Assembly: GCF_010686655.1 (NCBI RefSeq)
Contig: NZ_JAAGVY010000002.1
Coordinates: 62,001 to 126,000 of the forward strand
Length of the DNA: 64,000 bases
DNA from: Cryomorpha ignava
Lineage (GTDB): Bacteria; Bacteroidota; Bacteroidia; Flavobacteriales_D; Cryomorphaceae
Direction: 5' to 3'
Below the pieces are notes generated by a model. That model worked only from the letters and a program-made list of their open reading frames with translations, was not told the DNA's origin and did no database searches. Both the position numbers and the translations under genes were made by a program. Positions 1 to 64,000 of the stretch are shown here, in pieces (position 1 is the stretch's first letter; the number at the start of each line of letters is the position of its first letter).

Positions 1-1
1 T

Positions 2-172
2 GCGATGGTTAATTATTGCATACTCCCCAAAGGATTGTCTATAAGATTGGTATTGCTCAATCCGGATTTAACCCAGGAAGATTTAGACCGATTTTATAAT
101 CGTTTCCTCAATGCCGCTTATCTTTTGCTAAAACAATGGCAGAAACCCGTTGTTAAGGTAAATAGTTTATAA
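2..172 (+). CDS. 3' end of a gene that starts before the window (possible PLP-dependent decarboxylase)
   Basis: An open frame runs from base 2 to a TAA at 170-172, about 56 residues, with no start inside the window. The tail IRLVLLNPDLTQEDLDRF resembles the C-terminus of group II pyridoxal-phosphate decarboxylases, where an RL-x-VLNP segment is followed by a helix with a TxED motif. That resemblance is by eye and rests on a short fragment, so the family is a guess; the reading frame itself is likely real. It is followed by dps on the same strand, which has its own promoter-like sequence. Confidence 0.4.
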   Translation, partial: AMVNYCILPKGLSIRLVLLNPDLTQEDLDRFYNRFLNAAYLLLKQWQKPVVKVNSL

Positions 173-207
173 CAATAATCTCTCCGTTTATAGGCAATAC
201 CGATAGG

Positions 208-234
208 TTGAAGTCAATGTTGTCGGTATCTTTG
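208..234 (+). promoter_or_regulatory. Bacteroidota-type promoter for dps
   Basis: TATCTTTG at 227-234 fits the Bacteroidota -7 box TAnnTTTG. TTG at 208-210 is a possible -33 element, 16 bases upstream, slightly short of the usual spacing. Transcription would start about 15-20 bases before the dps ATG. Confidence 0.45.
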
Positions 235-257
235 AGGTAAATTAAAACAATGTAACT

Positions 258-752
258 ATGGCAACTGAATCAAAAGAAAAAACGTATAGCAAATTGGGTT
301 TTAACAGAGAAGAAGCGAGCGAACTCGCTGAAAGTCTAAACCTTTTACTTTGTAACTATTCTGTAGTTTATCAAAAAATAAGAAACTTTCACTGGAATGT
401 AGTGGGAGGTGACTTTTTTGATGTCCATGAAAAATTGGAAGAAGAATACCTATCAGCGGCAGAAAATATTGACACTGTGGCAGAGCGTGTAAGAGTATTG
501 GGCTTTAAGCCAATCAGCACGCTGGCTGAATATCTTGAAAAAGCAGAAGTGGAAGAAGTTACCGGCGATTTAAGTTCGGATAAAATGATGGAAGAGGTAA
601 TTCAGGATTATGAAGTGCTCTTGTCGTTTATGGTTGATGTTGCCGATTTGGCAGTTGAAAATGGTGACTTGGGAACAGAAACAATAATGCGCTCAATGAT
701 CATCAGAACCGAAGGAAAACACTGGATGTTCTCTGCATTCGTCAAAAAATAA
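258..752 (+). CDS. dps: Dps family ferritin-like DNA-protection protein
   Basis: This 164-residue protein has the size and four-helix pattern of Dps miniferritins, which oxidise and store iron with hydrogen peroxide and shield DNA in stationary phase. The ferroxidase residues are visible with Dps spacing: H45 in NFHWNV, H57, E61, D72 and E76 in IDTVAER. E61 stands where E. coli Dps has Asp67. It is cytoplasmic and acts as a dodecamer in the family. The gene stands alone, with a TAnnTTTG promoter upstream and a strong terminator downstream. The start is the ATG 24 bases after the -7 box. The identification is secure; whether it binds DNA cannot be told, because the N-terminal tail is short and only moderately Lys-rich. 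Confidence 0.93.
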   Translation: MATESKEKTYSKLGFNREEASELAESLNLLLCNYSVVYQKIRNFHWNVVGGDFFDVHEKLEEEYLSAAENIDTVAERVRVLGFKPISTLAEYLEKAEVEEVTGDLSSDKMMEEVIQDYEVLLSFMVDVADLAVENGDLGTETIMRSMIIRTEGKHWMFSAFVKK

Positions 753-771
753 GCACAGAAAATTATTAGAG

Positions 772-798
772 AAAGCTCCGTAAGGAGCTTTTTTTTTA
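772..798 (+). terminator. Rho-independent terminator of dps
   Basis: A perfect 8-bp stem AAAGCTCC (772-779) / GGAGCTTT (784-791) with loop GTAA is followed by a run of T. Confidence 0.9.
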
Positions 799-949
799 GT
801 GTTATAATAAGTGTTTTATCTCGTTTTACTTGCTGGTAATGCCGTTATTACTGGCTTGCGGAAGTTATTAACAATTTTAAGGATTGCGTTGTCAATAAAT
901 CGCAAATCGACATAGCGATTGGCACGAAACTTGCCTTACCTTGTACAAT

Positions 950-1037
950 AAGCATCTTATTTCATTCAGAACTGGTTATTCTGATTGGTTAAATGATTGG
1001 TTAAAGAGAAAATCCGCCTAACGTGGCGGGTTTTTTT
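950..1037 (+). ncRNA. small RNA, array unit 1 (type A)
   Basis: First of six related units. It begins with the shared core AAGCATCTTATTTCAT (950-965), then a hairpin TCAGAA (966-971) / TTCTGA (979-984) around the 7-nt loop CTGGTTA. Two further TTGGTTA words follow in the probably unpaired part. The unit ends in a terminator, stem CCGCC (1014-1018) / GGCGG (1025-1029) with loop TAACGT and seven T. No sensible reading frame is present. Unlike the other units, no clear TGTAAC-N16-CGTA promoter is visible upstream, so it may use another promoter or be silent. Confidence 0.7.
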
Positions 1038-1119
1038 ATGGGTGTTTGTAATATTAATAGATGCTATGAAACTTGACTCTATGCGTATTTTAACAGAAAG
1101 TCAAAAAGAATGCTAATGA

Positions 1120-1145
1120 TATAACTTTATTATTTATGTTGCGTT
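1120..1145 (+). promoter_or_regulatory. ECF-sigma-like promoter of small RNA unit 2
   Basis: TATAAC (1120-1125), a 16-bp spacer and CGTT (1142-1145). The CGTT lies 15 bases before the conserved AAGCATC core, exactly as in units 3-5. It is the weakest match of the set (TATAAC and CGTT instead of TGTAAC and CGTA). Confidence 0.4.
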
Positions 1146-1156
1146 CATATAGTAGT

Positions 1157-1248
1157 AAGCATCTTATTTCATTTCAGAACTGGTTATTCTGAAAATGGTT
1201 AAAATGATTGGTTAAATCAGAAAACCCGCCTAACGTGGCGGGTTTTTT
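1157..1248 (+). ncRNA. small RNA, array unit 2 (type A)
   Basis: The core AAGCATCTTATTTCAT begins at 1157. An 8-bp perfect stem TTTCAGAA (1172-1179) / TTCTGAAA (1187-1194) closes the loop CTGGTTA (1180-1186). A downstream ATTGGTTAAA word follows. The terminator is AACCCGCC / GGCGGGTT around loop TAACGT, followed by T6, ending near 1248. Units 1, 2 and 6 form one sequence subtype. No open reading frame or ribosome binding site is seen. Confidence 0.75.
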
Positions 1249-1362
1249 GTTTTTAAACACTCAAAGCCGGCATTTCAAATTTGTATTGAAGCTATACTAT
1301 CCTAACACATTTATTCGTGAACTATAAATTACCCTGAATGGTTTGAAAAAAAATGGGGTGGG

Positions 1363-1388
1363 TGTAACCTTTTAAAATAACCCACGTA
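1363..1388 (+). promoter_or_regulatory. ECF-sigma-like promoter of small RNA unit 3
   Basis: TGTAAC (1363-1368), a 16-bp spacer and CGTA (1385-1388). This matches the general form of ECF sigma promoters (AAC-containing -35, CGT-containing -10, for example the Bacillus SigW type). The start of transcription would fall a few bases before the AAGCATC core. Confidence 0.6.
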
Positions 1389-1399
1389 CTATTCCCTGT

Positions 1400-1493
1400 A
1401 AGCATCTTATTTCATAACGGAGCTGGTTACTTCGGAATGGTATTGAATTTAATTGTTTTGAAAAAATCCTGCCCAATGTGGTAGGATTTTTTT
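1400..1493 (+). ncRNA. small RNA, array unit 3 (type B)
   Basis: The core AAGCATCTTATTTCAT (1400-1415) is identical to that of type A. The hairpin has a different stem, CGGAG (1418-1422) / CTTCG (1430-1434), but the same 7-nt loop CTGGTTA (1423-1429). The terminator is ATCCTGCC / GGTAGGAT with one G-U pair, followed by T7. The changed stem with an unchanged loop supports a structured RNA. Confidence 0.8.
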
Positions 1494-1550
1494 GTTAGTG
1501 CGATTTATTGCCGGTCGTTTACTGAAAAAATTCAATTTTTTTCTATCTAG

Positions 1551-1576
1551 CGTAACCTTTTAAAATAACCCACGTA
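1551..1576 (+). promoter_or_regulatory. ECF-sigma-like promoter of small RNA unit 4
   Basis: CGTAAC (1551-1556), a 16-bp spacer and CGTA (1573-1576). An AT-rich tract (1528-1546) lies directly upstream, as at unit 5. Confidence 0.6.
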
Positions 1577-1587
1577 ATATCCCCTGT

Positions 1588-1681
1588 AAGCATCTTATTT
1601 CATAACGGAGCTGGTTACTTCGGAATGGTATTGAATTTAATTGTTTTGAAAAAATCCTGCCCAATGTGGCAGGATTTTTTT
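1588..1681 (+). ncRNA. small RNA, array unit 4 (type B)
   Basis: Nearly identical to unit 3. The core starts at 1588, the stem is CGGAG (1606-1610) / CTTCG (1618-1622), and the loop is CTGGTTA. The one difference, T to C in the terminator arm, turns the G-U pair of unit 3 into a perfect ATCCTGCC / GGCAGGAT stem. Confidence 0.8.
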
Positions 1682-1738
1682 GTTAGAGTGTTTTCTTGCC
1701 GATCGTTTATTGAAAAAAATCAATTTTTTTCTATCTAG

Positions 1739-1764
1739 CGTAACCTTTTAAAATAACCCACGTA
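1739..1764 (+). promoter_or_regulatory. ECF-sigma-like promoter of small RNA unit 5
   Basis: CGTAAC (1739-1744), a 16-bp spacer and CGTA (1761-1764); same sequence as the unit 4 promoter. Confidence 0.6.
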
Positions 1765-1775
1765 ATATCCCCTGT

Positions 1776-1870
1776 AAGCATCTTATTTCATAACGGAGCT
1801 GGTTACTTCGGAATGGTATTGAATTTAATTGTTTTGAAAAAATCCTGTCCATGTGGCAGGATTTTTTTTT
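1776..1870 (+). ncRNA. small RNA, array unit 5 (type B)
   Basis: Core at 1776, stem CGGAG (1794-1798) / CTTCG (1806-1810), loop CTGGTTA. In the terminator loop one base is lost and one changed relative to unit 4, but the ATCCTG / CAGGAT stem and a longer T run remain, so termination should be kept. Confidence 0.8.
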
Positions 1871-1986
1871 GCTTCCGTTTTTATTTTTGCTACTTACCTA
1901 ATACATTATGGCATTCCTTAATAATAAGTAACAGTTCAAGAATAAAAGACTGTTATTTGATTACTTATGAGTGAAACAAAATAAAC

Positions 1987-2013
1987 TGTAACCTTTTAAA
2001 CGAAAAGCACGTA
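1987..2013 (+). promoter_or_regulatory. ECF-sigma-like promoter of small RNA unit 6
   Basis: TGTAAC (1987-1992), a 17-bp spacer and CGTA (2010-2013). GTAACCTTTTAAA is shared with units 3-5, although the rest of the upstream region is unrelated, which points to selection on this box. Confidence 0.6.
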
Positions 2014-2022
2014 TCTCAAGAC

Positions 2023-2116
2023 AAGCATCTTATTTCATTCTCTTCAGGATTGGTTATTCTGAATTGGTTAATTGATTGGTTAAAACAGAAAACCCGCCTA
2101 ACGTGGCGGGTTTTTT
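2023..2116 (+). ncRNA. small RNA, array unit 6 (type A)
   Basis: The core AAGCATCTTATTTCAT begins at 2023. The hairpin is TTCAGGA (2043-2049) / TTCTGAA (2057-2063), with one G-U pair and the loop TTGGTTA, again 7 nt. Two more TTGGTTA-like words follow. The terminator is AACCCGCC / GGCGGGTT around TAACGT, then T6. It resembles units 1 and 2 more than units 3-5. Confidence 0.78.
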
Positions 2117-2143
2117 GCTTTTAAAAAAGGATGTTTCAAAAGG

Positions 2144-3001
2144 TTATTTAGTTTCAATAACCAAATACTTTGATGTAGACCAAAACTCAATTGGTTTTGT
2201 GATTTTCAATACTTTTTCATTTTCACCTTCCAGGGTATAGCTACCTTCGGGATGCACAGTAACAAGTTTTACGTCTTCTGCATTTAAAGCCAGGCTGGTA
2301 AATTTTGTGATATCAACCTTGGCAAAAAAGTCTTTATTGAAATTATCTTTAAGTTGCTTGGTTCCTCCAAGACCTATAACTGTGCCGTCTTTTTCAAGTA
2401 CGCCGTTGTCTTTTAGGTCTTTAAAAGTTCCCATAGCATAATATGCTGTATTTAATTCATTAGATTGCATAGCAATCATGTCGCTTTGAATTTCAGTTCT
2501 GAATTCGGCAGAATCAAGCATCTCATTTAATATTTCTATTGTAAAGTTAGCAGCGGTTAGATTTTCCTTTAAATAAGAAATTTCTTCCTCTTTGCTATCA
2601 ATATCAGAGCTTAGCTGGTCAATCATTTTCTTAAATCCGGCAGTTTGTGTGCCGTATTTGCTTACCCGCGACTTTAAATTGTCAATCGTAGATTTATTCT
2701 CTTGAAGCAAGTTGTTAATTGCTTGAATATCTCTGGTTATTTCGTCGCGAGACTCTGGGCTTTCTTCTAATTCACTGTTCAGAGATATTTCTTTTTCACG
2801 TTCACTAATTAAGCCCAGGTTGCGCTGAATGGTGGTAAAGCTTTCTTCAAACAATTTTAGAGTTGAATCTTTAGCTGTAACTTCTTGAGAAAGTGCTTTG
2901 TTTTCTTCTCGAAGTTTTGCAAGTTCCTGTTCAGTTTCTTCATTCGTACAAGATGCAAGACTGGCACCAATAAAAACAATTAAGAGCATTTTTTTTATCA
3001 T
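2144..3001 (-). CDS. coiled-coil lipoprotein of unknown function
   Basis: The start is the ATG at 3001, not the longer frame, because MIKKMLLIVFIGASLASC is a clean lipoprotein signal with lipobox LASC. The lipidated Cys is followed by a long Glu/Lys-rich heptad region (about residues 20-190) that should form a coiled coil. A C-terminal globular part of about 100 residues is predicted to be periplasmic. Lipoproteins of this layout, with a C-terminal part containing a YYAxG motif, are common in Bacteroidota, but I know no function for them. The gene runs towards the small RNA array and its stop is only about 25 bases from the terminator of unit 6, which could also stop transcription from this side. 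Confidence 0.8.
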   Translation of the reverse strand: MIKKMLLIVFIGASLASCTNEETEQELAKLREENKALSQEVTAKDSTLKLFEESFTTIQRNLGLISEREKEISLNSELEESPESRDEITRDIQAINNLLQENKSTIDNLKSRVSKYGTQTAGFKKMIDQLSSDIDSKEEEISYLKENLTAANFTIEILNEMLDSAEFRTEIQSDMIAMQSNELNTAYYAMGTFKDLKDNGVLEKDGTVIGLGGTKQLKDNFNKDFFAKVDITKFTSLALNAEDVKLVTVHPEGSYTLEGENEKVLKITKPIEFWSTSKYLVIETK

Positions 3002-3224
3002 AACGTATAGCTTTATAAGGATCAAAGATAAATTTTCAGTCGGGATATGATTTCTATTTGATGAAAATATTTTCAGAAACAAAAAAACAAAAAATATTCT
3101 TCTTAATTTTAAACCACGATAACCAAATATCCTGTGCCGGCTACTTACAGATTTATTGAATCAAAAGATTTTACATTTATAATGACATTTGCATCCAGAT
3201 AATTAGCGAAACCACAGAGATATT

Positions 3225-6200
3225 TTGAAAAGACCAATTCCGTTTTTAGTATTGTTTGAGTGTTTAATTCACTGCTTTTTTATTTCAGATTTATTTGCCC
3301 AGTCATCGCTTACAGCAAATGCTGAACAATATGTGCAAGAAGAATGGACTGTTGAAAATGGGCTTTCTGTAGGGCATATAAATCAAATTTATCAAACACC
3401 CGATGGTTATATTTGGCTCGCTACATTTAACGGGCTTATCCGTTTTGATGGATTGCGGTTTACCCTATTCGATGTAAGCAATACCCCTGAACTACCCTCT
3501 AATAGAATCGTGCTCTTGCAACCAGGTCAGGGCAATAGTTTCTGGTTGTTTACAGAACAACGCGATATTTTACATGTTGAAAACAATCGCTATCTGCAGC
3601 ATGGTCCGTTTCTAAGTATTGAGCATCAGAGAGTTATTCTCGATGGCGACTCGCTTAGCTGGGTTACTTCGCGAAGTGGTTTGAAAAAATTAGTGAATGA
3701 TTCCTTAGTACCCTGCACGTTTGCGCAACTGAATAGCAAGGACGTTTTATCTGTTTTTCGTGCCAAAAACGGTGAGTTAATAGTGACCACAAAGACGGGA
3801 GCAATTTATAAGACCAGATTTCCGTATAGCGAGTTGATCAAAATAGCCGAATTTTCAGAGTCCAATAGTACAGAGAATGTGATGGAAGACCGTGAGGGCT
3901 CAATTTATCTTTATAATAATTATGTGCGTAAAATTTCTGACGATAGTACGCTTATATTCAATCAAACCAATACCACTTCTGAAAATTGGAGCGGCGTATC
4001 GCCCTTGTATTACAATTTAATGGAAGATAATAATGGGGTGAAATGGACTATTACTGAAACCGGGTTTTTCCGTCTGACTCAATCCGGCTTTAAGCTAATT
4101 CAAAAATACAACCATGTTTCTCCCGAAAGCAGTGAAAGGCAAGGTGCGGGTATGTGTAAATGTTCTGATGGAACAGTGTGGGCAGTAGTAAATAAAAATG
4201 TCTATAAAAATGGTGTTGAGCAGTTTGAGCTAAATCAAAACGGTGCCACAATTTTCTGTGATAGCGAAATGAGCATTTGGATAACAAACAGAATTAATGG
4301 CGTGCAGCGATTTAGCGAATCCTTATTAAAGTCTTATAAATCAAAAGAATCTGAAAATAATTTTTATGGAATTTTTCAGGATTATTCGGGCAAAATCTGG
4401 TTTGGAGAATGGATTCAATCTTTATACTCATTAGGTAAAAGTGAGCAGGTTATTGAGGAGCCTGTGGCACCGGATGTGGGAGTTACAGCAGCGTTTGCAG
4501 AAGATCAAAAGCATAACTTATATATTGGTCCGTACCACATTGAAGACTATGATTGCAGAGGTTGTTCTAATGCCAAGAGGTTGCCCGGACTCCCAAATGA
4601 AGTTTTCGCTATTCACCCACTAAGTGATTCAGCCATTTATTTTGGAACACTTCAAGGTCTTTATTTTTACGATGGTGAAGTGGGAAAACAGATTAGTGAT
4701 GGAGATGAAATTCCAGATTTCGCTGTACGTTATATTTTAGAAACTAGTAACTCCAATTTGTGGCTTGCTACAAACGGCAGTGGTGTTCGAAATTTTAATT
4801 ATGCAACTCGCAAAAACAAGTATTATAATACCAAAAATGGTTTGTCTAGTGACAATGTGCGCGCATTAATGGAAGATGCTGATGGCTATATTTGGGCGGC
4901 AACAGAAGATGTTGGATTGAACAGAATAAATCCGAAAACCGATGAGATTGTTTGGATTCAAAAAAAAGATGGACTTTACGAGGATGGATTGCACAGTTTA
5001 TTGCTCGACGATTATAATCGGTTATGGATGTCAACCAATCAAGGGATTTTTTGGATTGATTTTGCCGAACTATCCGCTTTCGCAAATGGAAACGAAGGAA
5101 AGCTTCGTTCTACGGTATATACAGAGCGCGACGGAATGCCTAACCGTGAGGCAAATGGAGGGTTTCAGAATAGTGCCATGAAATCTGAAGATGGAAAGCT
5201 TTGGTTTTCAACACAGAAAGGAGTCGTTTGTGTAGATCCTTCCAAGATAAATCGCAATTTGCCGTTGCCACCGGTTGTTATCGAAAGAATTAGCTCAAAT
5301 GATAGCACACTATATCTTCTCGAAGATGAGCTCATTCTTTCAAAAGACCAGCAGAATTTAATTATCGGTTTTACGACACCCTCTTTTTTGGCACCCAACC
5401 GCATACGGTTTAAGTACAGACTGGCAGGATTTGATACTGACTGGGTAGAAAGTGGTTCGCGCCGGGAAGCAATATTTACCAATCTCCCTGCTGGAAATTA
5501 TAAATTCGAAGTGGCATCATCATACGAGGGAGATTTTGACAATGCTTCGATCACATCGTTTAATATAGTGAAGGAGCCTAAATTAAGTGAAAGGTGGTGG
5601 CCATGGGTTTTAGCTGTTATTGTGGGGCTTCTTATAATATACGCTATCCTAAAATGGCGGCTTCATCAATTGCATCGCCAGCAATTACACCTTGAAAAAG
5701 AAGTCGCTTCTCGCACCCGCGATTTGGAAGCTGAAAAACGAATTACCGAAGCACAAAAAGAGAAATTATTACTCCTCGATCGGGAAAAAAGCAGATTCTT
5801 TGCAAATGTGTCACACGAGTTTAGAACGCCCTTAACACTGATTATTTCGCCTCTTCGCGATCTGCAAAATTCGGCTTCCGCCAATAACCTTACTCAATAC
5901 GCAAAAAATCAAATTGATACGGGGTTAAAGAATGCAACCCGCCTTATGCGGCTCGTAGAGCAATTGCTCGATATTGCACGTCTTGAAGCAAAAAAGCTAC
6001 AGTTGGATTTTCAAATACTAGAGATTAATGAATACATCCGTGATTTGGGAGAATCATTTATTGGATTGGCTGAGGTAAAGCATATTAAATTGAAAATTTC
6101 AATCGAAGACGATCGCTTGTTTATGCGCTATGATCCAGATCAATTGGATAAAATCGTTGTTAACTTATTATCTAACGCTTTTAAATTTACACCAGCCGAT

Positions 6201-7355
6201 GGTGAGATTCATCTCGATTTAAGGTCTGACAATCAATTGGTGTTTATTTCTGTAGCCGACACGGGTAGGGGGTTAGCACCTGAGAATTTACCGCATCTAT
6301 TTGATCGTTTCTTTCAAGTTGAAAAATCTGAGTTGCAGCCAGGATCGGGTATTGGGCTATCTATTGCCAAAGAACTCACGCAACTTCATGATGGTAAAAT
6401 TGAAGTGAGTAGTGAAATGGGAATTGGCAGCACCTTCACACTAAGCTTTCCCCTGGTAAGGCGAGAAAAAAATGACCCGCCGGTTAGGGAAGCTGCTCAC
6501 CGTGATTTCGCCCCGCATGAAGCAATGATCGAATTTGAAGCAGATGAACCAAGAATTAAAACCGAAGACTTAAATGGTGATTCGGCTCCTAAAAAAACGA
6601 TACTAATCGTTGATGACAATTTAGATATAAGGAATTATGTAGCAGATAATTTCAAAGCTGATTATGATATCGTGCAGGCAGAATCGGGATCAGAAGCGCT
6701 GAATAAAATAACAAATCACCTTCCCGATCTGATTATTTCTGATGTAATGATGCCAGACGGAGATGGTCTGGAATTGCTCGAGGCGATAAGAGCTGAGCCT
6801 GAATTTGCATATTTGCCGGTTATTTTGCTTACTGCCAAAGCTGAAGTAAGTGATAAGTTGGAAGGCTTGAAAATTGGCGCAGATGACTACTTAACCAAGC
6901 CATTTGATATCATGGAGTTAAAATTACGGGTTAGTAACATCTTGCTTTCGCGGATGCGGCTTCAAAAATATTTTTTAAATACAAGTTCTTCTGAACCAAT
7001 TAAAATCCAATCCTTATCAGTAAATGTGCCATCTCAAGATACCGAATTTATTAGTCAATTGGGTGAAACTATTCACCAGAATTTCACAGATGAGGCGTTC
7101 TCGGTTGAAAAACTAGCGAGCTTAATGGGGCAGAGCCGTAGTAATCTTTACAGAAAGGTTATAGCACTTACAGATGAATCGCCAAGCGAAACTTTAAAAC
7201 GCGTTCGGCTGGAACATGCAGCACAACTCTTAAAACAAAATGCGGGGAGCATTAGCGAAATAGCTTATGCAAGCGGTTTTAATAGCATCTCTCATTTCTC
7301 AAAAAGCTTCAAAATTGCATATAATGTTTCGCCAACAGTATATTCGCAAGAATAA
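3225..7355 (+). CDS. hybrid two-component system protein (propeller sensor, kinase, receiver, AraC regulator)
   Basis: This one-protein signalling system has a signal peptide (cut near LFAQ, residue 25), a periplasmic ligand-binding region of two_comp propeller repeats (about 35-690), a Y_Y_Y domain (about 714-773) and a membrane segment (about 791-813). Then come a HisKA domain with H864 in NVSHEFRTPL, an ATPase domain with N box VVNLLSNAFKF, a receiver with phospho-acceptor D1173 in ISDVMMPDG, and a C-terminal AraC-type DNA-binding domain (about 1272-1376). In Bacteroides these sense polysaccharide fragments and switch on nearby utilisation genes. No susC/susD pair or glycoside hydrolase lies next to it here, so its target is unclear. 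The start is a TTG giving MKRPIPF; no in-frame ATG precedes the signal peptide. Confidence 0.93.
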   Translation: MKRPIPFLVLFECLIHCFFISDLFAQSSLTANAEQYVQEEWTVENGLSVGHINQIYQTPDGYIWLATFNGLIRFDGLRFTLFDVSNTPELPSNRIVLLQPGQGNSFWLFTEQRDILHVENNRYLQHGPFLSIEHQRVILDGDSLSWVTSRSGLKKLVNDSLVPCTFAQLNSKDVLSVFRAKNGELIVTTKTGAIYKTRFPYSELIKIAEFSESNSTENVMEDREGSIYLYNNYVRKISDDSTLIFNQTNTTSENWSGVSPLYYNLMEDNNGVKWTITETGFFRLTQSGFKLIQKYNHVSPESSERQGAGMCKCSDGTVWAVVNKNVYKNGVEQFELNQNGATIFCDSEMSIWITNRINGVQRFSESLLKSYKSKESENNFYGIFQDYSGKIWFGEWIQSLYSLGKSEQVIEEPVAPDVGVTAAFAEDQKHNLYIGPYHIEDYDCRGCSNAKRLPGLPNEVFAIHPLSDSAIYFGTLQGLYFYDGEVGKQISDGDEIPDFAVRYILETSNSNLWLATNGSGVRNFNYATRKNKYYNTKNGLSSDNVRALMEDADGYIWAATEDVGLNRINPKTDEIVWIQKKDGLYEDGLHSLLLDDYNRLWMSTNQGIFWIDFAELSAFANGNEGKLRSTVYTERDGMPNREANGGFQNSAMKSEDGKLWFSTQKGVVCVDPSKINRNLPLPPVVIERISSNDSTLYLLEDELILSKDQQNLIIGFTTPSFLAPNRIRFKYRLAGFDTDWVESGSRREAIFTNLPAGNYKFEVASSYEGDFDNASITSFNIVKEPKLSERWWPWVLAVIVGLLIIYAILKWRLHQLHRQQLHLEKEVASRTRDLEAEKRITEAQKEKLLLLDREKSRFFANVSHEFRTPLTLIISPLRDLQNSASANNLTQYAKNQIDTGLKNATRLMRLVEQLLDIARLEAKKLQLDFQILEINEYIRDLGESFIGLAEVKHIKLKISIEDDRLFMRYDPDQLDKIVVNLLSNAFKFTPADGEIHLDLRSDNQLVFISVADTGRGLAPENLPHLFDRFFQVEKSELQPGSGIGLSIAKELTQLHDGKIEVSSEMGIGSTFTLSFPLVRREKNDPPVREAAHRDFAPHEAMIEFEADEPRIKTEDLNGDSAPKKTILIVDDNLDIRNYVADNFKADYDIVQAESGSEALNKITNHLPDLIISDVMMPDGDGLELLEAIRAEPEFAYLPVILLTAKAEVSDKLEGLKIGADDYLTKPFDIMELKLRVSNILLSRMRLQKYFLNTSSSEPIKIQSLSVNVPSQDTEFISQLGETIHQNFTDEAFSVEKLASLMGQSRSNLYRKVIALTDESPSETLKRVRLEHAAQLLKQNAGSISEIAYASGFNSISHFSKSFKIAYNVSPTVYSQE

Positions 7356-7533
7356 AAACTAGTATTCACTCAACTTTTTGCCTCTGATAATCAATTAGAT
7401 GTGTTGCTTGCAACATAATGCCAAAGCTTTGCAACATATGGCAAATGCTGTTTTGGTGTCTAGCCATACATTTGGGTCAACAACTAAAGTTAAAATCTGA
7501 CTTTGGTTTTAAAATAACCAACAATAACTCGAC

Positions 7534-8022
7534 ATGAAAACGAAAATTTCAATTATTGCAGCTCTTTTAACTATATACGTGAGCACAGGCTTTTCACAAG
7601 TTGATGCCAATTTTAATTTCGATCAATACGTGGAAAATGATCTTTTAACAGCAATGAACTTAGATTTTGGGGACGCACCTAATGCTCATTCTGATTCGGA
7701 TAACGCCACAGCGAAAATTACAACTTATCCCGAGTGGGCAGGTAACGGTGAATACACTGACGTGAATCAATATGTTTATTTAAATCTGGAGTTTCCCGAA
7801 GAAGCAAGAATAACCGGACGAACCGGTATAGTAAAAGTTCAATTTGATATTTATCAAAATGGTTCTATTGGAAATATAGACTTTATAGAATCGCCAGATG
7901 CGGCTTTTAATAAAGAAGTGATGAGATTACTAGCCGTTATGCCCAATTGGAAACCTGCGTTAAGCGGTAAAAATCCGGTTAAATCCCGTTATCAGCTCAA
8001 TATTAATTTCTCGCTCCGTTAA
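7534..8022 (+). CDS. exported TonB C-terminal-domain protein
   Basis: A 162-residue protein with a cleavable signal (MKTKISIIAALLTIYVSTGFSQ). A C-terminal region of about 75 residues (GRTGIVKVQFDIYQNGSIGN onward) matches the TonB-C fold, including the GxVxVxFxIxxxG pattern and a PxWKPA segment. True TonB keeps an N-terminal membrane anchor to couple to ExbBD, but here the hydrophobic segment looks like a cleaved signal. It is therefore more likely a stand-alone periplasmic TonB-C protein, as is common in Bacteroidota. It directly follows the hybrid sensor after 178 bases and could be one of its targets, which is inference only. Confidence 0.75.
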   Translation: MKTKISIIAALLTIYVSTGFSQVDANFNFDQYVENDLLTAMNLDFGDAPNAHSDSDNATAKITTYPEWAGNGEYTDVNQYVYLNLEFPEEARITGRTGIVKVQFDIYQNGSIGNIDFIESPDAAFNKEVMRLLAVMPNWKPALSGKNPVKSRYQLNINFSLR

Positions 8023-8118
8023 TTGTTAAAGACCTTTTCGTAGAGGGGTGGAGTAGCAGAATGATTTGTAAAAAATTCGTTCTGCTACCCGCTTATTCTC
8101 TTAATTCTTTCATTTGTT

Positions 8119-8559
8119 ATGGCAAATGAAAAAACGGATAGAATAGCGTGCGATTATGTGCGCAGCGAATTGGAGTTTCTCTCCACCATGAAAGTCAATG
8201 AACCGGTTATAGCTATCATTTCAGAGCATATTACGCGACTAAATGACGCAGTAAATTGGTTAAACCAAAAATTAGGAAAAAAAGTTATTGTTGCAGGAGC
8301 TTCTTTGAGTAACCACTTTCCTGAATTTTTGAAGAAATTAGCACCGGACATTTTGATAGGTGATTCTTTAAAAGCCTTATTGAGTATGATGGGGGAGAAG
8401 CCACTTGGCTTAATCAGAAATGGCGGCTACATTTATTTCGTGGAAAGCTCCAGGGGGCACGAAATAAGAGAATGGCTTCGAATTGATAATCGGGGACAGC
8501 ATCTGGTGGATGTGTGGATAAAGCTAAACCAGAATCAGGCACCTCTGCATTTTCAATAA
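8119..8559 (+). CDS. conserved-looking protein of unknown function
   Basis: A 146-residue soluble protein with no signal peptide and no motif I recognise. It has an alpha-rich N-terminal half followed by a GxxIYFVESSRGHEI segment that may form a beta sheet. The codon use and a good ATG start suggest a real gene. It lies between the TonB-C protein and the phosphatase on the same strand but with gaps of about 100 and 190 bases, so it is probably transcribed alone. No function can be assigned. Confidence 0.6.
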   Translation: MANEKTDRIACDYVRSELEFLSTMKVNEPVIAIISEHITRLNDAVNWLNQKLGKKVIVAGASLSNHFPEFLKKLAPDILIGDSLKALLSMMGEKPLGLIRNGGYIYFVESSRGHEIREWLRIDNRGQHLVDVWIKLNQNQAPLHFQ

Positions 8560-8751
8560 GGAGAGATGGTTTTGAACTGACTAATTATCCGCTTTTCTGT
8601 TTTTTTTAGTAATTCTCCACGTCATTTACTCCTATCTCTTTGTGAAACTACCATTCCCATTTGATTAGGTTTAGAATTTTGACAATCTTCGCTGTTTATA
8701 ATTTACTAAACACTTTTACCACGAAAGTCTTTATCTGAATCTGCAATTATT

Positions 8752-9579
8752 ATGAAACGAAATCTACTCATTATAGTCTCTCTTGGCCTTCTGTTCCCAG
8801 CTTGCGACTCACCTTTCAGAACACAAAAGACGGCGGTGCCTCAACAGTCTTTGCAAATCCCAACACAGGAGCATTCAATACAGGCGGTAAACTGGCAACA
8901 GCAAGCCGCGGAGTACCGAGCACTGTGCTTGCAGGCTTATAATTTTGCCAGACTGAGGCTGGATGCTATGCTCGACACAACAAAGATGGATGTAAAGAAG
9001 CTGGCTATAGTTACTGATCTTGATGAAACGGCAGTAGATAATAGTCCTTTCAATGCTAAGATGATTGAACTTGATGAAGCTTATCAAAAATCGCGCTGGA
9101 TAGAATGGGGAAATGAGGTTTCAGCAAAAGCTGTTCCCGGAGCAGTTGAATTTTTGAAGTATGCGGCATCACAAGGTGTTGAAATATTTTATATTTCAAA
9201 CAGATATCCCGAGCAGCTCCAAGTAACCATTGAAAATTTAGATAAACTTGATTTCCCTTTTAGTGATGAAGCTCATGTAATGCTTAGAAATCAATCGAGC
9301 GGAAAACTGGAGAGACGCGAAAAGGTTGAAGAGACACATACCATTATTATGCTACTGGGAGATAATCTGGCAGACTTTACTGACTTGTTTGAAAAGCAGA
9401 ATTCTGGCCGACGACATGCGCTCGTAGATAGCCTCGCAGCCGAATTTGGATCTCGCTTCATTGTTTTGCCCAATGTAATGTACGGCGATTGGCAAACAAA
9501 TGGTATTTATGAAGGACGTTATGACTGGACCGAATCGCAAAGAGACTCAATACGACACAAAAAATTGATTTCTTATTAG
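8752..9579 (+). CDS. acid phosphatase / 5'-nucleotidase, lipoprotein e(P4) family
   Basis: This 275-residue HAD-fold phosphatase has a lipoprotein signal ending in LLFPAC. The class C (e(P4)) acid phosphatase signature is present: IVTDLDETAVDNSPF, with nucleophile and acid-base aspartates, then YISNR, and LLGDNLADF near the C-terminus. Family members sit on the outer membrane and dephosphorylate nucleoside monophosphates, including NMN in Haemophilus, so that the nucleoside can be taken up. Length fits the family. It stands alone and is followed by a strong hairpin terminator. Confidence 0.9.
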   Translation: MKRNLLIIVSLGLLFPACDSPFRTQKTAVPQQSLQIPTQEHSIQAVNWQQQAAEYRALCLQAYNFARLRLDAMLDTTKMDVKKLAIVTDLDETAVDNSPFNAKMIELDEAYQKSRWIEWGNEVSAKAVPGAVEFLKYAASQGVEIFYISNRYPEQLQVTIENLDKLDFPFSDEAHVMLRNQSSGKLERREKVEETHTIIMLLGDNLADFTDLFEKQNSGRRHALVDSLAAEFGSRFIVLPNVMYGDWQTNGIYEGRYDWTESQRDSIRHKKLISY

Positions 9580-9623
9580 TCTAATTCCTGAGAACAGTCG
9601 AAATCAGGTTCTGAAAATAAAAA

Positions 9624-9659
9624 AAGCCATCTGGAGTGCAGACGGCTTGATTTTTTTTT
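9624..9659. terminator. bidirectional terminator between converging genes
   Basis: Stem AAGCC-TCTG / CAGA-GGCTT (9624-9633 with 9639-9648, one A/C mismatch) and loop GAGTG. A T run follows on the plus strand and an A run precedes it, so it can end both the phosphatase gene and the converging gene at 9673-9933. Confidence 0.85.
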
Positions 9660-9672
9660 GGATTGACAACCC

Positions 9673-9933
9673 TTATTTAGTTGCTGCCCATTTTTTTACT
9701 TCTGCTCTAAACCACTCATCAGCTGCATCAGTCCATTTGTAGTTTTTGCGAATGTAAGACACAGAATCTTTTTCAATGTCGGTATAAGAATCACCATCTT
9801 TTACAGCTTTAATAAGTTTTTCAGCATCAGCCATAGAAATACGTCCATCGCCTGAACCTGATGTCATCTTTTCTGCATGATCAAGGAGTTCTCCATCATA
9901 TTTTTTACCTTCAATTGTTTTGTAATAGCCCAT
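9673..9933 (-). CDS. small protein with an EF-hand-like segment, unknown function
   Basis: An 86-residue soluble acidic protein. The middle, SGSGDGRISMADAEKLI, looks like an EF-hand loop and following helix (DG-x-I), but the first half of the calcium loop has Gly/Ser where ligands are expected. The C-terminus is Trp- and Lys-rich. Small proteins of this kind occur in many marine bacteria, but I know no function. It is monocistronic, with a terminator just downstream. Confidence 0.7.
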   Translation of the reverse strand: MGYYKTIEGKKYDGELLDHAEKMTSGSGDGRISMADAEKLIKAVKDGDSYTDIEKDSVSYIRKNYKWTDAADEWFRAEVKKWAATK

Positions 9934-10054
9934 AATAGTGTTGTTTTTAAGATGAATAAATTTGATCAGCCCAAAAGATAATAGAATTCCTTGGAAATAT
10001 CAACCCATTGAGCCTCTTTCTATTAACATTTGAAAGTTTTAACTTAAAATTCGC

Positions 10055-10945
10055 CTATTTTTTAAAATTATCGGAGATTACCAATTCTTTTGATCCCGGC
10101 GTATGGGTGTAAAACCCTTCACCGCCTTTTGCACCGAGCTTGCCGGCCATTACCATATTTACCAAAAGGGGAGAAGGAGCATATTTATCGAGGCCAAAGC
10201 CATCGTGCAATACGCGCATAATGCTGAGGCATACATCTAGACCAATAAAGTCGGCCAATTGCAGTGGCCCCATAGGATGTGCCATTCCCAATTTCATTAC
10301 GGTATCTATTTCTTCTACACCGGCTACTCCTTCGTGAAGGGTATGAATCGCTTCATTGATCATTGGCATAAGTATTCGGTTTGCGACAAAACCAGGATAA
10401 TCATTTACTTCGGTAGGTACTTTACCAAGTTTTTGAGATAAATCCATTATCACTTCCGTAACAGAATTGCTCGTAGCATATCCTCTTATCACTTCTACCA
10501 GTTTCATAACGGGTACAGGATTCATAAAGTGCATTCCGATTACTTTGTCGGGTCTGCCGGTAGCAGCAGCCATTTTTGTTATGGAAATAGACGAAGTGTT
10601 TGTCGCTAAAATACATCCCTCTGGAGCAAATTCATCCATTTGCTTAAACAGTTGGAGTTTTAAATCAATATTTTCGGTGGCAGCCTCAACTACCAATTCC
10701 GCCTGCGCCAATCCCGATTTCATAGCGGTACTTGTTTTTAAGCGGCCAAGGGAATCATTTTTATCCTTTTCCGTTATTTTTTCTTTCGCTATCATTCTGT
10801 CCATATTCTTACCTATGGTCGCAACGGCTTGTTTGAGTGCATCTTCAGAAATATCGATAAGGTTTACATGGTATCCGTTTTGAATAAAAACGTGAGCTAT
10901 GCCGTTACCCATGGTTCCGGCACCTATTACTGCAATTTTTTTCAT
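10055..10945 (-). CDS. 3-hydroxybutyryl-CoA dehydrogenase
   Basis: A 296-residue NAD-dependent L-3-hydroxyacyl-CoA dehydrogenase. It has the Rossmann motif GAGTMG (residues 8-13), TNTSS (115-119), the catalytic pair H139 and E151 in GMHFMNPVPVMKLVE, and the family signature DYPGFVANRILMPMINEA. The enzyme interconverts acetoacetyl-CoA and 3-hydroxybutyryl-CoA in fatty acid or butyrate-type metabolism. Length is normal for the stand-alone short form, without a crotonase domain. It appears to be a single-gene unit. Confidence 0.93.
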   Translation of the reverse strand: MKKIAVIGAGTMGNGIAHVFIQNGYHVNLIDISEDALKQAVATIGKNMDRMIAKEKITEKDKNDSLGRLKTSTAMKSGLAQAELVVEAATENIDLKLQLFKQMDEFAPEGCILATNTSSISITKMAAATGRPDKVIGMHFMNPVPVMKLVEVIRGYATSNSVTEVIMDLSQKLGKVPTEVNDYPGFVANRILMPMINEAIHTLHEGVAGVEEIDTVMKLGMAHPMGPLQLADFIGLDVCLSIMRVLHDGFGLDKYAPSPLLVNMVMAGKLGAKGGEGFYTHTPGSKELVISDNFKK

Positions 10946-11041
10946 CTAGTTATTGAATTTAAATTTTTGCTCCATCAGGCCTTCTGAGCCTTTGAATATT
11001 ACTTTGAGCGCACAAAGATAATGAGCTGTGCAGTAAAGTCG

Positions 11042-12457
11042 TTATTTTCCGCTGCCTTTTAGAATAATAATAATGGTGTAGGCCAAAATTTTAATATCAA
11101 TAGCAAGCGACATGTTTTCGATGTAAAGGACGTCGTATTTCAAGCGGGCTACCATTTGCTCTACATTCTCGGCATAGCCGTATTTTACCTGTCCCCAGCT
11201 GGTTATGCCTGGTTTTACTTTCTGTAAATGCCGGTAATGGGGAGCTACTTTTACTATTTGATCAATATAATACTGTCGCTCGGGTCTGGGCCCCACAAGG
11301 CTCATATCACCTTTGAGGACATTAAAAAACTGTGGAATTTCATCCATCCGTGTTTTTCGCATAAACCTCCCTATAGGCGTAATTCGTGGGTCATGCTTGC
11401 TACTTAACTGAGGGCCTTTACGCTCGGAATTCAGGTACATTGACCTGAACTTGTAAATATAAAATGGCCTGTTGTGCTGACCTATACGTTCCTGCTTAAA
11501 GAAAATAGGCCCGGGAGAAGAGAGCTTTACGAGGATAGTGAGTATAATATAAACAGGCACTAAAATGAATATGGCAAATATAGATCCAAAAAAATCTATA
11601 AGTCTTTTCAGAAAAAACTGCCAGGAAGGCATTATTTCTGTATTGATTTCAATAAGTGGCGCACCAAAAATGCTACTCATTTTTACCGATCCGGAAAGAA
11701 TATCGTAAATATCAGGTATAATCTTGATTTTCACTTTCATAGATTCTAAATTAGACACAATGCTTCCCAGATTATTATGCTCTGACGATTCTATGGCAAT
11801 TACAACTTCTTCAACTTGTTTTTCTTCAATAACGCGGTTTATTTCTCCGAATTTCCCCAGCCAGGGCAGCTCTTCTTGTAGCAAATGGTCTTTGCCATTC
11901 ACACTTACATAGCCTACAAATTTAAATCCCGGTGATGGCATCATGTTTTCCATTTCGCGATACACGTTCAGCGCTTCTTCATTTCCACCTATTATAATTG
12001 TATTAAACCCGATCTTTCTTTTGTGAATACGCTTTACAGATTGTGTTGTCAGGATTATTCTAAGTGTAAAGGATAGCGTGAAATGGAGTAGGAAGAGTAC
12101 CATCAGCGACTTGTAGTAATACACATAACTTGCAATTTCGTCGTCGAGCAAAACAAGAAAGAAGAGAATAATAACTCCTGTAATGGAAGAGAGTAAAACC
12201 TGCCCCAGTTCGCGTAAGCGGTGTCGGCGATATATATTTCTGTACATTCCAAAAAGGGCGTACAGTGCCAACCAAAAAAGTGGAATGAGCATCAGGCCGT
12301 AATAGAATCGCTCGTCAAACTGGAAGGGGATATCGTAACCGAATTTTAAGGGTTCGATAAACTTTTTTCGAAAAATATAAAATAATACCCAGGCCACAGC
12401 CGCACTCATTAAGTCGGCTATAATATATTTTGATACCTGTGTTTTCTGATTCATCAC
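11042..12457 (-). CDS. polyprenyl-phosphate sugar-1-phosphate transferase (exopolysaccharide initiation)
   Basis: A 471-residue WbaP/WcaJ-type enzyme that puts the first sugar phosphate on undecaprenyl phosphate. It has four or five N-terminal membrane segments (roughly residues 10-130) and a Rossmann-like middle domain (IIIGGNEEALNVYRE). The C-terminal Bac_transf domain follows a membrane hairpin and contains SPGPIFFKQERIG, KFRSM, DEIPQFFNVLKGDMSLVGPRP. It starts one base into the stop codon of the lipoprotein gene before it, so the two are translated together. The main exopolysaccharide locus at 53-64 kb shows no such gene in the part visible, so this one may serve it. Confidence 0.9.
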   Translation of the reverse strand: MMNQKTQVSKYIIADLMSAAVAWVLFYIFRKKFIEPLKFGYDIPFQFDERFYYGLMLIPLFWLALYALFGMYRNIYRRHRLRELGQVLLSSITGVIILFFLVLLDDEIASYVYYYKSLMVLFLLHFTLSFTLRIILTTQSVKRIHKRKIGFNTIIIGGNEEALNVYREMENMMPSPGFKFVGYVSVNGKDHLLQEELPWLGKFGEINRVIEEKQVEEVVIAIESSEHNNLGSIVSNLESMKVKIKIIPDIYDILSGSVKMSSIFGAPLIEINTEIMPSWQFFLKRLIDFFGSIFAIFILVPVYIILTILVKLSSPGPIFFKQERIGQHNRPFYIYKFRSMYLNSERKGPQLSSKHDPRITPIGRFMRKTRMDEIPQFFNVLKGDMSLVGPRPERQYYIDQIVKVAPHYRHLQKVKPGITSWGQVKYGYAENVEQMVARLKYDVLYIENMSLAIDIKILAYTIIIILKGSGK

Positions 12458-13284
12458 TACGGATAAATAAACTTGAGATTATCAATATACAATTCCGCAC
12501 CACTTGACCCTGCCGGTAATTCTGATTCGAGATAAATTTCGAAATTTGTTGTAGAAACTTCCCGGGCTATCTCATCTGTTAAATCGACGTACACTTTAGT
12601 AAACTCCTCCTGTGGTAGAAGTCCCAAAGCAAAAACTTTTTTTGGGAAAGGGTCTAGGGTTAATATGCCGATTTCCAGTGGGATAGTGCCCTTAAAGTCT
12701 ATTTCAAGATAAATGCTGCTCCCCTTGGGTAGATTGTTAAGACCCCACGAAGAGCTCACTTCAAAAAGATTGCTATCGGGAGTCAGCAATACGTGAAGAA
12801 CATCAATGTCATTTATAAATGCACTGTTTCTTGTCGACGGACTAAGTGTGGATCCTTGTAATTCGAAATCTTCGATTTCAAAATTCAGACCTTCACTGTA
12901 ATATTGGAAAGTAATTGAAGTGTCTGCCGAAATGGGAATACGCGCATCGGGGATAAGTGTAATGCTGCGTCGATTGAGGTCGTAAAAGGGATAAATGCGT
13001 CGGTCTGAACTAAGCCCATTGTTTTTTATTCCCGCTCCAACAGCTATCTCCACGTCGCCCGATTGCATGATAGGCACAGTGGCAGGCAATTCAAACGTGC
13101 CAACAAAGGTATTGTCGGCAAAAACAGTTACATCTACAATATTATTGGTGTTTGCGCCCTGTTCTGCATTGGTCTGAAGATCAGCAGCACTAATAAGTAT
13201 AAAGCTTGGAATGTCTTCTTCTTTGTCAAAAATATTGCAACTCGTTAGGATACCAATACAAACAATCAGGTAAATTCTCTTCAT
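12457..13284 (-). CDS. putative lipoprotein, unknown function
   Basis: A 275-residue protein with a lipoprotein signal (MKRIYLIVCIGILTSC). The rest is beta-rich, with about 250 residues that would lie in the periplasm or at the cell surface. There is no motif I can name. Its stop overlaps by one base the start of the sugar transferase gene, which implies a shared transcript and perhaps a role in polysaccharide production; that is inference from position. A palindromic 15-base word sits about 100 bases upstream of its start. Confidence 0.75.
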   Translation of the reverse strand: MKRIYLIVCIGILTSCNIFDKEEDIPSFILISAADLQTNAEQGANTNNIVDVTVFADNTFVGTFELPATVPIMQSGDVEIAVGAGIKNNGLSSDRRIYPFYDLNRRSITLIPDARIPISADTSITFQYYSEGLNFEIEDFELQGSTLSPSTRNSAFINDIDVLHVLLTPDSNLFEVSSSWGLNNLPKGSSIYLEIDFKGTIPLEIGILTLDPFPKKVFALGLLPQEEFTKVYVDLTDEIAREVSTTNFEIYLESELPAGSSGAELYIDNLKFIYP

Positions 13285-13382
13285 AAGCAGTTATGGAATA
13301 AAGGGCGCAAATTTATTGAAATTGTGCTAGAAAGAGTCATAAAAACATCCATACATGGTTATCTTAACTCTGATAACGCCAA

Positions 13383-13397
13383 TTAACGAATGTTAAT
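13383..13397. promoter_or_regulatory. palindromic word, possible operator
   Basis: TTAACGAATGTTAAT lies inside AATTAAC-GAAT-GTTAATT (13381-13398), a perfect 7-bp inverted repeat. The same 15 bases occur at 27965-27979, also roughly 80-100 bases upstream of a minus-strand gene. A second inverted repeat, GTTATC (13358-13363) / GATAAC (13372-13377), lies beside it. Nothing else was recognised in the gene-free stretch 13285-13604. Confidence 0.35.
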
Positions 13398-13604
13398 TGC
13401 ACAGATAGCTGTTTTTTTAGCTTCATAGTGGGATGCCTTAATTGACCGTGCTTCTATTACAGATAAATGAGAGCTGCATTATTTGGAATAATATTAAATT
13501 AACTTTCAGAACATAAATAGGTTACGTGGTGGATTCGTTTCTTTAACACAGAGAAAGGAAGCGTTTTTCTTTCATTACCAAATCAATTTAAAAATTTAAA
13601 AATT

Positions 13605-13952
13605 ATGTTTTTATGTTTTGTTGAAGGCCATAAAGATGGCGTTGTAATAAAGAATATTGAAGTCGATTGGTGGAATGCCAGTAAACTCGAGTCAAAGTAC
13701 CACTTTAATGAGGTGGTATTTGCCGGAGAGCTTGATTATCATTTAACCGTTTCGGCTGTAGAGCTTAAGGAAATTCTTGAGGACAATATTCACGTTTACA
13801 AATACGATAAACTTACCGATGGCATTCGAATATTAATGACAAAACGGGCAAGAATCACAGATCAAATAGAAGATCTTATAGCCCATTCAGAGGAGTACGA
13901 TGAACTAAAAATCATATTGTTTTATTGGCAGAGTTCGGGTGGAGCATTTTGA
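13605..13952 (+). CDS. small protein of unknown function
   Basis: A 115-residue cytoplasmic protein without signal peptide, membrane segment or any motif I recognise. It has an even charge distribution and ends in FYWQSSGGAF. It is preceded by an A/T-rich leader with the AAATTTAAAAATT style of Bacteroidota ribosome binding sites and converges on the oxidoreductase gene downstream. It appears real by frame length and codon use, but no function can be proposed. Confidence 0.6.
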   Translation: MFLCFVEGHKDGVVIKNIEVDWWNASKLESKYHFNEVVFAGELDYHLTVSAVELKEILEDNIHVYKYDKLTDGIRILMTKRARITDQIEDLIAHSEEYDELKIILFYWQSSGGAF

Positions 13953-13983
13953 AAGCTCACAAATAAAATTACCAGAAGCGCCG

Positions 13984-14964
13984 TTAGTATTCGTTCCCCT
14001 TTTTCAGTTTATCTACAATTTTATAGGCTATATCAAGTGCCTTATATCCGTCTTCGATGGTTACGGGCGGAGGGGTGCCGGTATTTATCGCTTTCGCGAA
14101 TGCCGTCAATTCATCTTTTATGGCATTGTTTTCTTCTATTTTGGGCTTTTCAAAGAAGATTTCTTTTACGCCTTTTCCTTCACCTAAATCTATACTCATA
14201 GAAAACGGATCAATCTCGCCTTCTACATCACGCATTTTTACGATTTCAGACTCTCGCTTCAAAAAGTCAACGGATATATAAGCATTCCGCTGAAAGAAAC
14301 GCGATTTACGCATGTTTTTTAGTGAAAACCGGCTGGCAGTGAGATTGGCTACACAACCATTGTCAAACTCCAGGCGGGCACTTGCAATATCGGGCTCATC
14401 GCTTACAATGGCTACCCCGCTTGCGCTTATTCGCTTTATATTAGACTTTACCACGCTCAATACAATGTCTAAATCGTGAATCATTAAATCCAGAACTACA
14501 GAAACATCGGTGCCACGCGGATTGAACTGGGCGAGGCGGTGAGTTTCTATAAACATGGGGTTATCAAAATGGTCGCGGGCTGCCACAAATGCAGGGTTAA
14601 AGCGCTCTACATGACCTACCTGTACCTGCACATTAGCCTCTTGCGATAAGGAAATCAGCGATTTGGCCTCTTCAATTGTGTTCGTAATAGGTTTCTCAAT
14701 AAAAATATGTTTTGATTTTTTCAAAGCCTTAGCTGCACATTCGTAATGTCCCAAAGTTGGTGTTACAATGTCAACCACATCTACAGCATCTATTAATGCA
14801 TCCATAGATGGAAATTGCTTTACACCAAGCTTTTCAGCTGCATCGGCGGCAACCTTTGGGTCAGGGTCAAAAAATCCTACCAGCTCGTAATCAGCTATTT
14901 GCTTTAAAAGTTTAATATGGATTTTTCCGAGATGGCCGGCACCTAATACACCAATTTTCAACAT
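13984..14964 (-). CDS. Gfo/Idh/MocA family oxidoreductase
   Basis: A 326-residue NAD(P)-dependent dehydrogenase. The N-terminal Rossmann domain begins KIGVLGAGHLGKIHIKLL, and the strand with EKPITNTIEEA holds the conserved Glu-Lys-Pro of the family. The C-terminal alpha/beta domain includes HVERFNPAF and DLMIHDLDIVL. Such enzymes oxidise or reduce sugars, inositols or UDP-sugars. The HVERFNPAF pattern is typical of the UDP-GlcNAc/UDP-GlcNAcA 3-dehydrogenase-like branch, so a role in nucleotide-sugar supply is plausible. The substrate cannot be fixed from sequence alone. Confidence 0.85.
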   Translation of the reverse strand: MLKIGVLGAGHLGKIHIKLLKQIADYELVGFFDPDPKVAADAAEKLGVKQFPSMDALIDAVDVVDIVTPTLGHYECAAKALKKSKHIFIEKPITNTIEEAKSLISLSQEANVQVQVGHVERFNPAFVAARDHFDNPMFIETHRLAQFNPRGTDVSVVLDLMIHDLDIVLSVVKSNIKRISASGVAIVSDEPDIASARLEFDNGCVANLTASRFSLKNMRKSRFFQRNAYISVDFLKRESEIVKMRDVEGEIDPFSMSIDLGEGKGVKEIFFEKPKIEENNAIKDELTAFAKAINTGTPPPVTIEDGYKALDIAYKIVDKLKKGNEY

Positions 14965-15077
14965 TACTTATACATTTTCAGCAAAGGTAAGCCATGCGAT
15001 TTCGAAGTTTTAAAGAGATTCTCATTTTTATTAACAAGATAGAAGAAGATTGGCTAAATTTATACTTTTACCGCCCG

Positions 15078-15731
15078 ATGAACATGATTGATACCTTTAA
15101 ACACCAAGGCTTGCGCCGAAATTTGATTGCTACGCTCAAAACCAAAGGAATAGAGAATCAAGCAGTGCTGGATGCCATTATGAAAGTACCGCGTCATTTC
15201 TTTATGGATTCTGCATTTCTCAATTTTGCTTATGAAGATAAGGCATTTCCGATAGGTGCAGATCAAACGATTTCACAACCATACACCGTAGCTTTTCAAA
15301 CTGACTTGCTGGATGTAAGAGCGGGTATGAAAATTCTGGAAATAGGCACAGGAAGTGGTTATCAAACCGCTGTACTTACAAATTTGGGATGTAAAGTTTT
15401 TTCTGTAGAAAGGCAGAAAACCTTACACAAAAAGGCAGTTCAGATGCTAAGCAAGTTAAATAGTACAGCTAAGTTATTTTATGGCGACGGCTACAAAGGG
15501 CTTCCTTCATTTGCTCCGTTCGACAGGGTATTAATAACCTGTGGAGCACCTTATATACCTGAAGATTTAATTGATCAGCTCAAACCCGGTGGAATTCTAG
15601 TCATTCCTATTGGCGACGGCGATGATCAGATTATGACGCGAATTGTGAAAAAAGCCGATGGAGGACTGGAGAAAACTACCCATGGCGTTTTTAGATTTGT
15701 GCCCATGCTTCAAAATAGACAGACCTCTTGA
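15078..15731 (+). CDS. pcm: protein-L-isoaspartate O-methyltransferase
   Basis: The ATG at 15078 is chosen over the longer frame because MIDTFKHQGLRRNLIATLKT is the normal family N-terminus. The 217-residue protein carries the SAM-binding motif ILEIGTGSGYQTAVL and the PCMT segments VPRHFF, DQTISQPYTVAFQ and LKPGGILVIPIG. The enzyme methylates isoaspartyl residues so that they can return to aspartate, a repair activity for aged proteins. It stands alone, divergent from the oxidoreductase gene; the two starts are only about 110 bases apart. Confidence 0.93.
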   Translation: MNMIDTFKHQGLRRNLIATLKTKGIENQAVLDAIMKVPRHFFMDSAFLNFAYEDKAFPIGADQTISQPYTVAFQTDLLDVRAGMKILEIGTGSGYQTAVLTNLGCKVFSVERQKTLHKKAVQMLSKLNSTAKLFYGDGYKGLPSFAPFDRVLITCGAPYIPEDLIDQLKPGGILVIPIGDGDDQIMTRIVKKADGGLEKTTHGVFRFVPMLQNRQTS

Positions 15732-15862
15732 AAATGAGATTTTTTAAGAGCTTTACTAGCTAACTGATCTCAAGAGATTAGGTAAGTTCTAAGTTTTATC
15801 AGTTTTTAGATACTATTTATTCCAATATTCAGTTTATCATTGCAGAACCAACTCATATAAAG

Positions 15863-16735
15863 ATGAAAAAATATTTGTTTACACCGCTATTGCTATGCGC
15901 CGTAGTTAGTGTTTTTGCACAACCCGTATCCAAAAAAGGAGAACCTTACCTTCCCGCTGAAGGAGATTGGTCAATCGCCATAGATGCTGCTCCATTTCTA
16001 GATTATTTCGGAAACTTCTTTAGCGACACCGAAAATAAATCTCCCTCTGCTCAATTCGCAAATAATAATTTTGCCATCATGGCTAAAAAGTTTAAAACTG
16101 ATGATTTTTCTTATCGTGCATCCTTAAGGCTCAACCTTTTAAGCGAGAGCTATCGCTCCTTTAGTCCTGAGTTTAGCACAGAGCCCACCAATACCACCGT
16201 AGAAGACAAATATACTCGTACGTTTACCAATGTTTACGGTTCGTTGGGAATAGAAAAGCGTAAAGGAAATACCCGTATTCAGGGGTTTTATGGCTTAGAA
16301 GGAATGCTCGGATTTGGCACAGAGGCGCATAAATTTGAATATGGAAATAAAATTAATCAGGAGAATACCAACCCGGATCGATCAGAATTTACTATTGATT
16401 TTCAAGATAATCCAGAAGTTGTAACGAATATTACTGAGTCAGGCGGGTTTATTACAGACTACAAGCTCGGCACAACTTTCAGTGTTGGTGCAAGAGCATT
16501 TATTGGTGCAGAAGTATTTGTTTTTCCAAAGTGGTCTATTGGATTTGAATATGGTTTTAGCGCTGCTTTTTTCTATACAGGAAATGGTAGCATAACTTCA
16601 GAGCAATGGACTATCCCAATAGGCGGAAATTCTGAACAATACGTTACTACTATCACCGACCAAGGTGGTTCATCGGCTTTTAAAATAGACAATGATAATT
16701 CCGGAGGAGCGATATTCATGTCGTTTTATTTCTAA
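15863..16735 (+). CDS. outer-membrane beta-barrel-like protein, unknown function
   Basis: A 290-residue protein with a signal peptide (MKKYLFTPLLLCAVVSVFAQ). The remainder alternates hydrophobic and polar residues with many Tyr, Phe and Gly, as in small outer-membrane barrels, and ends in an aromatic residue (IFMSFYF), typical of barrel C-termini. A conserved-looking start, PYLPAEGDWSIAIDAAPFL, is common in Bacteroidota proteins of this kind. No transport or enzymatic motif is seen. Confidence 0.7.
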   Translation: MKKYLFTPLLLCAVVSVFAQPVSKKGEPYLPAEGDWSIAIDAAPFLDYFGNFFSDTENKSPSAQFANNNFAIMAKKFKTDDFSYRASLRLNLLSESYRSFSPEFSTEPTNTTVEDKYTRTFTNVYGSLGIEKRKGNTRIQGFYGLEGMLGFGTEAHKFEYGNKINQENTNPDRSEFTIDFQDNPEVVTNITESGGFITDYKLGTTFSVGARAFIGAEVFVFPKWSIGFEYGFSAAFFYTGNGSITSEQWTIPIGGNSEQYVTTITDQGGSSAFKIDNDNSGGAIFMSFYF

Positions 16736-16777
16736 CTTTCTGCTCTCAATTCTTATTTCCCTTTAAAAAACAGGCGT

Positions 16778-18319
16778 TTGAAAATTTTAAGTGCAGAAAA
16801 AATTCGCGAAGCCGATGCTTATACCATTAAGCATGAGCCAATAAAATCTATTGACCTGATGGAGCGAGCCGCCGGTTTATGCTTCGACTGGTTGTATGCG
16901 GCTGCGCCAAAGTTATTTCCAGATTCTATTTCGGAAGAAAAAGACTGGGTGTTTTATATTGTTTGTGGCACTGGCAACAACGGTGGCGATGGATTGGTGT
17001 TAGCCAGGCTGCTGCAGCGAAACGGGTATAATACAGAAGTTGCAGTTGTCCACGTTTCTGACAAGCCATCAAAAGATTTTACAGCCAGTCTTGATAAACT
17101 CGGAAAAGGGAAAAAGTCTGTGATTGAGATTAAGAAAACGGCTGATATTCCTGATTTTCCGGATAATGCGATCATCATCGATGCGATTTTTGGCACCGGT
17201 CTAAATCGGCCTTCAGAAGGGATAGGCAGAGAAGTGATTGAAAAAATCAATCAATCAAAATCTACCAAAGTAAGCATTGACATGCCCAGCGGATTATTTG
17301 ATTGCGACAACGCGAAAAATGACCCTAAAGGCATTGTTCGTTCCAATCATATTCTCACATTTCAGCTTCCTAAACTCTCTTTTTTCCTTTCGGAGAATGA
17401 GGCAATGGTGGGAGCGGTGCACATTCTTGATATAGGGTTGCACCCCGATTTTCTCAAAAATATTGATGCTACATTTCATTATTTAACAGGAAGTGAAGCC
17501 GCTGAAATGCGTAAAGTCAGAGGTACCTATTCGCATAAGGGCACTTATGGTCATGCGTTGATTATAGCTGGTGCGGAAGGCAAATGGGGGGCGGCGGTCT
17601 TGGCATCAAAAGCATGTTTGAGATCTGGTGCTGGGCTGGTCACCACGCATATTGGCACACAAGGTGCTGATATATTGCACAATGCCATGCCAGAATTGAT
17701 GATACAACACGATAAGGCGGGTACTCACTTTTCCAATTTGCCTGATTTATCAGATTATGATGCCATTGGCGTAGGCCCCGGAATCGGAAAATCGGATGAT
17801 ACGGTGCGTGCATTAAAATTGCTCATTCAGGAAGCAAAAGTTCCGTTGGTGCTAGATGCAGATGCGCTCAATATTCTGGCAGATAATCTCACCTGGATGG
17901 CTTTTTTGCCAAAAGGCAGCATTCTCACTCCTCATCCGGGTGAATTTTCCCGACTTGCCGGTTCAAAGCTTTCACATTTTGAATCGATAGAAAAGCAAAG
18001 AGAAATAAGTCAGAAAAATGGAATTTATATTCTTTTGAAAGGTGCAAATAGCAGTCTTAGCTTTCCCGATGGACGTGTGCTAATTAACAGCACCGGAAAC
18101 CCCGGAATGGCGTCCGGTGGGATGGGCGATACGCTTACGGGAATTATAACCGGCCTGCTTGCTGCTCAATATAAACCGCTTGAAGCTGCGGCTCTTGCCA
18201 TGTTTGTGCACGGCAGAGCGGGCGATCTGGCACTGAAAAATCAAAGTGTTGAAAGTCTCGTGGCCTCAGATTTAATCGACAATCTTGGAAAAGCATTTGA
18301 ATCATTAAGTCATGATTAG
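16778..18319 (+). CDS. nnr: bifunctional NAD(P)HX epimerase / ADP-dependent dehydratase
   Basis: A 513-residue two-domain metabolite-repair enzyme. The N-terminal YjeF_N epimerase domain (about 1-215) begins KILSAEKIREADAYTI and has GTGNNGGDGLVLARLL. The C-terminal ribokinase-like dehydratase (about 225-510) has TPHPGEFSRL and GNPGMASGGMGDTLTGII. Together they restore hydrated NADH and NADPH to the normal cofactors. The start is TTG; no in-frame ATG gives the family N-terminus. The last 8 bases overlap the next gene (ATG at 18312), suggesting coupled translation. Confidence 0.95.
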   Translation: MKILSAEKIREADAYTIKHEPIKSIDLMERAAGLCFDWLYAAAPKLFPDSISEEKDWVFYIVCGTGNNGGDGLVLARLLQRNGYNTEVAVVHVSDKPSKDFTASLDKLGKGKKSVIEIKKTADIPDFPDNAIIIDAIFGTGLNRPSEGIGREVIEKINQSKSTKVSIDMPSGLFDCDNAKNDPKGIVRSNHILTFQLPKLSFFLSENEAMVGAVHILDIGLHPDFLKNIDATFHYLTGSEAAEMRKVRGTYSHKGTYGHALIIAGAEGKWGAAVLASKACLRSGAGLVTTHIGTQGADILHNAMPELMIQHDKAGTHFSNLPDLSDYDAIGVGPGIGKSDDTVRALKLLIQEAKVPLVLDADALNILADNLTWMAFLPKGSILTPHPGEFSRLAGSKLSHFESIEKQREISQKNGIYILLKGANSSLSFPDGRVLINSTGNPGMASGGMGDTLTGIITGLLAAQYKPLEAAALAMFVHGRAGDLALKNQSVESLVASDLIDNLGKAFESLSHD

Positions 18320-19409
18320 TAAAACACTAAACATATTATTTATTGTTGCACTTCTGTGTTCATGCAACAATGATTCTCCAACTAGGGTAATAGACAGACC
18401 ATCTCTTCTCAAATCATCGCCGGCGATAAAAGTTGAGATTGAAAATAGGGGATCTGTAAATTATGGCGACACCATTTATATGAAAGTGTATCCCGTAAAG
18501 GATGAGATAACACTTGCAAAAGTAGTTGTAGAGCTAATTGGTACCAACAGAATTCTTGCTGAATCGACAGATGGAAATATAAAAATTGCTACAATTAATT
18601 CTGGTGGTGGTAATCTTAGATTTAAGATTGAAGCCGAATTTTCTTCAGGAGAAAAAAGCAACCGATACAAGGATATAACTGTAGTGTCTCCTGAAAAGGC
18701 AAATAACTGGGGCTTTGAAGTAGTAGAAAGATACCCGCATAATGCACATGCTTACACGCAGGGTTTGCTGGTGCATGATGGTTTTCTGTATGAAGGCACA
18801 GGACAGTATGGTACGTCTAAAATAATGAAGACAGAACTCACCACCGGAAAGGTTTTAAAAGAGGAGAGCCTTAGTTCTGATTATTTTGGGGAGGGAATTA
18901 CCATCTTCGACAATAAAATATACCAATTGACTTATAAGGCTGGCAAGGCATTCGTTTATGATTTAAGCAGCTTTGAAACAACCGGTGAGTTTAGATATTC
19001 TTTTAAAACTGCTGAAGGGTGGGGGCTTACGAACAACGATTCTCTATTGATAGCATCAGATGGTAGCGAATTGCTCTATTTTATCAATCCCGAAGATTTT
19101 CGGATTGTATCAACACTTCAGATTTTTGATGAAAATGGATCAGTAGAAAATATCAACGAGCTGGAATACCGCAATGGTATTATTTATGCCAATATATATA
19201 CTACAGCACGAATTGTGGCAATAGATGCCAAAACTGGCCGGGTGATGGACAATTATAATGCACGTGGAATTATGCTTCAATCTGAAGCTACGGCAGATAT
19301 GGATGTACTAAACGGTATTGCCTTTAATCCGCTGAACGGCAACTTCTTAATTACCGGAAAAAACTGGAGCAAACTTTATGAGGTTCGGCCTATTCCGGCA
19401 AATAGTTAA
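18312..19409 (+). CDS. glutaminyl-peptide cyclotransferase (glutamine cyclotransferase), lipoprotein
   Basis: A 365-residue protein with a lipoprotein signal (LNILFIVALLCSC) and a C-terminal beta-propeller of the plant/bacterial type glutaminyl cyclase family. Landmarks are HNAHAYTQGLLVHDGFLYEG, FGEGITIF, EGWGLTNN and LNGIAFNP. The family converts N-terminal glutamine to pyroglutamate on exported proteins. A domain of about 130 residues precedes the propeller. The gene overlaps the repair enzyme by 8 bases. In T9SS-bearing bacteria, many signal peptidase I products start with Gln, which makes an exported cyclase sensible here; that link is known for the phylum and inferred for this gene. Confidence 0.88.
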   Translation: MISKTLNILFIVALLCSCNNDSPTRVIDRPSLLKSSPAIKVEIENRGSVNYGDTIYMKVYPVKDEITLAKVVVELIGTNRILAESTDGNIKIATINSGGGNLRFKIEAEFSSGEKSNRYKDITVVSPEKANNWGFEVVERYPHNAHAYTQGLLVHDGFLYEGTGQYGTSKIMKTELTTGKVLKEESLSSDYFGEGITIFDNKIYQLTYKAGKAFVYDLSSFETTGEFRYSFKTAEGWGLTNNDSLLIASDGSELLYFINPEDFRIVSTLQIFDENGSVENINELEYRNGIIYANIYTTARIVAIDAKTGRVMDNYNARGIMLQSEATADMDVLNGIAFNPLNGNFLITGKNWSKLYEVRPIPANS

Positions 19410-19424
19410 TTAGAATTTTCTGGA

Positions 19425-20036
19425 TTAATAAACCAAATCGCCAATTCCCTGACGCACAAGTTCTGGTTCGCCCGATGTATAATCAATAATCGTCGAGGCT
19501 TCATTATTTCCATAACCACCATTGATTACGATATCTACGAGTTTCTCGTATTTTTCATGAATTAATTCAGGATCAGTGGTGTATTCAAGCACTTCGTCGT
19601 CATCGTGTACCGATGTGGCGATTAGCGGATTACCAAGCATTTGCACCAGCTGTCTGGCTATATTATTATCGGGTATCCGAATACCTACTTCTTTCTTGTT
19701 CGATTTAAAAATCTTGGGCAAAGCACTGCTTCCATTTAAAATAAAAGTAAAGGGCCCGGGAAGATTTTTCTTCATCATTTTATATTCCGGTGTATTTACA
19801 CGGGCATATTCTGCAATGTGACTCAGGTCATAGCAAATAATCGAGAAATTAGCCTTTTCGGGTTTCAATCCTTTAATATGAGCAACCCGCGCCACCGCTT
19901 TTACATTATTCACATCGCAACCTATACTGTAAACAGTATCGGTAGGGTAAATAATTACGCCGCCACTTCGCAACACGTCAACTACTTGCAGCATGCGTTT
20001 CTCATCGGGATTTTCGGGGTGGATATTCAATAACAT
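19425..20036 (-). CDS. Sua5/YciO/YrdC family protein (threonylcarbamoyl-AMP synthase-like)
   Basis: A 203-residue YrdC-fold protein beginning MLLNIHPENPDEKRMLQVV. The nucleotide-binding core is seen as GGVIIYPTDTVYSIGCDV, followed by KANFSIICYDLSHIAEYA and GPFTFIL. It matches the YciO-like branch that Bacteroidota use. The YrdC/Sua5 enzymes make the threonylcarbamoyl-AMP needed for t6A in tRNA; the role of YciO members is less certain. It converges on the glutaminyl cyclase gene with 15 bases between the stops. Confidence 0.88.
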   Translation of the reverse strand: MLLNIHPENPDEKRMLQVVDVLRSGGVIIYPTDTVYSIGCDVNNVKAVARVAHIKGLKPEKANFSIICYDLSHIAEYARVNTPEYKMMKKNLPGPFTFILNGSSALPKIFKSNKKEVGIRIPDNNIARQLVQMLGNPLIATSVHDDDEVLEYTTDPELIHEKYEKLVDIVINGGYGNNEASTIIDYTSGEPELVRQGIGDLVY

Positions 20037-20248
20037 AGCTTCCTCAATTTTGCGTAAAGTTACGGAAAAGATAAATTTATTGAGATCATGGCACAGGGAT
20101 GAGTTTATAAATGAAACTCTCTACACTTATTAAGTTTTAATTTAAATTTCATGGTAAGAGGGGCAACCTACCGCTTTGCCTTTCGAAAGACTTTGAGATT
20201 GAAACCATTGCAAATTTTTGTTTTAATTATGTCAGATTAGCCCTAAAA

Positions 20249-20275
20249 AAAAGCCGCTTCAAAGTAGCGGCTTTT
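20249..20275 (-). terminator. terminator of the transaldolase gene
   Basis: A perfect stem AAAAGCCGCT (20249-20258) / AGCGGCTTTT (20266-20275). On the minus strand it is followed by a T run (complement of the A run at 20245-20252), about 25 bases after the transaldolase stop. Confidence 0.88.
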
Positions 20276-20297
20276 ATAATAACATGAGTAAATGTTC

Positions 20298-20963
20298 CTA
20301 TTTCGCAGAAGCAGCAGCCTTTTTATGGTCGGCCAAAAATTTCTCTAAACCGATATCCGTAAGCGGGTGGTTAAGCAAACCCATAATGGCACTAAGCGGC
20401 CCGGTCATAACATCAGCACCCACTTCGGCACATTGAATAATATGCATGGTGTGGCGAATAGAAGCGGCAAGGATTTCAGTTTCGTAACCGTAGTTATCGT
20501 AAATTAAGCGTATCTGAGCAATGAGTTCAATTCCGTTTGTAGAAATATCATCTAAACGACCAATAAACGGAGATACATAAGTTGCACCGGCTTTGGCAGC
20601 AAGCAATGCCTGACCGGCTGAAAATACCAGCGTGCAATTGGTTTTAATTCCTTTATCGGTAAAATAGCGAAGGGCCTTTATGCCATCTTTTATCATAGGA
20701 ACTTTTACCACGATATTTTTGTGCAGCTTGGCAAGTTTCTCGCCTTCTTTGATTATTCCTTTATAATCTGTCGAGATAACCTCGGCACTTACTGGGCCAT
20801 CTACAATTTTGCAAATGTCAAGGTAGTGCTGTATCACATTTTTGTCGCCTGTAATACCTTCTTTTGCCATAAGCGAAGGATTTGTGGTTACACCATCGAG
20901 CACACCAAAATCGCCGGCTTCGCGAATTTGGTCAAGATTTGCAGTATCAATAAAGAATTTCAT
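20298..20963 (-). CDS. transaldolase, short (TalC/Fsa-like) form
   Basis: The start at 20963 gives [20 protein letters not shown], the standard family N-terminus; the longer frame adds 22 residues without support. The 221-residue TIM-barrel enzyme has [13 protein letters not shown], the Schiff-base lysine segment [27 protein letters not shown] and [11 protein letters not shown]. It moves a dihydroxyacetone unit between sugar phosphates in the pentose phosphate pathway. Short members may instead be fructose-6-phosphate aldolases; the sequence does not clearly separate the two, but annotated Bacteroidota members are usually transaldolase. Confidence 0.93.
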
Positions 20964-21067
20964 GGGTCTGTTTTTATTTGCCGCAAAGGTATAAATTTCA
21001 AATGTGCTTGCCCATTGTGCAAAAAACAAAATTTGAAAGTTTTACAATTGTTTCGTCTTGACTGGAA

Positions 21068-22621
21068 TTATAATCTCGGAATATGCTTCAACTCTGCCTT
21101 AATATTTTTTTCGTGAGCTGTGAATTTAAAGTCGTGGATCAACTCGAGCACATCGTGGTCTATAAGGCTGGCCTTTGAGCCATCGAGTATCACATGACTA
21201 TTATCTGGAATGTGCTCTAAAGTGTTTCGCAAATTGGCTTTATTTAAAAAGGATACATGCTCACTTAGTTCTATAAGAATTTCGGGAGAGCTGCCTGCAC
21301 GATTTGTACTGTCATAATACTTGTAAGGTACTTGGTAGTTGGCTCTAAGAATATAGAAAACGCCGACTGCCATACCCACCAAAATTCCGATAAGTAAATC
21401 GGTAAATAAAATAGCAATAACAGTGACGATAAACGGGATAAATTGCTTTCTACCAACTTTAAATTGAGCCTTGTAAAGAGCTGGATTTGTAAGCTTATAG
21501 CCTACCATGATAAGAATTGCGGCAAGGGCAGCAAGTGGAATAAGATTCATAATAGTAGGCAATAATGCAACCGCAATCAACAACCAAAAGCCATGCAAAA
21601 TTGCTGATAATTTGGTTTTTGCACCTGAAGCGAGGTTGGTACTACTACGCACAATAACAGCTGTAATTGGCAAGCCACCTATGGCTCCACTTAATAAGTT
21701 ACCCAAACCCTGCGCCTTTAGTTCAGCGTTTTGAGGAGTGCGGCGTTTTTCTGGATCTATTCGATCAATTGCCTCAGTGCTAAGCAAGGTTTCCAAACTA
21801 GCCACTATTGCAATTGTGATGGCGGTAATATACAGTGTAGGATTTCCTATTGCATCAAAAGAGGGAAGGGCCATTGTTGATGTAAAAGATTCAAAATCAG
21901 AGAAAACCGGCAGACTCACCAAATGCGAGGCGTCAATCGCGATCTCGGGAGCAAACTGAATAAACAAATAATTGACAAAAACGGCTAGAAAAACAACCAC
22001 TACCCCTCCAGGTAATTGTTTTAACGCTTTAATGTTTTGAATAGATTTTTTGCTCCAGAGTATTAATATTCCCATGCTAAGAAAACCTATGATAAGACTA
22101 CCCATTTGTACGTGTGTAAACGCATCGAAAAGCGCGGAAAACGTATTGCTCCCTCCTTGCTGAAAGAATTCCATTTCACCAAAAGCATCGCTATCAAAAC
22201 CCACCAAGTGAGGTATCTGCTTTAAGATTAGAATGAGGCCTATGGCAGCGAGCATTCCTTTAATTACGGAACTCGGAAAATACATACCAATTACTCCTGC
22301 CTTGGCGTAACCAAGAATAATCTGTAAAACGCCGGCTATCATAACCGCAAGCAAAAATGATTCGAAAGACCCCAGGTCTTCAATGGCATTTAATACTATA
22401 ACTACTAGGCCTGCCGCGGGACCACTTACGCTCAGATGCGATTTGCTCGCCGTACCTATTACGATTCCACCTATTATACCAGCAATAATTCCAGATAAAA
22501 GAGGCACTCCAGAAGCTAGCGCAATACCCAGACAAAGCGGCAATGCAACGAGAAATACTACGATACTCGACATGAAGTCGGTTCGAAAATGAGAAAAAAG
22601 GTTAGTGAATGATTTGTTCAT
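21068..22621 (-). CDS. SulP family anion transporter with STAS domain
   Basis: A 517-residue inner-membrane protein with about 12 hydrophobic segments (residues 15-420) and a C-terminal STAS domain (about 430-517, with HVILDGSKASLIDHDVLEL). The SulP signature SKSHLSVSGPAAGLVVIV and LGNLLSGAIGGLPITAVIVRS are present. SulP proteins carry sulfate, bicarbonate or other anions, usually with sodium or protons. Marine members of this Bacteroidota branch are often considered bicarbonate carriers, but sulfate cannot be excluded. I use the ATG at 22621 (MNKSFTNLFSHFRTD); an upstream ATG at 22654 is in frame but adds an unlikely tail. Confidence 0.88.
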   Translation of the reverse strand: MNKSFTNLFSHFRTDFMSSIVVFLVALPLCLGIALASGVPLLSGIIAGIIGGIVIGTASKSHLSVSGPAAGLVVIVLNAIEDLGSFESFLLAVMIAGVLQIILGYAKAGVIGMYFPSSVIKGMLAAIGLILILKQIPHLVGFDSDAFGEMEFFQQGGSNTFSALFDAFTHVQMGSLIIGFLSMGILILWSKKSIQNIKALKQLPGGVVVVFLAVFVNYLFIQFAPEIAIDASHLVSLPVFSDFESFTSTMALPSFDAIGNPTLYITAITIAIVASLETLLSTEAIDRIDPEKRRTPQNAELKAQGLGNLLSGAIGGLPITAVIVRSSTNLASGAKTKLSAILHGFWLLIAVALLPTIMNLIPLAALAAILIMVGYKLTNPALYKAQFKVGRKQFIPFIVTVIAILFTDLLIGILVGMAVGVFYILRANYQVPYKYYDSTNRAGSSPEILIELSEHVSFLNKANLRNTLEHIPDNSHVILDGSKASLIDHDVLELIHDFKFTAHEKNIKAELKHIPRL

Positions 22622-22733
22622 GATATCGATATGCGTTGAATGACCTGCATTCAAAATAATTTTAAATAAATGGAAAGTATAGTCTAAAAATTAATTTAGA
22701 AACGAGGAAATTGTGCACCTTAATGCACCGATA

Positions 22734-23123
22734 TTATGAAATTCGGGGAGGAGGAGTTTGAACGTCGTCTTTTGGTCTGGATTTAACCAGATTATCAGAC
22801 GAAGCGAAGCTCTGAGCCTTAATTGTTTCGGCCGAAAGTTCGCATTTTAAGACCCCATTGAGGAAAAGTTTTGATGAATGCGTGTCACATTCTTTGCTTG
22901 ATTGATGACGTTCGTTTTGCTCTTCAGAACTGAGCATAATGAATTGAGTTGCATTTTTTTCCTGAAGAACGGTAAGTGAAACAAAGAAAATTGGCGCCAA
23001 CAAAAGAAAAGTCACAATAACCAAATTGGTTATTTGACGCACCTTAACGATCTTTTGTTCACGTACTTTTTTACTTGATTTCACTTTGCAAAAATAAGCA
23101 TTTTTACTTTGCGATAACAACAT
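22734..23123 (-). CDS. small exported protein with C-terminal TPPPR motif, unknown function
   Basis: A 129-residue protein with a basic N-terminus, one membrane or signal segment (TNLVIVTFLLLAPIFFVSL, about 32-50) and a polar periplasmic part holding two Cys. The tail is TPPPRIS. A second protein in the window (46047-46514) also has one N-terminal hydrophobic segment and ends in TPPPR plus four residues. Such short proteins often lie beside metal transporter genes in Bacteroidota. Here the neighbour is SulP, about 110 bases downstream in the same direction. The start may be further in; there are no other ATGs before the hydrophobic segment. Confidence 0.55.
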   Translation of the reverse strand: MLLSQSKNAYFCKVKSSKKVREQKIVKVRQITNLVIVTFLLLAPIFFVSLTVLQEKNATQFIMLSSEEQNERHQSSKECDTHSSKLFLNGVLKCELSAETIKAQSFASSDNLVKSRPKDDVQTPPPRIS

Positions 23124-23187
23124 GAAAGTTTAAATGTTCTTTTGCAAGTCTAGAAAGGTTTAATTAGAAAGTTCCAATTTTAACTAA

Positions 23188-24249
23188 TCACCTCTTTTTT
23201 CTTTCATTCATGCGCCAGCGAAGGCCTAATTCGTATCCGCCGCGACCTGAATTATACTCTTTGAGATTGCCCATACTGAAGTCGTAAGCCAGAAACAGGG
23301 AGTATTTAGACCAATCCATACCTGCATTTACTGTGAGTGCATTTGAGTTTCTCATGAAAATTCCTGCTTGAATTGACATGGGTTCGGTATCTCCAATAAA
23401 GCTATTGCCGGCTATTACGAGGTATTTTACGCTGAATCCGTATAAGGTGGCTGTGCTGCCGTTTTGTTGCTGGAAGTAAAATTGTGGCAGCGCTGCGATT
23501 TTTTCACCGAATGGCAATTGCAAAGCTGCAAAAAGGCTATATCGCGGCTTGAGTTCGGTAGAAAGATATTGCGACTCGCTGAGATTAATTCGGCCAAGAT
23601 GATAGGCGGCAGCCCCCAGCGATATTTTGCGATCTAGATTCCAGCCGCGTTTTTTAGATTTTATTGATGCGTGATAGACTATTCCTGCGCCAAGATCGAG
23701 ATTTGACTCCGCGTCGCCAGAAAAGGATTCGCCACTGCTAATGCCGGGATCGTATTGCACACCATTAAACTGGCTGGCCCATTTCCCATCTGCCGCACTT
23801 AAGCTGCGCTGGTCATAGCCAATATTTAATCCGCCACCAAGGGTGCTGGTTGAGGTGAGCTGGACATGATAGGCTGTAGAACCATTTACCGCGAAAACCT
23901 TTTGTCCGTCTGGGCCCGACTTGTCGGTTAAAAAGTTTAAACCTGCGCCCAAATGGCCTTTGCCAGACTTACCCGTAGCATCACCCATTATTATCATGTC
24001 AAACGAACCGCTCATTGTGGTAAAAGGCGTGCCTACAGATTTCCATTGGGAGCGATAACTTAGTTGTGCTCGGTATAAATCAAACTCGCCGGCACTGGCA
24101 GGATTGATATAAAGAGGCACTTGATTTGGAAGCGAAAACTGAACATCTTGACAATGAGAAACCGAGGAGAAGAAGGGCAAAACGAGCATCATTCCCAAAA
24201 TGAATTTGGGAATGACTCCTTTCCTTTTTTTGTTTCTCTTCGTGTACAT
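23188..24249 (-). CDS. PorP/SprF family type IX secretion system membrane protein
   Basis: A 353-residue outer-membrane protein with a signal peptide (FILGMMLVLPFFSSVSHC). The family start QDVQFSLPNQVPLYINPASAGEF contains the conserved N-P-A-x-A-G motif, followed by barrel strands. PorP/SprF proteins are needed to secrete or anchor the partner that carries a type B C-terminal domain. The partner is the 1212-residue gene immediately upstream, whose stop overlaps this start by one base (24249). This pairing is the standard arrangement for SprB-like adhesins. Confidence 0.92.
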   Translation of the reverse strand: MYTKRNKKRKGVIPKFILGMMLVLPFFSSVSHCQDVQFSLPNQVPLYINPASAGEFDLYRAQLSYRSQWKSVGTPFTTMSGSFDMIIMGDATGKSGKGHLGAGLNFLTDKSGPDGQKVFAVNGSTAYHVQLTSTSTLGGGLNIGYDQRSLSAADGKWASQFNGVQYDPGISSGESFSGDAESNLDLGAGIVYHASIKSKKRGWNLDRKISLGAAAYHLGRINLSESQYLSTELKPRYSLFAALQLPFGEKIAALPQFYFQQQNGSTATLYGFSVKYLVIAGNSFIGDTEPMSIQAGIFMRNSNALTVNAGMDWSKYSLFLAYDFSMGNLKEYNSGRGGYELGLRWRMNERKKR

Positions 24250-27200
24250 TACCTTTGGATAGTAACATTGCCCGTTTCATTAACTGATTGACCTTCTTCC
24301 AATTCGGCTTCGAAAGTATAAACATATGAACCGCTGGCCGGAGTGCCATCAATAGTTCCATCCCAACAATTTTCTGTATTTGAACTTTTGAAAATCAACT
24401 TTCCATATCGGTCGTAAATTTTGAAATTAAAGCTGACCATTCTCACGCCCATCACGCAAAGCTGATCGTTCAATCCATCGCTATTTGGTGAAAACATGGT
24501 TGGAATAAAGCTATTTGGCTCCGGCAGTTCACGTTCCACAAAAAGGCTATCAGTTGAGGTGCAGCCATGTACACTTGTAACCAATACCTCATACCAAATA
24601 GATGCTGATGGATTGACAACGGGATTTGCACAATCTGCACAGCTTAGACCCTCGGGAGGAGTCCAGTTATACGAGGGGTTTTCAAGTTCAGGATTGGTGT
24701 AAACCGCTATTTCTTCAGAATCGAAAAAACCCAGTAGAATTGAATCAGGATCAATCACCGCGGTAAACAGTCCCAGATTGGGAATAGTGAATTGGGTGCT
24801 GTCTCCGCATCCATTAGCGTCGGCAAAAATTACAGTATAACTACCGGCATAAAGATCGTCAACAATAAAACCAGATTCTTCACCCGGGCTCCATTCAACA
24901 GTGTAAGGAACAAAACCTCCGTAGAGAAGAAGTTGGCCCCCACCATTTGGATTGTCGCAATATGCCGGGGTAATCACGAGACTATCAACGATTTGATCGG
25001 GCTCTGTGAGTGTGGTGTTTGCGGAAGCAGAACAACCTGCGCTGTTTGTAACAATGGCAGAATAAGCTCCTGCGGTTAAGCTATCGACTGCATTTTGAGT
25101 AGATCCGAATAGAGGCCATTCATAAGTGAGGCTCAAGGTATCGTTTGATGTTATCGTTATACTACCATCGGCCGATTGGTAACAAGTAGGATCGATAGAT
25201 GAGACGCTAAATTGTGGTCCGGGATATAGCCAAACGTCTACGGTAGTGGTATCGCTACAACCAAATTGCGTATTTGCGATAAGCGTGTATTCGCCAGCCT
25301 GACTCGCCTGAACGGTGTCAATAACCGGATTTTGATCTTCATTTATTAAAGTATCTGAAGCAAACCAATTGTAGTAATAGCCACCATCACCGAAGAGCTC
25401 GAGTGTGCTTCCCGGACAGATGGAATCATTCGCGGAAGCGATAGCAGTATTGGGGTAATCAACATGGACAATCACTCCTGAACATCTTGATTCATCATCA
25501 ACACTCTCTGCACGAACGAAATATGCGGTGGTGGTGTCGGGTGCAACCCAAATTTCAGTTCCTTCACCTATAAATTTATCTATAACTCCACATGAATCAA
25601 CATACCATACCCATTGAGCACCCTGACCTAATGCGCCCCCACTTAGAGAAAGCAAAATGCTATCGCCGATGCATACTCCAATGGGATTGTAGCCATCATC
25701 ATCATCATCATCATCATTGCCGCCGCCGCCACCACCGCCACCGCTACTGCCTATACAATCATCGCAAGGAGGTGTGGATTTGTATTGAGTGAATCGAGCT
25801 ATAAATCCAAGCGTGTCGAGTCCGGGATTTACTAGCATATGAGCAGTTTGTTCGGGACCATTCTGGCTAATACCGATTACAGACGTGGTAAGCCCCGTAA
25901 TATATACCGAGGTATAGCCAAAAACTGCTATTGCGCGACCCAGGTCGTAGTCCTCTCCGCCGTAATACTCTCCCCATATTCTTTCACCCGACTGACTGAA
26001 TTTAGCCACAAATACATCTTGAGATACAAAGGGGCTGGGAATATAAGTTGTATCGGACGTCATGGCAGAGTCGCTTGTGGTGGTTCCCACTATATAAATT
26101 TGCCCGTCGTAATCACGACTTATTCCGTTTGCTACGTCGGTTCCTTCTCCACCCACATAGCTAAACCATTCCAACATTCCATCAGTTGCCATACGGGCAA
26201 TAAAGGCATCTCCACTCCCGGCGTATTCCTGCTGAAAGGATGTGGTATCTGAGTATGTGATTAAGGAATCTGTACTTCCCGAGAAATAGAAATCGCCACT
26301 TACAGATGTTACGCCGGTTAATTTATCATTTCCGGGTCCTCCAAAATAGGTTGCCCAGGCTATGCTTCCTGCACTATCGAGTTTCAAAGCAAATCCATCT
26401 GTTTCTCCGTCCAGATTATACTGAAAACCAGATCCCCAGGCTATGTTTTGAGAAGAGTGGGTATAGCCGGCAACGATTACACTTGACAGAGAATCGAGCG
26501 CCACAGAAGTAGCAAAATCATCGCTTTCGCCGCCGTAGTAGCTTGTATAAGTCAGTATGCCATTAATATTGTACTTGGCTATAAAAACATCTGTTCCGCC
26601 CTGATAATTGACGAGAGTAGAAACGGAATCGTTTTGGAGAAATCCCCCTGCGTTTGTATTTCCAACTACTATTACATTTCCAAATCCATCTGCCTTGCAG
26701 GCAACGGCTTCTTCTTCGCCTGTAGAACCAATAAAGCTGTCCCAAACAAAACTTCCAAAACGGTCGAAATGAGCCACAAAACCATCGGTACCGCCACCGT
26801 TTTCGGTTTGCTGGACGCCATCGCTGCCTATCGAATCTGTAGATGTAGAGCTTCCAACCACATATAGTCTGTCGTAAGAATCTACATCAATTCCCAGACC
26901 TTTATCGTCGCCTGATCCTCCATAGTAGGTGGCCCAATGGCGCAAACCATGCTGGTTCATTTTTACAATGAAGGCATCGCTAGTTCCGCCTGAATAAACC
27001 GTTTGGTACAACCCTTCGGAAGCCATATTATGAAGAGATGATGTGGTTCCTGTTACGAACACATTTCCTAATGAGTCGGTGGCGATGGCATTACCCACAT
27101 CGTATAGAGAATCGCCGTAGTAAGTGCCCCACTCTAAAATGGCCAGTGGGTCAATGATTAGCTGACCTTCGGAACTATCATGAAAGGTGTTTTTTGTTTC

Positions 27201-27887
27201 AAAACCAATAATGACGTAATCCGTGCTTTTTTCGATAATTTGGTAATCTACTTTTATTTCCCGTCCAGATTTACTCATCCAACTAGCGGGAATGTGTTCC
27301 TTTATCTGGCGTCCCGAAAGATCGAAAATTAGATTTCCATCACAAATTTCAAAACTGTCAAATCCTGCGTACTTGAGCTTAATCTGGCCGGTTTGGTTGG
27401 GATCATTTACTATAAAGTCATACTTCAATTGCCCTTTTTCTGTAATCGAAACAACAAAGTCAATATTTTCATAAACATCGGTATACGTAACCCCTTCAAA
27501 GCTCCGCACACCCGATATATTCTTTTTTGAAGTACTGCTGTAGAAGTTTTCTAGAGCTGAAAAAGGTTTGTTTCCATTTAAGGCTGTATGAGAATTCATG
27601 CCCATGATATCCATATCAAGTCGGTGAAAGGCAATCTCCGATCCTTGTTTTTGATAGGTATCATAACTAATTCCATTATTTCTAAGCTGCACATTTAGCC
27701 CATTACCTGCTGCCCAGATATAATTTACATTGGTATTGACCACATTATTCTGGTCGATTATCTGCCCACAATTTTCTACAAAACCATTGGTCTTTGATTT
27801 TTCTTCAACCGCTTTGTTTATTGAAGCATGAGTATATAAAGTTGAAAAGCAGAGAATTAAGAAGGGGTAAAATGTTTTCATATCCAT
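24249..27887 (-). CDS. giant secreted protein with SBBP repeats and T9SS type B C-terminal domain
   Basis: A 1212-residue protein with a signal peptide. An N-terminal part has the DUF7948-like opening seen in SBBP proteins (about 25-250), then roughly nine SBBP beta-propeller repeats of the form WATYYGGSGDD...GLGIDVD (about 250-705). A low-complexity Gly8-Asp7 linker (about 711-733) is followed by Ig-like repeats with Cys pairs (about 735-1110) and a C-terminal domain with PNSDGLNDQLCVMG and IYDRYGKLIFKS. The last domain is the gliding-motility-associated type B sorting signal exported by T9SS with PorP/SprF help. The protein is likely displayed on the cell surface as an adhesin-like molecule. 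A start at the second ATG (27881) is equally possible. Confidence 0.92.
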   Translation of the reverse strand: MDMKTFYPFLILCFSTLYTHASINKAVEEKSKTNGFVENCGQIIDQNNVVNTNVNYIWAAGNGLNVQLRNNGISYDTYQKQGSEIAFHRLDMDIMGMNSHTALNGNKPFSALENFYSSTSKKNISGVRSFEGVTYTDVYENIDFVVSITEKGQLKYDFIVNDPNQTGQIKLKYAGFDSFEICDGNLIFDLSGRQIKEHIPASWMSKSGREIKVDYQIIEKSTDYVIIGFETKNTFHDSSEGQLIIDPLAILEWGTYYGDSLYDVGNAIATDSLGNVFVTGTTSSLHNMASEGLYQTVYSGGTSDAFIVKMNQHGLRHWATYYGGSGDDKGLGIDVDSYDRLYVVGSSTSTDSIGSDGVQQTENGGGTDGFVAHFDRFGSFVWDSFIGSTGEEEAVACKADGFGNVIVVGNTNAGGFLQNDSVSTLVNYQGGTDVFIAKYNINGILTYTSYYGGESDDFATSVALDSLSSVIVAGYTHSSQNIAWGSGFQYNLDGETDGFALKLDSAGSIAWATYFGGPGNDKLTGVTSVSGDFYFSGSTDSLITYSDTTSFQQEYAGSGDAFIARMATDGMLEWFSYVGGEGTDVANGISRDYDGQIYIVGTTTSDSAMTSDTTYIPSPFVSQDVFVAKFSQSGERIWGEYYGGEDYDLGRAIAVFGYTSVYITGLTTSVIGISQNGPEQTAHMLVNPGLDTLGFIARFTQYKSTPPCDDCIGSSGGGGGGGGNDDDDDDDGYNPIGVCIGDSILLSLSGGALGQGAQWVWYVDSCGVIDKFIGEGTEIWVAPDTTTAYFVRAESVDDESRCSGVIVHVDYPNTAIASANDSICPGSTLELFGDGGYYYNWFASDTLINEDQNPVIDTVQASQAGEYTLIANTQFGCSDTTTVDVWLYPGPQFSVSSIDPTCYQSADGSITITSNDTLSLTYEWPLFGSTQNAVDSLTAGAYSAIVTNSAGCSASANTTLTEPDQIVDSLVITPAYCDNPNGGGQLLLYGGFVPYTVEWSPGEESGFIVDDLYAGSYTVIFADANGCGDSTQFTIPNLGLFTAVIDPDSILLGFFDSEEIAVYTNPELENPSYNWTPPEGLSCADCANPVVNPSASIWYEVLVTSVHGCTSTDSLFVERELPEPNSFIPTMFSPNSDGLNDQLCVMGVRMVSFNFKIYDRYGKLIFKSSNTENCWDGTIDGTPASGSYVYTFEAELEEGQSVNETGNVTIQR

Positions 27888-27964
27888 ATTTTATAAAATG
27901 CCTGGAGTACTGACCCAAAGGCACTTCTTGGTTAATGGACGTAATATAAGGAATATCTCTACTC

Positions 27965-27979
27965 TTAACGAATGTTAAT
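27965..27979. promoter_or_regulatory. palindromic word, possible operator (second copy)
   Basis: TTAACGAATGTTAAT is identical to 13383-13397 and lies about 80 bases upstream of the T9SS protein start. Its core TTAAC-GAAT-GTTAA is an inverted repeat. Confidence 0.35.
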
Positions 27980-28083
27980 AAGATAATTTGGTGTGATTTT
28001 TATCAAGTCAAAGAAGACCATAACAGGATGTAGAGTAGATAAATCGCGTATTAAGACAAGGGCCGAAAAGCAGGAGAGTGGCA

Positions 28084-28602
28084 TCAAAAGTTTTTGCTAA
28101 CTCGCAATGAGCGAATTATGCGCTTAAAATCAGCATTGTATTTTGATTCATCCGAACAGGCTAATTCAACTTGAATTTGAAAGTATTGCCCCAGTCTTTC
28201 GAAGCAATACAGCTCACCACATTTACGTATTGAATCTTCTGTGTAAGCGTATTTTGACCACAAGGCAATCGTACCATCTATGGTATCGCTGCCTGAACTG
28301 TCGAATTCAAAATTCTCGAGTGTATTCCGTAATTTACCATTGAGAATTCCGTCTTTAAATACTGAAAGTTCGCCGTAGTAACCCTGAAAATAGGTTAGTT
28401 GGATAGTTGATTCTTCAATACCTTTTTCACTTTCCGGATAAATGTAGTGGTAGAGATCGTCATCTTGATTTGCGTAGCCTTCCGGCAAATAATAGGAAAA
28501 ACTAATATCGGGATCTTCAATTGTAACATTTATTTGGCCGCCGGCAGTAATCGAAATCAAAGTGGCCAAAGGGAATAATGCAATCAGACTTTTCAAGTTC
28601 AT
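28084..28602 (-). CDS. exported protein of unknown function
   Basis: The ATG at 28602 gives a good signal peptide (MNLKSLIALFPLATLISITA). The mature part of about 150 residues starts QINVTIEDPDISFSYYLPEGY. It has one Cys pair late in the protein (KCGELYCFE) and a final Cys in ELACSDESKY. It resembles small periplasmic proteins that share a fold with PsbP-like or lipoprotein stress domains, but I cannot name the family. It lies one base downstream of the DAHP synthase stop region, same strand, so it may be co-transcribed with it. Confidence 0.65.
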   Translation of the reverse strand: MNLKSLIALFPLATLISITAGGQINVTIEDPDISFSYYLPEGYANQDDDLYHYIYPESEKGIEESTIQLTYFQGYYGELSVFKDGILNGKLRNTLENFEFDSSGSDTIDGTIALWSKYAYTEDSIRKCGELYCFERLGQYFQIQVELACSDESKYNADFKRIIRSLRVSKNF

Positions 28603-28639
28603 GGTGTTGCTATTGCAATTATGAAGCCCAATATACAAC

Positions 28640-29758
28640 TCAATCTTTTCTTTTTAAAATACTGTGCTGACGGTTAATAGATTCTTGATGAATTGTTTCG
28701 AGCATCTTTGATATAAATTCTGTGCTCAATCCCAATTCTGTGGCTTTTGTCATACAACGATCTAAAATTTCGCTCCACCGCTTGGTTTGTAAAATGCTCA
28801 TGTTGTTACGTTTTTTATACGCTCCAATGTCGTCCACAATCTGCATTCTACTGTTTATAAGAGCAATTATTTCATCGTCAATTTCGTCTATTTGCAAACG
28901 CAAATTATCCAGCGATTCGTTAAAAGCTGCATCATCTATTTCTGCAGGGCGGTATATCAGGCGCTCTTTTAATTTGGCGAATACCTCTGGTGTAACTTGC
29001 TGTTCGGCGTCGCTCCAAGCCTTATCAGGATTGGGATGAACTTCCATCATAATCCCATCGTAATTTAAATCAAGAGCTTTTTGAGACACTTCTTCCAGCA
29101 AAACACGGTTACCGCTTATGTGGCTGCTATCGCAAATAATGGTGAGATCGGGAAATTCGCGTTTTAGCTCTATCGCAATTTGCCAGCGCGGCTGATTGCG
29201 GTATTTGTTTATTTCGAAACTGCTAAAGCCGCGGTGAATGGCGCCAATATGTTCTATTCCGCTTTTGGCAACCCGCTCTATGGCGCCTACCCATAATTTC
29301 AAGTCGGGATTTATTGGGTTTTTAATTAAAACCTTTACTTCACTTCCTTGAAGTGCATCAGCAATTTCCTGAACAGCAAAAGGACTTACTGTAGTTCGCG
29401 CACCTATCCATACTACGTCTATACCATGCTTTAAGCAGGCTTCTACATGAGCCGTATTTGCCACTTCGGTGCACACTTTTAAACCCGTTTCGGTTTGCAC
29501 TTTGTTTAACCATTCCAAACCTTGAGTACCTATTCCTTCAAAACTGTTTGGGCGTGTTCTCGGTTTCCAGATTCCCGCTCTGAACAGGTCAATATTGGCG
29601 GAAGCCAAACTTCGTGCAGTACTCAAAACCTGCTCTTCGGTTTCGGCGCTGCATGGCCCAGCAATCCAAAACGCACGCTTGTTTTTTTCTTTAAAAAAGG
29701 GTTTGAACTGTTGCGCTACTGCCAAGTCACTGTGTTTTGTGTCAATATTATTGTACAA
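28640..29758 (-). CDS. bifunctional DAHP synthase / chorismate mutase type II
   Basis: A 372-residue fusion for aromatic amino acid synthesis. The N-terminal domain (about 1-265) is a type I-beta DAHP synthase with AFWIAGPCSAETEEQVL, GIWKPRTRPNSFEGIG and DSSHISGNR, joining phosphoenolpyruvate and erythrose 4-phosphate. The C-terminal domain (about 275-365) is an AroQ-type chorismate mutase helix bundle with LRLQIDEIDDEIIALINSRM and the next-helix Lys. In the family the mutase domain makes the synthase sensitive to prephenate. Gene order: it precedes the small exported protein by about 40 bases. Confidence 0.95.
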   Translation of the reverse strand: MYNNIDTKHSDLAVAQQFKPFFKEKNKRAFWIAGPCSAETEEQVLSTARSLASANIDLFRAGIWKPRTRPNSFEGIGTQGLEWLNKVQTETGLKVCTEVANTAHVEACLKHGIDVVWIGARTTVSPFAVQEIADALQGSEVKVLIKNPINPDLKLWVGAIERVAKSGIEHIGAIHRGFSSFEINKYRNQPRWQIAIELKREFPDLTIICDSSHISGNRVLLEEVSQKALDLNYDGIMMEVHPNPDKAWSDAEQQVTPEVFAKLKERLIYRPAEIDDAAFNESLDNLRLQIDEIDDEIIALINSRMQIVDDIGAYKKRNNMSILQTKRWSEILDRCMTKATELGLSTEFISKMLETIHQESINRQHSILKRKD

Positions 29759-29770
29759 TATTTATCTTTT

Positions 29771-30535
29771 TTAATACCAGCCTGCTGTGGTGGTTTTATA
29801 TTCATCCTTGGGAAGCTCAATATCATAAGATTTTGAATCTTTAAACGGGTAAATAGTAAGTGAAAAGTAAAACACATGAACGTCCAGGTTGGCATATGGT
29901 TTAGTGGTTTTGCCATCTTTAATGATCTTATAGTCTTCATTGAAGAAATTCTGTAAATAGTATTTAAACTTGAGCGAAATACCATTTGGAAACTGAACCC
30001 CCGCGTACACAGATCGAGTGAACCGATCTGTTCTATCGCTAAACCATCCGGTTATTTTATCATTCTTATCACCGTTTTCAAATGTCTTTTCTTTGTATTG
30101 AAATGGCATTTCAATTTCAAAACCTGCAAAGAGAAAAAATGGATTTTTCTGATTTAAATCACCTATTTTTATGCCGATTGGAAGACCCAGATTGTAAGTT
30201 CTGAATTTCTTTTTCAAATCATTTTCCTCATTCGGAAATTTGGCGATAAAGCCCACGTTTCTGAAACCCAATCCTATATCAATTCCCACATGCTTGCTAA
30301 TGTCGTGGTTGATTCTTCCCATATAATTAAACACAGGCGACCAACGCATAATATTATCAATATTCATAGAGTCGCTCTGAATGTTGGCAAATGAGAAAAT
30401 CATTTCGGTTTCATTCGAAAAATACCATTTACCAACTCTATAATCAGGATCCTTTTCTTTTTCTTGCGCCGTGGTAGTAAAGGCGAGCAGTAAAAGACCG
30501 ATGACCAGTGCAGGTTTAAATTTTGGAATCATCAT
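29771..30535 (-). CDS. outer-membrane beta-barrel-like protein
   Basis: A 254-residue protein with a signal peptide (FKPALVIGLLLLAFTTTAQ) and a strand-rich body (MGRINHDISKHVGIDIGLGF, YAGVQFPNGISLKFKYYLQN). The pattern is that of porin-like or OmpW-like barrels common in Bacteroidota, without a specific family motif. The start at 30535 is in the run MMIPKFK; the second ATG is equally good. It precedes the DAHP synthase gene by only 12 bases on the same strand, so the three genes from 30535 to 28084 may form one operon. Confidence 0.7.
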   Translation of the reverse strand: MMIPKFKPALVIGLLLLAFTTTAQEKEKDPDYRVGKWYFSNETEMIFSFANIQSDSMNIDNIMRWSPVFNYMGRINHDISKHVGIDIGLGFRNVGFIAKFPNEENDLKKKFRTYNLGLPIGIKIGDLNQKNPFFLFAGFEIEMPFQYKEKTFENGDKNDKITGWFSDRTDRFTRSVYAGVQFPNGISLKFKYYLQNFFNEDYKIIKDGKTTKPYANLDVHVFYFSLTIYPFKDSKSYDIELPKDEYKTTTAGWY

Positions 30536-30550
30536 GATTTATAAAAGGGA

Positions 30551-30739
30551 TTAAATTATTTTGTTCAGATAAAAAATGGAAAAGTACAAAATGAGGATGA
30601 TTAATAAAATAATCCACACGTGGCGGTAGTGCACACCTACTTTTTTAAAATCTTTGCGATAAGCAGCTGTAATTATTGCAATAAATACTACAACAAAAAC
30701 GCCTGCGAAAATCCAATGACCTGTTCCAATATTGCCCAT
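30551..30739 (-). CDS. small inner-membrane protein, unknown function
   Basis: About 62 residues from the ATG at 30739 (MGNIGTGHWIFAGVFVVVF). Two membrane segments (about 8-26 and 42-60) are separated by a basic cytoplasmic loop, AYRKDFKKVGVHYRHVW. The frame ends 15 bases before the next gene on the same strand. Both length and topology look like a genuine short membrane protein, but there is no known function. Confidence 0.65.
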   Translation of the reverse strand: MGNIGTGHWIFAGVFVVVFIAIITAAYRKDFKKVGVHYRHVWIILLIILILYFSIFYLNKII

Positions 30740-30854
30740 AACCAACTTTAGCGGGTAAAATTACAATTTCAAAATGCGATTATGGTCAGTAATGCCTGAA
30801 AAAATCTATAATCATTCTATTTTAAATTAACTTGGCATCCATTAAATTTGATTT

Positions 30855-31367
30855 ATGACAGAAACCTGGCAAAATTCGGAAATACAACTTGCAGATTTAC
30901 CTGCTGTAGAGGATGGCACTTTCCAGCATCATCCCTTACGATACAGGAAGTACAGAAATTTAGGAGCTACACTTTTCTGGATTATTCCGGTACTTGTTTA
31001 TTGCAGTTTTGTGATTTTTCAGTTTGGAATTTGGGCATATATAGTGGGCGCTTTCCTCGCTATATTTATGCTGTTCTCTTTTTTTGGAATTAATATTGGC
31101 TACAGACGGCGCTCATACGCTTTGCGCGAAAAAGACCTAACGTATAAAAAAGGCTGGCTTTTTTATGCTACCACTACGGTTCCCTTTAACCGCATTCAGC
31201 ATACAGAAGTTTCGCAGGGGCCGCTTGAGCGGAGATTTAAGTTGTGCACCTTGAATATCTATACCGCAGGGGGTAGCACTTCAGACCTTTCTATTCCGGG
31301 GCTTAATGAAGATGAGGCCCAGCAATTGCGCGATTTTATTGCTAAAAAAGCAGCTCTTTATGCCTGA
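30855..31367 (+). CDS. PH domain-containing membrane protein (YdbS-like)
   Basis: A 170-residue protein with two membrane segments (about 40-80) followed by a bacterial PH-like (bPH2) domain: YALREKDLTYKKGWLFY, TVPFNRIQHTEVSQGPLERR, LNIYTAGG. This matches the YdbS subfamily, which in Bacillus works with YdbT in protection against amylocyclicin. The start ATG at 30855 gives MTETWQNSEIQLADLP. It overlaps the next gene by 8 bases (ATGCCTGA), as in the ydbST pair. Confidence 0.85.
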   Translation: MTETWQNSEIQLADLPAVEDGTFQHHPLRYRKYRNLGATLFWIIPVLVYCSFVIFQFGIWAYIVGAFLAIFMLFSFFGINIGYRRRSYALREKDLTYKKGWLFYATTTVPFNRIQHTEVSQGPLERRFKLCTLNIYTAGGSTSDLSIPGLNEDEAQQLRDFIAKKAALYA

Positions 31368-32904
31368 TCAAGAAATGGAATTTGACTTGCTAACTCCCCA
31401 AAGGCAAAGTTTGCTTGGCGTGGTAGTTTATCTTCTGCGAAATTTCAGAGCCATGCTCACCATTCTTATCACTTTTGTGGCTATTGCGGCCTCAAAACCC
31501 GCGTTTTGGCTTATTGCAGGTATAGCCATAATTCCAATTGCCATTATCCTCGCCGTACTGGCGTATTATCAGTACCGCAATTTTACGTTTCACGTAAGTG
31601 ATAATGAGCTGATTATACACAAAGGGGTTTTCTTTAAGGAAAGAACGGTGATAGGTGTTGACCGCATACAATCCATTCAGGTTACCGAAAATTTGGTGCA
31701 ACGTGTTTTGGGTTTGGTAGCACTTAAAGTAGATACAGCGGGTTCTAAAGGCAATGAACTTGAAATACCTGCTCTTGAAGTTAAACACGCCAACGCCCTA
31801 AAAGAATTGCTTTATACGCGAAAGAAGGCGCTAGCCCAAAATGCAAATTTATCGGCCGATGGAGTGCTTTCAGATGAATTGGAACCAGGATCTACAAAAA
31901 CACATGAAATTGCAGATGAAGACGAGACTGAAAAAAAACTCGTCCATCTAAGTCTTTGGGATTTAATTGTGGTTGGGCTCACCGAAAATCATTTGCGAAC
32001 CGGCTTTATAGCTATAGCTTTTGTATTTGGTACGCTTAGCCAGTACAAAGATGTTTACGAATCGTATTTGGAAGAATCAGTAGATGAATATGCGCTGCAG
32101 GCGGCAAATGCAGGTTTGATGTTTGTGCTGATAATGGTTGTGGTTTTTGTTGTTCTGTCTCTGGTAATTAGTATCGTGCGGACTTTTTTACGTTTTTATG
32201 ATCTCAAGGCAGTTTTAAAGCTTCAGGCAGTTGAAATTAGAACCGGCTTACTAAAGCGCGAGACTTTCAGAGTTCCTATTCGGAAAATACAATTTGTACA
32301 GTGGGAGAGTAACCCCTTGCGACGCGCAGTTGGATTTGAATCGGCGAAGATCAAACCGTCGAATAGTGTAGGCGAAACTGCCCAAAAACAAAGTATTGAA
32401 ATACCAGCTCTGAAAAAGGAGCAAACAGAAATGCTGGCGCAGGGAATTTTTCCCGGATTTCATCAACCTGAGTCAGTTCTAAAAGGAGATAAATGGGCTT
32501 ATTCTCGAATTGCCGCAATGATGAGCACTATTCTTATTTTACCGCTTGTTGCGGCATTGTTTATCAGTCTGGGGTATTATGCGCTCGTGTTTTTGGCGTT
32601 CATTCCTTTTGTTGGTGCCCTTGGTTACTACTTCGGAAAAACGGTGCGCATCTTTTACGATCGCGATTATATTTTGATAAAGAAAGGCTGGTTTTTTATG
32701 GAGCGAATTGTACTTCCTTCTTATAAGCTTCAAAGTATTGCGCTTAAGCAAAATGTATTTTTAAAACGCCGAAATCTATGCCATTTGCAATTCTACACTG
32801 CTGCCGGAGCGCGGTCGGTGAGGTATTTAAATATAGATGAAGCCCAAGCCATTTACAATTATTTGATTTTTTGTGTAGAGAGCAGTCCTGAGCCGTGGAT
32901 GTAA
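31360..32904 (+). CDS. PH domain-containing membrane protein (YdbT-like, three PH domains)
   Basis: The ATG at 31360 gives MPDQEMEFDLLTPQRQSLLG, the family N-terminus; the longer frame runs back into the upstream gene. The 514-residue protein has three membrane-hairpin plus bPH2 modules. Their PH cores begin about residues 70 (VSDNELIIHKGVFF), 285 (LQAVEIRTGLLKRE) and 425 (YDRDYILIKKGWFF). It forms a two-gene unit with the YdbS-like protein through an 8-base overlap. The two together probably make a membrane complex involved in resistance to membrane-active peptides, by analogy with Bacillus; direct evidence here is lacking. Confidence 0.85.
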   Translation: MPDQEMEFDLLTPQRQSLLGVVVYLLRNFRAMLTILITFVAIAASKPAFWLIAGIAIIPIAIILAVLAYYQYRNFTFHVSDNELIIHKGVFFKERTVIGVDRIQSIQVTENLVQRVLGLVALKVDTAGSKGNELEIPALEVKHANALKELLYTRKKALAQNANLSADGVLSDELEPGSTKTHEIADEDETEKKLVHLSLWDLIVVGLTENHLRTGFIAIAFVFGTLSQYKDVYESYLEESVDEYALQAANAGLMFVLIMVVVFVVLSLVISIVRTFLRFYDLKAVLKLQAVEIRTGLLKRETFRVPIRKIQFVQWESNPLRRAVGFESAKIKPSNSVGETAQKQSIEIPALKKEQTEMLAQGIFPGFHQPESVLKGDKWAYSRIAAMMSTILILPLVAALFISLGYYALVFLAFIPFVGALGYYFGKTVRIFYDRDYILIKKGWFFMERIVLPSYKLQSIALKQNVFLKRRNLCHLQFYTAAGARSVRYLNIDEAQAIYNYLIFCVESSPEPWM

Positions 32905-32908
32905 GTTA

Positions 32909-32958
32909 ATTACGAATTACGAACTTAGCGACCTCATGACCGTAGGGAATAATTACGA
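32909..32958. repeat. short heptamer repeat region
   Basis: ATTACGA is repeated directly at 32909-32915 and 32916-32922, followed by the degenerate copy ACTTAGC and, further on, ATTACGA at 32952-32958. The gene-free stretch 32905-33131 holds nothing else recognised. Confidence 0.5.
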
Positions 32959-33131
32959 ATGGGGTTGTTAACTCATTTTATTTAAGTGATTTTCCAACAC
33001 GGTGCATCACAGGCTCTCGCGTCTCTTATGTGACTGGAGCACAAAGAGCTATATTTCTAAGAACGCACTGAGCCCAGCGGTATCACAGAGATAGTAGTGA
33101 CGACAGGTGGTTTCTAGATTCGTTCAGGGAT

Positions 33132-33713
33132 TTAGTTTTCTTTTATCACTCTAAAAGTAAGATTGATTCTCGGCTCTTTAACTTTTGCCGTTTTGGGCAG
33201 ACTATGAAGCCAATGTTCCTGTGTAGGGGGGTGCATCATAAGCAGGCTACCATGTTCGAGCAAAATATCAATTCGCTCTTTGGTATCTCTGTTTTTGAAA
33301 TAGAATTTTCGCAGGGCTCCAAAACTTACTGAGGCAATTGGCATTTCAGGATTTAGCACTTTTTCATTGTCGCTGTGCCAGCCCATTCCTTCACTTCCAT
33401 CGGCGTATAAATTGAGCAGGCATGAGTTGAAAATAACCCCTGTTTCGCGTGTTAGCTTTTGGCCAATATCAAGCAGAGTTTTAGAAAATGGGAGCGCCAC
33501 TTTCGTGGAATTTGAGTATGTGTACTGATATGGTTTTGATCCGTACCAGGCAGTTTTGCGTTTGGTAATGTGGCGTTTTCCGAAAAGAATCACTTCATCA
33601 TGCTGCCATTCAATTTCTTCATGCAGCCGATGAAAATATTCATCGGCAATTTGCCGGTCAAAGAATGCTGGAAGTTTGAAAGCTTTTCCCTGATAGGGTA
33701 ATAGATTTTTCAA
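33132..33713 (-). CDS. alkB: AlkB-like 2-oxoglutarate/Fe(II) dioxygenase
   Basis: The protein carries the Fe(II) ligands as HSD in GMGWHSDNEKVLNP and the distal His in QEHWLHSLPKT, and the 2-oxoglutarate motif EPRINLTFRVI (R-x5-R). AlkB enzymes remove alkyl lesions from DNA or RNA by oxidative demethylation. The open frame reaches back to 33833, but that would overlap the upstream gene by 110 bases and add an unrelated N-terminus. The TTG at 33713 gives MKNLLPYQGKAFKLPAFFD, matching the NLLPYDG start typical of relatives, and lies about 10 bases after the upstream stop. The start is therefore likely but not certain. Confidence 0.85.
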   Translation of the reverse strand: MKNLLPYQGKAFKLPAFFDRQIADEYFHRLHEEIEWQHDEVILFGKRHITKRKTAWYGSKPYQYTYSNSTKVALPFSKTLLDIGQKLTRETGVIFNSCLLNLYADGSEGMGWHSDNEKVLNPEMPIASVSFGALRKFYFKNRDTKERIDILLEHGSLLMMHPPTQEHWLHSLPKTAKVKEPRINLTFRVIKEN

Positions 33714-33723
33714 AAAGAAAATT

Positions 33724-34005
33724 TCATCTATTGTAAAGCACGCGTTTTTCCATAAGAATGGGGCCAAATGGAATAAAGGCACTAATAAACAAAAGGAACA
33801 TTCTGATAAATTTCCATTTGTATTGATAACCAAGAATGGCTATGGCGCCGGCGTATAGCATAAAAAGTACCCCATGTGCCCAACCCACATACTTTACTGC
33901 CAAAGGAAAATCCATAAAATACTTCATGGGCATGGCAATTAATAATAAAACGAGAAAGGAAAGTACTTCGAGGCGACCAATAAAAATAAACTGACTTAGC
34001 TTCAT
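33724..34005 (-). CDS. DUF3817 family membrane protein
   Basis: A 93-residue inner-membrane protein with three hydrophobic segments. It starts MKLSQFIFIGRLEVLSFLVL, with the motifs GRLEVLSFLVLLLIAMPMKY and KYVGWAHGVLFMLY, which are landmarks of DUF3817. The function is unknown. It lies immediately before the AlkB-like gene on the same strand, so the two are probably co-transcribed. Confidence 0.85.
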   Translation of the reverse strand: MKLSQFIFIGRLEVLSFLVLLLIAMPMKYFMDFPLAVKYVGWAHGVLFMLYAGAIAILGYQYKWKFIRMFLLFISAFIPFGPILMEKRVLYNR

Positions 34006-34071
34006 AAATCTGTAAATAGCGTGATATTGCTCAAATGTAATAAAATTATTTTGTTGTAAAAAACCTTTAGC

Positions 34072-34557
34072 TCAGTGTTCGCCGTCGCTATTTTCGGCGG
34101 GAACAACAAAACCATCTCGGGTTTCGGTGTGGCGTATTTCGCCGCCAGTAGAGGCTACGTTGCCCAAATAAACCATACTGCCTGTTGCAGCAATTAAAGT
34201 AATAATTGTAAATAATCTTGCAGGTGCTTTTTTGGCGTGTGTAAAATAAAAAGCAAGTATCGCGAGAAGTGAAACTCCCAAACTGACCCATCTGGCCGAT
34301 TCTGCCATCTCTTCGTGCTCATGAATAATATCATGTATGCCTTCATCGGGCACCACGTTTTCTATAATATCTTCTGCATTTTCGCCAGTTAATACGGTGG
34401 GAATTGTAAAAAGCCCGGCAGCAATTAAAAGCACCAGTCCGGTTTTGCGCACCATACCGCTTTTTACAAGCATTCCGCCTATTAAAATCAGCAAACCAAA
34501 AAGGGTTGCCGCAATCGGTAAGTGATTAATTGCCAAATGTATTTCTGCAGCGTTCAT
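34072..34557 (-). CDS. four-helix membrane protein of unknown function (DUF2231-like)
   Basis: A 161-residue protein starting MNAAEIHLAINHLPIAATLF, with four hydrophobic segments and an acidic, His-containing loop in the middle (DEGIHDIIHEHEEMAES). The HLAINHLPI opening resembles DUF2231 and related putative heme or metal membrane proteins; that likeness is by eye. The His-rich loop would lie on one side of the membrane between helices 2 and 3. It is transcribed alone, divergent from marC. Confidence 0.65.
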   Translation of the reverse strand: MNAAEIHLAINHLPIAATLFGLLILIGGMLVKSGMVRKTGLVLLIAAGLFTIPTVLTGENAEDIIENVVPDEGIHDIIHEHEEMAESARWVSLGVSLLAILAFYFTHAKKAPARLFTIITLIAATGSMVYLGNVASTGGEIRHTETRDGFVVPAENSDGEH

Positions 34558-34663
34558 AGGTGTAAGCGTTTCTGAAATCGAAAGTACGATAATTGAGACA
34601 ATCTCAAGATTTTAGATAACATTTCTTTAAACTATTTTTATGTGTTTTCATTTGGCAATCGGT

Positions 34664-34671
34664 TACCTTTG
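34664..34671 (+). promoter_or_regulatory. Bacteroidota -7 promoter box for the MarC gene
   Basis: TACCTTTG matches TAnnTTTG exactly, 25 bases before the ATG at 34697. A convincing -33 TTTG is not visible. Confidence 0.4.
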
Positions 34672-34696
34672 CACCAAATTTAGGAAACCCTATTCA

Positions 34697-35383
34697 ATGC
34701 CAGAAACGCTTCAAACATTTACTAATCTTGTTTTTCTTAGTCTCATTGCCCTTTTTCCAGTTGTAAATCCCATTGGGGCATCCTTTATTGTATCACCATA
34801 TTTTTCGGGGTTGACTAAAATGGACAGAAGAAATGCTGTAAAGAAAGTTGCCATTTATGTATTGATCTTTTGTTCAATAACACTTTTTGTTGGTCATTAC
34901 ATCCTTACACTTTTCGGTATAACTGTTCCGGTAGTTCAATTGGCTGGTGGAATAATGATCTGTAAATTTGGATGGGAGATGCTCGGAGCAAAACCCACGG
35001 AAGGTGAAATACAGCATACCGAAGAAACCGATGGGATGACCAAGATGTCTGATCTGCGCAATAAGTTATTTTATCCCATTGCTTTTCCGATGACAGTAGG
35101 AGCTGGAACTATTTCGGTTATTTTTACCTTAAGTGCACATACCGAATCAGTACAGTTTCACGGTCATCTTATGAATTTAAGCGCCATTTTCGTAGCTATT
35201 TTGGTTATGAGTCTTTCGGTATTTCTGTTTTATACCAATGCCAGCCGTGTGGTTAAATTTATTGGTACCCGAAATGAGCAGATCGTTAATCGGGTAATGG
35301 CCTTTTTAATTTTTTGCGTTGGTTTGCAAATTGCTGTTGGCGGCGTGTTTAATCTGCTTAGAAGTATGGGGGTGGAGATTTAA
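34697..35383 (+). CDS. MarC family integral membrane protein
   Basis: The ATG at 34697 gives MPETLQTFTNLVFLSLIALF, the proper family start; the longer frame adds 19 unlikely residues. The 228-residue protein has six membrane segments, with FPVVNPIGASFIVSPYFSG and PIAFPMTVGAGTISVIF, the two conserved NPIG and P-x-GAG regions of the UPF0056/MarC family. The function of the family is unsettled; an early link to multiple antibiotic resistance was withdrawn. It stands alone. Confidence 0.9.
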   Translation: MPETLQTFTNLVFLSLIALFPVVNPIGASFIVSPYFSGLTKMDRRNAVKKVAIYVLIFCSITLFVGHYILTLFGITVPVVQLAGGIMICKFGWEMLGAKPTEGEIQHTEETDGMTKMSDLRNKLFYPIAFPMTVGAGTISVIFTLSAHTESVQFHGHLMNLSAIFVAILVMSLSVFLFYTNASRVVKFIGTRNEQIVNRVMAFLIFCVGLQIAVGGVFNLLRSMGVEI

Positions 35384-35511
35384 CCTTTGTAGCCTCGTCG
35401 ATTTATCGCGAGGCATTTCATATTCAATTTATCGCGAGCATTTATTGGTCGATTACAAATCATAACCTCCCTATCGAACAAATTCCATCCAAATAGCTTA
35501 TTAAAGCCTGT

Positions 35512-36774
35512 ATGGAGAGTAAAAAGGCTGAACGAACGGTTGAAACGAGAAAAATTTTTGGAACGAACAGAAGCGTAGTTGCCTTGGGAGTTGCCCGCAT
35601 GGCAGATTCTGTCGGGAATTCTTTTCTGATTGTAGTTTTGCCTCTTTATATTGCCAGCCAGAGCGTTACAGGCGACACGTTCGGGCTATCAACCTCCTTA
35701 ATTACCGGAATTGTGTTGAGTCTTTTTGGAGTGGTGAGCAGTATTACTCAGCCATTTGTCGGAAGGCTATCTGATAAAACGGGAAAAAGAAAACTCTTCG
35801 TAATTATTGGTTTGGTGTTATTTTTCTTTGCCAATGCCGCTTTTACCTTCGCCGATACTTACGTTAGTTTATTGGTGGTAAGAGCTGTACAAGGTGTTGG
35901 TGCCGCGCTGACCATTACATCGAGTGTTGCGCTTGTAAGTGAAGTAAGCACAAATAGCAATCGCGGAAACAATATGGGCGTTTTCAATACCCTTCGCTTA
36001 ATTGGTTTTGGTGTAGGTCCGTTGTTGAGTGGAGTCTTAATTGAGGCGGGGCCGTATAACCTTCCGATATTTGGCGAAACGAGTGGATTTAATGCTGCTT
36101 TTTACATTGCTTCGGCGTCGGCATTGCTCAGTATTATATTGGTAATGTGGCTGGTCAAAGATTCGTCAGAGAGCAAGCCTTCTCAAAAACCATTGAAGAT
36201 AAGAGTTTTATCAAAAGAAAAAGGAAAAGTGCTCGATCCTATTTTTGCGCTGGCTTTGGCAACGCTTATTATGAGTATCGGATTTTCTCTTCTCGCTCCC
36301 ATTGAAACTGAAACCAATGAGCGACTCTCTCAAGGTCCGTTTTTATTTTCAGTAGAATTTACCGCTATGGTTGCAGCCCTTGCGCTGGTGCAGCCACTTG
36401 TGGGTCGGTTGAGTGATAAATACGGACGGAAGATTTTTATTATAAGCGGTATGATTTGCCTAATTCCATTCACCCTCGCGCAGGGATTTGCCACAGAACC
36501 CTGGCATATGATTACGGCGCGCGCTTTGCAGGGAGTTAGTGCATCGATGGTTTTTGCTCCGGCGCTCGCGCTGGCTGGTGATCTGGCAGAAAAAGGCCAG
36601 GCCGGTTCGCAACTCTCACTTCTTACCATGGCTTTTGGAATCGGAATCTCGATAGGCGCACTGCTGGCGGGATATGCTGTTGGCTTTGGATATCTTACGC
36701 CTTTTGCTGTAGGCGCATGTATGGCGGCGGTAGGAGTGGTGGTAGTTTCAACGCAGATTGCAAAAAAGATATGA
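35512..36774 (+). CDS. major facilitator superfamily transporter
   Basis: A 420-residue protein with twelve membrane segments. The MFS motif A appears in both halves: GRLSDKTGKRKLF (between helices 2 and 3) and GRLSDKYGRKIFI (between helices 8 and 9). The N-terminal half contains VRAVQGVGAALTITSSVALV, seen in drug/proton antiporters. Substrate is unknown; an efflux role is plausible. An N-terminal tail of about 25 polar residues precedes helix 1. It is a single-gene unit. Confidence 0.88.
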   Translation: MESKKAERTVETRKIFGTNRSVVALGVARMADSVGNSFLIVVLPLYIASQSVTGDTFGLSTSLITGIVLSLFGVVSSITQPFVGRLSDKTGKRKLFVIIGLVLFFFANAAFTFADTYVSLLVVRAVQGVGAALTITSSVALVSEVSTNSNRGNNMGVFNTLRLIGFGVGPLLSGVLIEAGPYNLPIFGETSGFNAAFYIASASALLSIILVMWLVKDSSESKPSQKPLKIRVLSKEKGKVLDPIFALALATLIMSIGFSLLAPIETETNERLSQGPFLFSVEFTAMVAALALVQPLVGRLSDKYGRKIFIISGMICLIPFTLAQGFATEPWHMITARALQGVSASMVFAPALALAGDLAEKGQAGSQLSLLTMAFGIGISIGALLAGYAVGFGYLTPFAVGACMAAVGVVVVSTQIAKKI

Positions 36775-36898
36775 GCTATACTCACCCCACCATAAATACA
36801 AAGAATTTAGTCTAAACAGTTCGTAAGATTTCTGTTCTAATTTTTATATGAGCTCATAATTATTTGAGGCAAAATGGTATTTTAAAGTTCTTAAAATC

Positions 36899-36938
36899 TT
36901 GATATGAATTATGTTCTTCATTATATTTGCTATATTTG
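36899..36938 (+). promoter_or_regulatory. promoter for the repeat-tract secreted protein operon
   Basis: TTG (36899-36901) and TATATTTG (36922-36929), 20 bases apart, fit the Bacteroidota -33/-7 consensus. A second TATATTTG lies at 36931-36938. The predicted start of transcription is 30-40 bases before the gene. Confidence 0.5.
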
Positions 36939-36959
36939 AGATGTTACTAAACAAAAATC

Positions 36960-37499
36960 TTGCAATCATGTATCTCAAAAAGAAACTGTTTATCTCCTTC
37001 CTTCCTTCCTTCCTTCCTTCCTTCCTTCCTTCCTTCTTTTAAGCTATTAGTCATATTGTTAGTGATGATTTTATCTACCTCGGTAAAAGCTCAAGGCAAC
37101 GGAATCTTATTTGTTAATAAAACCTGTAGTCCTGTTGATGTAATAGCATTATGCGGTATATGTGAAGTAAATCCTACTTTCACATCTTCTGTAGTTGTTA
37201 CATTACCACCTTACAGTGTTGAACTTTTCGAAAATGGTGTTTCATCGTTCTCAACATGTAGCGGTGAATTTGCATATTTTCGATTTTCCTATCCACTGTC
37301 ACCGCAAGGTCATGATATATGCTTTGCTTCTAGCGTGACAGATTGTGTAGCAGATCTACCTTGTACAAATTTGTTTCCTGATGTTGTTGTTGTTCCTCAA
37401 AGTGAAGCAAATTGCTTTCAAAACGACATTAAGGTTGTAACGGTATATCAACCAAGGTCTTTAGCAGGAAGCGAATGTCAAGTTGTCGCTTATGAATAA
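36960..37499 (+). CDS. small Cys-rich secreted protein, probably phase-variable
   Basis: The mature part (about 130 residues from GNGILFVNKTCSPVDVIAL) has eight cysteines spread along it. It follows a signal peptide core LLVILLVMILSTSVKAQ, so it is exported and probably disulfide-bonded. Between the start and the signal lies a (CCTT)10 tract. The natural-looking ATG at 36968 (MYLKKKLFISF) is out of frame with the mature protein at the present repeat number: it runs into TAA at 37040-37042. Loss of one repeat unit would join it to the signal and mature part. The in-frame reading given here needs the weak TTG at 36960 and would place a Cys- and Pro-rich tail before the signal peptide. Its stop overlaps the next gene by 8 bases. 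Family unknown. Confidence 0.7.
   Translation: MQSCISKRNCLSPSFLPSFLPSFLPSFKLLVILLVMILSTSVKAQGNGILFVNKTCSPVDVIALCGICEVNPTFTSSVVVTLPPYSVELFENGVSSFSTCSGEFAYFRFSYPLSPQGHDICFASSVTDCVADLPCTNLFPDVVVVPQSEANCFQNDIKVVTVYQPRSLAGSECQVVAYE
36996..37035 (+). repeat. tetranucleotide tract (CCTT)10
   Basis: Ten perfect CCTT units (36996-37035) followed by C and TTTT. The tract lies in the coding region between a candidate ATG (36968) and the signal peptide, and its unit length is not a multiple of three, so slippage changes the reading frame. Confidence 0.95.
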
Positions 37500-39390
37500 G
37501 ATTGTTCTCATAAACAGCGGAATTGCATTCTTGATTGGAATAACCTGCACGGCCCAAACCGATGTAAATTATTTGTACCACAAACAGTACTCCAATATAA
37601 ATCAATGGGTTGGTGGAGGAGTATTAAATTTAGAGCAGGATTTGAAAACGGGACTTTTTTTTTCCGAAATCTCCAATGGAGTCCAAAATCCGGCCACCTT
37701 TGACTTTTCGCTGTCATCTGAGCCGGATCTCTATGAAATTTCACCCGCGTTTGAAAATTTTGATAGCCGATTTACGCTATTTCGCACCCATTCAGAATCT
37801 CTAGAAACATTGAAAGAAATGTTGGTATTTTCAAAGTCTGGCTTCAATTATAATCCTGGAGCCGATTTCTCTACCGAATATTTTTTATTCACATTTCTTC
37901 TGCAATCCGGCAGTCATTTAATCAATTCATGGGGCTTAGATATAGAAAATACGAGCGAAGATCTTCAAAAAGACTTGGTTATCTTATACGATGATAATAA
38001 TAATGAAATCTTCAAGAGAGAACTAAATTTTCAGAACGCTGCAGGCTTTGCTAGTTCCAGAGGAGATGGCTTTCTTAGAATGGAAAATAAGCTAAGCAAC
38101 GAAATCCACATTCGTGATTTTCGCTTTGAGGAAAATGTCCAGATGGTTGTTTCTGGCGATACAACATTGATCTATTACCCCAGTAAAACACTATATCAGG
38201 AGGTGAGTAACCATGATACTATACTTTACAGTGGAATAATGGAATATACGGGGGTTTTTAAAAGTCGTGATTTGCATGTTGACGGTAATGTTGCCTTCCG
38301 TGTTTTTGAACTTTCAGGAGTAGTCGATTTAGATGTCACGGATCAAGAAAATTTTTACACAAGTGATTCCGGTAGTACCGATTTGATTTTAGTGAAATAT
38401 ACGGTTGATGGGCACGTTGATTACGTGAAAAAATTATCTGATTTTCAATCTGAAAATCCTACGGATGGAAATTACTACCCGGTAATATTTGTTGATGATG
38501 ATAAAGTGTCTATTAGATTCAGGTTAAGTGTGTCATCTGATAGCACAGTAGATATGGCTGTTTACGCTGAAAATATAATGGTAGATAGTGGTATTATAGA
38601 CGGGACAAGCTTTTCTCAGACAGCCAGATCACCGTTATATTTTACCTGCATTGAGAAGGCAAGCGGAGATTTTTTAGGAATAACAAAGAGTAATTTTATT
38701 ACAGAGAATGAAGTGTTTGCATCAACCAATGGCTCACCTACTAAGCGATTGACTAGTACAGGTCAGATTTTACTGAAAGTTCATTCTACGTACCCCTTCA
38801 CAGACTATGAATTGATTGTAGAATCAATTTATCCCGATACTTTTATATATGATTTAGAAGACGAAAGCGCAGGTCAGTACAGCAGGTTTGTAGAAATACC
38901 AGTAATACCTGATCAAAATGCAACACCAATTTCTACAGTTTTACCTTACGAGGGATTTCCGAATAACAATGTAATCTTTAATAATCTTCTTAGAATTGAT
39001 AATGACGTCATTTTACTATCCGGAGCACTTTATAGTTCAGTGAATCTGACGGTTGGAGACACGATTATTTCACTACAAACTACTCCAGACCCTTCTTTTG
39101 GAGTTGACGGAATTTTACTTGCTGTTTCCGAAATATTGGTTTCTACCAATGAAATAGAAAAACCGAAATATTCAATTTTCCCCAATCCTACGAGTGAGCG
39201 GTTAAGAATAGATTTGCCTTATAATGGGTTTTTGAATTACGAAATACTCTCTGTGACGGGCAAGCAAATTCTAAAAGGTACAATTTCTGAATCACTGCCT
39301 ATTAATGTAAGGGGACTTCAGCCTGCCGTTTATTTACTTGTAATTTCGGATGCAACCAATACCCAGACGGTAAAATTTGTAAAAGAGTAG
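37492..39390 (+). CDS. large secreted protein with T9SS type A C-terminal sorting domain
   Basis: The start is the ATG at 37492 (MNKIVLINSGIAFLIGITCTAQ, signal peptide); a TTG nine bases upstream is in frame but weaker. The 632-residue protein has a long strand-rich body without a recognised enzymatic motif. The C-terminal domain of about 75 residues begins YSIFPNPTSERLRIDLP and continues LSVTGKQIL and VRGLQPAVYLLVIS, the type A T9SS sorting signal that sends proteins to the cell surface. Its ATG lies inside the end of the repeat-tract gene, so the two are translationally coupled and phase changes upstream may alter its expression. Confidence 0.85.
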   Translation: MNKIVLINSGIAFLIGITCTAQTDVNYLYHKQYSNINQWVGGGVLNLEQDLKTGLFFSEISNGVQNPATFDFSLSSEPDLYEISPAFENFDSRFTLFRTHSESLETLKEMLVFSKSGFNYNPGADFSTEYFLFTFLLQSGSHLINSWGLDIENTSEDLQKDLVILYDDNNNEIFKRELNFQNAAGFASSRGDGFLRMENKLSNEIHIRDFRFEENVQMVVSGDTTLIYYPSKTLYQEVSNHDTILYSGIMEYTGVFKSRDLHVDGNVAFRVFELSGVVDLDVTDQENFYTSDSGSTDLILVKYTVDGHVDYVKKLSDFQSENPTDGNYYPVIFVDDDKVSIRFRLSVSSDSTVDMAVYAENIMVDSGIIDGTSFSQTARSPLYFTCIEKASGDFLGITKSNFITENEVFASTNGSPTKRLTSTGQILLKVHSTYPFTDYELIVESIYPDTFIYDLEDESAGQYSRFVEIPVIPDQNATPISTVLPYEGFPNNNVIFNNLLRIDNDVILLSGALYSSVNLTVGDTIISLQTTPDPSFGVDGILLAVSEILVSTNEIEKPKYSIFPNPTSERLRIDLPYNGFLNYEILSVTGKQILKGTISESLPINVRGLQPAVYLLVISDATNTQTVKFVKE

Positions 39391-39424
39391 TTGGTGCTTA
39401 TGGAAGAGCCCTCAGCGAAATAAA

Positions 39425-39448
39425 GAATGCCGGAATAGACCGGCATTC
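39425..39448. terminator. hairpin between converging genes
   Basis: A perfect 9-bp stem GAATGCCGG (39425-39433) / CCGGCATTC (39440-39448). A T-rich tail is present only on the minus strand, so it mainly serves the esterase gene. Confidence 0.7.
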
Positions 39449-39471
39449 AAATAGATTATTGTTCAAAGAGT

Positions 39472-40203
39472 TTAAAACTTCGTTTCAAGTACGTAAGGCA
39501 ACATTTTTCTCCATGTAGGCCAGTCATGCTTAATGTCATGACCCCAAACATCCAGGTCGTTGTTAATGCCTTTTTGATTTAGCAATGCTGATAGCGCACG
39601 CGAAGAATCGGGAGCTTCGTAATCGCCCGAGCCGGTAATAAGGTGAATGTGGTTGCTACTGCGAATTCGATCAAGCGTGTTTTTGTCCGATAGGTTTTGC
39701 AAATAATGCATTGGACTGTTAAAGTACACATCCTCATCCCAATAGCCTTTTGTATAATCTGTTAAATCGTAGGCACCGCTCATGGCAATGCAGCCATTAA
39801 TAAGCCACGGATTTTTGAAGAAAAGATTGGCAGAGTGAAGTGCCCCGAAAGAAGCTCCACTAATAATGATAGGTGTTTCCTGACTTGTTTTATTCTTGAT
39901 AAATGGAATAACTTCTGAATAAACGTATTGGTTAAACTGGTTGTGGCGAATAGCTTTGTGCTTGGGATTCATCCGGTTGTTCAGCCAACTTTCATTGTTG
40001 ATACTATTTATGCTAAAGACTTTAATTTTTCCGGCTTCAATAAGCGGTTTAATGGCATCGATAAGCTGAAAGCGCTCATATTCAAGGTAATCGGCAGCAG
40101 CCGTAGGAAGCAATAGAAGTGAAAAACCGAAGTGGCCATAACACACAATTTCCATATTCTTGTTTAAGGCATTGCTGTGCCACTGATGAACTTCTCTATG
40201 CAT
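39472..40203 (-). CDS. esterase-family alpha/beta hydrolase
   Basis: The ATG at 40203 gives MHREVHQWHSNALNKNMEIV; the longer frame adds 52 residues with no family support. The 243-residue protein looks like the esterase D family (Pfam Esterase). It has the nucleophile elbow GASFGALHSA, and a probable acid and His in TGSGDYEAPDSS and GHDIKHDWPTW. YGHFGFSLLLLPTAA near the N-terminus is the strand preceding the oxyanion region. Substrate unknown. No signal peptide, so cytoplasmic. Confidence 0.82.
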   Translation of the reverse strand: MHREVHQWHSNALNKNMEIVCYGHFGFSLLLLPTAAADYLEYERFQLIDAIKPLIEAGKIKVFSINSINNESWLNNRMNPKHKAIRHNQFNQYVYSEVIPFIKNKTSQETPIIISGASFGALHSANLFFKNPWLINGCIAMSGAYDLTDYTKGYWDEDVYFNSPMHYLQNLSDKNTLDRIRSSNHIHLITGSGDYEAPDSSRALSALLNQKGINNDLDVWGHDIKHDWPTWRKMLPYVLETKF

Positions 40204-40466
40204 CTTATCAATATTTATCGACTGGTTTTGAGCCGTAGTTTTATCAAGGTGCAAATTAACAGAAACTAAGGGGATAATTAGCCAGAATTTTATGGGCGTA
40301 GAAAAATTCTTATTTATTTTGATCTCAAACGTAAAAATAAAAAAGGTCGGCTCTTGCAAATTAGAAGTTCAAATTCTAATTTGAAAAATAACGCGATTGT
40401 AATGTGTTAAATGCCTTTCCTAACAATGGTTGTAAAGTCAACCTTATATTTGCCCAAATTCAACTA

Positions 40467-40826
40467 TTGAAAGAACTCGATAATTTTTACCTCAATCAGC
40501 AAGAGCCATTAAGGAGTTGTTATTTAGCCTTACGGCAAATAATTCTTGATTGTGATGCCCATATCACTCCCGAGTGGAAATTCAGACTGCCATTTTTTTA
40601 TTACAAAGGCAAAATGCTTTGTTATCTCTGGAAAGATAAAAATACAAACGAACCATATATTGGTTTTATGGATGGAATGAAAATGGTACATCCAGCGCTT
40701 GAGCAGGGCGATAGATCCCGGGTGAGGATTTTTAGGATCAATCCCGATAAGGACATTGATAAAAAGGAGATTTCGGATTTAATTAAATCGGCGATATCTG
40801 TAAATCCGAATTATTTGAAAAAATGA
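40467..40826 (+). CDS. DUF1801 (YdhG-like) domain protein
   Basis: About 119 residues. The open frame extends upstream to 40404, but the TTG at 40467 gives MKELDNFYLNQQEPLRSCYL, the usual start of Bacteroidota relatives. Conserved DUF1801 segments include ALRQIILDCDAHITPEWKF and LPFFYYKGKMLCYLW. The fold resembles the frataxin-like YdhG/YdeI group; the biochemical role is unknown. It converges on the phosphoesterase gene with almost no space. Confidence 0.78.
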   Translation: MKELDNFYLNQQEPLRSCYLALRQIILDCDAHITPEWKFRLPFFYYKGKMLCYLWKDKNTNEPYIGFMDGMKMVHPALEQGDRSRVRIFRINPDKDIDKKEISDLIKSAISVNPNYLKK

Positions 40827-40828
40827 GA

Positions 40829-41992
40829 TTACTTTAATTTCTTAGAGTAGATCAAGTTACCTTCTGTCATTGCTGAATCAGGCAGAAAATATTCAAGTAA
40901 ATGGGCACCATTCTGGTATAGTTCAATTCTTGCAAAACCTTTCTCGGAAGTACCAAATGCCAAATCATCGTTATGCTTCAAGTAGCCCGATTTACTCCCC
41001 GAACCACTCACAACGTAATGAGCTGTGCCATGCTGCTGATATTGAAGGCCGTGCTCATGGCCTGCGGTGTAAATTATGTTTTCGTAGCTGTTGAATCTTT
41101 GAGTTAATTCATTTACCAAAGCCGTGTATTTTTTATGAGGAATATCCTGATGGTTTCCCAGCTCACTTCGGTAAAGCGGATATAGGCTACCGATTATGGG
41201 CAGTGGAATGTAGAGGTAATCTCTAATATTGGTCAGCGGAAAAATATGATCTTTCCAGGTGAAATAGCCACCGTGATTGCCATTAGTGTATAAGGGGTGG
41301 TGGCCAACGATAATCACTTGATTGTTTTTATTTTTCAATAAAAGGCTATCTATTTGAGCCAAGAACTGAGTATTTGTGGAAACTGTGCAATTATCTGATT
41401 CGCCTTGTGGTTTGTCGTGTTTGTGGAGCCACCACTGGGTATCGATGGCAATCATAACCAGATTTTTATTCAATTCAATTTCTACCGGATCACCGCATCC
41501 ATTGTCTGGAAGAAAAGTGTTGCCTCGGTTGAGGTATTCTTCAATATACTTTTCTTCGCGTTGTACATATTCATCGCCTGCTTTTTTGCCTTCATGCCAA
41601 TCGTGATTTCCAGGCACAAATATGATTCGCCCTTGGAAATCCTTTAAAATGTCTAATTGCGCATTAATTCTTTGCTCATCTTCTTCCCGGGATAGATGAT
41701 CTTCAGGGTGAAGACCCGCTTCGTAAATATTATCGCCCAGAAATACAACCGATGTACTTTCGGAGTTTGACGCTTCAAGTTTTGTTTTTAGCAGTGCCAG
41801 TGATGGTTCCAGCGGATCTGTAGAAGGTTTTCCGGCATCGCCAATAAAATAGATAGTTTGCACAGGCGAAGTTGCTGGCTCAGTCGATTGTTGCCAATTT
41901 TTCTGATCAGCGCGATAATACGTTTGAGAAGATTGGCAGGCGGCCAAACCCAATATCAGACTATAAAGTATGAATATTTTGCAATTTTTCAT
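40829..41992 (-). CDS. metallophosphoesterase lipoprotein
   Basis: A 387-residue protein with a lipoprotein signal (CKIFILYSLILGLAAC). The calcineurin-like motifs are visible in order: IYFIGDAGKPS (GD), VVFLGDNIYEAGLHPED (GDN), FVPGNHDWHEGK (GNHD), IIVGHHPLYTNGNHGG (GHHP) and YTAGHEHGLQY (GHxH). It is probably located in the outer membrane or periplasm and hydrolyses a phosphoester or pyrophosphate; substrate unknown. The final 70 residues lie outside the catalytic core. The gene is monocistronic and converges on the DUF1801 gene. Confidence 0.88.
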   Translation of the reverse strand: MKNCKIFILYSLILGLAACQSSQTYYRADQKNWQQSTEPATSPVQTIYFIGDAGKPSTDPLEPSLALLKTKLEASNSESTSVVFLGDNIYEAGLHPEDHLSREEDEQRINAQLDILKDFQGRIIFVPGNHDWHEGKKAGDEYVQREEKYIEEYLNRGNTFLPDNGCGDPVEIELNKNLVMIAIDTQWWLHKHDKPQGESDNCTVSTNTQFLAQIDSLLLKNKNNQVIIVGHHPLYTNGNHGGYFTWKDHIFPLTNIRDYLYIPLPIIGSLYPLYRSELGNHQDIPHKKYTALVNELTQRFNSYENIIYTAGHEHGLQYQQHGTAHYVVSGSGSKSGYLKHNDDLAFGTSEKGFARIELYQNGAHLLEYFLPDSAMTEGNLIYSKKLK

Positions 41993-42558
41993 GTATACAA
42001 TAAAGCTGTTTTTATATCAGAAGTCGCAGCAGTCCATTATTGTTTATTTGAGAAGGAGATCAAGGCAAAGTGAAATATGAATTAAAAAAAGCCACCCGTT
42101 GCCGGTTGACTTTTCATCAAACTAAATTAACCAACTAAAAATCTTTTACGAAATTAAGTGCGGGTTTTTTTGAGTGAGCATGGGTTTCATTCCCACTTGT
42201 CATCTCTTCAACTTCTGTATTCAATTCTTCTCGATGAGTAGTCACGAGTTTTACTTCAGCTATTTTACTCCAACCAAGTTACATATTTTGGTTGCTACCG
42301 CCTATGCATTTTTCACGTCCTGCTTTTTTATTCTAGGTGATAAAATCGAAATAAATCTCATATTCGTCAGTCCAAAATAGACCGCTTTCAATCAGGTGAT
42401 TATACATTTATCATCTGGTCTTTATACTTTTTAGTTCTGCAAATAAAGAACTAAAAAAAACCAAATTTATTTCTGAATCACCGCTTTGCTTGATGATGAT
42501 ATTAAAACTAAATTTGCCGAACTATTTCGTGTCAAATTCAAATGTTTTCGTGTCATTA
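41993..42558. other. gene-free interval with two inverted repeats
   Basis: No credible gene. A perfect 11-bp inverted repeat, TTTTTAGTTCT (42428-42438) / AGAACTAAAAA (42447-42457) with an 8-base loop, is preceded by a looser hairpin, CAGGTGAT / ATCATCTG, at about 42394-42417. Neither is followed by a T run in a way that makes a clear terminator. They would lie in the leader of the outer-membrane protein gene at 42559. A weaker imperfect hairpin lies near 42087-42110. Confidence 0.45.
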
Positions 42559-43413
42559 ATGAAGTGTTTTATAGGATTAATTCTTACCCTCACCCTAAGT
42601 TCTCTCTTTGGGCAAACTGGCGCGGCCAGATTGAACACAAACACGTATCAAAAAGGAGATATCTATTTTTATTGGGGCTGGAACCGCGGGTTTTATACCA
42701 ATTCTGACATTCATTTTAAAGGGGAGCACTACGACTTTCAACTGGATAATGTGGTGGCTAAAGACAGGCAGACTCCATTTGAGGTTAACCCATACCTAAA
42801 TCCCAGAAACCTTACCATTCCTCAAACTAATTTTAGAATAGGGTATTTTATCAATGACCATTACAATGTTTCTTTTGGTTTTGACCATATGAAATATGTT
42901 GTCCAAACAAACCAAACCGTTAAAATAACCGGGGAGATAGATGATACCGGAATGATTTACGATGGTAGATATGAGAATGACGACATTGTGATCTCTCCTG
43001 ATTTTTTGCAATTTGAACATACCGATGGTTTAAATTACATCAACTTATCATTTCGCAGAGTCGATAAAATTCTTGCTTTTAATAAAGTGAAGCTTCACGT
43101 TACCGGAGGTGTTGATGTTGGTGTGCTGGTTCCACGAACAGATGCTGAATTGTTGAATTTTGGAGAGAATGACAAGTATCACCTTTCGGGATTTGGCGGA
43201 AGTTTGGTAGCCGGGTTAAATCTTACTTTTTTCGATCACTTTTTTGTCCAATCAGAACTTAAAGGCGGTTATATCAATATGCCTGATATGCGCACTACAA
43301 GTTCAAAAATGGACAAGGCATCGCAAAGCTTTTTCTTTGACCAGTACAATATAGTGTTCGGCTGGGTATTTCACATTGAGCGTCCTACGCCCGTCCCAGT
43401 AATGTCAAATTAA
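42559..43413 (+). CDS. outer-membrane beta-barrel-like protein
   Basis: The ATG at 42559 gives a good signal peptide (MKCFIGLILTLTLSSLFGQ); earlier in-frame ATGs near 42490 lead into a less convincing N-terminus. The mature part, about 265 residues, opens YQKGDIYFYWGWNRGFYTNS and is strand-rich throughout, with a barrel-like pattern in the second half (FRRVDKILAFNKVKLHVTGG, GFGGSLVAGLNLTFFDHFFV). This opening is shared with a family of small Bacteroidota outer-membrane proteins of unknown role. It is likely a single-gene unit. Confidence 0.72.
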   Translation: MKCFIGLILTLTLSSLFGQTGAARLNTNTYQKGDIYFYWGWNRGFYTNSDIHFKGEHYDFQLDNVVAKDRQTPFEVNPYLNPRNLTIPQTNFRIGYFINDHYNVSFGFDHMKYVVQTNQTVKITGEIDDTGMIYDGRYENDDIVISPDFLQFEHTDGLNYINLSFRRVDKILAFNKVKLHVTGGVDVGVLVPRTDAELLNFGENDKYHLSGFGGSLVAGLNLTFFDHFFVQSELKGGYINMPDMRTTSSKMDKASQSFFFDQYNIVFGWVFHIERPTPVPVMSN

Positions 43414-43433
43414 GCGTTTTCATTTTTGAAACG

Positions 43434-43467
43434 AAAAAACCCTCACAAGAAAAATCTTGCAAGGGTT
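43434..43467 (-). terminator. terminator of the TonB receptor gene
   Basis: Stem AACCCT / AGGGTT plus an inner CAAGA / TCTTG arm (43438-43467). On the minus strand it is followed by TTTTTT. It lies about 20 bases after the receptor stop. Confidence 0.8.
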
Positions 43468-43488
43468 CTAATCATGAAAAAAACGTCT

Positions 43489-45705
43489 TTAGAATCTATA
43501 GGTTACCACCGCAGTTGCCATAAAGGGCGTGCCGGGGGTAAAGGTAATTTCTTCTACAGGTGCTGCCTCACCGGCTAATCTTGTTTCGGTGGCAAATTGG
43601 GTTTCATTCCATTCTACATCTAAAAGATTCTGGATTTTTAATCCCAATTCAATGCTTTTCCACTGATATCCCATATTGAAATCCACAACTGTATATCCGA
43701 TGGCCACGATAGAATTATCTTCATTTGCCGGTCTGTCATCAATATGCCTAACACGTAGAGCTGCGTAAAGTCCATTTTCAAACATCGCGCTTAGCCCGCC
43801 CATTACTGTAAAGTCGGGAGCAAGTGGTATGTAATTGGCTCCTTCCGGATCATCAACCGAACGGGCAAACGTATAATTCACGTCCACATCTGCGTAAAGC
43901 CATTTAAGCGGTTGATAACGCACGCTCAAATCTACTCCCCGGCGTTCGGTTTTCCCTCCCGGTTCTACTATGCCGGCATCGCCCACATACACAAATTCCT
44001 GATCGAGATAAAGTGTCCATAAAGCGGCATTTACGATTAGTTTAGGTGCTGGTTTCCATATTGCGCCAAGATCTGCGCCATAAGCTGCCGGCAAAATGTC
44101 TTTACCGTTTTGAGCTACAACCACTCTTGTGTCATTTGAGTGAAAACCTTTACCGGTGTTGAGATAAAGTTGCAAATTACTTGAATAGTTGTACTGGAAA
44201 TTGAGTTTGGGACTTACGATAGATTTGTTTTCAGTTTGTGTGCGGTATGTCGGCAGGAGCTTGTCATAATAATCAAATTCGAAATAGTCGAAACGCAATC
44301 CGGGATTAACTTTCCATTTACCGAAAGTAAAATCGAGATTGGCGTAAGCATTGGTATTTGTTTGGTTGATATTTCCAAGCTTTAAAGAATCAAGGGTTGT
44401 AATCCGATTAACGGTATGAGATAGTTCGCTATCAATGGTTTGGTCATTTCTAAGACCTCCACCCAATTGAAACAGTAATCTATTTTCTCCAAGGTCAAAA
44501 TAACGGTTGTATTCTGCAGTTCCGCCAAAAAGTTGTCGCGCCTCCTTTTGTTTTATCTGATCGCCATTAATCGAATCTTCCAAAAAGAAGGTGAAGTTTG
44601 AGTACAGTTCAAAATCGTATTCGGAATAGTAAGCCATTGTTTTCACAAAACTGTTTTCATCAATATTCTTTGTATATTCCATTTGTAGGTTCATTCGGCT
44701 GGTTGCTCCACCTTCGGTATCGTCTATGGCTCCAAATCTGGATATTATTCCTTGATCTATAGCGCGTTGTGGTATTTGGCCAGATGCATCCCACGAACTT
44801 TTAAAGTAAGTTGCGGTAAATCCGATGCGATCATTATTTTCTAATTGACCGGCATATCTCCCCATAAGATTAATGCGTTTAAAATTCTGCGGACTTTCAA
44901 AAGGACCATCTGTACTTATATATTCAGTTGAAATCCAGGCAGAATGATCCTTTTGATCCAAGACGTTGTACATTCCGAGAATGCGTTGGGTATCAAATTG
45001 TCCCAATTCAAATCTCACCAGATTATTATTAAGCCTGTCTTTTAGCTTAAAATCTACAAAGCCTGCCGTGTTAAAATCGCCTCGTTCAGCGAAGTAAGGG
45101 CCTTTTCCAAAATTAATTGACTCAATAGCTTCGGGTGTTACCCAATGCATGTCGGCATAGCCCTGGCCATGCGCGTGAGACACCATATTTACCGGCATTC
45201 CATTTACGGAAAGTGCAATGTCGGTACCATGATCAATGTCAAATCCGCGAAGAAATATTTGTTCGGCCTTTCCGCCACCTGCATGTTGTCCAATAACAAG
45301 ACCGGGAACAGTGCGGAGCAATTCCTGAGAATTATTTACCGGATTAGTCATGAGGTTAACATCGGCGAAAATGTGAAGCGCGTCAATATCAGGTGCTATA
45401 ACAACTTCGTTTAAAGAAATAAATCGTTGTGTAAGTGCAAAGGTTAAGTCAGTATCCAGATTTTTGATAACTCGGGTTACTGTTTCGTAGCCCAAAGCGT
45501 TTACCCGTAGGGTATCGCCGGTTGCTAGCTTTTCAATCGTAAAATTTCCATTTCTATCTGTGTGGTAATGTGCGCCTTTATAGTTTTGAAGCACAAAGGC
45601 TCCTTCAATTCCGCGGCTGTTTCGGTCTAAGACCTGACCTTTTGATTGTGCGAAAGAGATTTGGCTGAACAGCATCAGCGTAAATATTGAGTAGAGTAGT
45701 TTCAT
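43489..45705 (-). CDS. TonB-dependent outer-membrane receptor
   Basis: The ATG at 45705 (MKLLYSIFTLMLFSQISFAQ, signal peptide) is chosen; the longer frame adds 56 residues with no signal. The 738-residue protein has an N-terminal carboxypeptidase-like repeat (GQVLDRNSRGIEGAFVLQNY, ALGYETV), then a plug domain (NNSQELLRTVPGLVIGQHAG, LRGFDIDHGTDIALSVNGMP) and a 22-strand barrel ending in AVVTYRF. The plug has VSHAHGQGYADMHWV, a His-rich motif. The neighbouring small His-rich exported protein suggests a metal ion or metal complex as substrate, which is inference. A TAnnTTTG box lies upstream. Confidence 0.92.
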   Translation of the reverse strand: MKLLYSIFTLMLFSQISFAQSKGQVLDRNSRGIEGAFVLQNYKGAHYHTDRNGNFTIEKLATGDTLRVNALGYETVTRVIKNLDTDLTFALTQRFISLNEVVIAPDIDALHIFADVNLMTNPVNNSQELLRTVPGLVIGQHAGGGKAEQIFLRGFDIDHGTDIALSVNGMPVNMVSHAHGQGYADMHWVTPEAIESINFGKGPYFAERGDFNTAGFVDFKLKDRLNNNLVRFELGQFDTQRILGMYNVLDQKDHSAWISTEYISTDGPFESPQNFKRINLMGRYAGQLENNDRIGFTATYFKSSWDASGQIPQRAIDQGIISRFGAIDDTEGGATSRMNLQMEYTKNIDENSFVKTMAYYSEYDFELYSNFTFFLEDSINGDQIKQKEARQLFGGTAEYNRYFDLGENRLLFQLGGGLRNDQTIDSELSHTVNRITTLDSLKLGNINQTNTNAYANLDFTFGKWKVNPGLRFDYFEFDYYDKLLPTYRTQTENKSIVSPKLNFQYNYSSNLQLYLNTGKGFHSNDTRVVVAQNGKDILPAAYGADLGAIWKPAPKLIVNAALWTLYLDQEFVYVGDAGIVEPGGKTERRGVDLSVRYQPLKWLYADVDVNYTFARSVDDPEGANYIPLAPDFTVMGGLSAMFENGLYAALRVRHIDDRPANEDNSIVAIGYTVVDFNMGYQWKSIELGLKIQNLLDVEWNETQFATETRLAGEAAPVEEITFTPGTPFMATAVVTYRF

Positions 45706-45913
45706 GTGTAGAGTGATGAGCATCTCGCTAAAAAATATAGCATGTCTAGATATAGGTTTTCGCCAGAAAGAGGGTTTCTTAAGGCTTGAAACGATGTTAT
45801 GGATAGAAAAATGAGAGAGAATTTTGCCGGCAGCAAGCTTCAGGAAAATATTCCCAAAGCGTACTGTTAGCATTTTTTTTGGGTTAAAATAGAATCTACC
45901 TACATCACTATAC

Positions 45914-45921
45914 CAAAGATA
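45914..45921 (-). promoter_or_regulatory. Bacteroidota -7 box for the TonB receptor
   Basis: On the minus strand the sequence reads TATCTTTG, matching TAnnTTTG, about 210 bases before the chosen ATG. No clear -33 box is visible, and the leader would be long. Confidence 0.35.
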
Positions 45922-46034
45922 ATTAGCAGTTTATACTGTTTGCGCAGAATACGCGATGTAGAACAGATTTATTTTAGAAACCCTGTAAGTTGGGCTGGAG
46001 TGCAAAAGGTGAATATCAATGAAGAAATTCGCAA

Positions 46035-46062
46035 ATTGCCTATTGCTCATTGCCTATTGCCT
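46035..46062. repeat. heptamer repeat (4 copies)
   Basis: ATTGCCT, ATTGCTC, ATTGCCT, ATTGCCT in exact 7-base register. It overlaps the last codons and stop of the small His-rich protein gene, whose final residues GNRQ are encoded by the repeat. Confidence 0.75.
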
Positions 46063-46514
46063 CTAGGTGGGGGAGTCGATATTTCTGAAAACCTTACAAT
46101 CAGAGTTTGAAAAATCGAAAAAAGTTCAGGTTTTGAATCTATTTGCCGAAAGGAGTCAAGATTCAAAACATCTGAAATGAGATGTATATCGAGAGATAAA
46201 TTGATTTTTTTAGGTGCTTCCGGCCTATTCGTTTCTGAATCAAAAGCTGCACTTATGAAGCTTATTAAAACGTGCTCGTGGGTTGCAGTCGCAATACCCG
46301 GAACAGTGTAATTTCCAATATCGGTATGTTGGTGCGAATATCTGCTGTGCTGGTGATTTTCTTCAGAAATACTTGTGAGAGCATGAGAAAATCTGTGACT
46401 TGTATTGGTAATAAAATCGCCGAAAGGAAAAAGGGCGTATACGCATAAAATGCAGACGCTCATCAACTTGATGAAACTGCTTTTTAAATTCTGATATGCG
46501 CTATTTTGATGCAT
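46047..46514 (-). CDS. small His-rich exported protein with C-terminal TPPPR motif
   Basis: A 155-residue protein with an N-terminal hydrophobic segment (FIKLMSVCILCVYALFPFG, about 14-32). The polar part is rich in His (HQHSRYSHQHTDIGNY and HEHVLISF), and the tail is STPPPR followed by GNRQ. It lies upstream of the TonB receptor on the same strand. Short His-rich exported proteins next to TonB receptors in Bacteroidota often belong to metal handling; the substrate here is unknown. The tail shares TPPPR with the protein at 22734-23123. Confidence 0.65.
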   Translation of the reverse strand: MHQNSAYQNLKSSFIKLMSVCILCVYALFPFGDFITNTSHRFSHALTSISEENHQHSRYSHQHTDIGNYTVPGIATATHEHVLISFISAAFDSETNRPEAPKKINLSLDIHLISDVLNLDSFRQIDSKPELFSIFQTLIVRFSEISTPPPRGNRQ

Positions 46515-46593
46515 GTAGAGGAGATACGCACACCGAGGAGATTCAGATTTTAAAATAAGAAATTTTTATTCTTAAGTCATCACTCACAACACT

Positions 46594-46628
46594 ACTCGCG
46601 ACTCGGGGCTAGAGACTCGTGACTATCT
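46594..46628. repeat. degenerate heptamer repeat (5 units)
   Basis: ACTCGCG, ACTCGGG, GCTAGAG, ACTCGTG, ACTATCT in 7-base register, in the gap downstream of the YajQ gene. Confidence 0.6.
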
Positions 46629-46632
46629 CAAA

Positions 46633-47121
46633 CTACTTCATATTAATATACTGAAGTGCCAGTCCAAAATCTCCCTGGCGACAAACCGCCATTGTTTCTT
46701 GCAAGTTGTCAATAGATTTTGATGTTGCACGCACTTTATCATCCATTATCTGGACTTCTACTTTTATTTTGGCATCTTTAATTGCCTTCACAATCTTTTT
46801 TGCGGTCTCTCTGTCAATCCCTTGCCTCACAGGAATTTCTTTTTTAACCACTTTTCCGGAAGTGTAAAACTCTTTAGAAAGATCAAGACTTTGCGGGTCG
46901 ATCCTTGCCTTTACAAACCTACCGATCAACACCTTTTCCATTTGGTCTATTCTGAAATCGTTTTCTGTAGTGAGATTAATGACAAGGTTTTTCTTGTCTA
47001 AATTTACTTCACTTCCAGTTCCTTTAAAGTCAAAACGAGTTTCAATTTCCTTTTTAGCAGCGTTTATCGCATTATCGACGGTTTGAAGATCTACTTCAGA
47101 AACAATATCAAATGATGGCAT
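46633..47121 (-). CDS. YajQ family nucleotide-binding protein
   Basis: A 162-residue cytoplasmic protein starting MPSFDIVSEVDLQTVDNAIN, the classic YajQ N-terminus. Both ferredoxin-like halves are present (KKEIETRFDFKGTGSEV; KKIVKAIKDAKIKVEVQIMD), with the end CRQGDFGLALQYINMK. YajQ proteins bind nucleotides; a relative in Xanthomonas binds cyclic di-GMP and a transcription factor. Length and sequence are fully typical. It is a single-gene unit. Confidence 0.93.
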   Translation of the reverse strand: MPSFDIVSEVDLQTVDNAINAAKKEIETRFDFKGTGSEVNLDKKNLVINLTTENDFRIDQMEKVLIGRFVKARIDPQSLDLSKEFYTSGKVVKKEIPVRQGIDRETAKKIVKAIKDAKIKVEVQIMDDKVRATSKSIDNLQETMAVCRQGDFGLALQYINMK

Positions 47122-47273
47122 GGCTTATATTATTCTTGTGTGCTACAAATTTCTAATTTCCAGCTGAATTTAACTCGAAACATGCCAATTTTTTAAAGAA
47201 ATTGCGAAAGTCGAACAAAAGTTAAGCTGGAAGTCCTGGCTGTTGGCTATAAAACAGGTTTTCTCATCCATTA

Positions 47274-47948
47274 TCAATTTATTACCAGTTCCTCTGAATC
47301 GTCAGAATATCTACAGCTGCTTAAAACAACCCCAAACATTCCATTCCCGTCATTTTCGGGATATTTCAATTTTAGCCAGCCAAGAACTGGAGTAGAATCT
47401 GTTTCCTTTCGGAATGCAAGATATACAAAATCAAACGCCATAATTTTGTAGCTGGCAGCGTTTGTATAATTCGATCCGAGTGAACCGAAACTTCTATAGT
47501 AATAAAGAAGGCAAGGTGAATTGTTAAACATTGATGAGCCCGGAATGGTACTTCCTAAGATAACTGGTTCTGGAACTGGAACTGTATAAGTAGTATAAAC
47601 AGTATCCGTTAATGAAGGATTCCAGCTCCATCGCGTATAACTTGTAGAATCTATCGCCATTTCAAAATCGTTTTTTGGGGTAAGCCTAATGTAGAAAACT
47701 GAACCATAAGATGGTGACCATTGAATGCCGACCTCTATTAACAGATCAAAAACTGAGTCCTTATCAATGTCTAAATCATAGCTGTAAAAACCGGAAGAAA
47801 CAGACATAAACCCTCCGACCAATGTATCATGCAAATCTGTTAGGTTTTCTTCAGCCACTTTTGCTGTGGGCTTATCATCATCTTTATTACAGCCGTTTGT
47901 GGCGAAAATAAGGAGGCTAAGTGCTAAAATGGTAACTACGTTTTTCAT
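47274..47948 (-). CDS. putative lipoprotein, unknown function
   Basis: The ATG at 47948 gives MKNVVTILALSLLIFATNGC, a lipoprotein signal; a start five codons upstream is also open. The mature part (about 205 residues) begins NKDDDKPTA and has a strand-rich domain with LDIDKDSVFDLLIEVG, which resembles lipoproteins carrying a short Asp-rich calcium-binding-like loop (DIDKDSVFD). The end includes WLKLKYPENDGNGMFGVVLS, a motif seen in related Bacteroidota lipoproteins. No function can be assigned. Confidence 0.7.
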   Translation of the reverse strand: MKNVVTILALSLLIFATNGCNKDDDKPTAKVAEENLTDLHDTLVGGFMSVSSGFYSYDLDIDKDSVFDLLIEVGIQWSPSYGSVFYIRLTPKNDFEMAIDSTSYTRWSWNPSLTDTVYTTYTVPVPEPVILGSTIPGSSMFNNSPCLLYYYRSFGSLGSNYTNAASYKIMAFDFVYLAFRKETDSTPVLGWLKLKYPENDGNGMFGVVLSSCRYSDDSEELVIN

Positions 47949-47993
47949 GCCTTCTAAATTCAAGTGAAGTTTTTTAATACTGCTTTTCCCGGT

Positions 47994-48197
47994 TCACACA
48001 AATAGCAATTCGAAACGCAAAAAAGAGCCATTTTCAAATCGATTTACTCTAGAAGCGAACTTGTAGAAGAGAACAATCAATGTAAATATAACTATTATTA
48101 AGACAAAATTAGTCCAGTTTCCCCTAAATACCTTCAATTTTGGCTCGGAGATTTGGTGAAATGCCAATAACCAAAAATCTGTATTTCTGAAAGTCAT
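47994..48197 (-). CDS. possible small membrane protein
   Basis: A 67-residue frame beginning MTFRNTDFWLLAFHQISEPK with one clear membrane segment (FVLIIVIFTLIVLFYKFA, about 31-48) and a basic C-terminal side. It fills the interval between the lipoprotein gene and the divergent DUF3857 gene. A real short gene is possible, but there is no family support and the composition could be chance. Confidence 0.3.
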   Translation of the reverse strand: MTFRNTDFWLLAFHQISEPKLKVFRGNWTNFVLIIVIFTLIVLFYKFASRVNRFENGSFLRFELLFV

Positions 48198-48238
48198 ACT
48201 AATTTCTTATAATTGTAATTCATTTGAGTCGATGACAA

Positions 48239-50248
48239 ATGCCTGATGCTTTAAAGAATCACCACAGTTTATTCCGTTTCGGAGTTTATATTGCCCTGAT
48301 TTCCTATTTAGGCTTGCTGCCGGTTGGCTTGCGGGCACAAGAACAGACTTTTGTGCCTTATGATGTGAAAAAGGTAGAGCCGGAAGATTTTTCGATAGAA
48401 AGTGATTTAATTGATAATGACACTGAAGCAATATATTTGTTTGATCTCGGTGACTCTAATTTAGATATCAGTACCGAAACCGTGCTTGAATTTAAACGGT
48501 TGTTTCGAATAAAAATCCTTTCTGAAAACGGCTTAGATCTGGCAAATCAAATTATTCAGTTATACATTGGCAGAAAAGATGAGGAAAAAATTGGTAAGGT
48601 GAAAGGGGGAGTCTATAATCTGGTAAATGGAAAAGTTGATTTTGAAAAGCTTAAAAATAGCGATTGGTCATTAGAACCATACGATGAAAATCACAAAGTT
48701 ACTCGTGTCGCTTTTAGAAATGTAAAGGTGGGCAGTATTATTGAGCTGGAATATTCCATTTTTAGCCCGTTTATATTTAACATGCCCGACTGGGAATTTC
48801 AGTATGATGATATTCCAGTGCTTTACAGCGAATATTATATCCGGCATCCCGAAAATATAGGTTACAAAATTCTAAAAATGGGTTACCATCCTCTACAATC
48901 CAGATTGATTACAACAGAGACAAGGGTTAATTCACCTCAAGGCATAATCACCAATTCTACCGTAAAAAAGGTTTATGCCTATGCCTGTGAAAATGTGCCC
49001 GCCATGCGCGATGAGCCTTTGATGGACTCGCCAGAAAATTATCGAACGAAAATTATCACCGAACTGCACTATATAGATTATATTTCTGAAACAGATTATT
49101 TTTATAAAGATTGGGAAGCGTCCATTACCGATTTTATTGAAGCAGGCGAGCATGAGATGTTCATGACGCCTAGCGATAAGGATAATTATCTTTCGTTAGA
49201 TACTATAAATTGCACAACCCTGCTGGATAGCATAAATGTGATTTACACCAAAATTTTAGAGGGGTTTTCAGATTCGGAAGAGCCCAATGCGCTGATAATT
49301 AGAAAAAAACCGCAGGATATTATTGACTCTAAAAAAGCGACTCCAAATGAAATGAATATGCTGCTCGTTTCTACACTGAGGGCGAATGGTATTGAGGCCT
49401 ATCCGGTGCTCGTAACCAAGCGCTCGCAGCAGAGAGTCCTGAAAGAATTTCCACTTATTTCGCAGTTTTCCTTATCCATTACTGCAGTGAATACGGAAGA
49501 TGGCTATATGCTTCTTGATGCCACACTTTCTAACCTGGCTATAGGCGAAATATCAGAGAAATACTACAATGGCGATGGCCTCGTGGTAAATAAAGAAAAG
49601 GTAGAGTGGATTCCTATTGTGAGTAATGAACCTACCAGCGAATCATGTTCAATTGAGTTTGGCTCTTTTGAAGAAAATAAACTTAAGGGAGTGATGCGAC
49701 TAAAGCTATCTGGAATTTACCGCAGTAGAATTAAGAATGTGCTGCGATACAGCAGCTCTTCAGAGCTGACTAAATTTTTGGACATAAATGAAAACGCCAC
49801 GATTACATTTAATGAACAAGAAAGTGATTTGCATTCGAGTCCGCTGGATTTGCGGTTTAATATCATGCTCAAGCTTGAAAAATTTGGAAGTTCCTATCTT
49901 TTGCCATCAATCATATATAAGAGTATGGCTAACAATATACTAAAAGAAAAAGACAGAAACTATCCCGTAAATTTCCCAGATGCATGGAGTGAAACGTATA
50001 CCTGTTTGGTGCACCTTGATAGCGAAAAGTATGCAGTAAACATTCCTGAAAACGCAAACTTCGTACTTCCCGACGATGGCGGGAATTTTTCATATCTGGG
50101 TAGCTATAATTTAGGTAATCTGTTAATTAGGAATAAAGTTGATTTGCACAAAAACACTTTTTTAGCTTCTGAATATCCGTTTTTGCGCCAATTTTATGAT
50201 CTTATTTCTACAAGTCATTCCTCATTTATAGAAATTACTGAAAAATGA
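48239..50248 (+). CDS. DUF3857/transglutaminase-like protein lacking the catalytic Cys
   Basis: A 669-residue protein with a signal peptide (YLGLLPVGLRAQ) and a DUF3857 domain (about 50-260; FRIKILSENGLDLANQI, VTRVAFRNVKVGSIIELEYS). The transglutaminase-like region is about 310-460. Where active relatives have G-D-C-K/D, this protein reads KKATPNEMNMLLVSTLRANG. The His segment is FPLISQFSLSITAV instead of FNHV, while the Asp strand YMLLDATL is kept, so it is probably not a transglutaminase or protease. The C-terminal domain is DUF3858-like. The last four bases (ATGA) overlap the start of a second, broken member of the family. Confidence 0.82.
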   Translation: MPDALKNHHSLFRFGVYIALISYLGLLPVGLRAQEQTFVPYDVKKVEPEDFSIESDLIDNDTEAIYLFDLGDSNLDISTETVLEFKRLFRIKILSENGLDLANQIIQLYIGRKDEEKIGKVKGGVYNLVNGKVDFEKLKNSDWSLEPYDENHKVTRVAFRNVKVGSIIELEYSIFSPFIFNMPDWEFQYDDIPVLYSEYYIRHPENIGYKILKMGYHPLQSRLITTETRVNSPQGIITNSTVKKVYAYACENVPAMRDEPLMDSPENYRTKIITELHYIDYISETDYFYKDWEASITDFIEAGEHEMFMTPSDKDNYLSLDTINCTTLLDSINVIYTKILEGFSDSEEPNALIIRKKPQDIIDSKKATPNEMNMLLVSTLRANGIEAYPVLVTKRSQQRVLKEFPLISQFSLSITAVNTEDGYMLLDATLSNLAIGEISEKYYNGDGLVVNKEKVEWIPIVSNEPTSESCSIEFGSFEENKLKGVMRLKLSGIYRSRIKNVLRYSSSSELTKFLDINENATITFNEQESDLHSSPLDLRFNIMLKLEKFGSSYLLPSIIYKSMANNILKEKDRNYPVNFPDAWSETYTCLVHLDSEKYAVNIPENANFVLPDDGGNFSYLGSYNLGNLLIRNKVDLHKNTFLASEYPFLRQFYDLISTSHSSFIEITEK

Positions 50249-52247
50249 GGTGGTTATTCATTGTTATATCTTTAGGGATATCAATTTCGACTGCAAATGC
50301 TGAAGATATTTCAGCAGTTGTAAGTGAGTCAAGAGCAATTCTTACTATTAAAGATGTAGATCGCGTTGAATTTGAAATGTTCAAAAGAATAAAAATTCTT
50401 TCCGAAAAAGGAAGTTATCATTCCCGGGTGGATTTCTACGAAAAGAATTTTAGAAACGCCGCGATTTACAATGTTACTGTAAAGGATGAGTATGGGAAAG
50501 TTGTGCTCGCTACGACCAAAAGGATTTTAAGAAAACGGCGGTTATTGAATACACTAATTCTTACGATGATATTTATAGATTTTACCTCGATTGTGGATTA
50601 AAGACTTATCCATATTCCATTGAGGTTCATAGCAAAATTCTAAGCAACACCTTTTTTGAAGGAGATTATGAGTTAAGTGAAGATGAGGGAACATTACTAC
50701 AGAAATCTTCTTTTGAAGTATTTTATCCGGAAGATTATAAGTTGAGTTATTATCTCAATAGGCCAGATTTGGTTTTGGTTAACTCAACTGGACAAGGAAA
50801 AAATAAGGTTCTAAAATTTGATTTGAAAGAAAGCTTCACCAGTAGCGCAGAGCCCTATATGCCTGAAAGCGACAGGCCGATAGTTTATATTGTTCCCGAA
50901 ATTTTTGAATACGGAAATATTATAGGTTCGTTTAGTTCCTGGCAAGACTATGGAGTTTGGATGAATCAGCTGTGGGAGGGGCGTAGTGTGCTATCAAAGT
51001 CATCTGTAGACGCTATCAATAAGCTTATTGTGGATAATCTTGATAGAGAAGATTTAGCAAAAGCCATTTACAAATATACCCAGCAAAATATGCGCTATGT
51101 GTCTATCAGCCTGGGGCTTGGTGGTCTTCAAACGATGTCGGCAAAGGAAACTGCAAAAATGGGTTATGGCGATTGCAAGGCGCTCAGTAATTTCACCGCT
51201 GCCGCCATGAATCATGCAGGAATCGAGGCATACCCGGCTCTAATCTATGGCGGTTCACGCTCGTTAAAAGTTGACCCCTGATAAACCCAGGTTTAGTTTT
51301 AATCACGTCATTCTTTGCCTTCCGGCAAATAGTGATACTACCTGGCTTGAGTGCACCGATAATACTGGACTTTTTGGTTATATGTCAGATTTTACAGATG
51401 ATCGATATGCCCTAATTTTAAAGCCAACCGGCGGTGAGCTGGCTAGAACTCCCTCTTTTTCGGCTTCCGCCAATGAAACCGTTCGGAAAGCAAGTGTCAC
51501 CCTTGGCGACAATGGCTCTGCAGGAATTGAAATTAGCTGCACATACAGAAATTTGGCTATGAGCAATACAAATTTTTACCAAAGGGAGCTTACAGGCAAG
51601 AAACCTATTTATGCTGTTAAGCGCGAAGTCAATCTGCCTTCATTTGACCTGGAGTCATATACATCTGAGCTATACAAAAATCAAGAACCTACACTTGATA
51701 TTAATTGCTCGCTTACAGCTCGAAACGTGGGTAGAAAAGTGGGTGATAAACTCTTGGTAAAGCCATTTTTAATACAAACTTCTATCCCCTCACTCGAATC
51801 TGATTCGGTGCGGGTACATCCCGTATTTTTCAAACATGGCTACACTTATTTAGATTCTATTTCTATTATGCTGCCCGCCGGCATGTCAATTCTTGAGCCT
51901 TTGGCTGAACTAGACGAAACAAACCAATTTGGTCAACTTTCTCTATATAGAGTCTGTCAATAGAGTTAGGTGGCTGGATCATAAAGTTCAATAGCAAGGC
52001 GCACGTAGGATTGAAAATCAAGGAGTTGACATTTGTCAATGACTGTTTTCAAGACAAGTGCAACGTAGATAGTGGACTGTATGGACAGACACTATATAGT
52101 TCATGGGATGAGCTGGAAAGAAAAATAGTTATTGTTCGCGCCATTCGCTTAAATAGTGGAGAGTATCAACCAGAACAGTATGCTGATCTCACTTCATTTC
52201 TTGATCAAGTAAGGGCTACAGAAGATATCTTTTTCATTTTCCATTAA
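50245..52247 (+). pseudogene. broken DUF3857/transglutaminase-like gene (two frameshifts plus insertion)
   Basis: A paralogue of the preceding gene, now in four open pieces: 50245-50601, a piece open across about 50520-51281, 51271-51963 and 52011-52247. The first shift fits loss of one A in the AAAA run at 50518-50521 (restored reading TKKDFKKTAVIEYTNSYDD). The second fits one extra C in the CCCC run near 51275-51278 (restored VDPDKPRFSFNHVILCLP). The third break is a MITE-like insertion at 51951-52091; joining its flanks restores FGQLSLYSSWDELERK, the family DUF3858 pattern. Unlike its neighbour, this copy keeps the triad: Cys in MGYGDCKALSNF, His in FNHV and Asp in ECTDNTG. The two single-base shifts could be sequencing errors; the insertion cannot. 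Confidence 0.85.
51951..52091. mobile_element. MITE-like insertion with terminal inverted repeats
   Basis: About 141 bp flanked by CTATATAG at 51943-51950 and 52092-52099. Counting inward from those octamers, the ends match as inverted repeats at 21 of 24 positions: GTCTGTC at 51952-51958 against GACAGAC at 52084-52090, then ATA and AGT matching inside. Since CTATATAG is its own reverse complement, it may be an 8-bp target duplication or part of the terminal repeat. The element encodes nothing. It sits inside a gene whose reading frame is restored by removing it together with one octamer. Confidence 0.7.
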
Positions 52248-52405
52248 ACTGATTATCGTGATTGGTTGTGGCAGAGAAACCCACTTATGAAGTTTTTTAG
52301 AAAGAGTCTATTAAATCATCATCAGTCAACTTAGGAGCTGGAGCGTGGCATGAAGCACTTTGAGACGCTATGTCATAGGAACTCGAATCGGTCGCGAATA
52401 TGAAG

Positions 52406-53155
52406 TTAAACACCGTTTTTTCTTAACCTTTCAAATAAGAGCAAGTCGGCTTTAAAGCGCCTTTTGAATTTCTGACTCTGAAGAAGTTTAGCTTTCAACT
52501 CATCAGAAATAGCTGATTTATTGATGTTAAGTTGCAGAGATTCATTTTCGTCTGATGCGTTTTTTGTAGAAGCTCTGCTCATATATTCTTTTAAAGTAAT
52601 TGCTTCCAAAGATTCTAACCCATTTTTTACCGCATCGGATAAATAAAATGATTGTGACCGGAAATGTCGATCAGAATATAAGTCGGCTGTGGAACAGACT
52701 TTAGTAAGAAAATCGTCAAATTCCATATTGGTCGTGTATTTATAAGCCCAATCTAATCCCGAAGGGAATCTATACATTTTGTTCTTACCACTTACCACAT
52801 CTTGATAGCACGAGAATAACCGGGATAGAGGATCGCGCATAACGAACACCATTTTCTTGTCCTTCGTCCATTTTTCGAATGATCGCTGTGTTGGAAAATA
52901 TAAACGCTCAATTGCGTTGTCACTTACTTTTGCTGGGTTTACCTGATGAATTCCGGGAAAAGTATTTTCGTAATCAGGGTTGTACTTTCTAATAAGCATG
53001 ACCTTTATAGATGTGCATCCCGATTTTGAAATAATGGGGTAAAAGGTATTTTCTTGCGGCAAATAGTAAACCTCTATCGGGTCAATGAGCCTAACTCCGG
53101 CATAACCTGCAGCACCTTTTAAAAGACTTTTAATTTGGTTTATTAAATCACCCAT
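52406..53155 (-). CDS. sulfotransferase family 2 protein
   Basis: The ATG at 53155 (MGDLINQIKSLLKGAAGYAG) is preferred to a start 15 codons upstream. The 249-residue protein shows the PAPS-binding elements of Golgi-type carbohydrate sulfotransferases (Sulfotransfer_2): a 5'-phosphosulfate loop in PIISKSGCTSIKV and the 3'-phosphate strand-helix in VFVMRDPLSRLFSCY. It would move sulfate from PAPS to a sugar. It sits next to, and divergent from, the exopolysaccharide locus, so sulfation of that polymer is the simplest proposal. No signal peptide. Confidence 0.82.
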   Translation of the reverse strand: MGDLINQIKSLLKGAAGYAGVRLIDPIEVYYLPQENTFYPIISKSGCTSIKVMLIRKYNPDYENTFPGIHQVNPAKVSDNAIERLYFPTQRSFEKWTKDKKMVFVMRDPLSRLFSCYQDVVSGKNKMYRFPSGLDWAYKYTTNMEFDDFLTKVCSTADLYSDRHFRSQSFYLSDAVKNGLESLEAITLKEYMSRASTKNASDENESLQLNINKSAISDELKAKLLQSQKFKRRFKADLLLFERLRKNGV

Positions 53156-53513
53156 TGATTTTAATTCTGCCAAAGTTAAAAATAGAAACGCCCATCTCAA
53201 ATTAATCTTACCGGCACTGCCTACAATCTTTATTTCTTATTCGAATTTAGCGAATACCTGATACTTGCAATTTGAAGGCAGGAATCCACTAGAATTAAAA
53301 CAATTGCATTGAAAAGTCCGTATAAATATTTTAATGAAGATAAATACTGAATTTGAATAGATAAGTATAGCAATATCGAAGATTCACCATTATTTCCTAA
53401 TATTGCACGTTTTTAAAGGCTTGATAAAAGACTTTAAGTACTTTAGTAGATTTTTTGAAACCAATTTGTAATTGCTCGCTTGGCAAATAAATTAATACAC
53501 CTAAAAACCTGTT
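53156..53513. other. gene-free divergent promoter region
   Basis: 358 bases between the divergent sulfotransferase and polysaccharide export genes. It is AT-rich. TAATATTG near 53398 is a rough -7-like box on the plus strand, but no convincing -33 element, operator or hairpin was seen. Confidence 0.4.
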
Positions 53514-54329
53514 TTGAAACAAATTTTTAGATTAAAATTTCCGTGGTTACTACTTATTCTAATAACTGTGGGATGTGGTCCGAACCGCGATATTGTTTAT
53601 TTCAGTAATCTGGATGATGATGACATAAATAAAGCAAAGATTATTGAAAATGTTGTTATACCTACAATACAGCCTGACGACCTATTAAGTATAACCGTTA
53701 ATAGTTTGAGTGCTGAATCGAATATGCTCTTTAATCAAGGGGTGCTAGGTAGTTTGGGAAGTAGTGTTTCAGACGCGAATAGATCACGTCAATCAACTCA
53801 GGCTGAAGGTTATCTGGTAGATAAAAACGGAAATATAAATTTTCCAGTTCTTGGCAGGATTCATCTCGGCGGTTTAACAAAAGAAGCTGCAACAGATACT
53901 ATTCAGAATATACTGAATAGAGAGTACGTAAAAGACCCGACGGTCAATATTAGATTTTTGAATTTTAAGATTACTTTGATCGGAGAAGTAAAAAACCCAT
54001 CTACGGTAACTATTTTAACAGAACAAGTCAATATTCTGGAAGCGATAAGTTTAGCAGGAGATTTAACTGTAATCGGAAAGCGCGAAAATGTACTTATCAT
54101 TCGTGAAAAAGATGGTGAGCGAAAATTGATACGAGTTAATTTAAATGATAAAGAGTTATTGACTTCGCCCAACTATTTTTTGCAACAGAACGATATAGTA
54201 TACGTAGAGCCAGATAGTTTTAAAGCTGCGCAAGCCAACTTGAGGCGGGCAAACATTCAGTTTGTATTATCAACAACTTTAAGTGCGCTTAGCGTTTTAA
54301 CCGTCATACTAGCACTTAGCACAAGATAA
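53514..54329 (+). CDS. polysaccharide export lipoprotein (Wza-like)
   Basis: A 271-residue lipoprotein (WLLLILITVGCG) with a Poly_export domain (about 45-150; TIQPDDLLSITVNSLSAESN, GYLVDKNGNINFPVLGRIHL) and a SLBB domain (about 155-230; KITLIGEVKNPSTVTILTEQ). A hydrophobic C-terminal helix (VLSTTLSALSVLTVILALST) crosses the outer membrane in this Bacteroidota type. It forms the exit channel for exopolysaccharide. Start is TTG (MKQIFRLKFPW). It is the first gene of the locus and lies 11 bases before the Wzc-like gene. Confidence 0.9.
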   Translation: MKQIFRLKFPWLLLILITVGCGPNRDIVYFSNLDDDDINKAKIIENVVIPTIQPDDLLSITVNSLSAESNMLFNQGVLGSLGSSVSDANRSRQSTQAEGYLVDKNGNINFPVLGRIHLGGLTKEAATDTIQNILNREYVKDPTVNIRFLNFKITLIGEVKNPSTVTILTEQVNILEAISLAGDLTVIGKRENVLIIREKDGERKLIRVNLNDKELLTSPNYFLQQNDIVYVEPDSFKAAQANLRRANIQFVLSTTLSALSVLTVILALSTR

Positions 54330-54340
54330 AAATCAGTTTT

Positions 54341-56605
54341 ATGTTTGATCAAAAAACCGACTCTAAAGACGTTAAGGCATTAGTTTTTAAATACTTGAGG
54401 TATTGGTATTTATTTGCTATCGGTGCAGTTGTAGCCTTTATTATTTCACTTATTTATTTGCGTTATACCACTCCTCTGTATGTAGCTAAAACCTCTATTT
54501 TATTTAAGGATGAAAAGGGTGGAGGGCCTTCCGAAGCAGCTGTATTCAGTGATATTGCGACATTTTCGGCAAGCCGCAGTATTGAGAATGAAATATTAAT
54601 ACTGAAGTCTAATAGTTTGATGCAGCGCGTAGTTGGTGAATTAAAGCTAGGAGTTAACTACGTTATAGAAGGATCTGTGCGTGATGTAGAAATATACAGT
54701 GAAGACTTAACGCTCAATATTATTCCAAAAGATTTTTCTCCAGATTTTTACGGAAAGTCTTTTATAATATATTTCAAGGATGACAATAGTTTTGAAATCG
54801 AAGATGGTGAAATAGAAAACTACAGGTTTGGGCAGGAAATAACCAAACCCTATGGGACATTTACTATCGTAGCACAAGCTGATGCTACATATAATAAAAA
54901 TAATAAGCCATTAACAGTAAGTTTTAAAAACGTCGAAAATTTGGCTAAAGAATATTCGGCCAAGCTTCAGGTTAATTCAATTACGAAAGATGCCAATGCA
55001 TTGTCTATTTCTATCATAGACGCCGTACCAGCGCGTGCTCGCGATATTTTGTCAAAATTAATTGAAGTGTATGAGGATGAGAGTATTGAAGATAAAAATC
55101 AAGTAGCAGAAAAGTCAGTTGAATTTATTGATGAAAGACTTAAATACCTTACTGCCGAGCTAAGCAGTGTAGAGCAAAATGTAGAGCAATATAAGCAGCA
55201 GTATGAGCTTACCGATGTAAGCTCACAAGGGCAGGAATATATGGCTGCCGCAAGTGCCAACCGCAGAGAGCTTGAAGCCATGAACGTACAATTAGATGTA
55301 TTGCGTTCTATAGAAAACTATTTAAAATCGCAAAGTGCCGATGAATATGAGCTTGTGCCGAGTTCTCTAACCATTTCAGACGCCACTTTGAGTGGATTAA
55401 TTACATCTTTCAATGCCATACAACTCGATAGGGAACGACTGCTTCGCACCAATAAACCAAACAATCCTATTATTATCAATATGAGTGAGCAGCTCAAAAA
55501 CCTGCGTGATAATATACTCGAAAATCTTAAGAATATTCGAAGTGGATTGTATATTAGTAGAAGAAGTTTGGAGGCACAATCAGGTATTGTTAGCGACAAA
55601 ATTCAGCAAGTACCTGTAAGAGAGCGACAGTACATTGAAATTACACGACAGCAGGAAATTAAACAGTCCTTATATCTTTATTTGCTTCAGAAGAAAGAAG
55701 AGGCTGCGCTCTCTCTCGCATCTGCCGTGGCGAATACCAGAATGATAGATCCACCAACATCAAAAGGGCCTGTTTCTCCAAATAGAACCAATGTTATGGC
55801 CTATTCGATTCTGCTTGGAATCTTTGTCCCATTTATCGGATTGTTTATTAAGAATTTACTCACCCAAAAAATTGAGCTTAGAAGTGAAGTGAATAAACTT
55901 ACTCAAACACCTATTCTCGGTGAAATCTGCCATGATAAAACTGGAGATATCGTGATCGCCAATGCTCACAAACGCACGCCAATAGCCGAAATGTTTAGAT
56001 TGCTGCGTTCAAACTTGCGTTTCTCGCTTGCCGGTAAAGAAAACAAAGTCATACTAATTACTTCAAGTATGAGTGGTGAGGGCAAAACCTTTTTTAGCAT
56101 CAACATGGCTGCAAGTTTAGCCGGCGCGGGAAAGAAGGTTCTCATAATGGAGTTTGACCTTCGCAGACCAAAATTGTTAAAGGGTCTCGGAATGCCAAAA
56201 ACAAAAGGACTGACCGACTACCTTGTTGGTGATATTCCCGATGTAGATTCGATCATTAAATCTACTGATATTGATGCAAATTTGGACGTTATTTCTGCGG
56301 GAACCTTGCCTCCAAACCCTGCGGAGATTATTTTGAATGACCGTGTAGCTCAACTTATAAAGAATATGCGCGAGCGCTACGATTATATTCTTCTCGATTG
56401 TCCTCCGGTAGGAAAAGTTGCCGATGCACTTACCCTTAACGAGCATATTGACACAGCTATTTATATTGTACGCTATAACTATACCGATAAAGATCAGATA
56501 AAAATAATAGATGATATCTTTCTGAATCAGAAATTGCATAATCCACTAATAGTACTCAATGATTCAAAAAAGCTCAATAGCGGCAACTATGTTTACGGAT
56601 ATTGA
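54341..56605 (+). CDS. exopolysaccharide chain-length / BY-kinase protein (Wzc-like)
   Basis: A 754-residue inner-membrane protein. It has an N-terminal Wzz domain with membrane segment (about 20-45), a coiled-coil periplasmic region and GNVR domain (about 260-480), and a second membrane segment (about 483-505). The cytoplasmic tyrosine kinase domain (about 560-754) has Walker A SSMSGEGKTFFS (near 574-585), A' VLIMEFDLRRPKL and B YDYILLDCPPVG. BY-kinases control polymer length and export with a partner Wza. The C-terminal Tyr cluster is short: only NYVYGY. The kinase and membrane parts are fused, as in Proteobacteria. Confidence 0.92.
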   Translation: MFDQKTDSKDVKALVFKYLRYWYLFAIGAVVAFIISLIYLRYTTPLYVAKTSILFKDEKGGGPSEAAVFSDIATFSASRSIENEILILKSNSLMQRVVGELKLGVNYVIEGSVRDVEIYSEDLTLNIIPKDFSPDFYGKSFIIYFKDDNSFEIEDGEIENYRFGQEITKPYGTFTIVAQADATYNKNNKPLTVSFKNVENLAKEYSAKLQVNSITKDANALSISIIDAVPARARDILSKLIEVYEDESIEDKNQVAEKSVEFIDERLKYLTAELSSVEQNVEQYKQQYELTDVSSQGQEYMAAASANRRELEAMNVQLDVLRSIENYLKSQSADEYELVPSSLTISDATLSGLITSFNAIQLDRERLLRTNKPNNPIIINMSEQLKNLRDNILENLKNIRSGLYISRRSLEAQSGIVSDKIQQVPVRERQYIEITRQQEIKQSLYLYLLQKKEEAALSLASAVANTRMIDPPTSKGPVSPNRTNVMAYSILLGIFVPFIGLFIKNLLTQKIELRSEVNKLTQTPILGEICHDKTGDIVIANAHKRTPIAEMFRLLRSNLRFSLAGKENKVILITSSMSGEGKTFFSINMAASLAGAGKKVLIMEFDLRRPKLLKGLGMPKTKGLTDYLVGDIPDVDSIIKSTDIDANLDVISAGTLPPNPAEIILNDRVAQLIKNMRERYDYILLDCPPVGKVADALTLNEHIDTAIYIVRYNYTDKDQIKIIDDIFLNQKLHNPLIVLNDSKKLNSGNYVYGY

Positions 56606-56746
56606 TTTCTATTTATTGGAGCCTGAAATTTGTGGTTTTTACGTTGAACAGATACAATTCTGATTTGACATCCTACCTTATTTATTTAGGAGCACTAAAC
56701 CTGAGAAATATTATAAACAGAGTGATTTTTAGAATAAACTTCTGCA

Positions 56747-58072
56747 ATGTTTAAGCTTAAAGACGGTTTGAAAAAAATGAAGGAGGTCGGTTTCGACACT
56801 GCCCGAACCAAGGAATGGCTGCGACTTTCGAGCATAACAGGTGGCACACAAATTCTTATTCAGGGCATTGGTCTTCTTAGCGGAATTATCGTAATAAGAT
56901 TGCTTCCTACTACAGAATACGCCCTTTATACATTGGCTAATACCATGCTTGGTACCATGGTGGTGCTCGCTGATAGCGGTATAGGGTCTGGTGTAATGGC
57001 CGAAAGTGGCAAAGTATGGAAAGATAAAGAAAGACTCGGTGTGGCTTTAGCTACAGGGCTTGATTTAAGAAGGAAATTTGCGGCCGGAAGCTTACTCATA
57101 GCGGCACCAATTCTTATTTATTTATTGCATTACCATGGTGCTGATTGGTGGATGTCTGTACTAATTGTGATCTCCCTTATTCCCGCTTTTATCAGCTCAC
57201 TATCTGGATCCATATTTCAAATTCCGCTAAAGCTGAAACAGGATATTGCTCCACTTCAAAAAAATACGCTATTTGAGGGTCTTGGTCGTTTCGCAATGGT
57301 GTTTTCGCTATTTGTATTGCCGTGGACTTTTATAGCCATCCTTGGAGCTGGAATTCCGCGCCTTATTACAAATATTCGCTTGCGAAAACTATCAGCCGGA
57401 TATGCTGATTGGACGCAGAAACCTGACGTGGAAGTAAGAAAAAGAATCTTAAAGATGGTGAAAAGGCTAATGCCCGGAGCGGTTTATTTTGTGGTATCTG
57501 GGCAAATAAGTATCTGGCTCATCTCCATTTTTGGAACCACTGCAAGCGTAGCAAAAATTGGTGCGCTAGGCCGCATTACTATCATGCTTACCGTTATAAG
57601 TACAATATTTGGCACCTTGGTATATCCCCGATTTGCACGGCTTCCGCTAAATTCAAAAATTTTGATGAAGCGCTTTTTGCAGGTTATGGCTCTTCTGGTC
57701 CTTACAGCTGTTATGGTAACGGTAGCAGTAGGCATTTTTAGTGACCAAATTCTTTGGGTGTTGGGCGAGAATTATCAAAACCTAAATATAGAATTGGTAA
57801 TGAGCATTGCGGCAAGCAGCATTGCGCTTATTAGCGGAGCCGCTTTTACTATGAGTACTCAAAGAGGTTGGGCTATCCACCCGGGTATTTCAATTCCGGT
57901 AAATGTGGCTTCAATTATACTAGGTGTCCTTTTAGTTGATGTTTCTACCTTAAGAGGAGTTCTACTATTTAATATTTTTATCGTCGTAATGCGTGTTTTA
58001 ATGAGCGTATCATATGCTATCATAAAAATTATTCAAAACAATAAGTACCGTTTATCAGTAAAGGATAAATAA
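56747..58072 (+). CDS. polysaccharide flippase (Wzx-like, MATE/MOP superfamily)
   Basis: A 441-residue inner-membrane protein with about twelve hydrophobic segments. It opens with a basic cytoplasmic tail and LSSITGGTQILIQGIGLLSG, the usual first helix of the oligosaccharide flippase family; GIIVIRLLPTTEYALYTLAN follows. Wzx proteins move lipid-linked repeat units across the inner membrane. Position between Wzc and the glycosyltransferases supports this. Membrane lipid II flippase-like roles are less likely in this context. Confidence 0.87.
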   Translation: MFKLKDGLKKMKEVGFDTARTKEWLRLSSITGGTQILIQGIGLLSGIIVIRLLPTTEYALYTLANTMLGTMVVLADSGIGSGVMAESGKVWKDKERLGVALATGLDLRRKFAAGSLLIAAPILIYLLHYHGADWWMSVLIVISLIPAFISSLSGSIFQIPLKLKQDIAPLQKNTLFEGLGRFAMVFSLFVLPWTFIAILGAGIPRLITNIRLRKLSAGYADWTQKPDVEVRKRILKMVKRLMPGAVYFVVSGQISIWLISIFGTTASVAKIGALGRITIMLTVISTIFGTLVYPRFARLPLNSKILMKRFLQVMALLVLTAVMVTVAVGIFSDQILWVLGENYQNLNIELVMSIAASSIALISGAAFTMSTQRGWAIHPGISIPVNVASIILGVLLVDVSTLRGVLLFNIFIVVMRVLMSVSYAIIKIIQNNKYRLSVKDK

Positions 58073-58278
58073 GATAAGCAAATCATACGTTTTTAGGAAC
58101 ACCTTTCTATTTGTGGAATGTATAAATTTTAGATTAACTGCATATCGGCCTTTCTTCTACCTTTGCAAAATAGCGGCGAGGTAGATTAATAATAAGGGAT
58201 GTGGCGGAATGAATGAATAACTGCCCAACCGATGTAATAAAAAGCATATTATCAATTGAAAAAAACTATACTTAGCTA

Positions 58279-59214
58279 ATGATTGTAGCGACGACGCTTG
58301 CGGAAAATAAGTACTTTTTAGGCCTATCTGCCTTACTTAATTCAATGGTGGCCAATGGAAAATATATTGACAAAATTGTAGTGGGATATCGGGAGGAATT
58401 ACCAAATTGGATTCCTGCTTTAAGTCCTTCTAAAAACGGACTTTCTTGCGTGCTAAACTCCGGTATCGAGCTTGAATTAATCGAGATGAATGGAGACTTA
58501 CATATGGTGCACGAAAAGCCAAAATGGTTTAGATACTTTACAGATGTGCTTGAGCCCGATGCGGATGAGTATTTCTTCTTCGATTCTGATATTGTAATCG
58601 TAAACCGTATGAACTTTTTTGGCGAGTGGGTGAGGCAAGGAGTAGCCATTTGCGAAGATGTTAATTATAGTATGAACCGCAACCATCCTATTCGGAAGCA
58701 ATGGATTAAATTTGCTAATGAGGAAGGTCTTAATGTTAAGTCTGAAATTGATTGGTATTACAATAGTGGGTTTCTTGGCTGGACAAAAAATACGAAGTCC
58801 TTTTTATCGGATTGGGAGAAATGTTTTGAAATATTAGCCAAAAGAAGTGGTGATATGAAGCAATTTCGGGTCAATAACCGAACTCATCCGGTTCTTAGCG
58901 CAAATCAGGATTCATTAAATCTGGCGGCAATGATCACAGCACTTCCTGTATCCACAATAGGGCCTGAAGCCATGGGTTTTAAGAGTGGAATGCGACTGAT
59001 GTCACATCCCATCGGACCCAAGCCCTGGAACAAAAACTATATAGGCGATTTTCTTAAAGGCTATCAACCACGTGTTTCCGACCTTCACTACTGGGAAAGC
59101 ATAAACGGAAGTGAATTTGCTCCAGAAAGTGCTATTTTGGTGTCTTATAAAAAGTTTATTTGCAAGCTTTTAAGAGGCTTGGGGCGTTTTTATCAACGAA
59201 ATGGTTCATCATAA
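58279..59214 (+). CDS. glycosyltransferase (GT-A fold, DSD motif)
   Basis: A 311-residue protein starting MIVATTLAENKYFLGLSALL. The DxD-type metal site is FFFDSDIVIVN (D102, D104). It has features of the GT-A nucleotide-sugar transferases that decode a donor with Mn: an early WIPAL segment, and a long C-terminal half with SALANQDSLNLAAMI-like elements (SANQDSLN) seen in GT8 and related families. Linkage and sugar cannot be told. It has no signal peptide, so it acts at the inner leaflet of the inner membrane in the polymer assembly. Confidence 0.78.
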   Translation: MIVATTLAENKYFLGLSALLNSMVANGKYIDKIVVGYREELPNWIPALSPSKNGLSCVLNSGIELELIEMNGDLHMVHEKPKWFRYFTDVLEPDADEYFFFDSDIVIVNRMNFFGEWVRQGVAICEDVNYSMNRNHPIRKQWIKFANEEGLNVKSEIDWYYNSGFLGWTKNTKSFLSDWEKCFEILAKRSGDMKQFRVNNRTHPVLSANQDSLNLAAMITALPVSTIGPEAMGFKSGMRLMSHPIGPKPWNKNYIGDFLKGYQPRVSDLHYWESINGSEFAPESAILVSYKKFICKLLRGLGRFYQRNGSS

Positions 59215-59383
59215 CAGATATATTGCGGAATGAAAAATTGCAAATTCATTCTTATCAAATCTTTAGTCGATTTTATCTCTGAAAATCAAGTTGTTATTAT
59301 CGAGTTTTGATCATGATAGCTGCAGAGTTTTTTACGGGTAATTAACCTGATGTCGGCATCAAGTTTAATTTACGGAAATTGAA

Positions 59384-60505
59384 ATGAAGAAAGTTTTATT
59401 TGTATGTGGAAGTTTAGAACCTGGTCACGACGGGGTAGGCGACTATACACGAGAGCTTGCCGGAGCGCTCAAAAAAAGAGAACTTGAGGTTAAAATCATT
59501 TCAATAAGAGACCGGAATGTTGTTAATGCTTCTGAAGAAAGTCAGCCTGCTCGCGAGGAAGACGTTGATGTTGTGAGACTAAGTATGTCACTTTCACTAA
59601 AGAACAGGAGAAAGGAATATCAGCGAGTGATTGCAGAATATAACCCCAATTATATCAGTCTTCAATACGTTCCCTATGCTTTTTCCTCAAAGGGAATTCC
59701 ATTTGGACTGCCACGATTTTTAAATACAGAAGACAGTAGAATTAAGTGGCACTTCATGATTCATGAAGGCTACATTGATGGAACTCTTAATTTTAAAGAC
59801 AATCTAATTAAGAGAAGCCAAATTGCTGTTTTAAAATCTTTGGAAAAGAAACTCAAACCAGAGATTATTGATACAAGTACACATCAATATCAATCTTGTT
59901 TAAGCGCTATAGGCCTCAAGAGTCAAATTCTCGGATTGTTTGGAAATATACCTATACTAAAAACCGGTGAACACAAGAGTGACGATGGAATATCTCGTGG
60001 GGTGTATTTTGGTGCATCGCCCAATTTCGAAAATATGAATGCCTTCGTAGAACCAATAAGGCGATTCTTGGAAGAAACCAACGAAAAACTGGAAATTACT
60101 TTGTGTGGGCAATCGGGAGAGAAAGGAAAGCGCTTTGCAGCTTTACTTCGCGCCAGAGTGGGCTCTAATAGTTTCACTGTGCAGGAAAAAGGACGAATGA
60201 GCTCTGAAGATTTGAGCAAACTCTTTCTCCATATGGACTTTGGAATAGCCAGAATACCTCCGCAATTACTCGGTAAAAGCGGGTCTGCTATTGCGCTGCT
60301 GGAGCATGGGCTTCCATTATGGATACCTTTGGCAAAATCTCAAGATGAAATCAAGAAGAACTTTGATTTCCGTTTGAATCAATGTTTTGGTGATTTGGCT
60401 GATTTAAAAAAATCAAAATATTCTTTTGATTCAGGCAGTAGACTGGAGGAAATTGTAGATTCTTTTATTCAAAAATTAACATGGAGTCAAGAAGTTGTCG
60501 TATGA
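59384..60505 (+). CDS. glycosyltransferase (GT-B fold)
   Basis: A 373-residue protein beginning MKKVLFVCGSLEPGHDGVGD, a typical GT4-type N-terminal strand followed by a Gly-rich loop. The C-terminal half is GT-B-like (RGVYFGASPNFENMNAFVEP, TLCGQSGEKG), but the family's usual GEGFG-type acceptor motif is absent and SGSAIALLEHGLPLWIPLAK stands in its place. It is probably a diverged GT-B transferase of the polymer. It overlaps the next gene by four bases (ATGA). Confidence 0.75.
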   Translation: MKKVLFVCGSLEPGHDGVGDYTRELAGALKKRELEVKIISIRDRNVVNASEESQPAREEDVDVVRLSMSLSLKNRRKEYQRVIAEYNPNYISLQYVPYAFSSKGIPFGLPRFLNTEDSRIKWHFMIHEGYIDGTLNFKDNLIKRSQIAVLKSLEKKLKPEIIDTSTHQYQSCLSAIGLKSQILGLFGNIPILKTGEHKSDDGISRGVYFGASPNFENMNAFVEPIRRFLEETNEKLEITLCGQSGEKGKRFAALLRARVGSNSFTVQEKGRMSSEDLSKLFLHMDFGIARIPPQLLGKSGSAIALLEHGLPLWIPLAKSQDEIKKNFDFRLNQCFGDLADLKKSKYSFDSGSRLEEIVDSFIQKLTWSQEVVV

Positions 60506-61539
60506 AAAAACCGAATATACTCTTCATCTCATATGCTTTTTATCCGAATGTAGGCGGAATAGAAGTTAATGCAGAAATTCTGACTACACATTTTCATCAA
60601 TTGGGCTATCCCGTGCGAGTAATTACTGCAGTATGCGAAAATGGAGAAAAAATCTTCCCATTTCCGGTGGTGCGAAACCCGAACATGACAGAACTTTTTA
60701 AGCATCATAAATGGGCTGATGTTGTTTTTGAGAACAGCCCTTCCTTGCGGTTAAGTTGGCCGCGTATTCTTTTTGCTACAAAATCAGTAATTGCTATTCG
60801 GGGGCGTATAAGTCGAGATGACGGTAGACTTAATTTTCAAGATAAATTGAAATTAAAGGCACTCCATAAAGCTGATGGAGTAATTGCCGTAAGCAGGGCA
60901 ATGAGGGATACTTTTTTTCCCGACGCTACGGTGATTGGAAATCCATATAGAGACGAAATCTTTAAGAACCTGGAACTAAATCGGGCGCCTTTAAGCTTTG
61001 TGTTTTTGGGTCGGCTTGTAAGTGAGAAAGGAGTACATATTGCTCTTGAATCATTAAAGCAAATCAATTTGCACCGGCAATCTCATCAAGAGAAACCTGT
61101 GTTTAAAATTGTAGGAGATGGACCTGAACTCGAAAATCTACAAAAATTGGTGGTGCAAAAAGGATTAGAGAGTCAAGTTACCTTTGAAGGAAGAAAAGTA
61201 GGTGCTGAATTGGTCAAAATTTTAAATACTTGCAGGTACATACTCGTACCTTCAGCAAATGAAGGATTTGGCAATGTAGCTATAGAGGGGATGGCGTGCG
61301 GTTGTTTACCAATTGTTTCAGATTGTGGAGGATTGCCAGACGCAGTTGGCGATGCCGGTATATTGTTTGAGACTTTTTCACCTGAAGCGCTTACTACCGC
61401 AATTGAAGAGCTAATCAATAATCCTAAATTGGAGGCTAAATACAGATCGAATATGGGGGCGCATCTTAAGAACCATCTTCCGGAGAGGGTAGCTCTGAAA
61501 TATTTAAGTGTTATTGATAACGCATGTCAGAAAAAGTAA
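60502..61539 (+). CDS. glycosyltransferase family 4
   Basis: The ATG at 60502 (MKKPNILFISYAFYPNVGGI) forms an ATGA overlap with the previous stop, so translation is coupled; an in-frame ATG at 60481 is less likely. The 345-residue GT-B enzyme has an N-terminal part with YAFYPNVGGIEVNA and a C-terminal Glycos_transf_1 domain with SFVFLGRLVSEKGVHIALES, FKIVGDGPELENLQ and VPSANEGFGNVAIEGMACG. It transfers a sugar from a nucleotide donor to the growing lipid-linked unit. Specificity unknown. Confidence 0.9.
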   Translation: MKKPNILFISYAFYPNVGGIEVNAEILTTHFHQLGYPVRVITAVCENGEKIFPFPVVRNPNMTELFKHHKWADVVFENSPSLRLSWPRILFATKSVIAIRGRISRDDGRLNFQDKLKLKALHKADGVIAVSRAMRDTFFPDATVIGNPYRDEIFKNLELNRAPLSFVFLGRLVSEKGVHIALESLKQINLHRQSHQEKPVFKIVGDGPELENLQKLVVQKGLESQVTFEGRKVGAELVKILNTCRYILVPSANEGFGNVAIEGMACGCLPIVSDCGGLPDAVGDAGILFETFSPEALTTAIEELINNPKLEAKYRSNMGAHLKNHLPERVALKYLSVIDNACQKK

Positions 61540-61549
61540 CGAACGAGAA

Positions 61550-62428
61550 ATGAAAGTTTGCGTTGGAATAACGACAAAAAATCGAAAGGTAATTTTACCA
61601 AAGGCTATCAACTCTGCATTGAAGCAGGATTACAAGGACATAGAAGTCTTTGTGTTCGACGATGGCTCTACTGATGGAACTTCAGAATTAAAATTCAAAT
61701 ATCCCGAAGTAAGATGGGAACGAGCTGAAGAGAGTCTCGGTTTGCTAGAGGCCAGAAATAAAATGATGCGTTCTTGCGGAGCCGATATTTTTATAAGCCT
61801 CGACGATGATGCCTGGTTTTTGAAGAATGACGAAGTTGAATTAGCTGTCGATTATTTTAATCAAAATGAATATTTGGGAGGTATAGGTTTTGATATTCTG
61901 GAGCGCGGTACAGCGAGATATAGAGAAGTGCCCCGTGCACAACCTCTTCCAACTAATTTTTTTATGGGTGCAGGGCATGCTTTGCGATTAAGTATTGTAC
62001 AAAAAGTTGGCTATTATGTTCCTTTTCCTGTAAAGTATGGCCATGAAGAGAAAGACCTTGGAATTCGAATGCTGGATGAAGGGTATGAAATATGGATGCT
62101 TCCGGGAGTACATGTATGGCATGATTACACTCCCATAGAGAGGAATATGACTGATCAAAATCGTGGTTTCATTATAAATGATTTGGTGTATAAATTTAGA
62201 AGAGTGCCGTTGCTATATCTTCCTCCTGTTTTAGGCTTGAGTATTTATCGCACCTTAAGAAATAAAGTACGCTCGGGATTTAATGGCCGGCAACACGTTT
62301 TAGATTTTTTGAAGTTAATACCTTCGCAACTCAAATATGTGAACCGCGTAAAGATTAGTACGTATAATGATTACAGGGTACTTTCTAAATCTTATCTGGA
62401 GTATAAATTTAAAAACAGACAAGAGTAA
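61550..62428 (+). CDS. glycosyltransferase family 2
   Basis: The ATG at 61550 gives MKVCVGITTKNRKVILPKAI; the longer frame overlaps the previous gene. The 292-residue GT-A enzyme has VFVFDDGSTDGTSEL with the donor-binding Asp, the DDDAWF metal motif (SLDDDAWFL) and the acceptor-side GHEEKDLGIRML. Family GT2 enzymes work on many sugars. It follows the GT4 gene by 10 bases, in the same operon. Confidence 0.9.
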   Translation: MKVCVGITTKNRKVILPKAINSALKQDYKDIEVFVFDDGSTDGTSELKFKYPEVRWERAEESLGLLEARNKMMRSCGADIFISLDDDAWFLKNDEVELAVDYFNQNEYLGGIGFDILERGTARYREVPRAQPLPTNFFMGAGHALRLSIVQKVGYYVPFPVKYGHEEKDLGIRMLDEGYEIWMLPGVHVWHDYTPIERNMTDQNRGFIINDLVYKFRRVPLLYLPPVLGLSIYRTLRNKVRSGFNGRQHVLDFLKLIPSQLKYVNRVKISTYNDYRVLSKSYLEYKFKNRQE

Positions 62429-62611
62429 GCCTATACTAAAAGCGCATAGTCAACCTTTTAAGAAGGCAGTGAGAAAAAAAATTATGACTTATAAAAGCCA
62501 CAAAATAATCTTGATAATTATCAATAAAGTGTTTATATCCTCGTCTTTTAGGTGCTATCTTGATCGCCGAAATCGGTTGTTATCCAGATTAACACACTGA
62601 AGGGTTATTCT

Positions 62612-63859
62612 ATGAAAGTTCTTGTATCTCATCCTACGGGCAATGCAAATGTACGCGCAGTGATTGATGCTTTTAATCGCAGCGGCATCCTGTTTGAATT
62701 TAATACCACAGTAGCTGTTAATCCGGAAGCTTCGTGGCTAAAGGTTTTACCTAAATCGCTACGAGATGAACTCTTGCGTCGAAAATATGATATCCACCGA
62801 GACTTAATTGTTTCTTATCCTTTTCGAGAAATGGGAAGGTTGGGCTTCGGAAAGCTTGGATGGAAGAATTTTACTAAACATGAATATGGGAAATTTTCTG
62901 TTGATGCGGTCTATAGGTCTTTAGATACTAGAGTGACAAAGAGAATAGAAGAGCTTGAAATTTCAAAAAAGCCTGACGCAGTATATACATACGAGGATGG
63001 GGCTTTAGCAACATTTAAAAAAGCCAGCCAGCTTAATATTAAGTGTATTTATGATTTACCAAAAGGGTATTGGCGAGCTGAAAGAGATCTATTGGGAAAA
63101 GAACGCGAAAAGCGACCTGAATGGGCCACCACACTAGCAGGTTTTAAAGATTCGGATCAAAAATTACGAAGAAAAGACCTTGAGCTGGAATATGCCCAAC
63201 ATATAATTGTCGCGAGCAGTTTTACAAAAAGTACACTTTCATACTATCCAGGAAACTTACCGCATATAACTGTAATACCCTATGGTTTCCCTCCGGTTAT
63301 TGAAGATCGCGAATACACATATACTAAAAATCGTAAGTTGAAACTACTTTTTGTGGGTAGTCTGTCGCAGCTGAAAGGTATTGCCAACGTGCTTGAGGCA
63401 GTTAATGTTCTTGGGAACCAAGTAGAACTTACAATTGTAGGTCGGAAATCTACGGAGGCTTGCCTTCCTTTGAATGTGGGTTTAAGTGAGCATCGATATA
63501 TTTCCAGTTTGCCGCATCAGGAAGTTCTACGCGAGATGAGCAATCATGATGTTTTTGTTTTCCCATCACTTTTTGAAGGTTTCGGTATGGTGGTTACCGA
63601 AGCTATGTCGCAGGGAACTCCGGTAATAACGACGAATAGAACTTGTGGAGCTGATGTAATATCTCATAATGAAAATGGATGGATTGTAGAAGCGAGCTCA
63701 ACAAGTGCAATAGTAAGTCAAATTAAATTAATTTTGGAAAGCCCTTATTTAATTGAGAAGGTGGGAAGAGCGGCAATGGATAAAGCGCGAACCAGACCAT
63801 GGGCCCAATATGGAATTGAGCTTGTTGAAGTAATTAGCAGTATTTGTAAAGACAGATAA
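62612..63859 (+). CDS. glycosyltransferase family 4
   Basis: A 415-residue GT-B protein beginning MKVLVSHPTGNANVRAVIDA. The C-terminal domain contains LKLLFVGSLSQLKGIANVLE, ELTIVGRKSTEACL and VFPSLFEGFGMVVTEAMSQG, with the EGFG-x7-E catalytic pattern of GT4. The N-terminal half is longer than in the other GT4 gene and has a Lys-rich acceptor side. It follows a gap of 183 bases after the GT2 gene, in the same direction. Specificity unknown. Confidence 0.9.
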   Translation: MKVLVSHPTGNANVRAVIDAFNRSGILFEFNTTVAVNPEASWLKVLPKSLRDELLRRKYDIHRDLIVSYPFREMGRLGFGKLGWKNFTKHEYGKFSVDAVYRSLDTRVTKRIEELEISKKPDAVYTYEDGALATFKKASQLNIKCIYDLPKGYWRAERDLLGKEREKRPEWATTLAGFKDSDQKLRRKDLELEYAQHIIVASSFTKSTLSYYPGNLPHITVIPYGFPPVIEDREYTYTKNRKLKLLFVGSLSQLKGIANVLEAVNVLGNQVELTIVGRKSTEACLPLNVGLSEHRYISSLPHQEVLREMSNHDVFVFPSLFEGFGMVVTEAMSQGTPVITTNRTCGADVISHNENGWIVEASSTSAIVSQIKLILESPYLIEKVGRAAMDKARTRPWAQYGIELVEVISSICKDR

Positions 63860-63861
63860 AA

Positions 63862-64000
63862 TTGGAAACCACTTTAAAAAATAATGGCTCTAATCAACCA
63901 ATACTTCTCGAGTATCAAAAGAGAATAGAAAAATCGGAGGCGAGAAGACAATTTGTAGTTAAAGGAATTTGGCTTTATTTCATTTTACTTATTTTCGAAG
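63862..64000 (+). CDS. start of a membrane protein cut by the window edge (possible polymerase)
   Basis: A frame begins at the TTG 63862 (METTLKNNGSNQPILLEYQK), two bases after the stop of the GT4 gene. It runs open to the window end, reaching a hydrophobic segment GIWLYFILLIFE after a basic stretch. Position and topology would fit an O-antigen ligase/polymerase (Wzy) family protein, which the locus otherwise lacks, but only 46 residues are visible. Confidence 0.5.
   Translation, partial: METTLKNNGSNQPILLEYQKRIEKSEARRQFVVKGIWLYFILLIFE

Follow-up and report, generated by a model that had tools for sequence, protein, structure and literature searches.

A conserved tandem array of six putative sibling small RNA genes with ECF-type and sigma54-type promoter elements downstream of dps in Cryomorpha ignava

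The interval between dps and a convergent coiled-coil lipoprotein gene, located within the 64,000-nt stretch of Cryomorpha ignava DNA analysed here (the window), contains six putative small RNA (sRNA) units arranged in tandem. As far as sequence tells, these units represent a conserved and undescribed sRNA gene family; the initial annotation, which had proposed six copies of one design, was right and understated the case. The explanation we prefer, with a probability of roughly 55%, is that they are ECF-induced sibling sRNAs of about 90 nt, encoded by separate genes, which pair with mRNAs through an exposed 5' core and carry UGGUUA repeats on which a hypothetical protein would dock. Conservation, structure, terminators and promoter elements form the sequence evidence, and we infer the other steps of the mechanism. 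The features of the locus are listed below.

258..752, + strand: dps / ferritin-like gene (PF00210, E 1e-20), the conserved upstream neighbour
920..934, + strand: sigma54-type promoter of copy 1, TGGCACG-AAAC-TTGC, 0 mismatches, -30 from the core
946..1036, + strand: sRNA copy 1; core 950-965, hairpin loop 974-980, terminator about 1007-1036
1121..1144, + strand: ECF-type promoter of copy 2, ATAAC-N16-CGT, one mismatch
1153..1249, + strand: sRNA copy 2; core 1157-1172, terminator 1218-1249
1364..1387, + strand: ECF-type promoter of copy 3, GTAAC-N16-CGT
1396..1493, + strand: sRNA copy 3; core 1400-1415
1552..1575, + strand: ECF-type promoter of copy 4, exact ECF type
1584..1681, + strand: sRNA copy 4; core 1588-1603
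1740..1763, + strand: ECF-type promoter of copy 5, exact ECF type
1772..1869, + strand: sRNA copy 5; core 1776-1791
1988..2012, + strand: ECF-type promoter of copy 6, GTAAC-N17-CGT
2019..2117, + strand: sRNA copy 6; core 2023-2038, terminator hairpin 2089-2114
2144..3001, - strand: coiled-coil lipoprotein gene, the convergent neighbour, conserved in 5 of the 7 genomes with an array at dps

The 16-nt core AAGCATCTTATTTCAT is exact at each of the six positions at which copies had been reported (950, 1157, 1400, 1588, 1776 and 2023). A search of the whole 5.0-Mb genome found no exact core and no strong match to the family model outside the array, the runner-up having an E value of 0.016. All six copies contain a hairpin with a YTGGTTA loop and, as previously described, a terminator; the terminator hairpin of copy 6 (2089-2114) can also be read as that of the convergent lipoprotein gene, and dps is followed by a terminator of its own (768-795). 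A recent tandem duplication of 188 bp gave rise to copies 3-5, which are 88-99% identical, while the remaining pairs share 61-75%. Shortly past the lipoprotein gene, a 1376-aa open frame begins (window 3225-7355) that resembles, by its sequence, a hybrid two-component regulator in one protein, with sensor repeats, a histidine kinase, a receiver and an AraC-type helix-turn-helix.

Two kinds of promoter element are mixed in the array: copies 3-6 possess an exact ECF-type element, copy 2 an ECF-type element with one mismatch, and copy 1 a sigma54-type element. GTAAC-N16/17-CGT has the layout of an ECF-sigma promoter, with GTAAC at -35 and CGT at -10. Within 12-18 nt upstream of the core, a range chosen after the sequences had been inspected, it was found exactly in 14 of the 23 copies of the family (0 in shuffled upstream regions) and with at most one mismatch in 18 (0.2 in shuffles). 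An earlier, narrower range of 14-20 nt gave an ECF promoter in 12 of 23 copies, compared with 0.04 in shuffles. In F. psychrophilum, T9SS genes as well as one sRNA, Rfp11, are under the control of a CGT-box ECF motif (PMC9723704). The TGGCACG-N4-TTGC element of copy 1 is a perfect sigma54 consensus. In G004, G006 and G002 the first copy is preceded by a corresponding element with two mismatches, and in G001 by one with three, all located at -27 to -31; two mismatches or fewer occurred in 7 of 4600 shuffled upstream regions. Because copy 1 alone has a complete GC in its -12 element, the promoters of the relatives are called sigma54-like. The rpoN gene was found in all eight genomes of the family, and both promoter kinds would place the transcription start 3-4 nt upstream of the core.

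Matches to the strict ECF pattern are few in these genomes. Apart from the arrays, five genomes of the family have one about 300 nt upstream of an OmpA-family gene (L163 8042-8066, with equivalents in L164, L165, L166 and L100), which points to an envelope regulon. The long leader of this gene, in which the blocks GGTTGCC and TTGTCGA..GTTCRTGGA are conserved, might represent a regulated 5' UTR. No ECF gene carrying a GTAAC-N16/17-CGT promoter was identified in 1.27 Mb of this genome. Two further candidate sites were discarded: an ECF-like site beginning GTAACCTTTGG, common to five genomes, lies within a coding gene and is therefore conserved for protein reasons, and a supposed antisense ECF promoter in GGTTAC lacks, by eye, a correctly spaced CGT.

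As whole units, the copies are more stably folded than every one of 200 dinucleotide shuffles, with z values of -3.0 to -4.6. Folded individually, copies 3-6 have a minimum-energy structure that does not exactly match the drawn hairpin, which is given for these copies because covariation, and not single-sequence folding, supports it. In an alignment of 21 sequences, fitted to the model and thus biased towards it, 98.1% of pair cells are paired, and two-sided changes were observed in 12 of the 15 pairs of hairpin and terminator. All five covariation measures exceeded 500 of 500 shuffles, and the signal was gone once the partners were slid by one base. Compensatory hairpin changes are also visible in the raw sequences (CAGAA/UUCUG, CAGAG/CUCUG, CGGAG/CUUCG, CGGGG/CCCCG). 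The loop had been described as invariant, which applies to the six array copies but not to their relatives, where an 8-nt AGUGGUUA, CUAAAUA and GUUC were observed and two copies have no hairpin. The initial proposal of six separate transcription units of one family fits the promoter element and terminator found at each copy, together with the conservation and covariation.

A first family model, built from the six window copies as had been suggested, identified 15 further strong copies in six of the family's seven other genomes, with 2-4 in each, and no comparable matches in other families of the order (52 genomes). At high scores, a second model searched against 399 genomes of the order left this picture unchanged. 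The array also occupies the dps locus in six other genomes of the family, with synteny spanning five genera. The gene order ahead of every dps-linked array is WG-repeat protein, pyridoxal decarboxylase and dps; on the other side, the array ends before the same convergent lipoprotein gene in 5 of 7 genomes. In G007, the only genome without a match, the contig stops within dps, so that the absence is only apparent. G002 contains a second array away from dps (L066), and G003 has two short copies (L074 2295-2625) that lost the hairpin and kept the promoter, the core, one UUGGUUA and the terminator. Over the 23 copies, the first 10 core bases are almost always constant, whereas the stems vary. Exact-pattern matches in Sinanaerobacter and an alphaproteobacterial MAG, with neither terminator nor promoter, were attributed to chance; phage carriage was rejected, the single viral-contig match being located in coding-like sequence without a terminator.

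The 188-bp tandem duplication behind copies 3-5 could also be taken as the mark of a non-genic repeat, that is, of a stack of terminators or of a mobile repeat that expanded at one site. This reading is hardly credible given the synteny over five genera, the compensatory changes in the stems, and the retention of promoter and core in copies that have diverged to 61-75% identity.

UGGUUA occurs 52 times in the 23 RNAs, compared with 1.0 expected. The usual layout comprises three occurrences at steps of about 13 nt, one in the hairpin loop and two in the linker, while a single one is present in copies 3-5 and in four of the relatives' copies. Related RNAs were found elsewhere in the order. Weak matches to the second model led to g40, a genus of family f9, in which six genomes contain about 17 copies with the same ECF promoter and a terminator, partly in tandem (L171-L177). 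These RNAs have a different conserved 5' end, GUGUGAUUUGUUUU, followed by two UUGGUUAA, and appear to form a separate multi-copy sRNA family of the plan GTGTGATTTGTTTTTTTGGTTAATTAATGGATTTGGTTAA plus terminator. In three g40 genomes, a second ECF site precedes a nearby gene for an amino-acid permease. Two genomes of family f2 each carry a single UUGGUUA RNA with an ECF promoter (L167 5361-5421, L168 3358-3418) and a 5' end of AACAAGCCCAUCU followed by UUGGUUAAUAGAUUGGUUAA, directly 3' of the pyridoxal decarboxylase gene that, in the window's family, lies before dps. Single RNAs of the same plan are present in two more f9 genomes (G157 and G045).

Promoter plus motif was also matched beyond g40 and the window's family. 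Four of these matches are followed immediately by a strong terminator, a feature of 0.7% of random 80-nt stretches under a strict rule that misses the g40 terminators and one f1 terminator, both plain by eye. On the basis of these terminator-backed matches, three further lineages are claimed besides g40; the other matches have no terminator and are likely due to chance. A tentative extension, possible though somewhat doubtful, is an order-wide class of ECF-controlled sRNAs in Flavobacteriales, with a fixed UUGGUUA module and terminator, exchangeable 5' seeds and an undiscovered RNA-binding protein that substitutes for Hfq.

After the hairpin of copy 1, ATGATTGGTTAA reads Met-Ile-Gly-stop, and of the 21 copies in the covariance set, 17 retain this 12-mer with a TAA or TGA stop. 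Such recurrence would suit a dual or coding RNA in which the linker ATG ATT GGT TAA (Met-Ile-Gly-stop) is translated and binds or stalls ribosomes. The UGGUUA motif accounts for the 12-mer equally well, however, and the 12-mer is missing in copies 3-5 and in the f2 and g40 RNAs and has a TTG start in copy 6, making this explanation very unlikely.

Pairing of the core at the start regions of 933 genes in 1.27 Mb of the genome showed no significant excess, with 142 genes at or below -10 kcal/mol compared with 96 +/- 33 for shuffled seeds. An ortholog pairing test of 158 pairs from part of G001 was likewise negative (5 versus 4.7 in shuffles). Two leads, each a predicted single match, are a 241-aa secreted protein (C1:40838, pairing at the start codon, -17.9 kcal/mol) and an ABC exporter (C5:25015, -18.0 kcal/mol). 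The lipoprotein mRNA (window 2516-2531) could form about 14 bp with the core at -16.5 kcal/mol (0 of 100 shuffles); it was rejected as a target because the pairing is not conserved in the four relatives tested. Counted across the window's genome with the array left aside, exact complements of the 10-nt core numbered 11, compared with 13 for the reversed control, and so showed no excess.

This negative search leaves room for a serious rival, which we nevertheless consider rather unlikely: the RNAs may chiefly titrate an RNA-binding protein via UGGUUA, the core serving as a stability or entry element. The placement of the repeats in the loop and in single-stranded linker, their spacing of about 13 nt and their presence in RNAs with differing 5' ends are in line with such a role, whereas the core is better conserved than the loop, copies 3-5 and four in relatives have only one repeat, and UGGUUA is not enriched in mRNA start regions of the sampled genome.

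Hfq was absent from all 12 genomes tested. RRM_1 (PF00076) was absent from all eight genomes of the window's family, with a positive Bacteroides control, and from the f2 genome tested; the f9 genomes do have an RRM protein. With both absent from the window's family, the FopS/RbpB scheme is not simply transferable, and the putative UGGUUA-binding protein there would be neither Hfq nor an RRM protein.

In the preferred reading, that of ECF-induced sibling sRNAs, an ECF sigma factor recognizing GTAAC-N16/17-CGT would turn on most copies, while sigma54 would read the first copy of the array, giving one RNA two regulatory inputs. The free and nearly invariant 5' core suggests a seed-like anatomy: the unpaired UAAGCAUCUUA, beginning 3-4 nt past the predicted start, would be the mRNA-pairing seed, and its targets would probably be envelope-protein mRNAs, by analogy with other ECF-dependent sRNAs. 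The UGGUUA repeats, of which the hairpin loop presents one and the linker one or two, about 13 nt apart, may provide docking for a protein that is neither Hfq nor RRM, and the multiple copies would yield higher dosage and combined inputs.

Against Rfam, no match above the gathering threshold was obtained in the window or in 14 related loci, and the novelty of the family survived this check; matches at a low threshold look like terminator resemblances. The position next to the stress gene dps, the recurrence of the array in relatives, the stress-type promoter of most copies and the lack of any matching RNA family together suggest a previously undescribed group of stress-controlled regulatory sRNAs, in bacteria devoid of the usual RNA helper proteins. 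The open-access papers searched contained no description of the UGGUUA motif or the sRNA family, most subscription papers lying outside this scope.

The Qrr RNAs of Vibrio comprise several siblings with sigma54 promoters that are Hfq-dependent and controlled by LuxO. The array resembles them in its sibling copies and the sigma54 promoter of copy 1 but is unrelated in sequence, with no Rfam match, and Hfq is absent here (12 of 12 genomes). CsrB/RsmZ RNAs titrate CsrA via many GGA motifs in loops; a short motif repeated in hairpin loop and single strand is shared, yet here it is UGGUUA instead of GGA with far fewer repeats, and the rsmX model gives the window RNAs 14-17 bits against a threshold of 56, which speaks against membership in CsrB/Rsm. 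MicA and RybB of enterobacteria are sigmaE-dependent sRNAs, and by its promoters (14 of 23 exact) the family would belong with such ECF-dependent sRNAs. FoxI and FoxJ of Fusobacterium are sigmaE-dependent sRNAs in a host without Hfq or ProQ (PMC11005410). They share with the array an ECF promoter in a Gram-negative bacterium without Hfq and differ in being two unlike sRNAs, not a tandem family, with no sequence relation and no UGGUUA repeats described. Rfp11 of F. psychrophilum, conserved in other species, is an sRNA with an ECF-type (CGT box) promoter (PMC9723704); compared by promoter description, both are flavobacterial with ECF-type promoters, Rfp11 being a single gene.

The initial annotation knew of no multi-copy family with this core and loop in Bacteroidota. 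FopS of Bacteroides is a multi-copy family, with 14 members (9 intergenic, 4 antisense and 1 3'-UTR-derived; PMC11697453), and the statement has to be amended accordingly; FopS has, however, another seed, another promoter and another protein partner. FopS/GibS and the array are both multi-copy sibling sRNAs of the same phylum with a conserved 5' seed region (PMC11697453), with six paralogous copies here and 2-4 in relatives. The GibS model RF04182 gives the window RNAs 20.6 bits against a threshold of 115, which argues against kinship. FopS/GibS promoters are of the sigmaABfr type, in contrast to ECF in most copies and sigma54 in copy 1 here; the FopS members are intergenic, antisense or 3'-UTR-derived, whereas the copies here form one tandem array; and RbpB (RRM-1), the partner of FopS/GibS, has no counterpart in the window's family. 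As read from the sequences, what sets the array apart from these systems is not a new principle but the unusual promoter split and a module spanning families of the order. It offers a compact, conserved RNA set bearing on sRNA regulation in Bacteroidota without Hfq or RRM, with a probable sigma-factor switch and with UGGUUA repeats that could serve as a specific bait for the missing protein.
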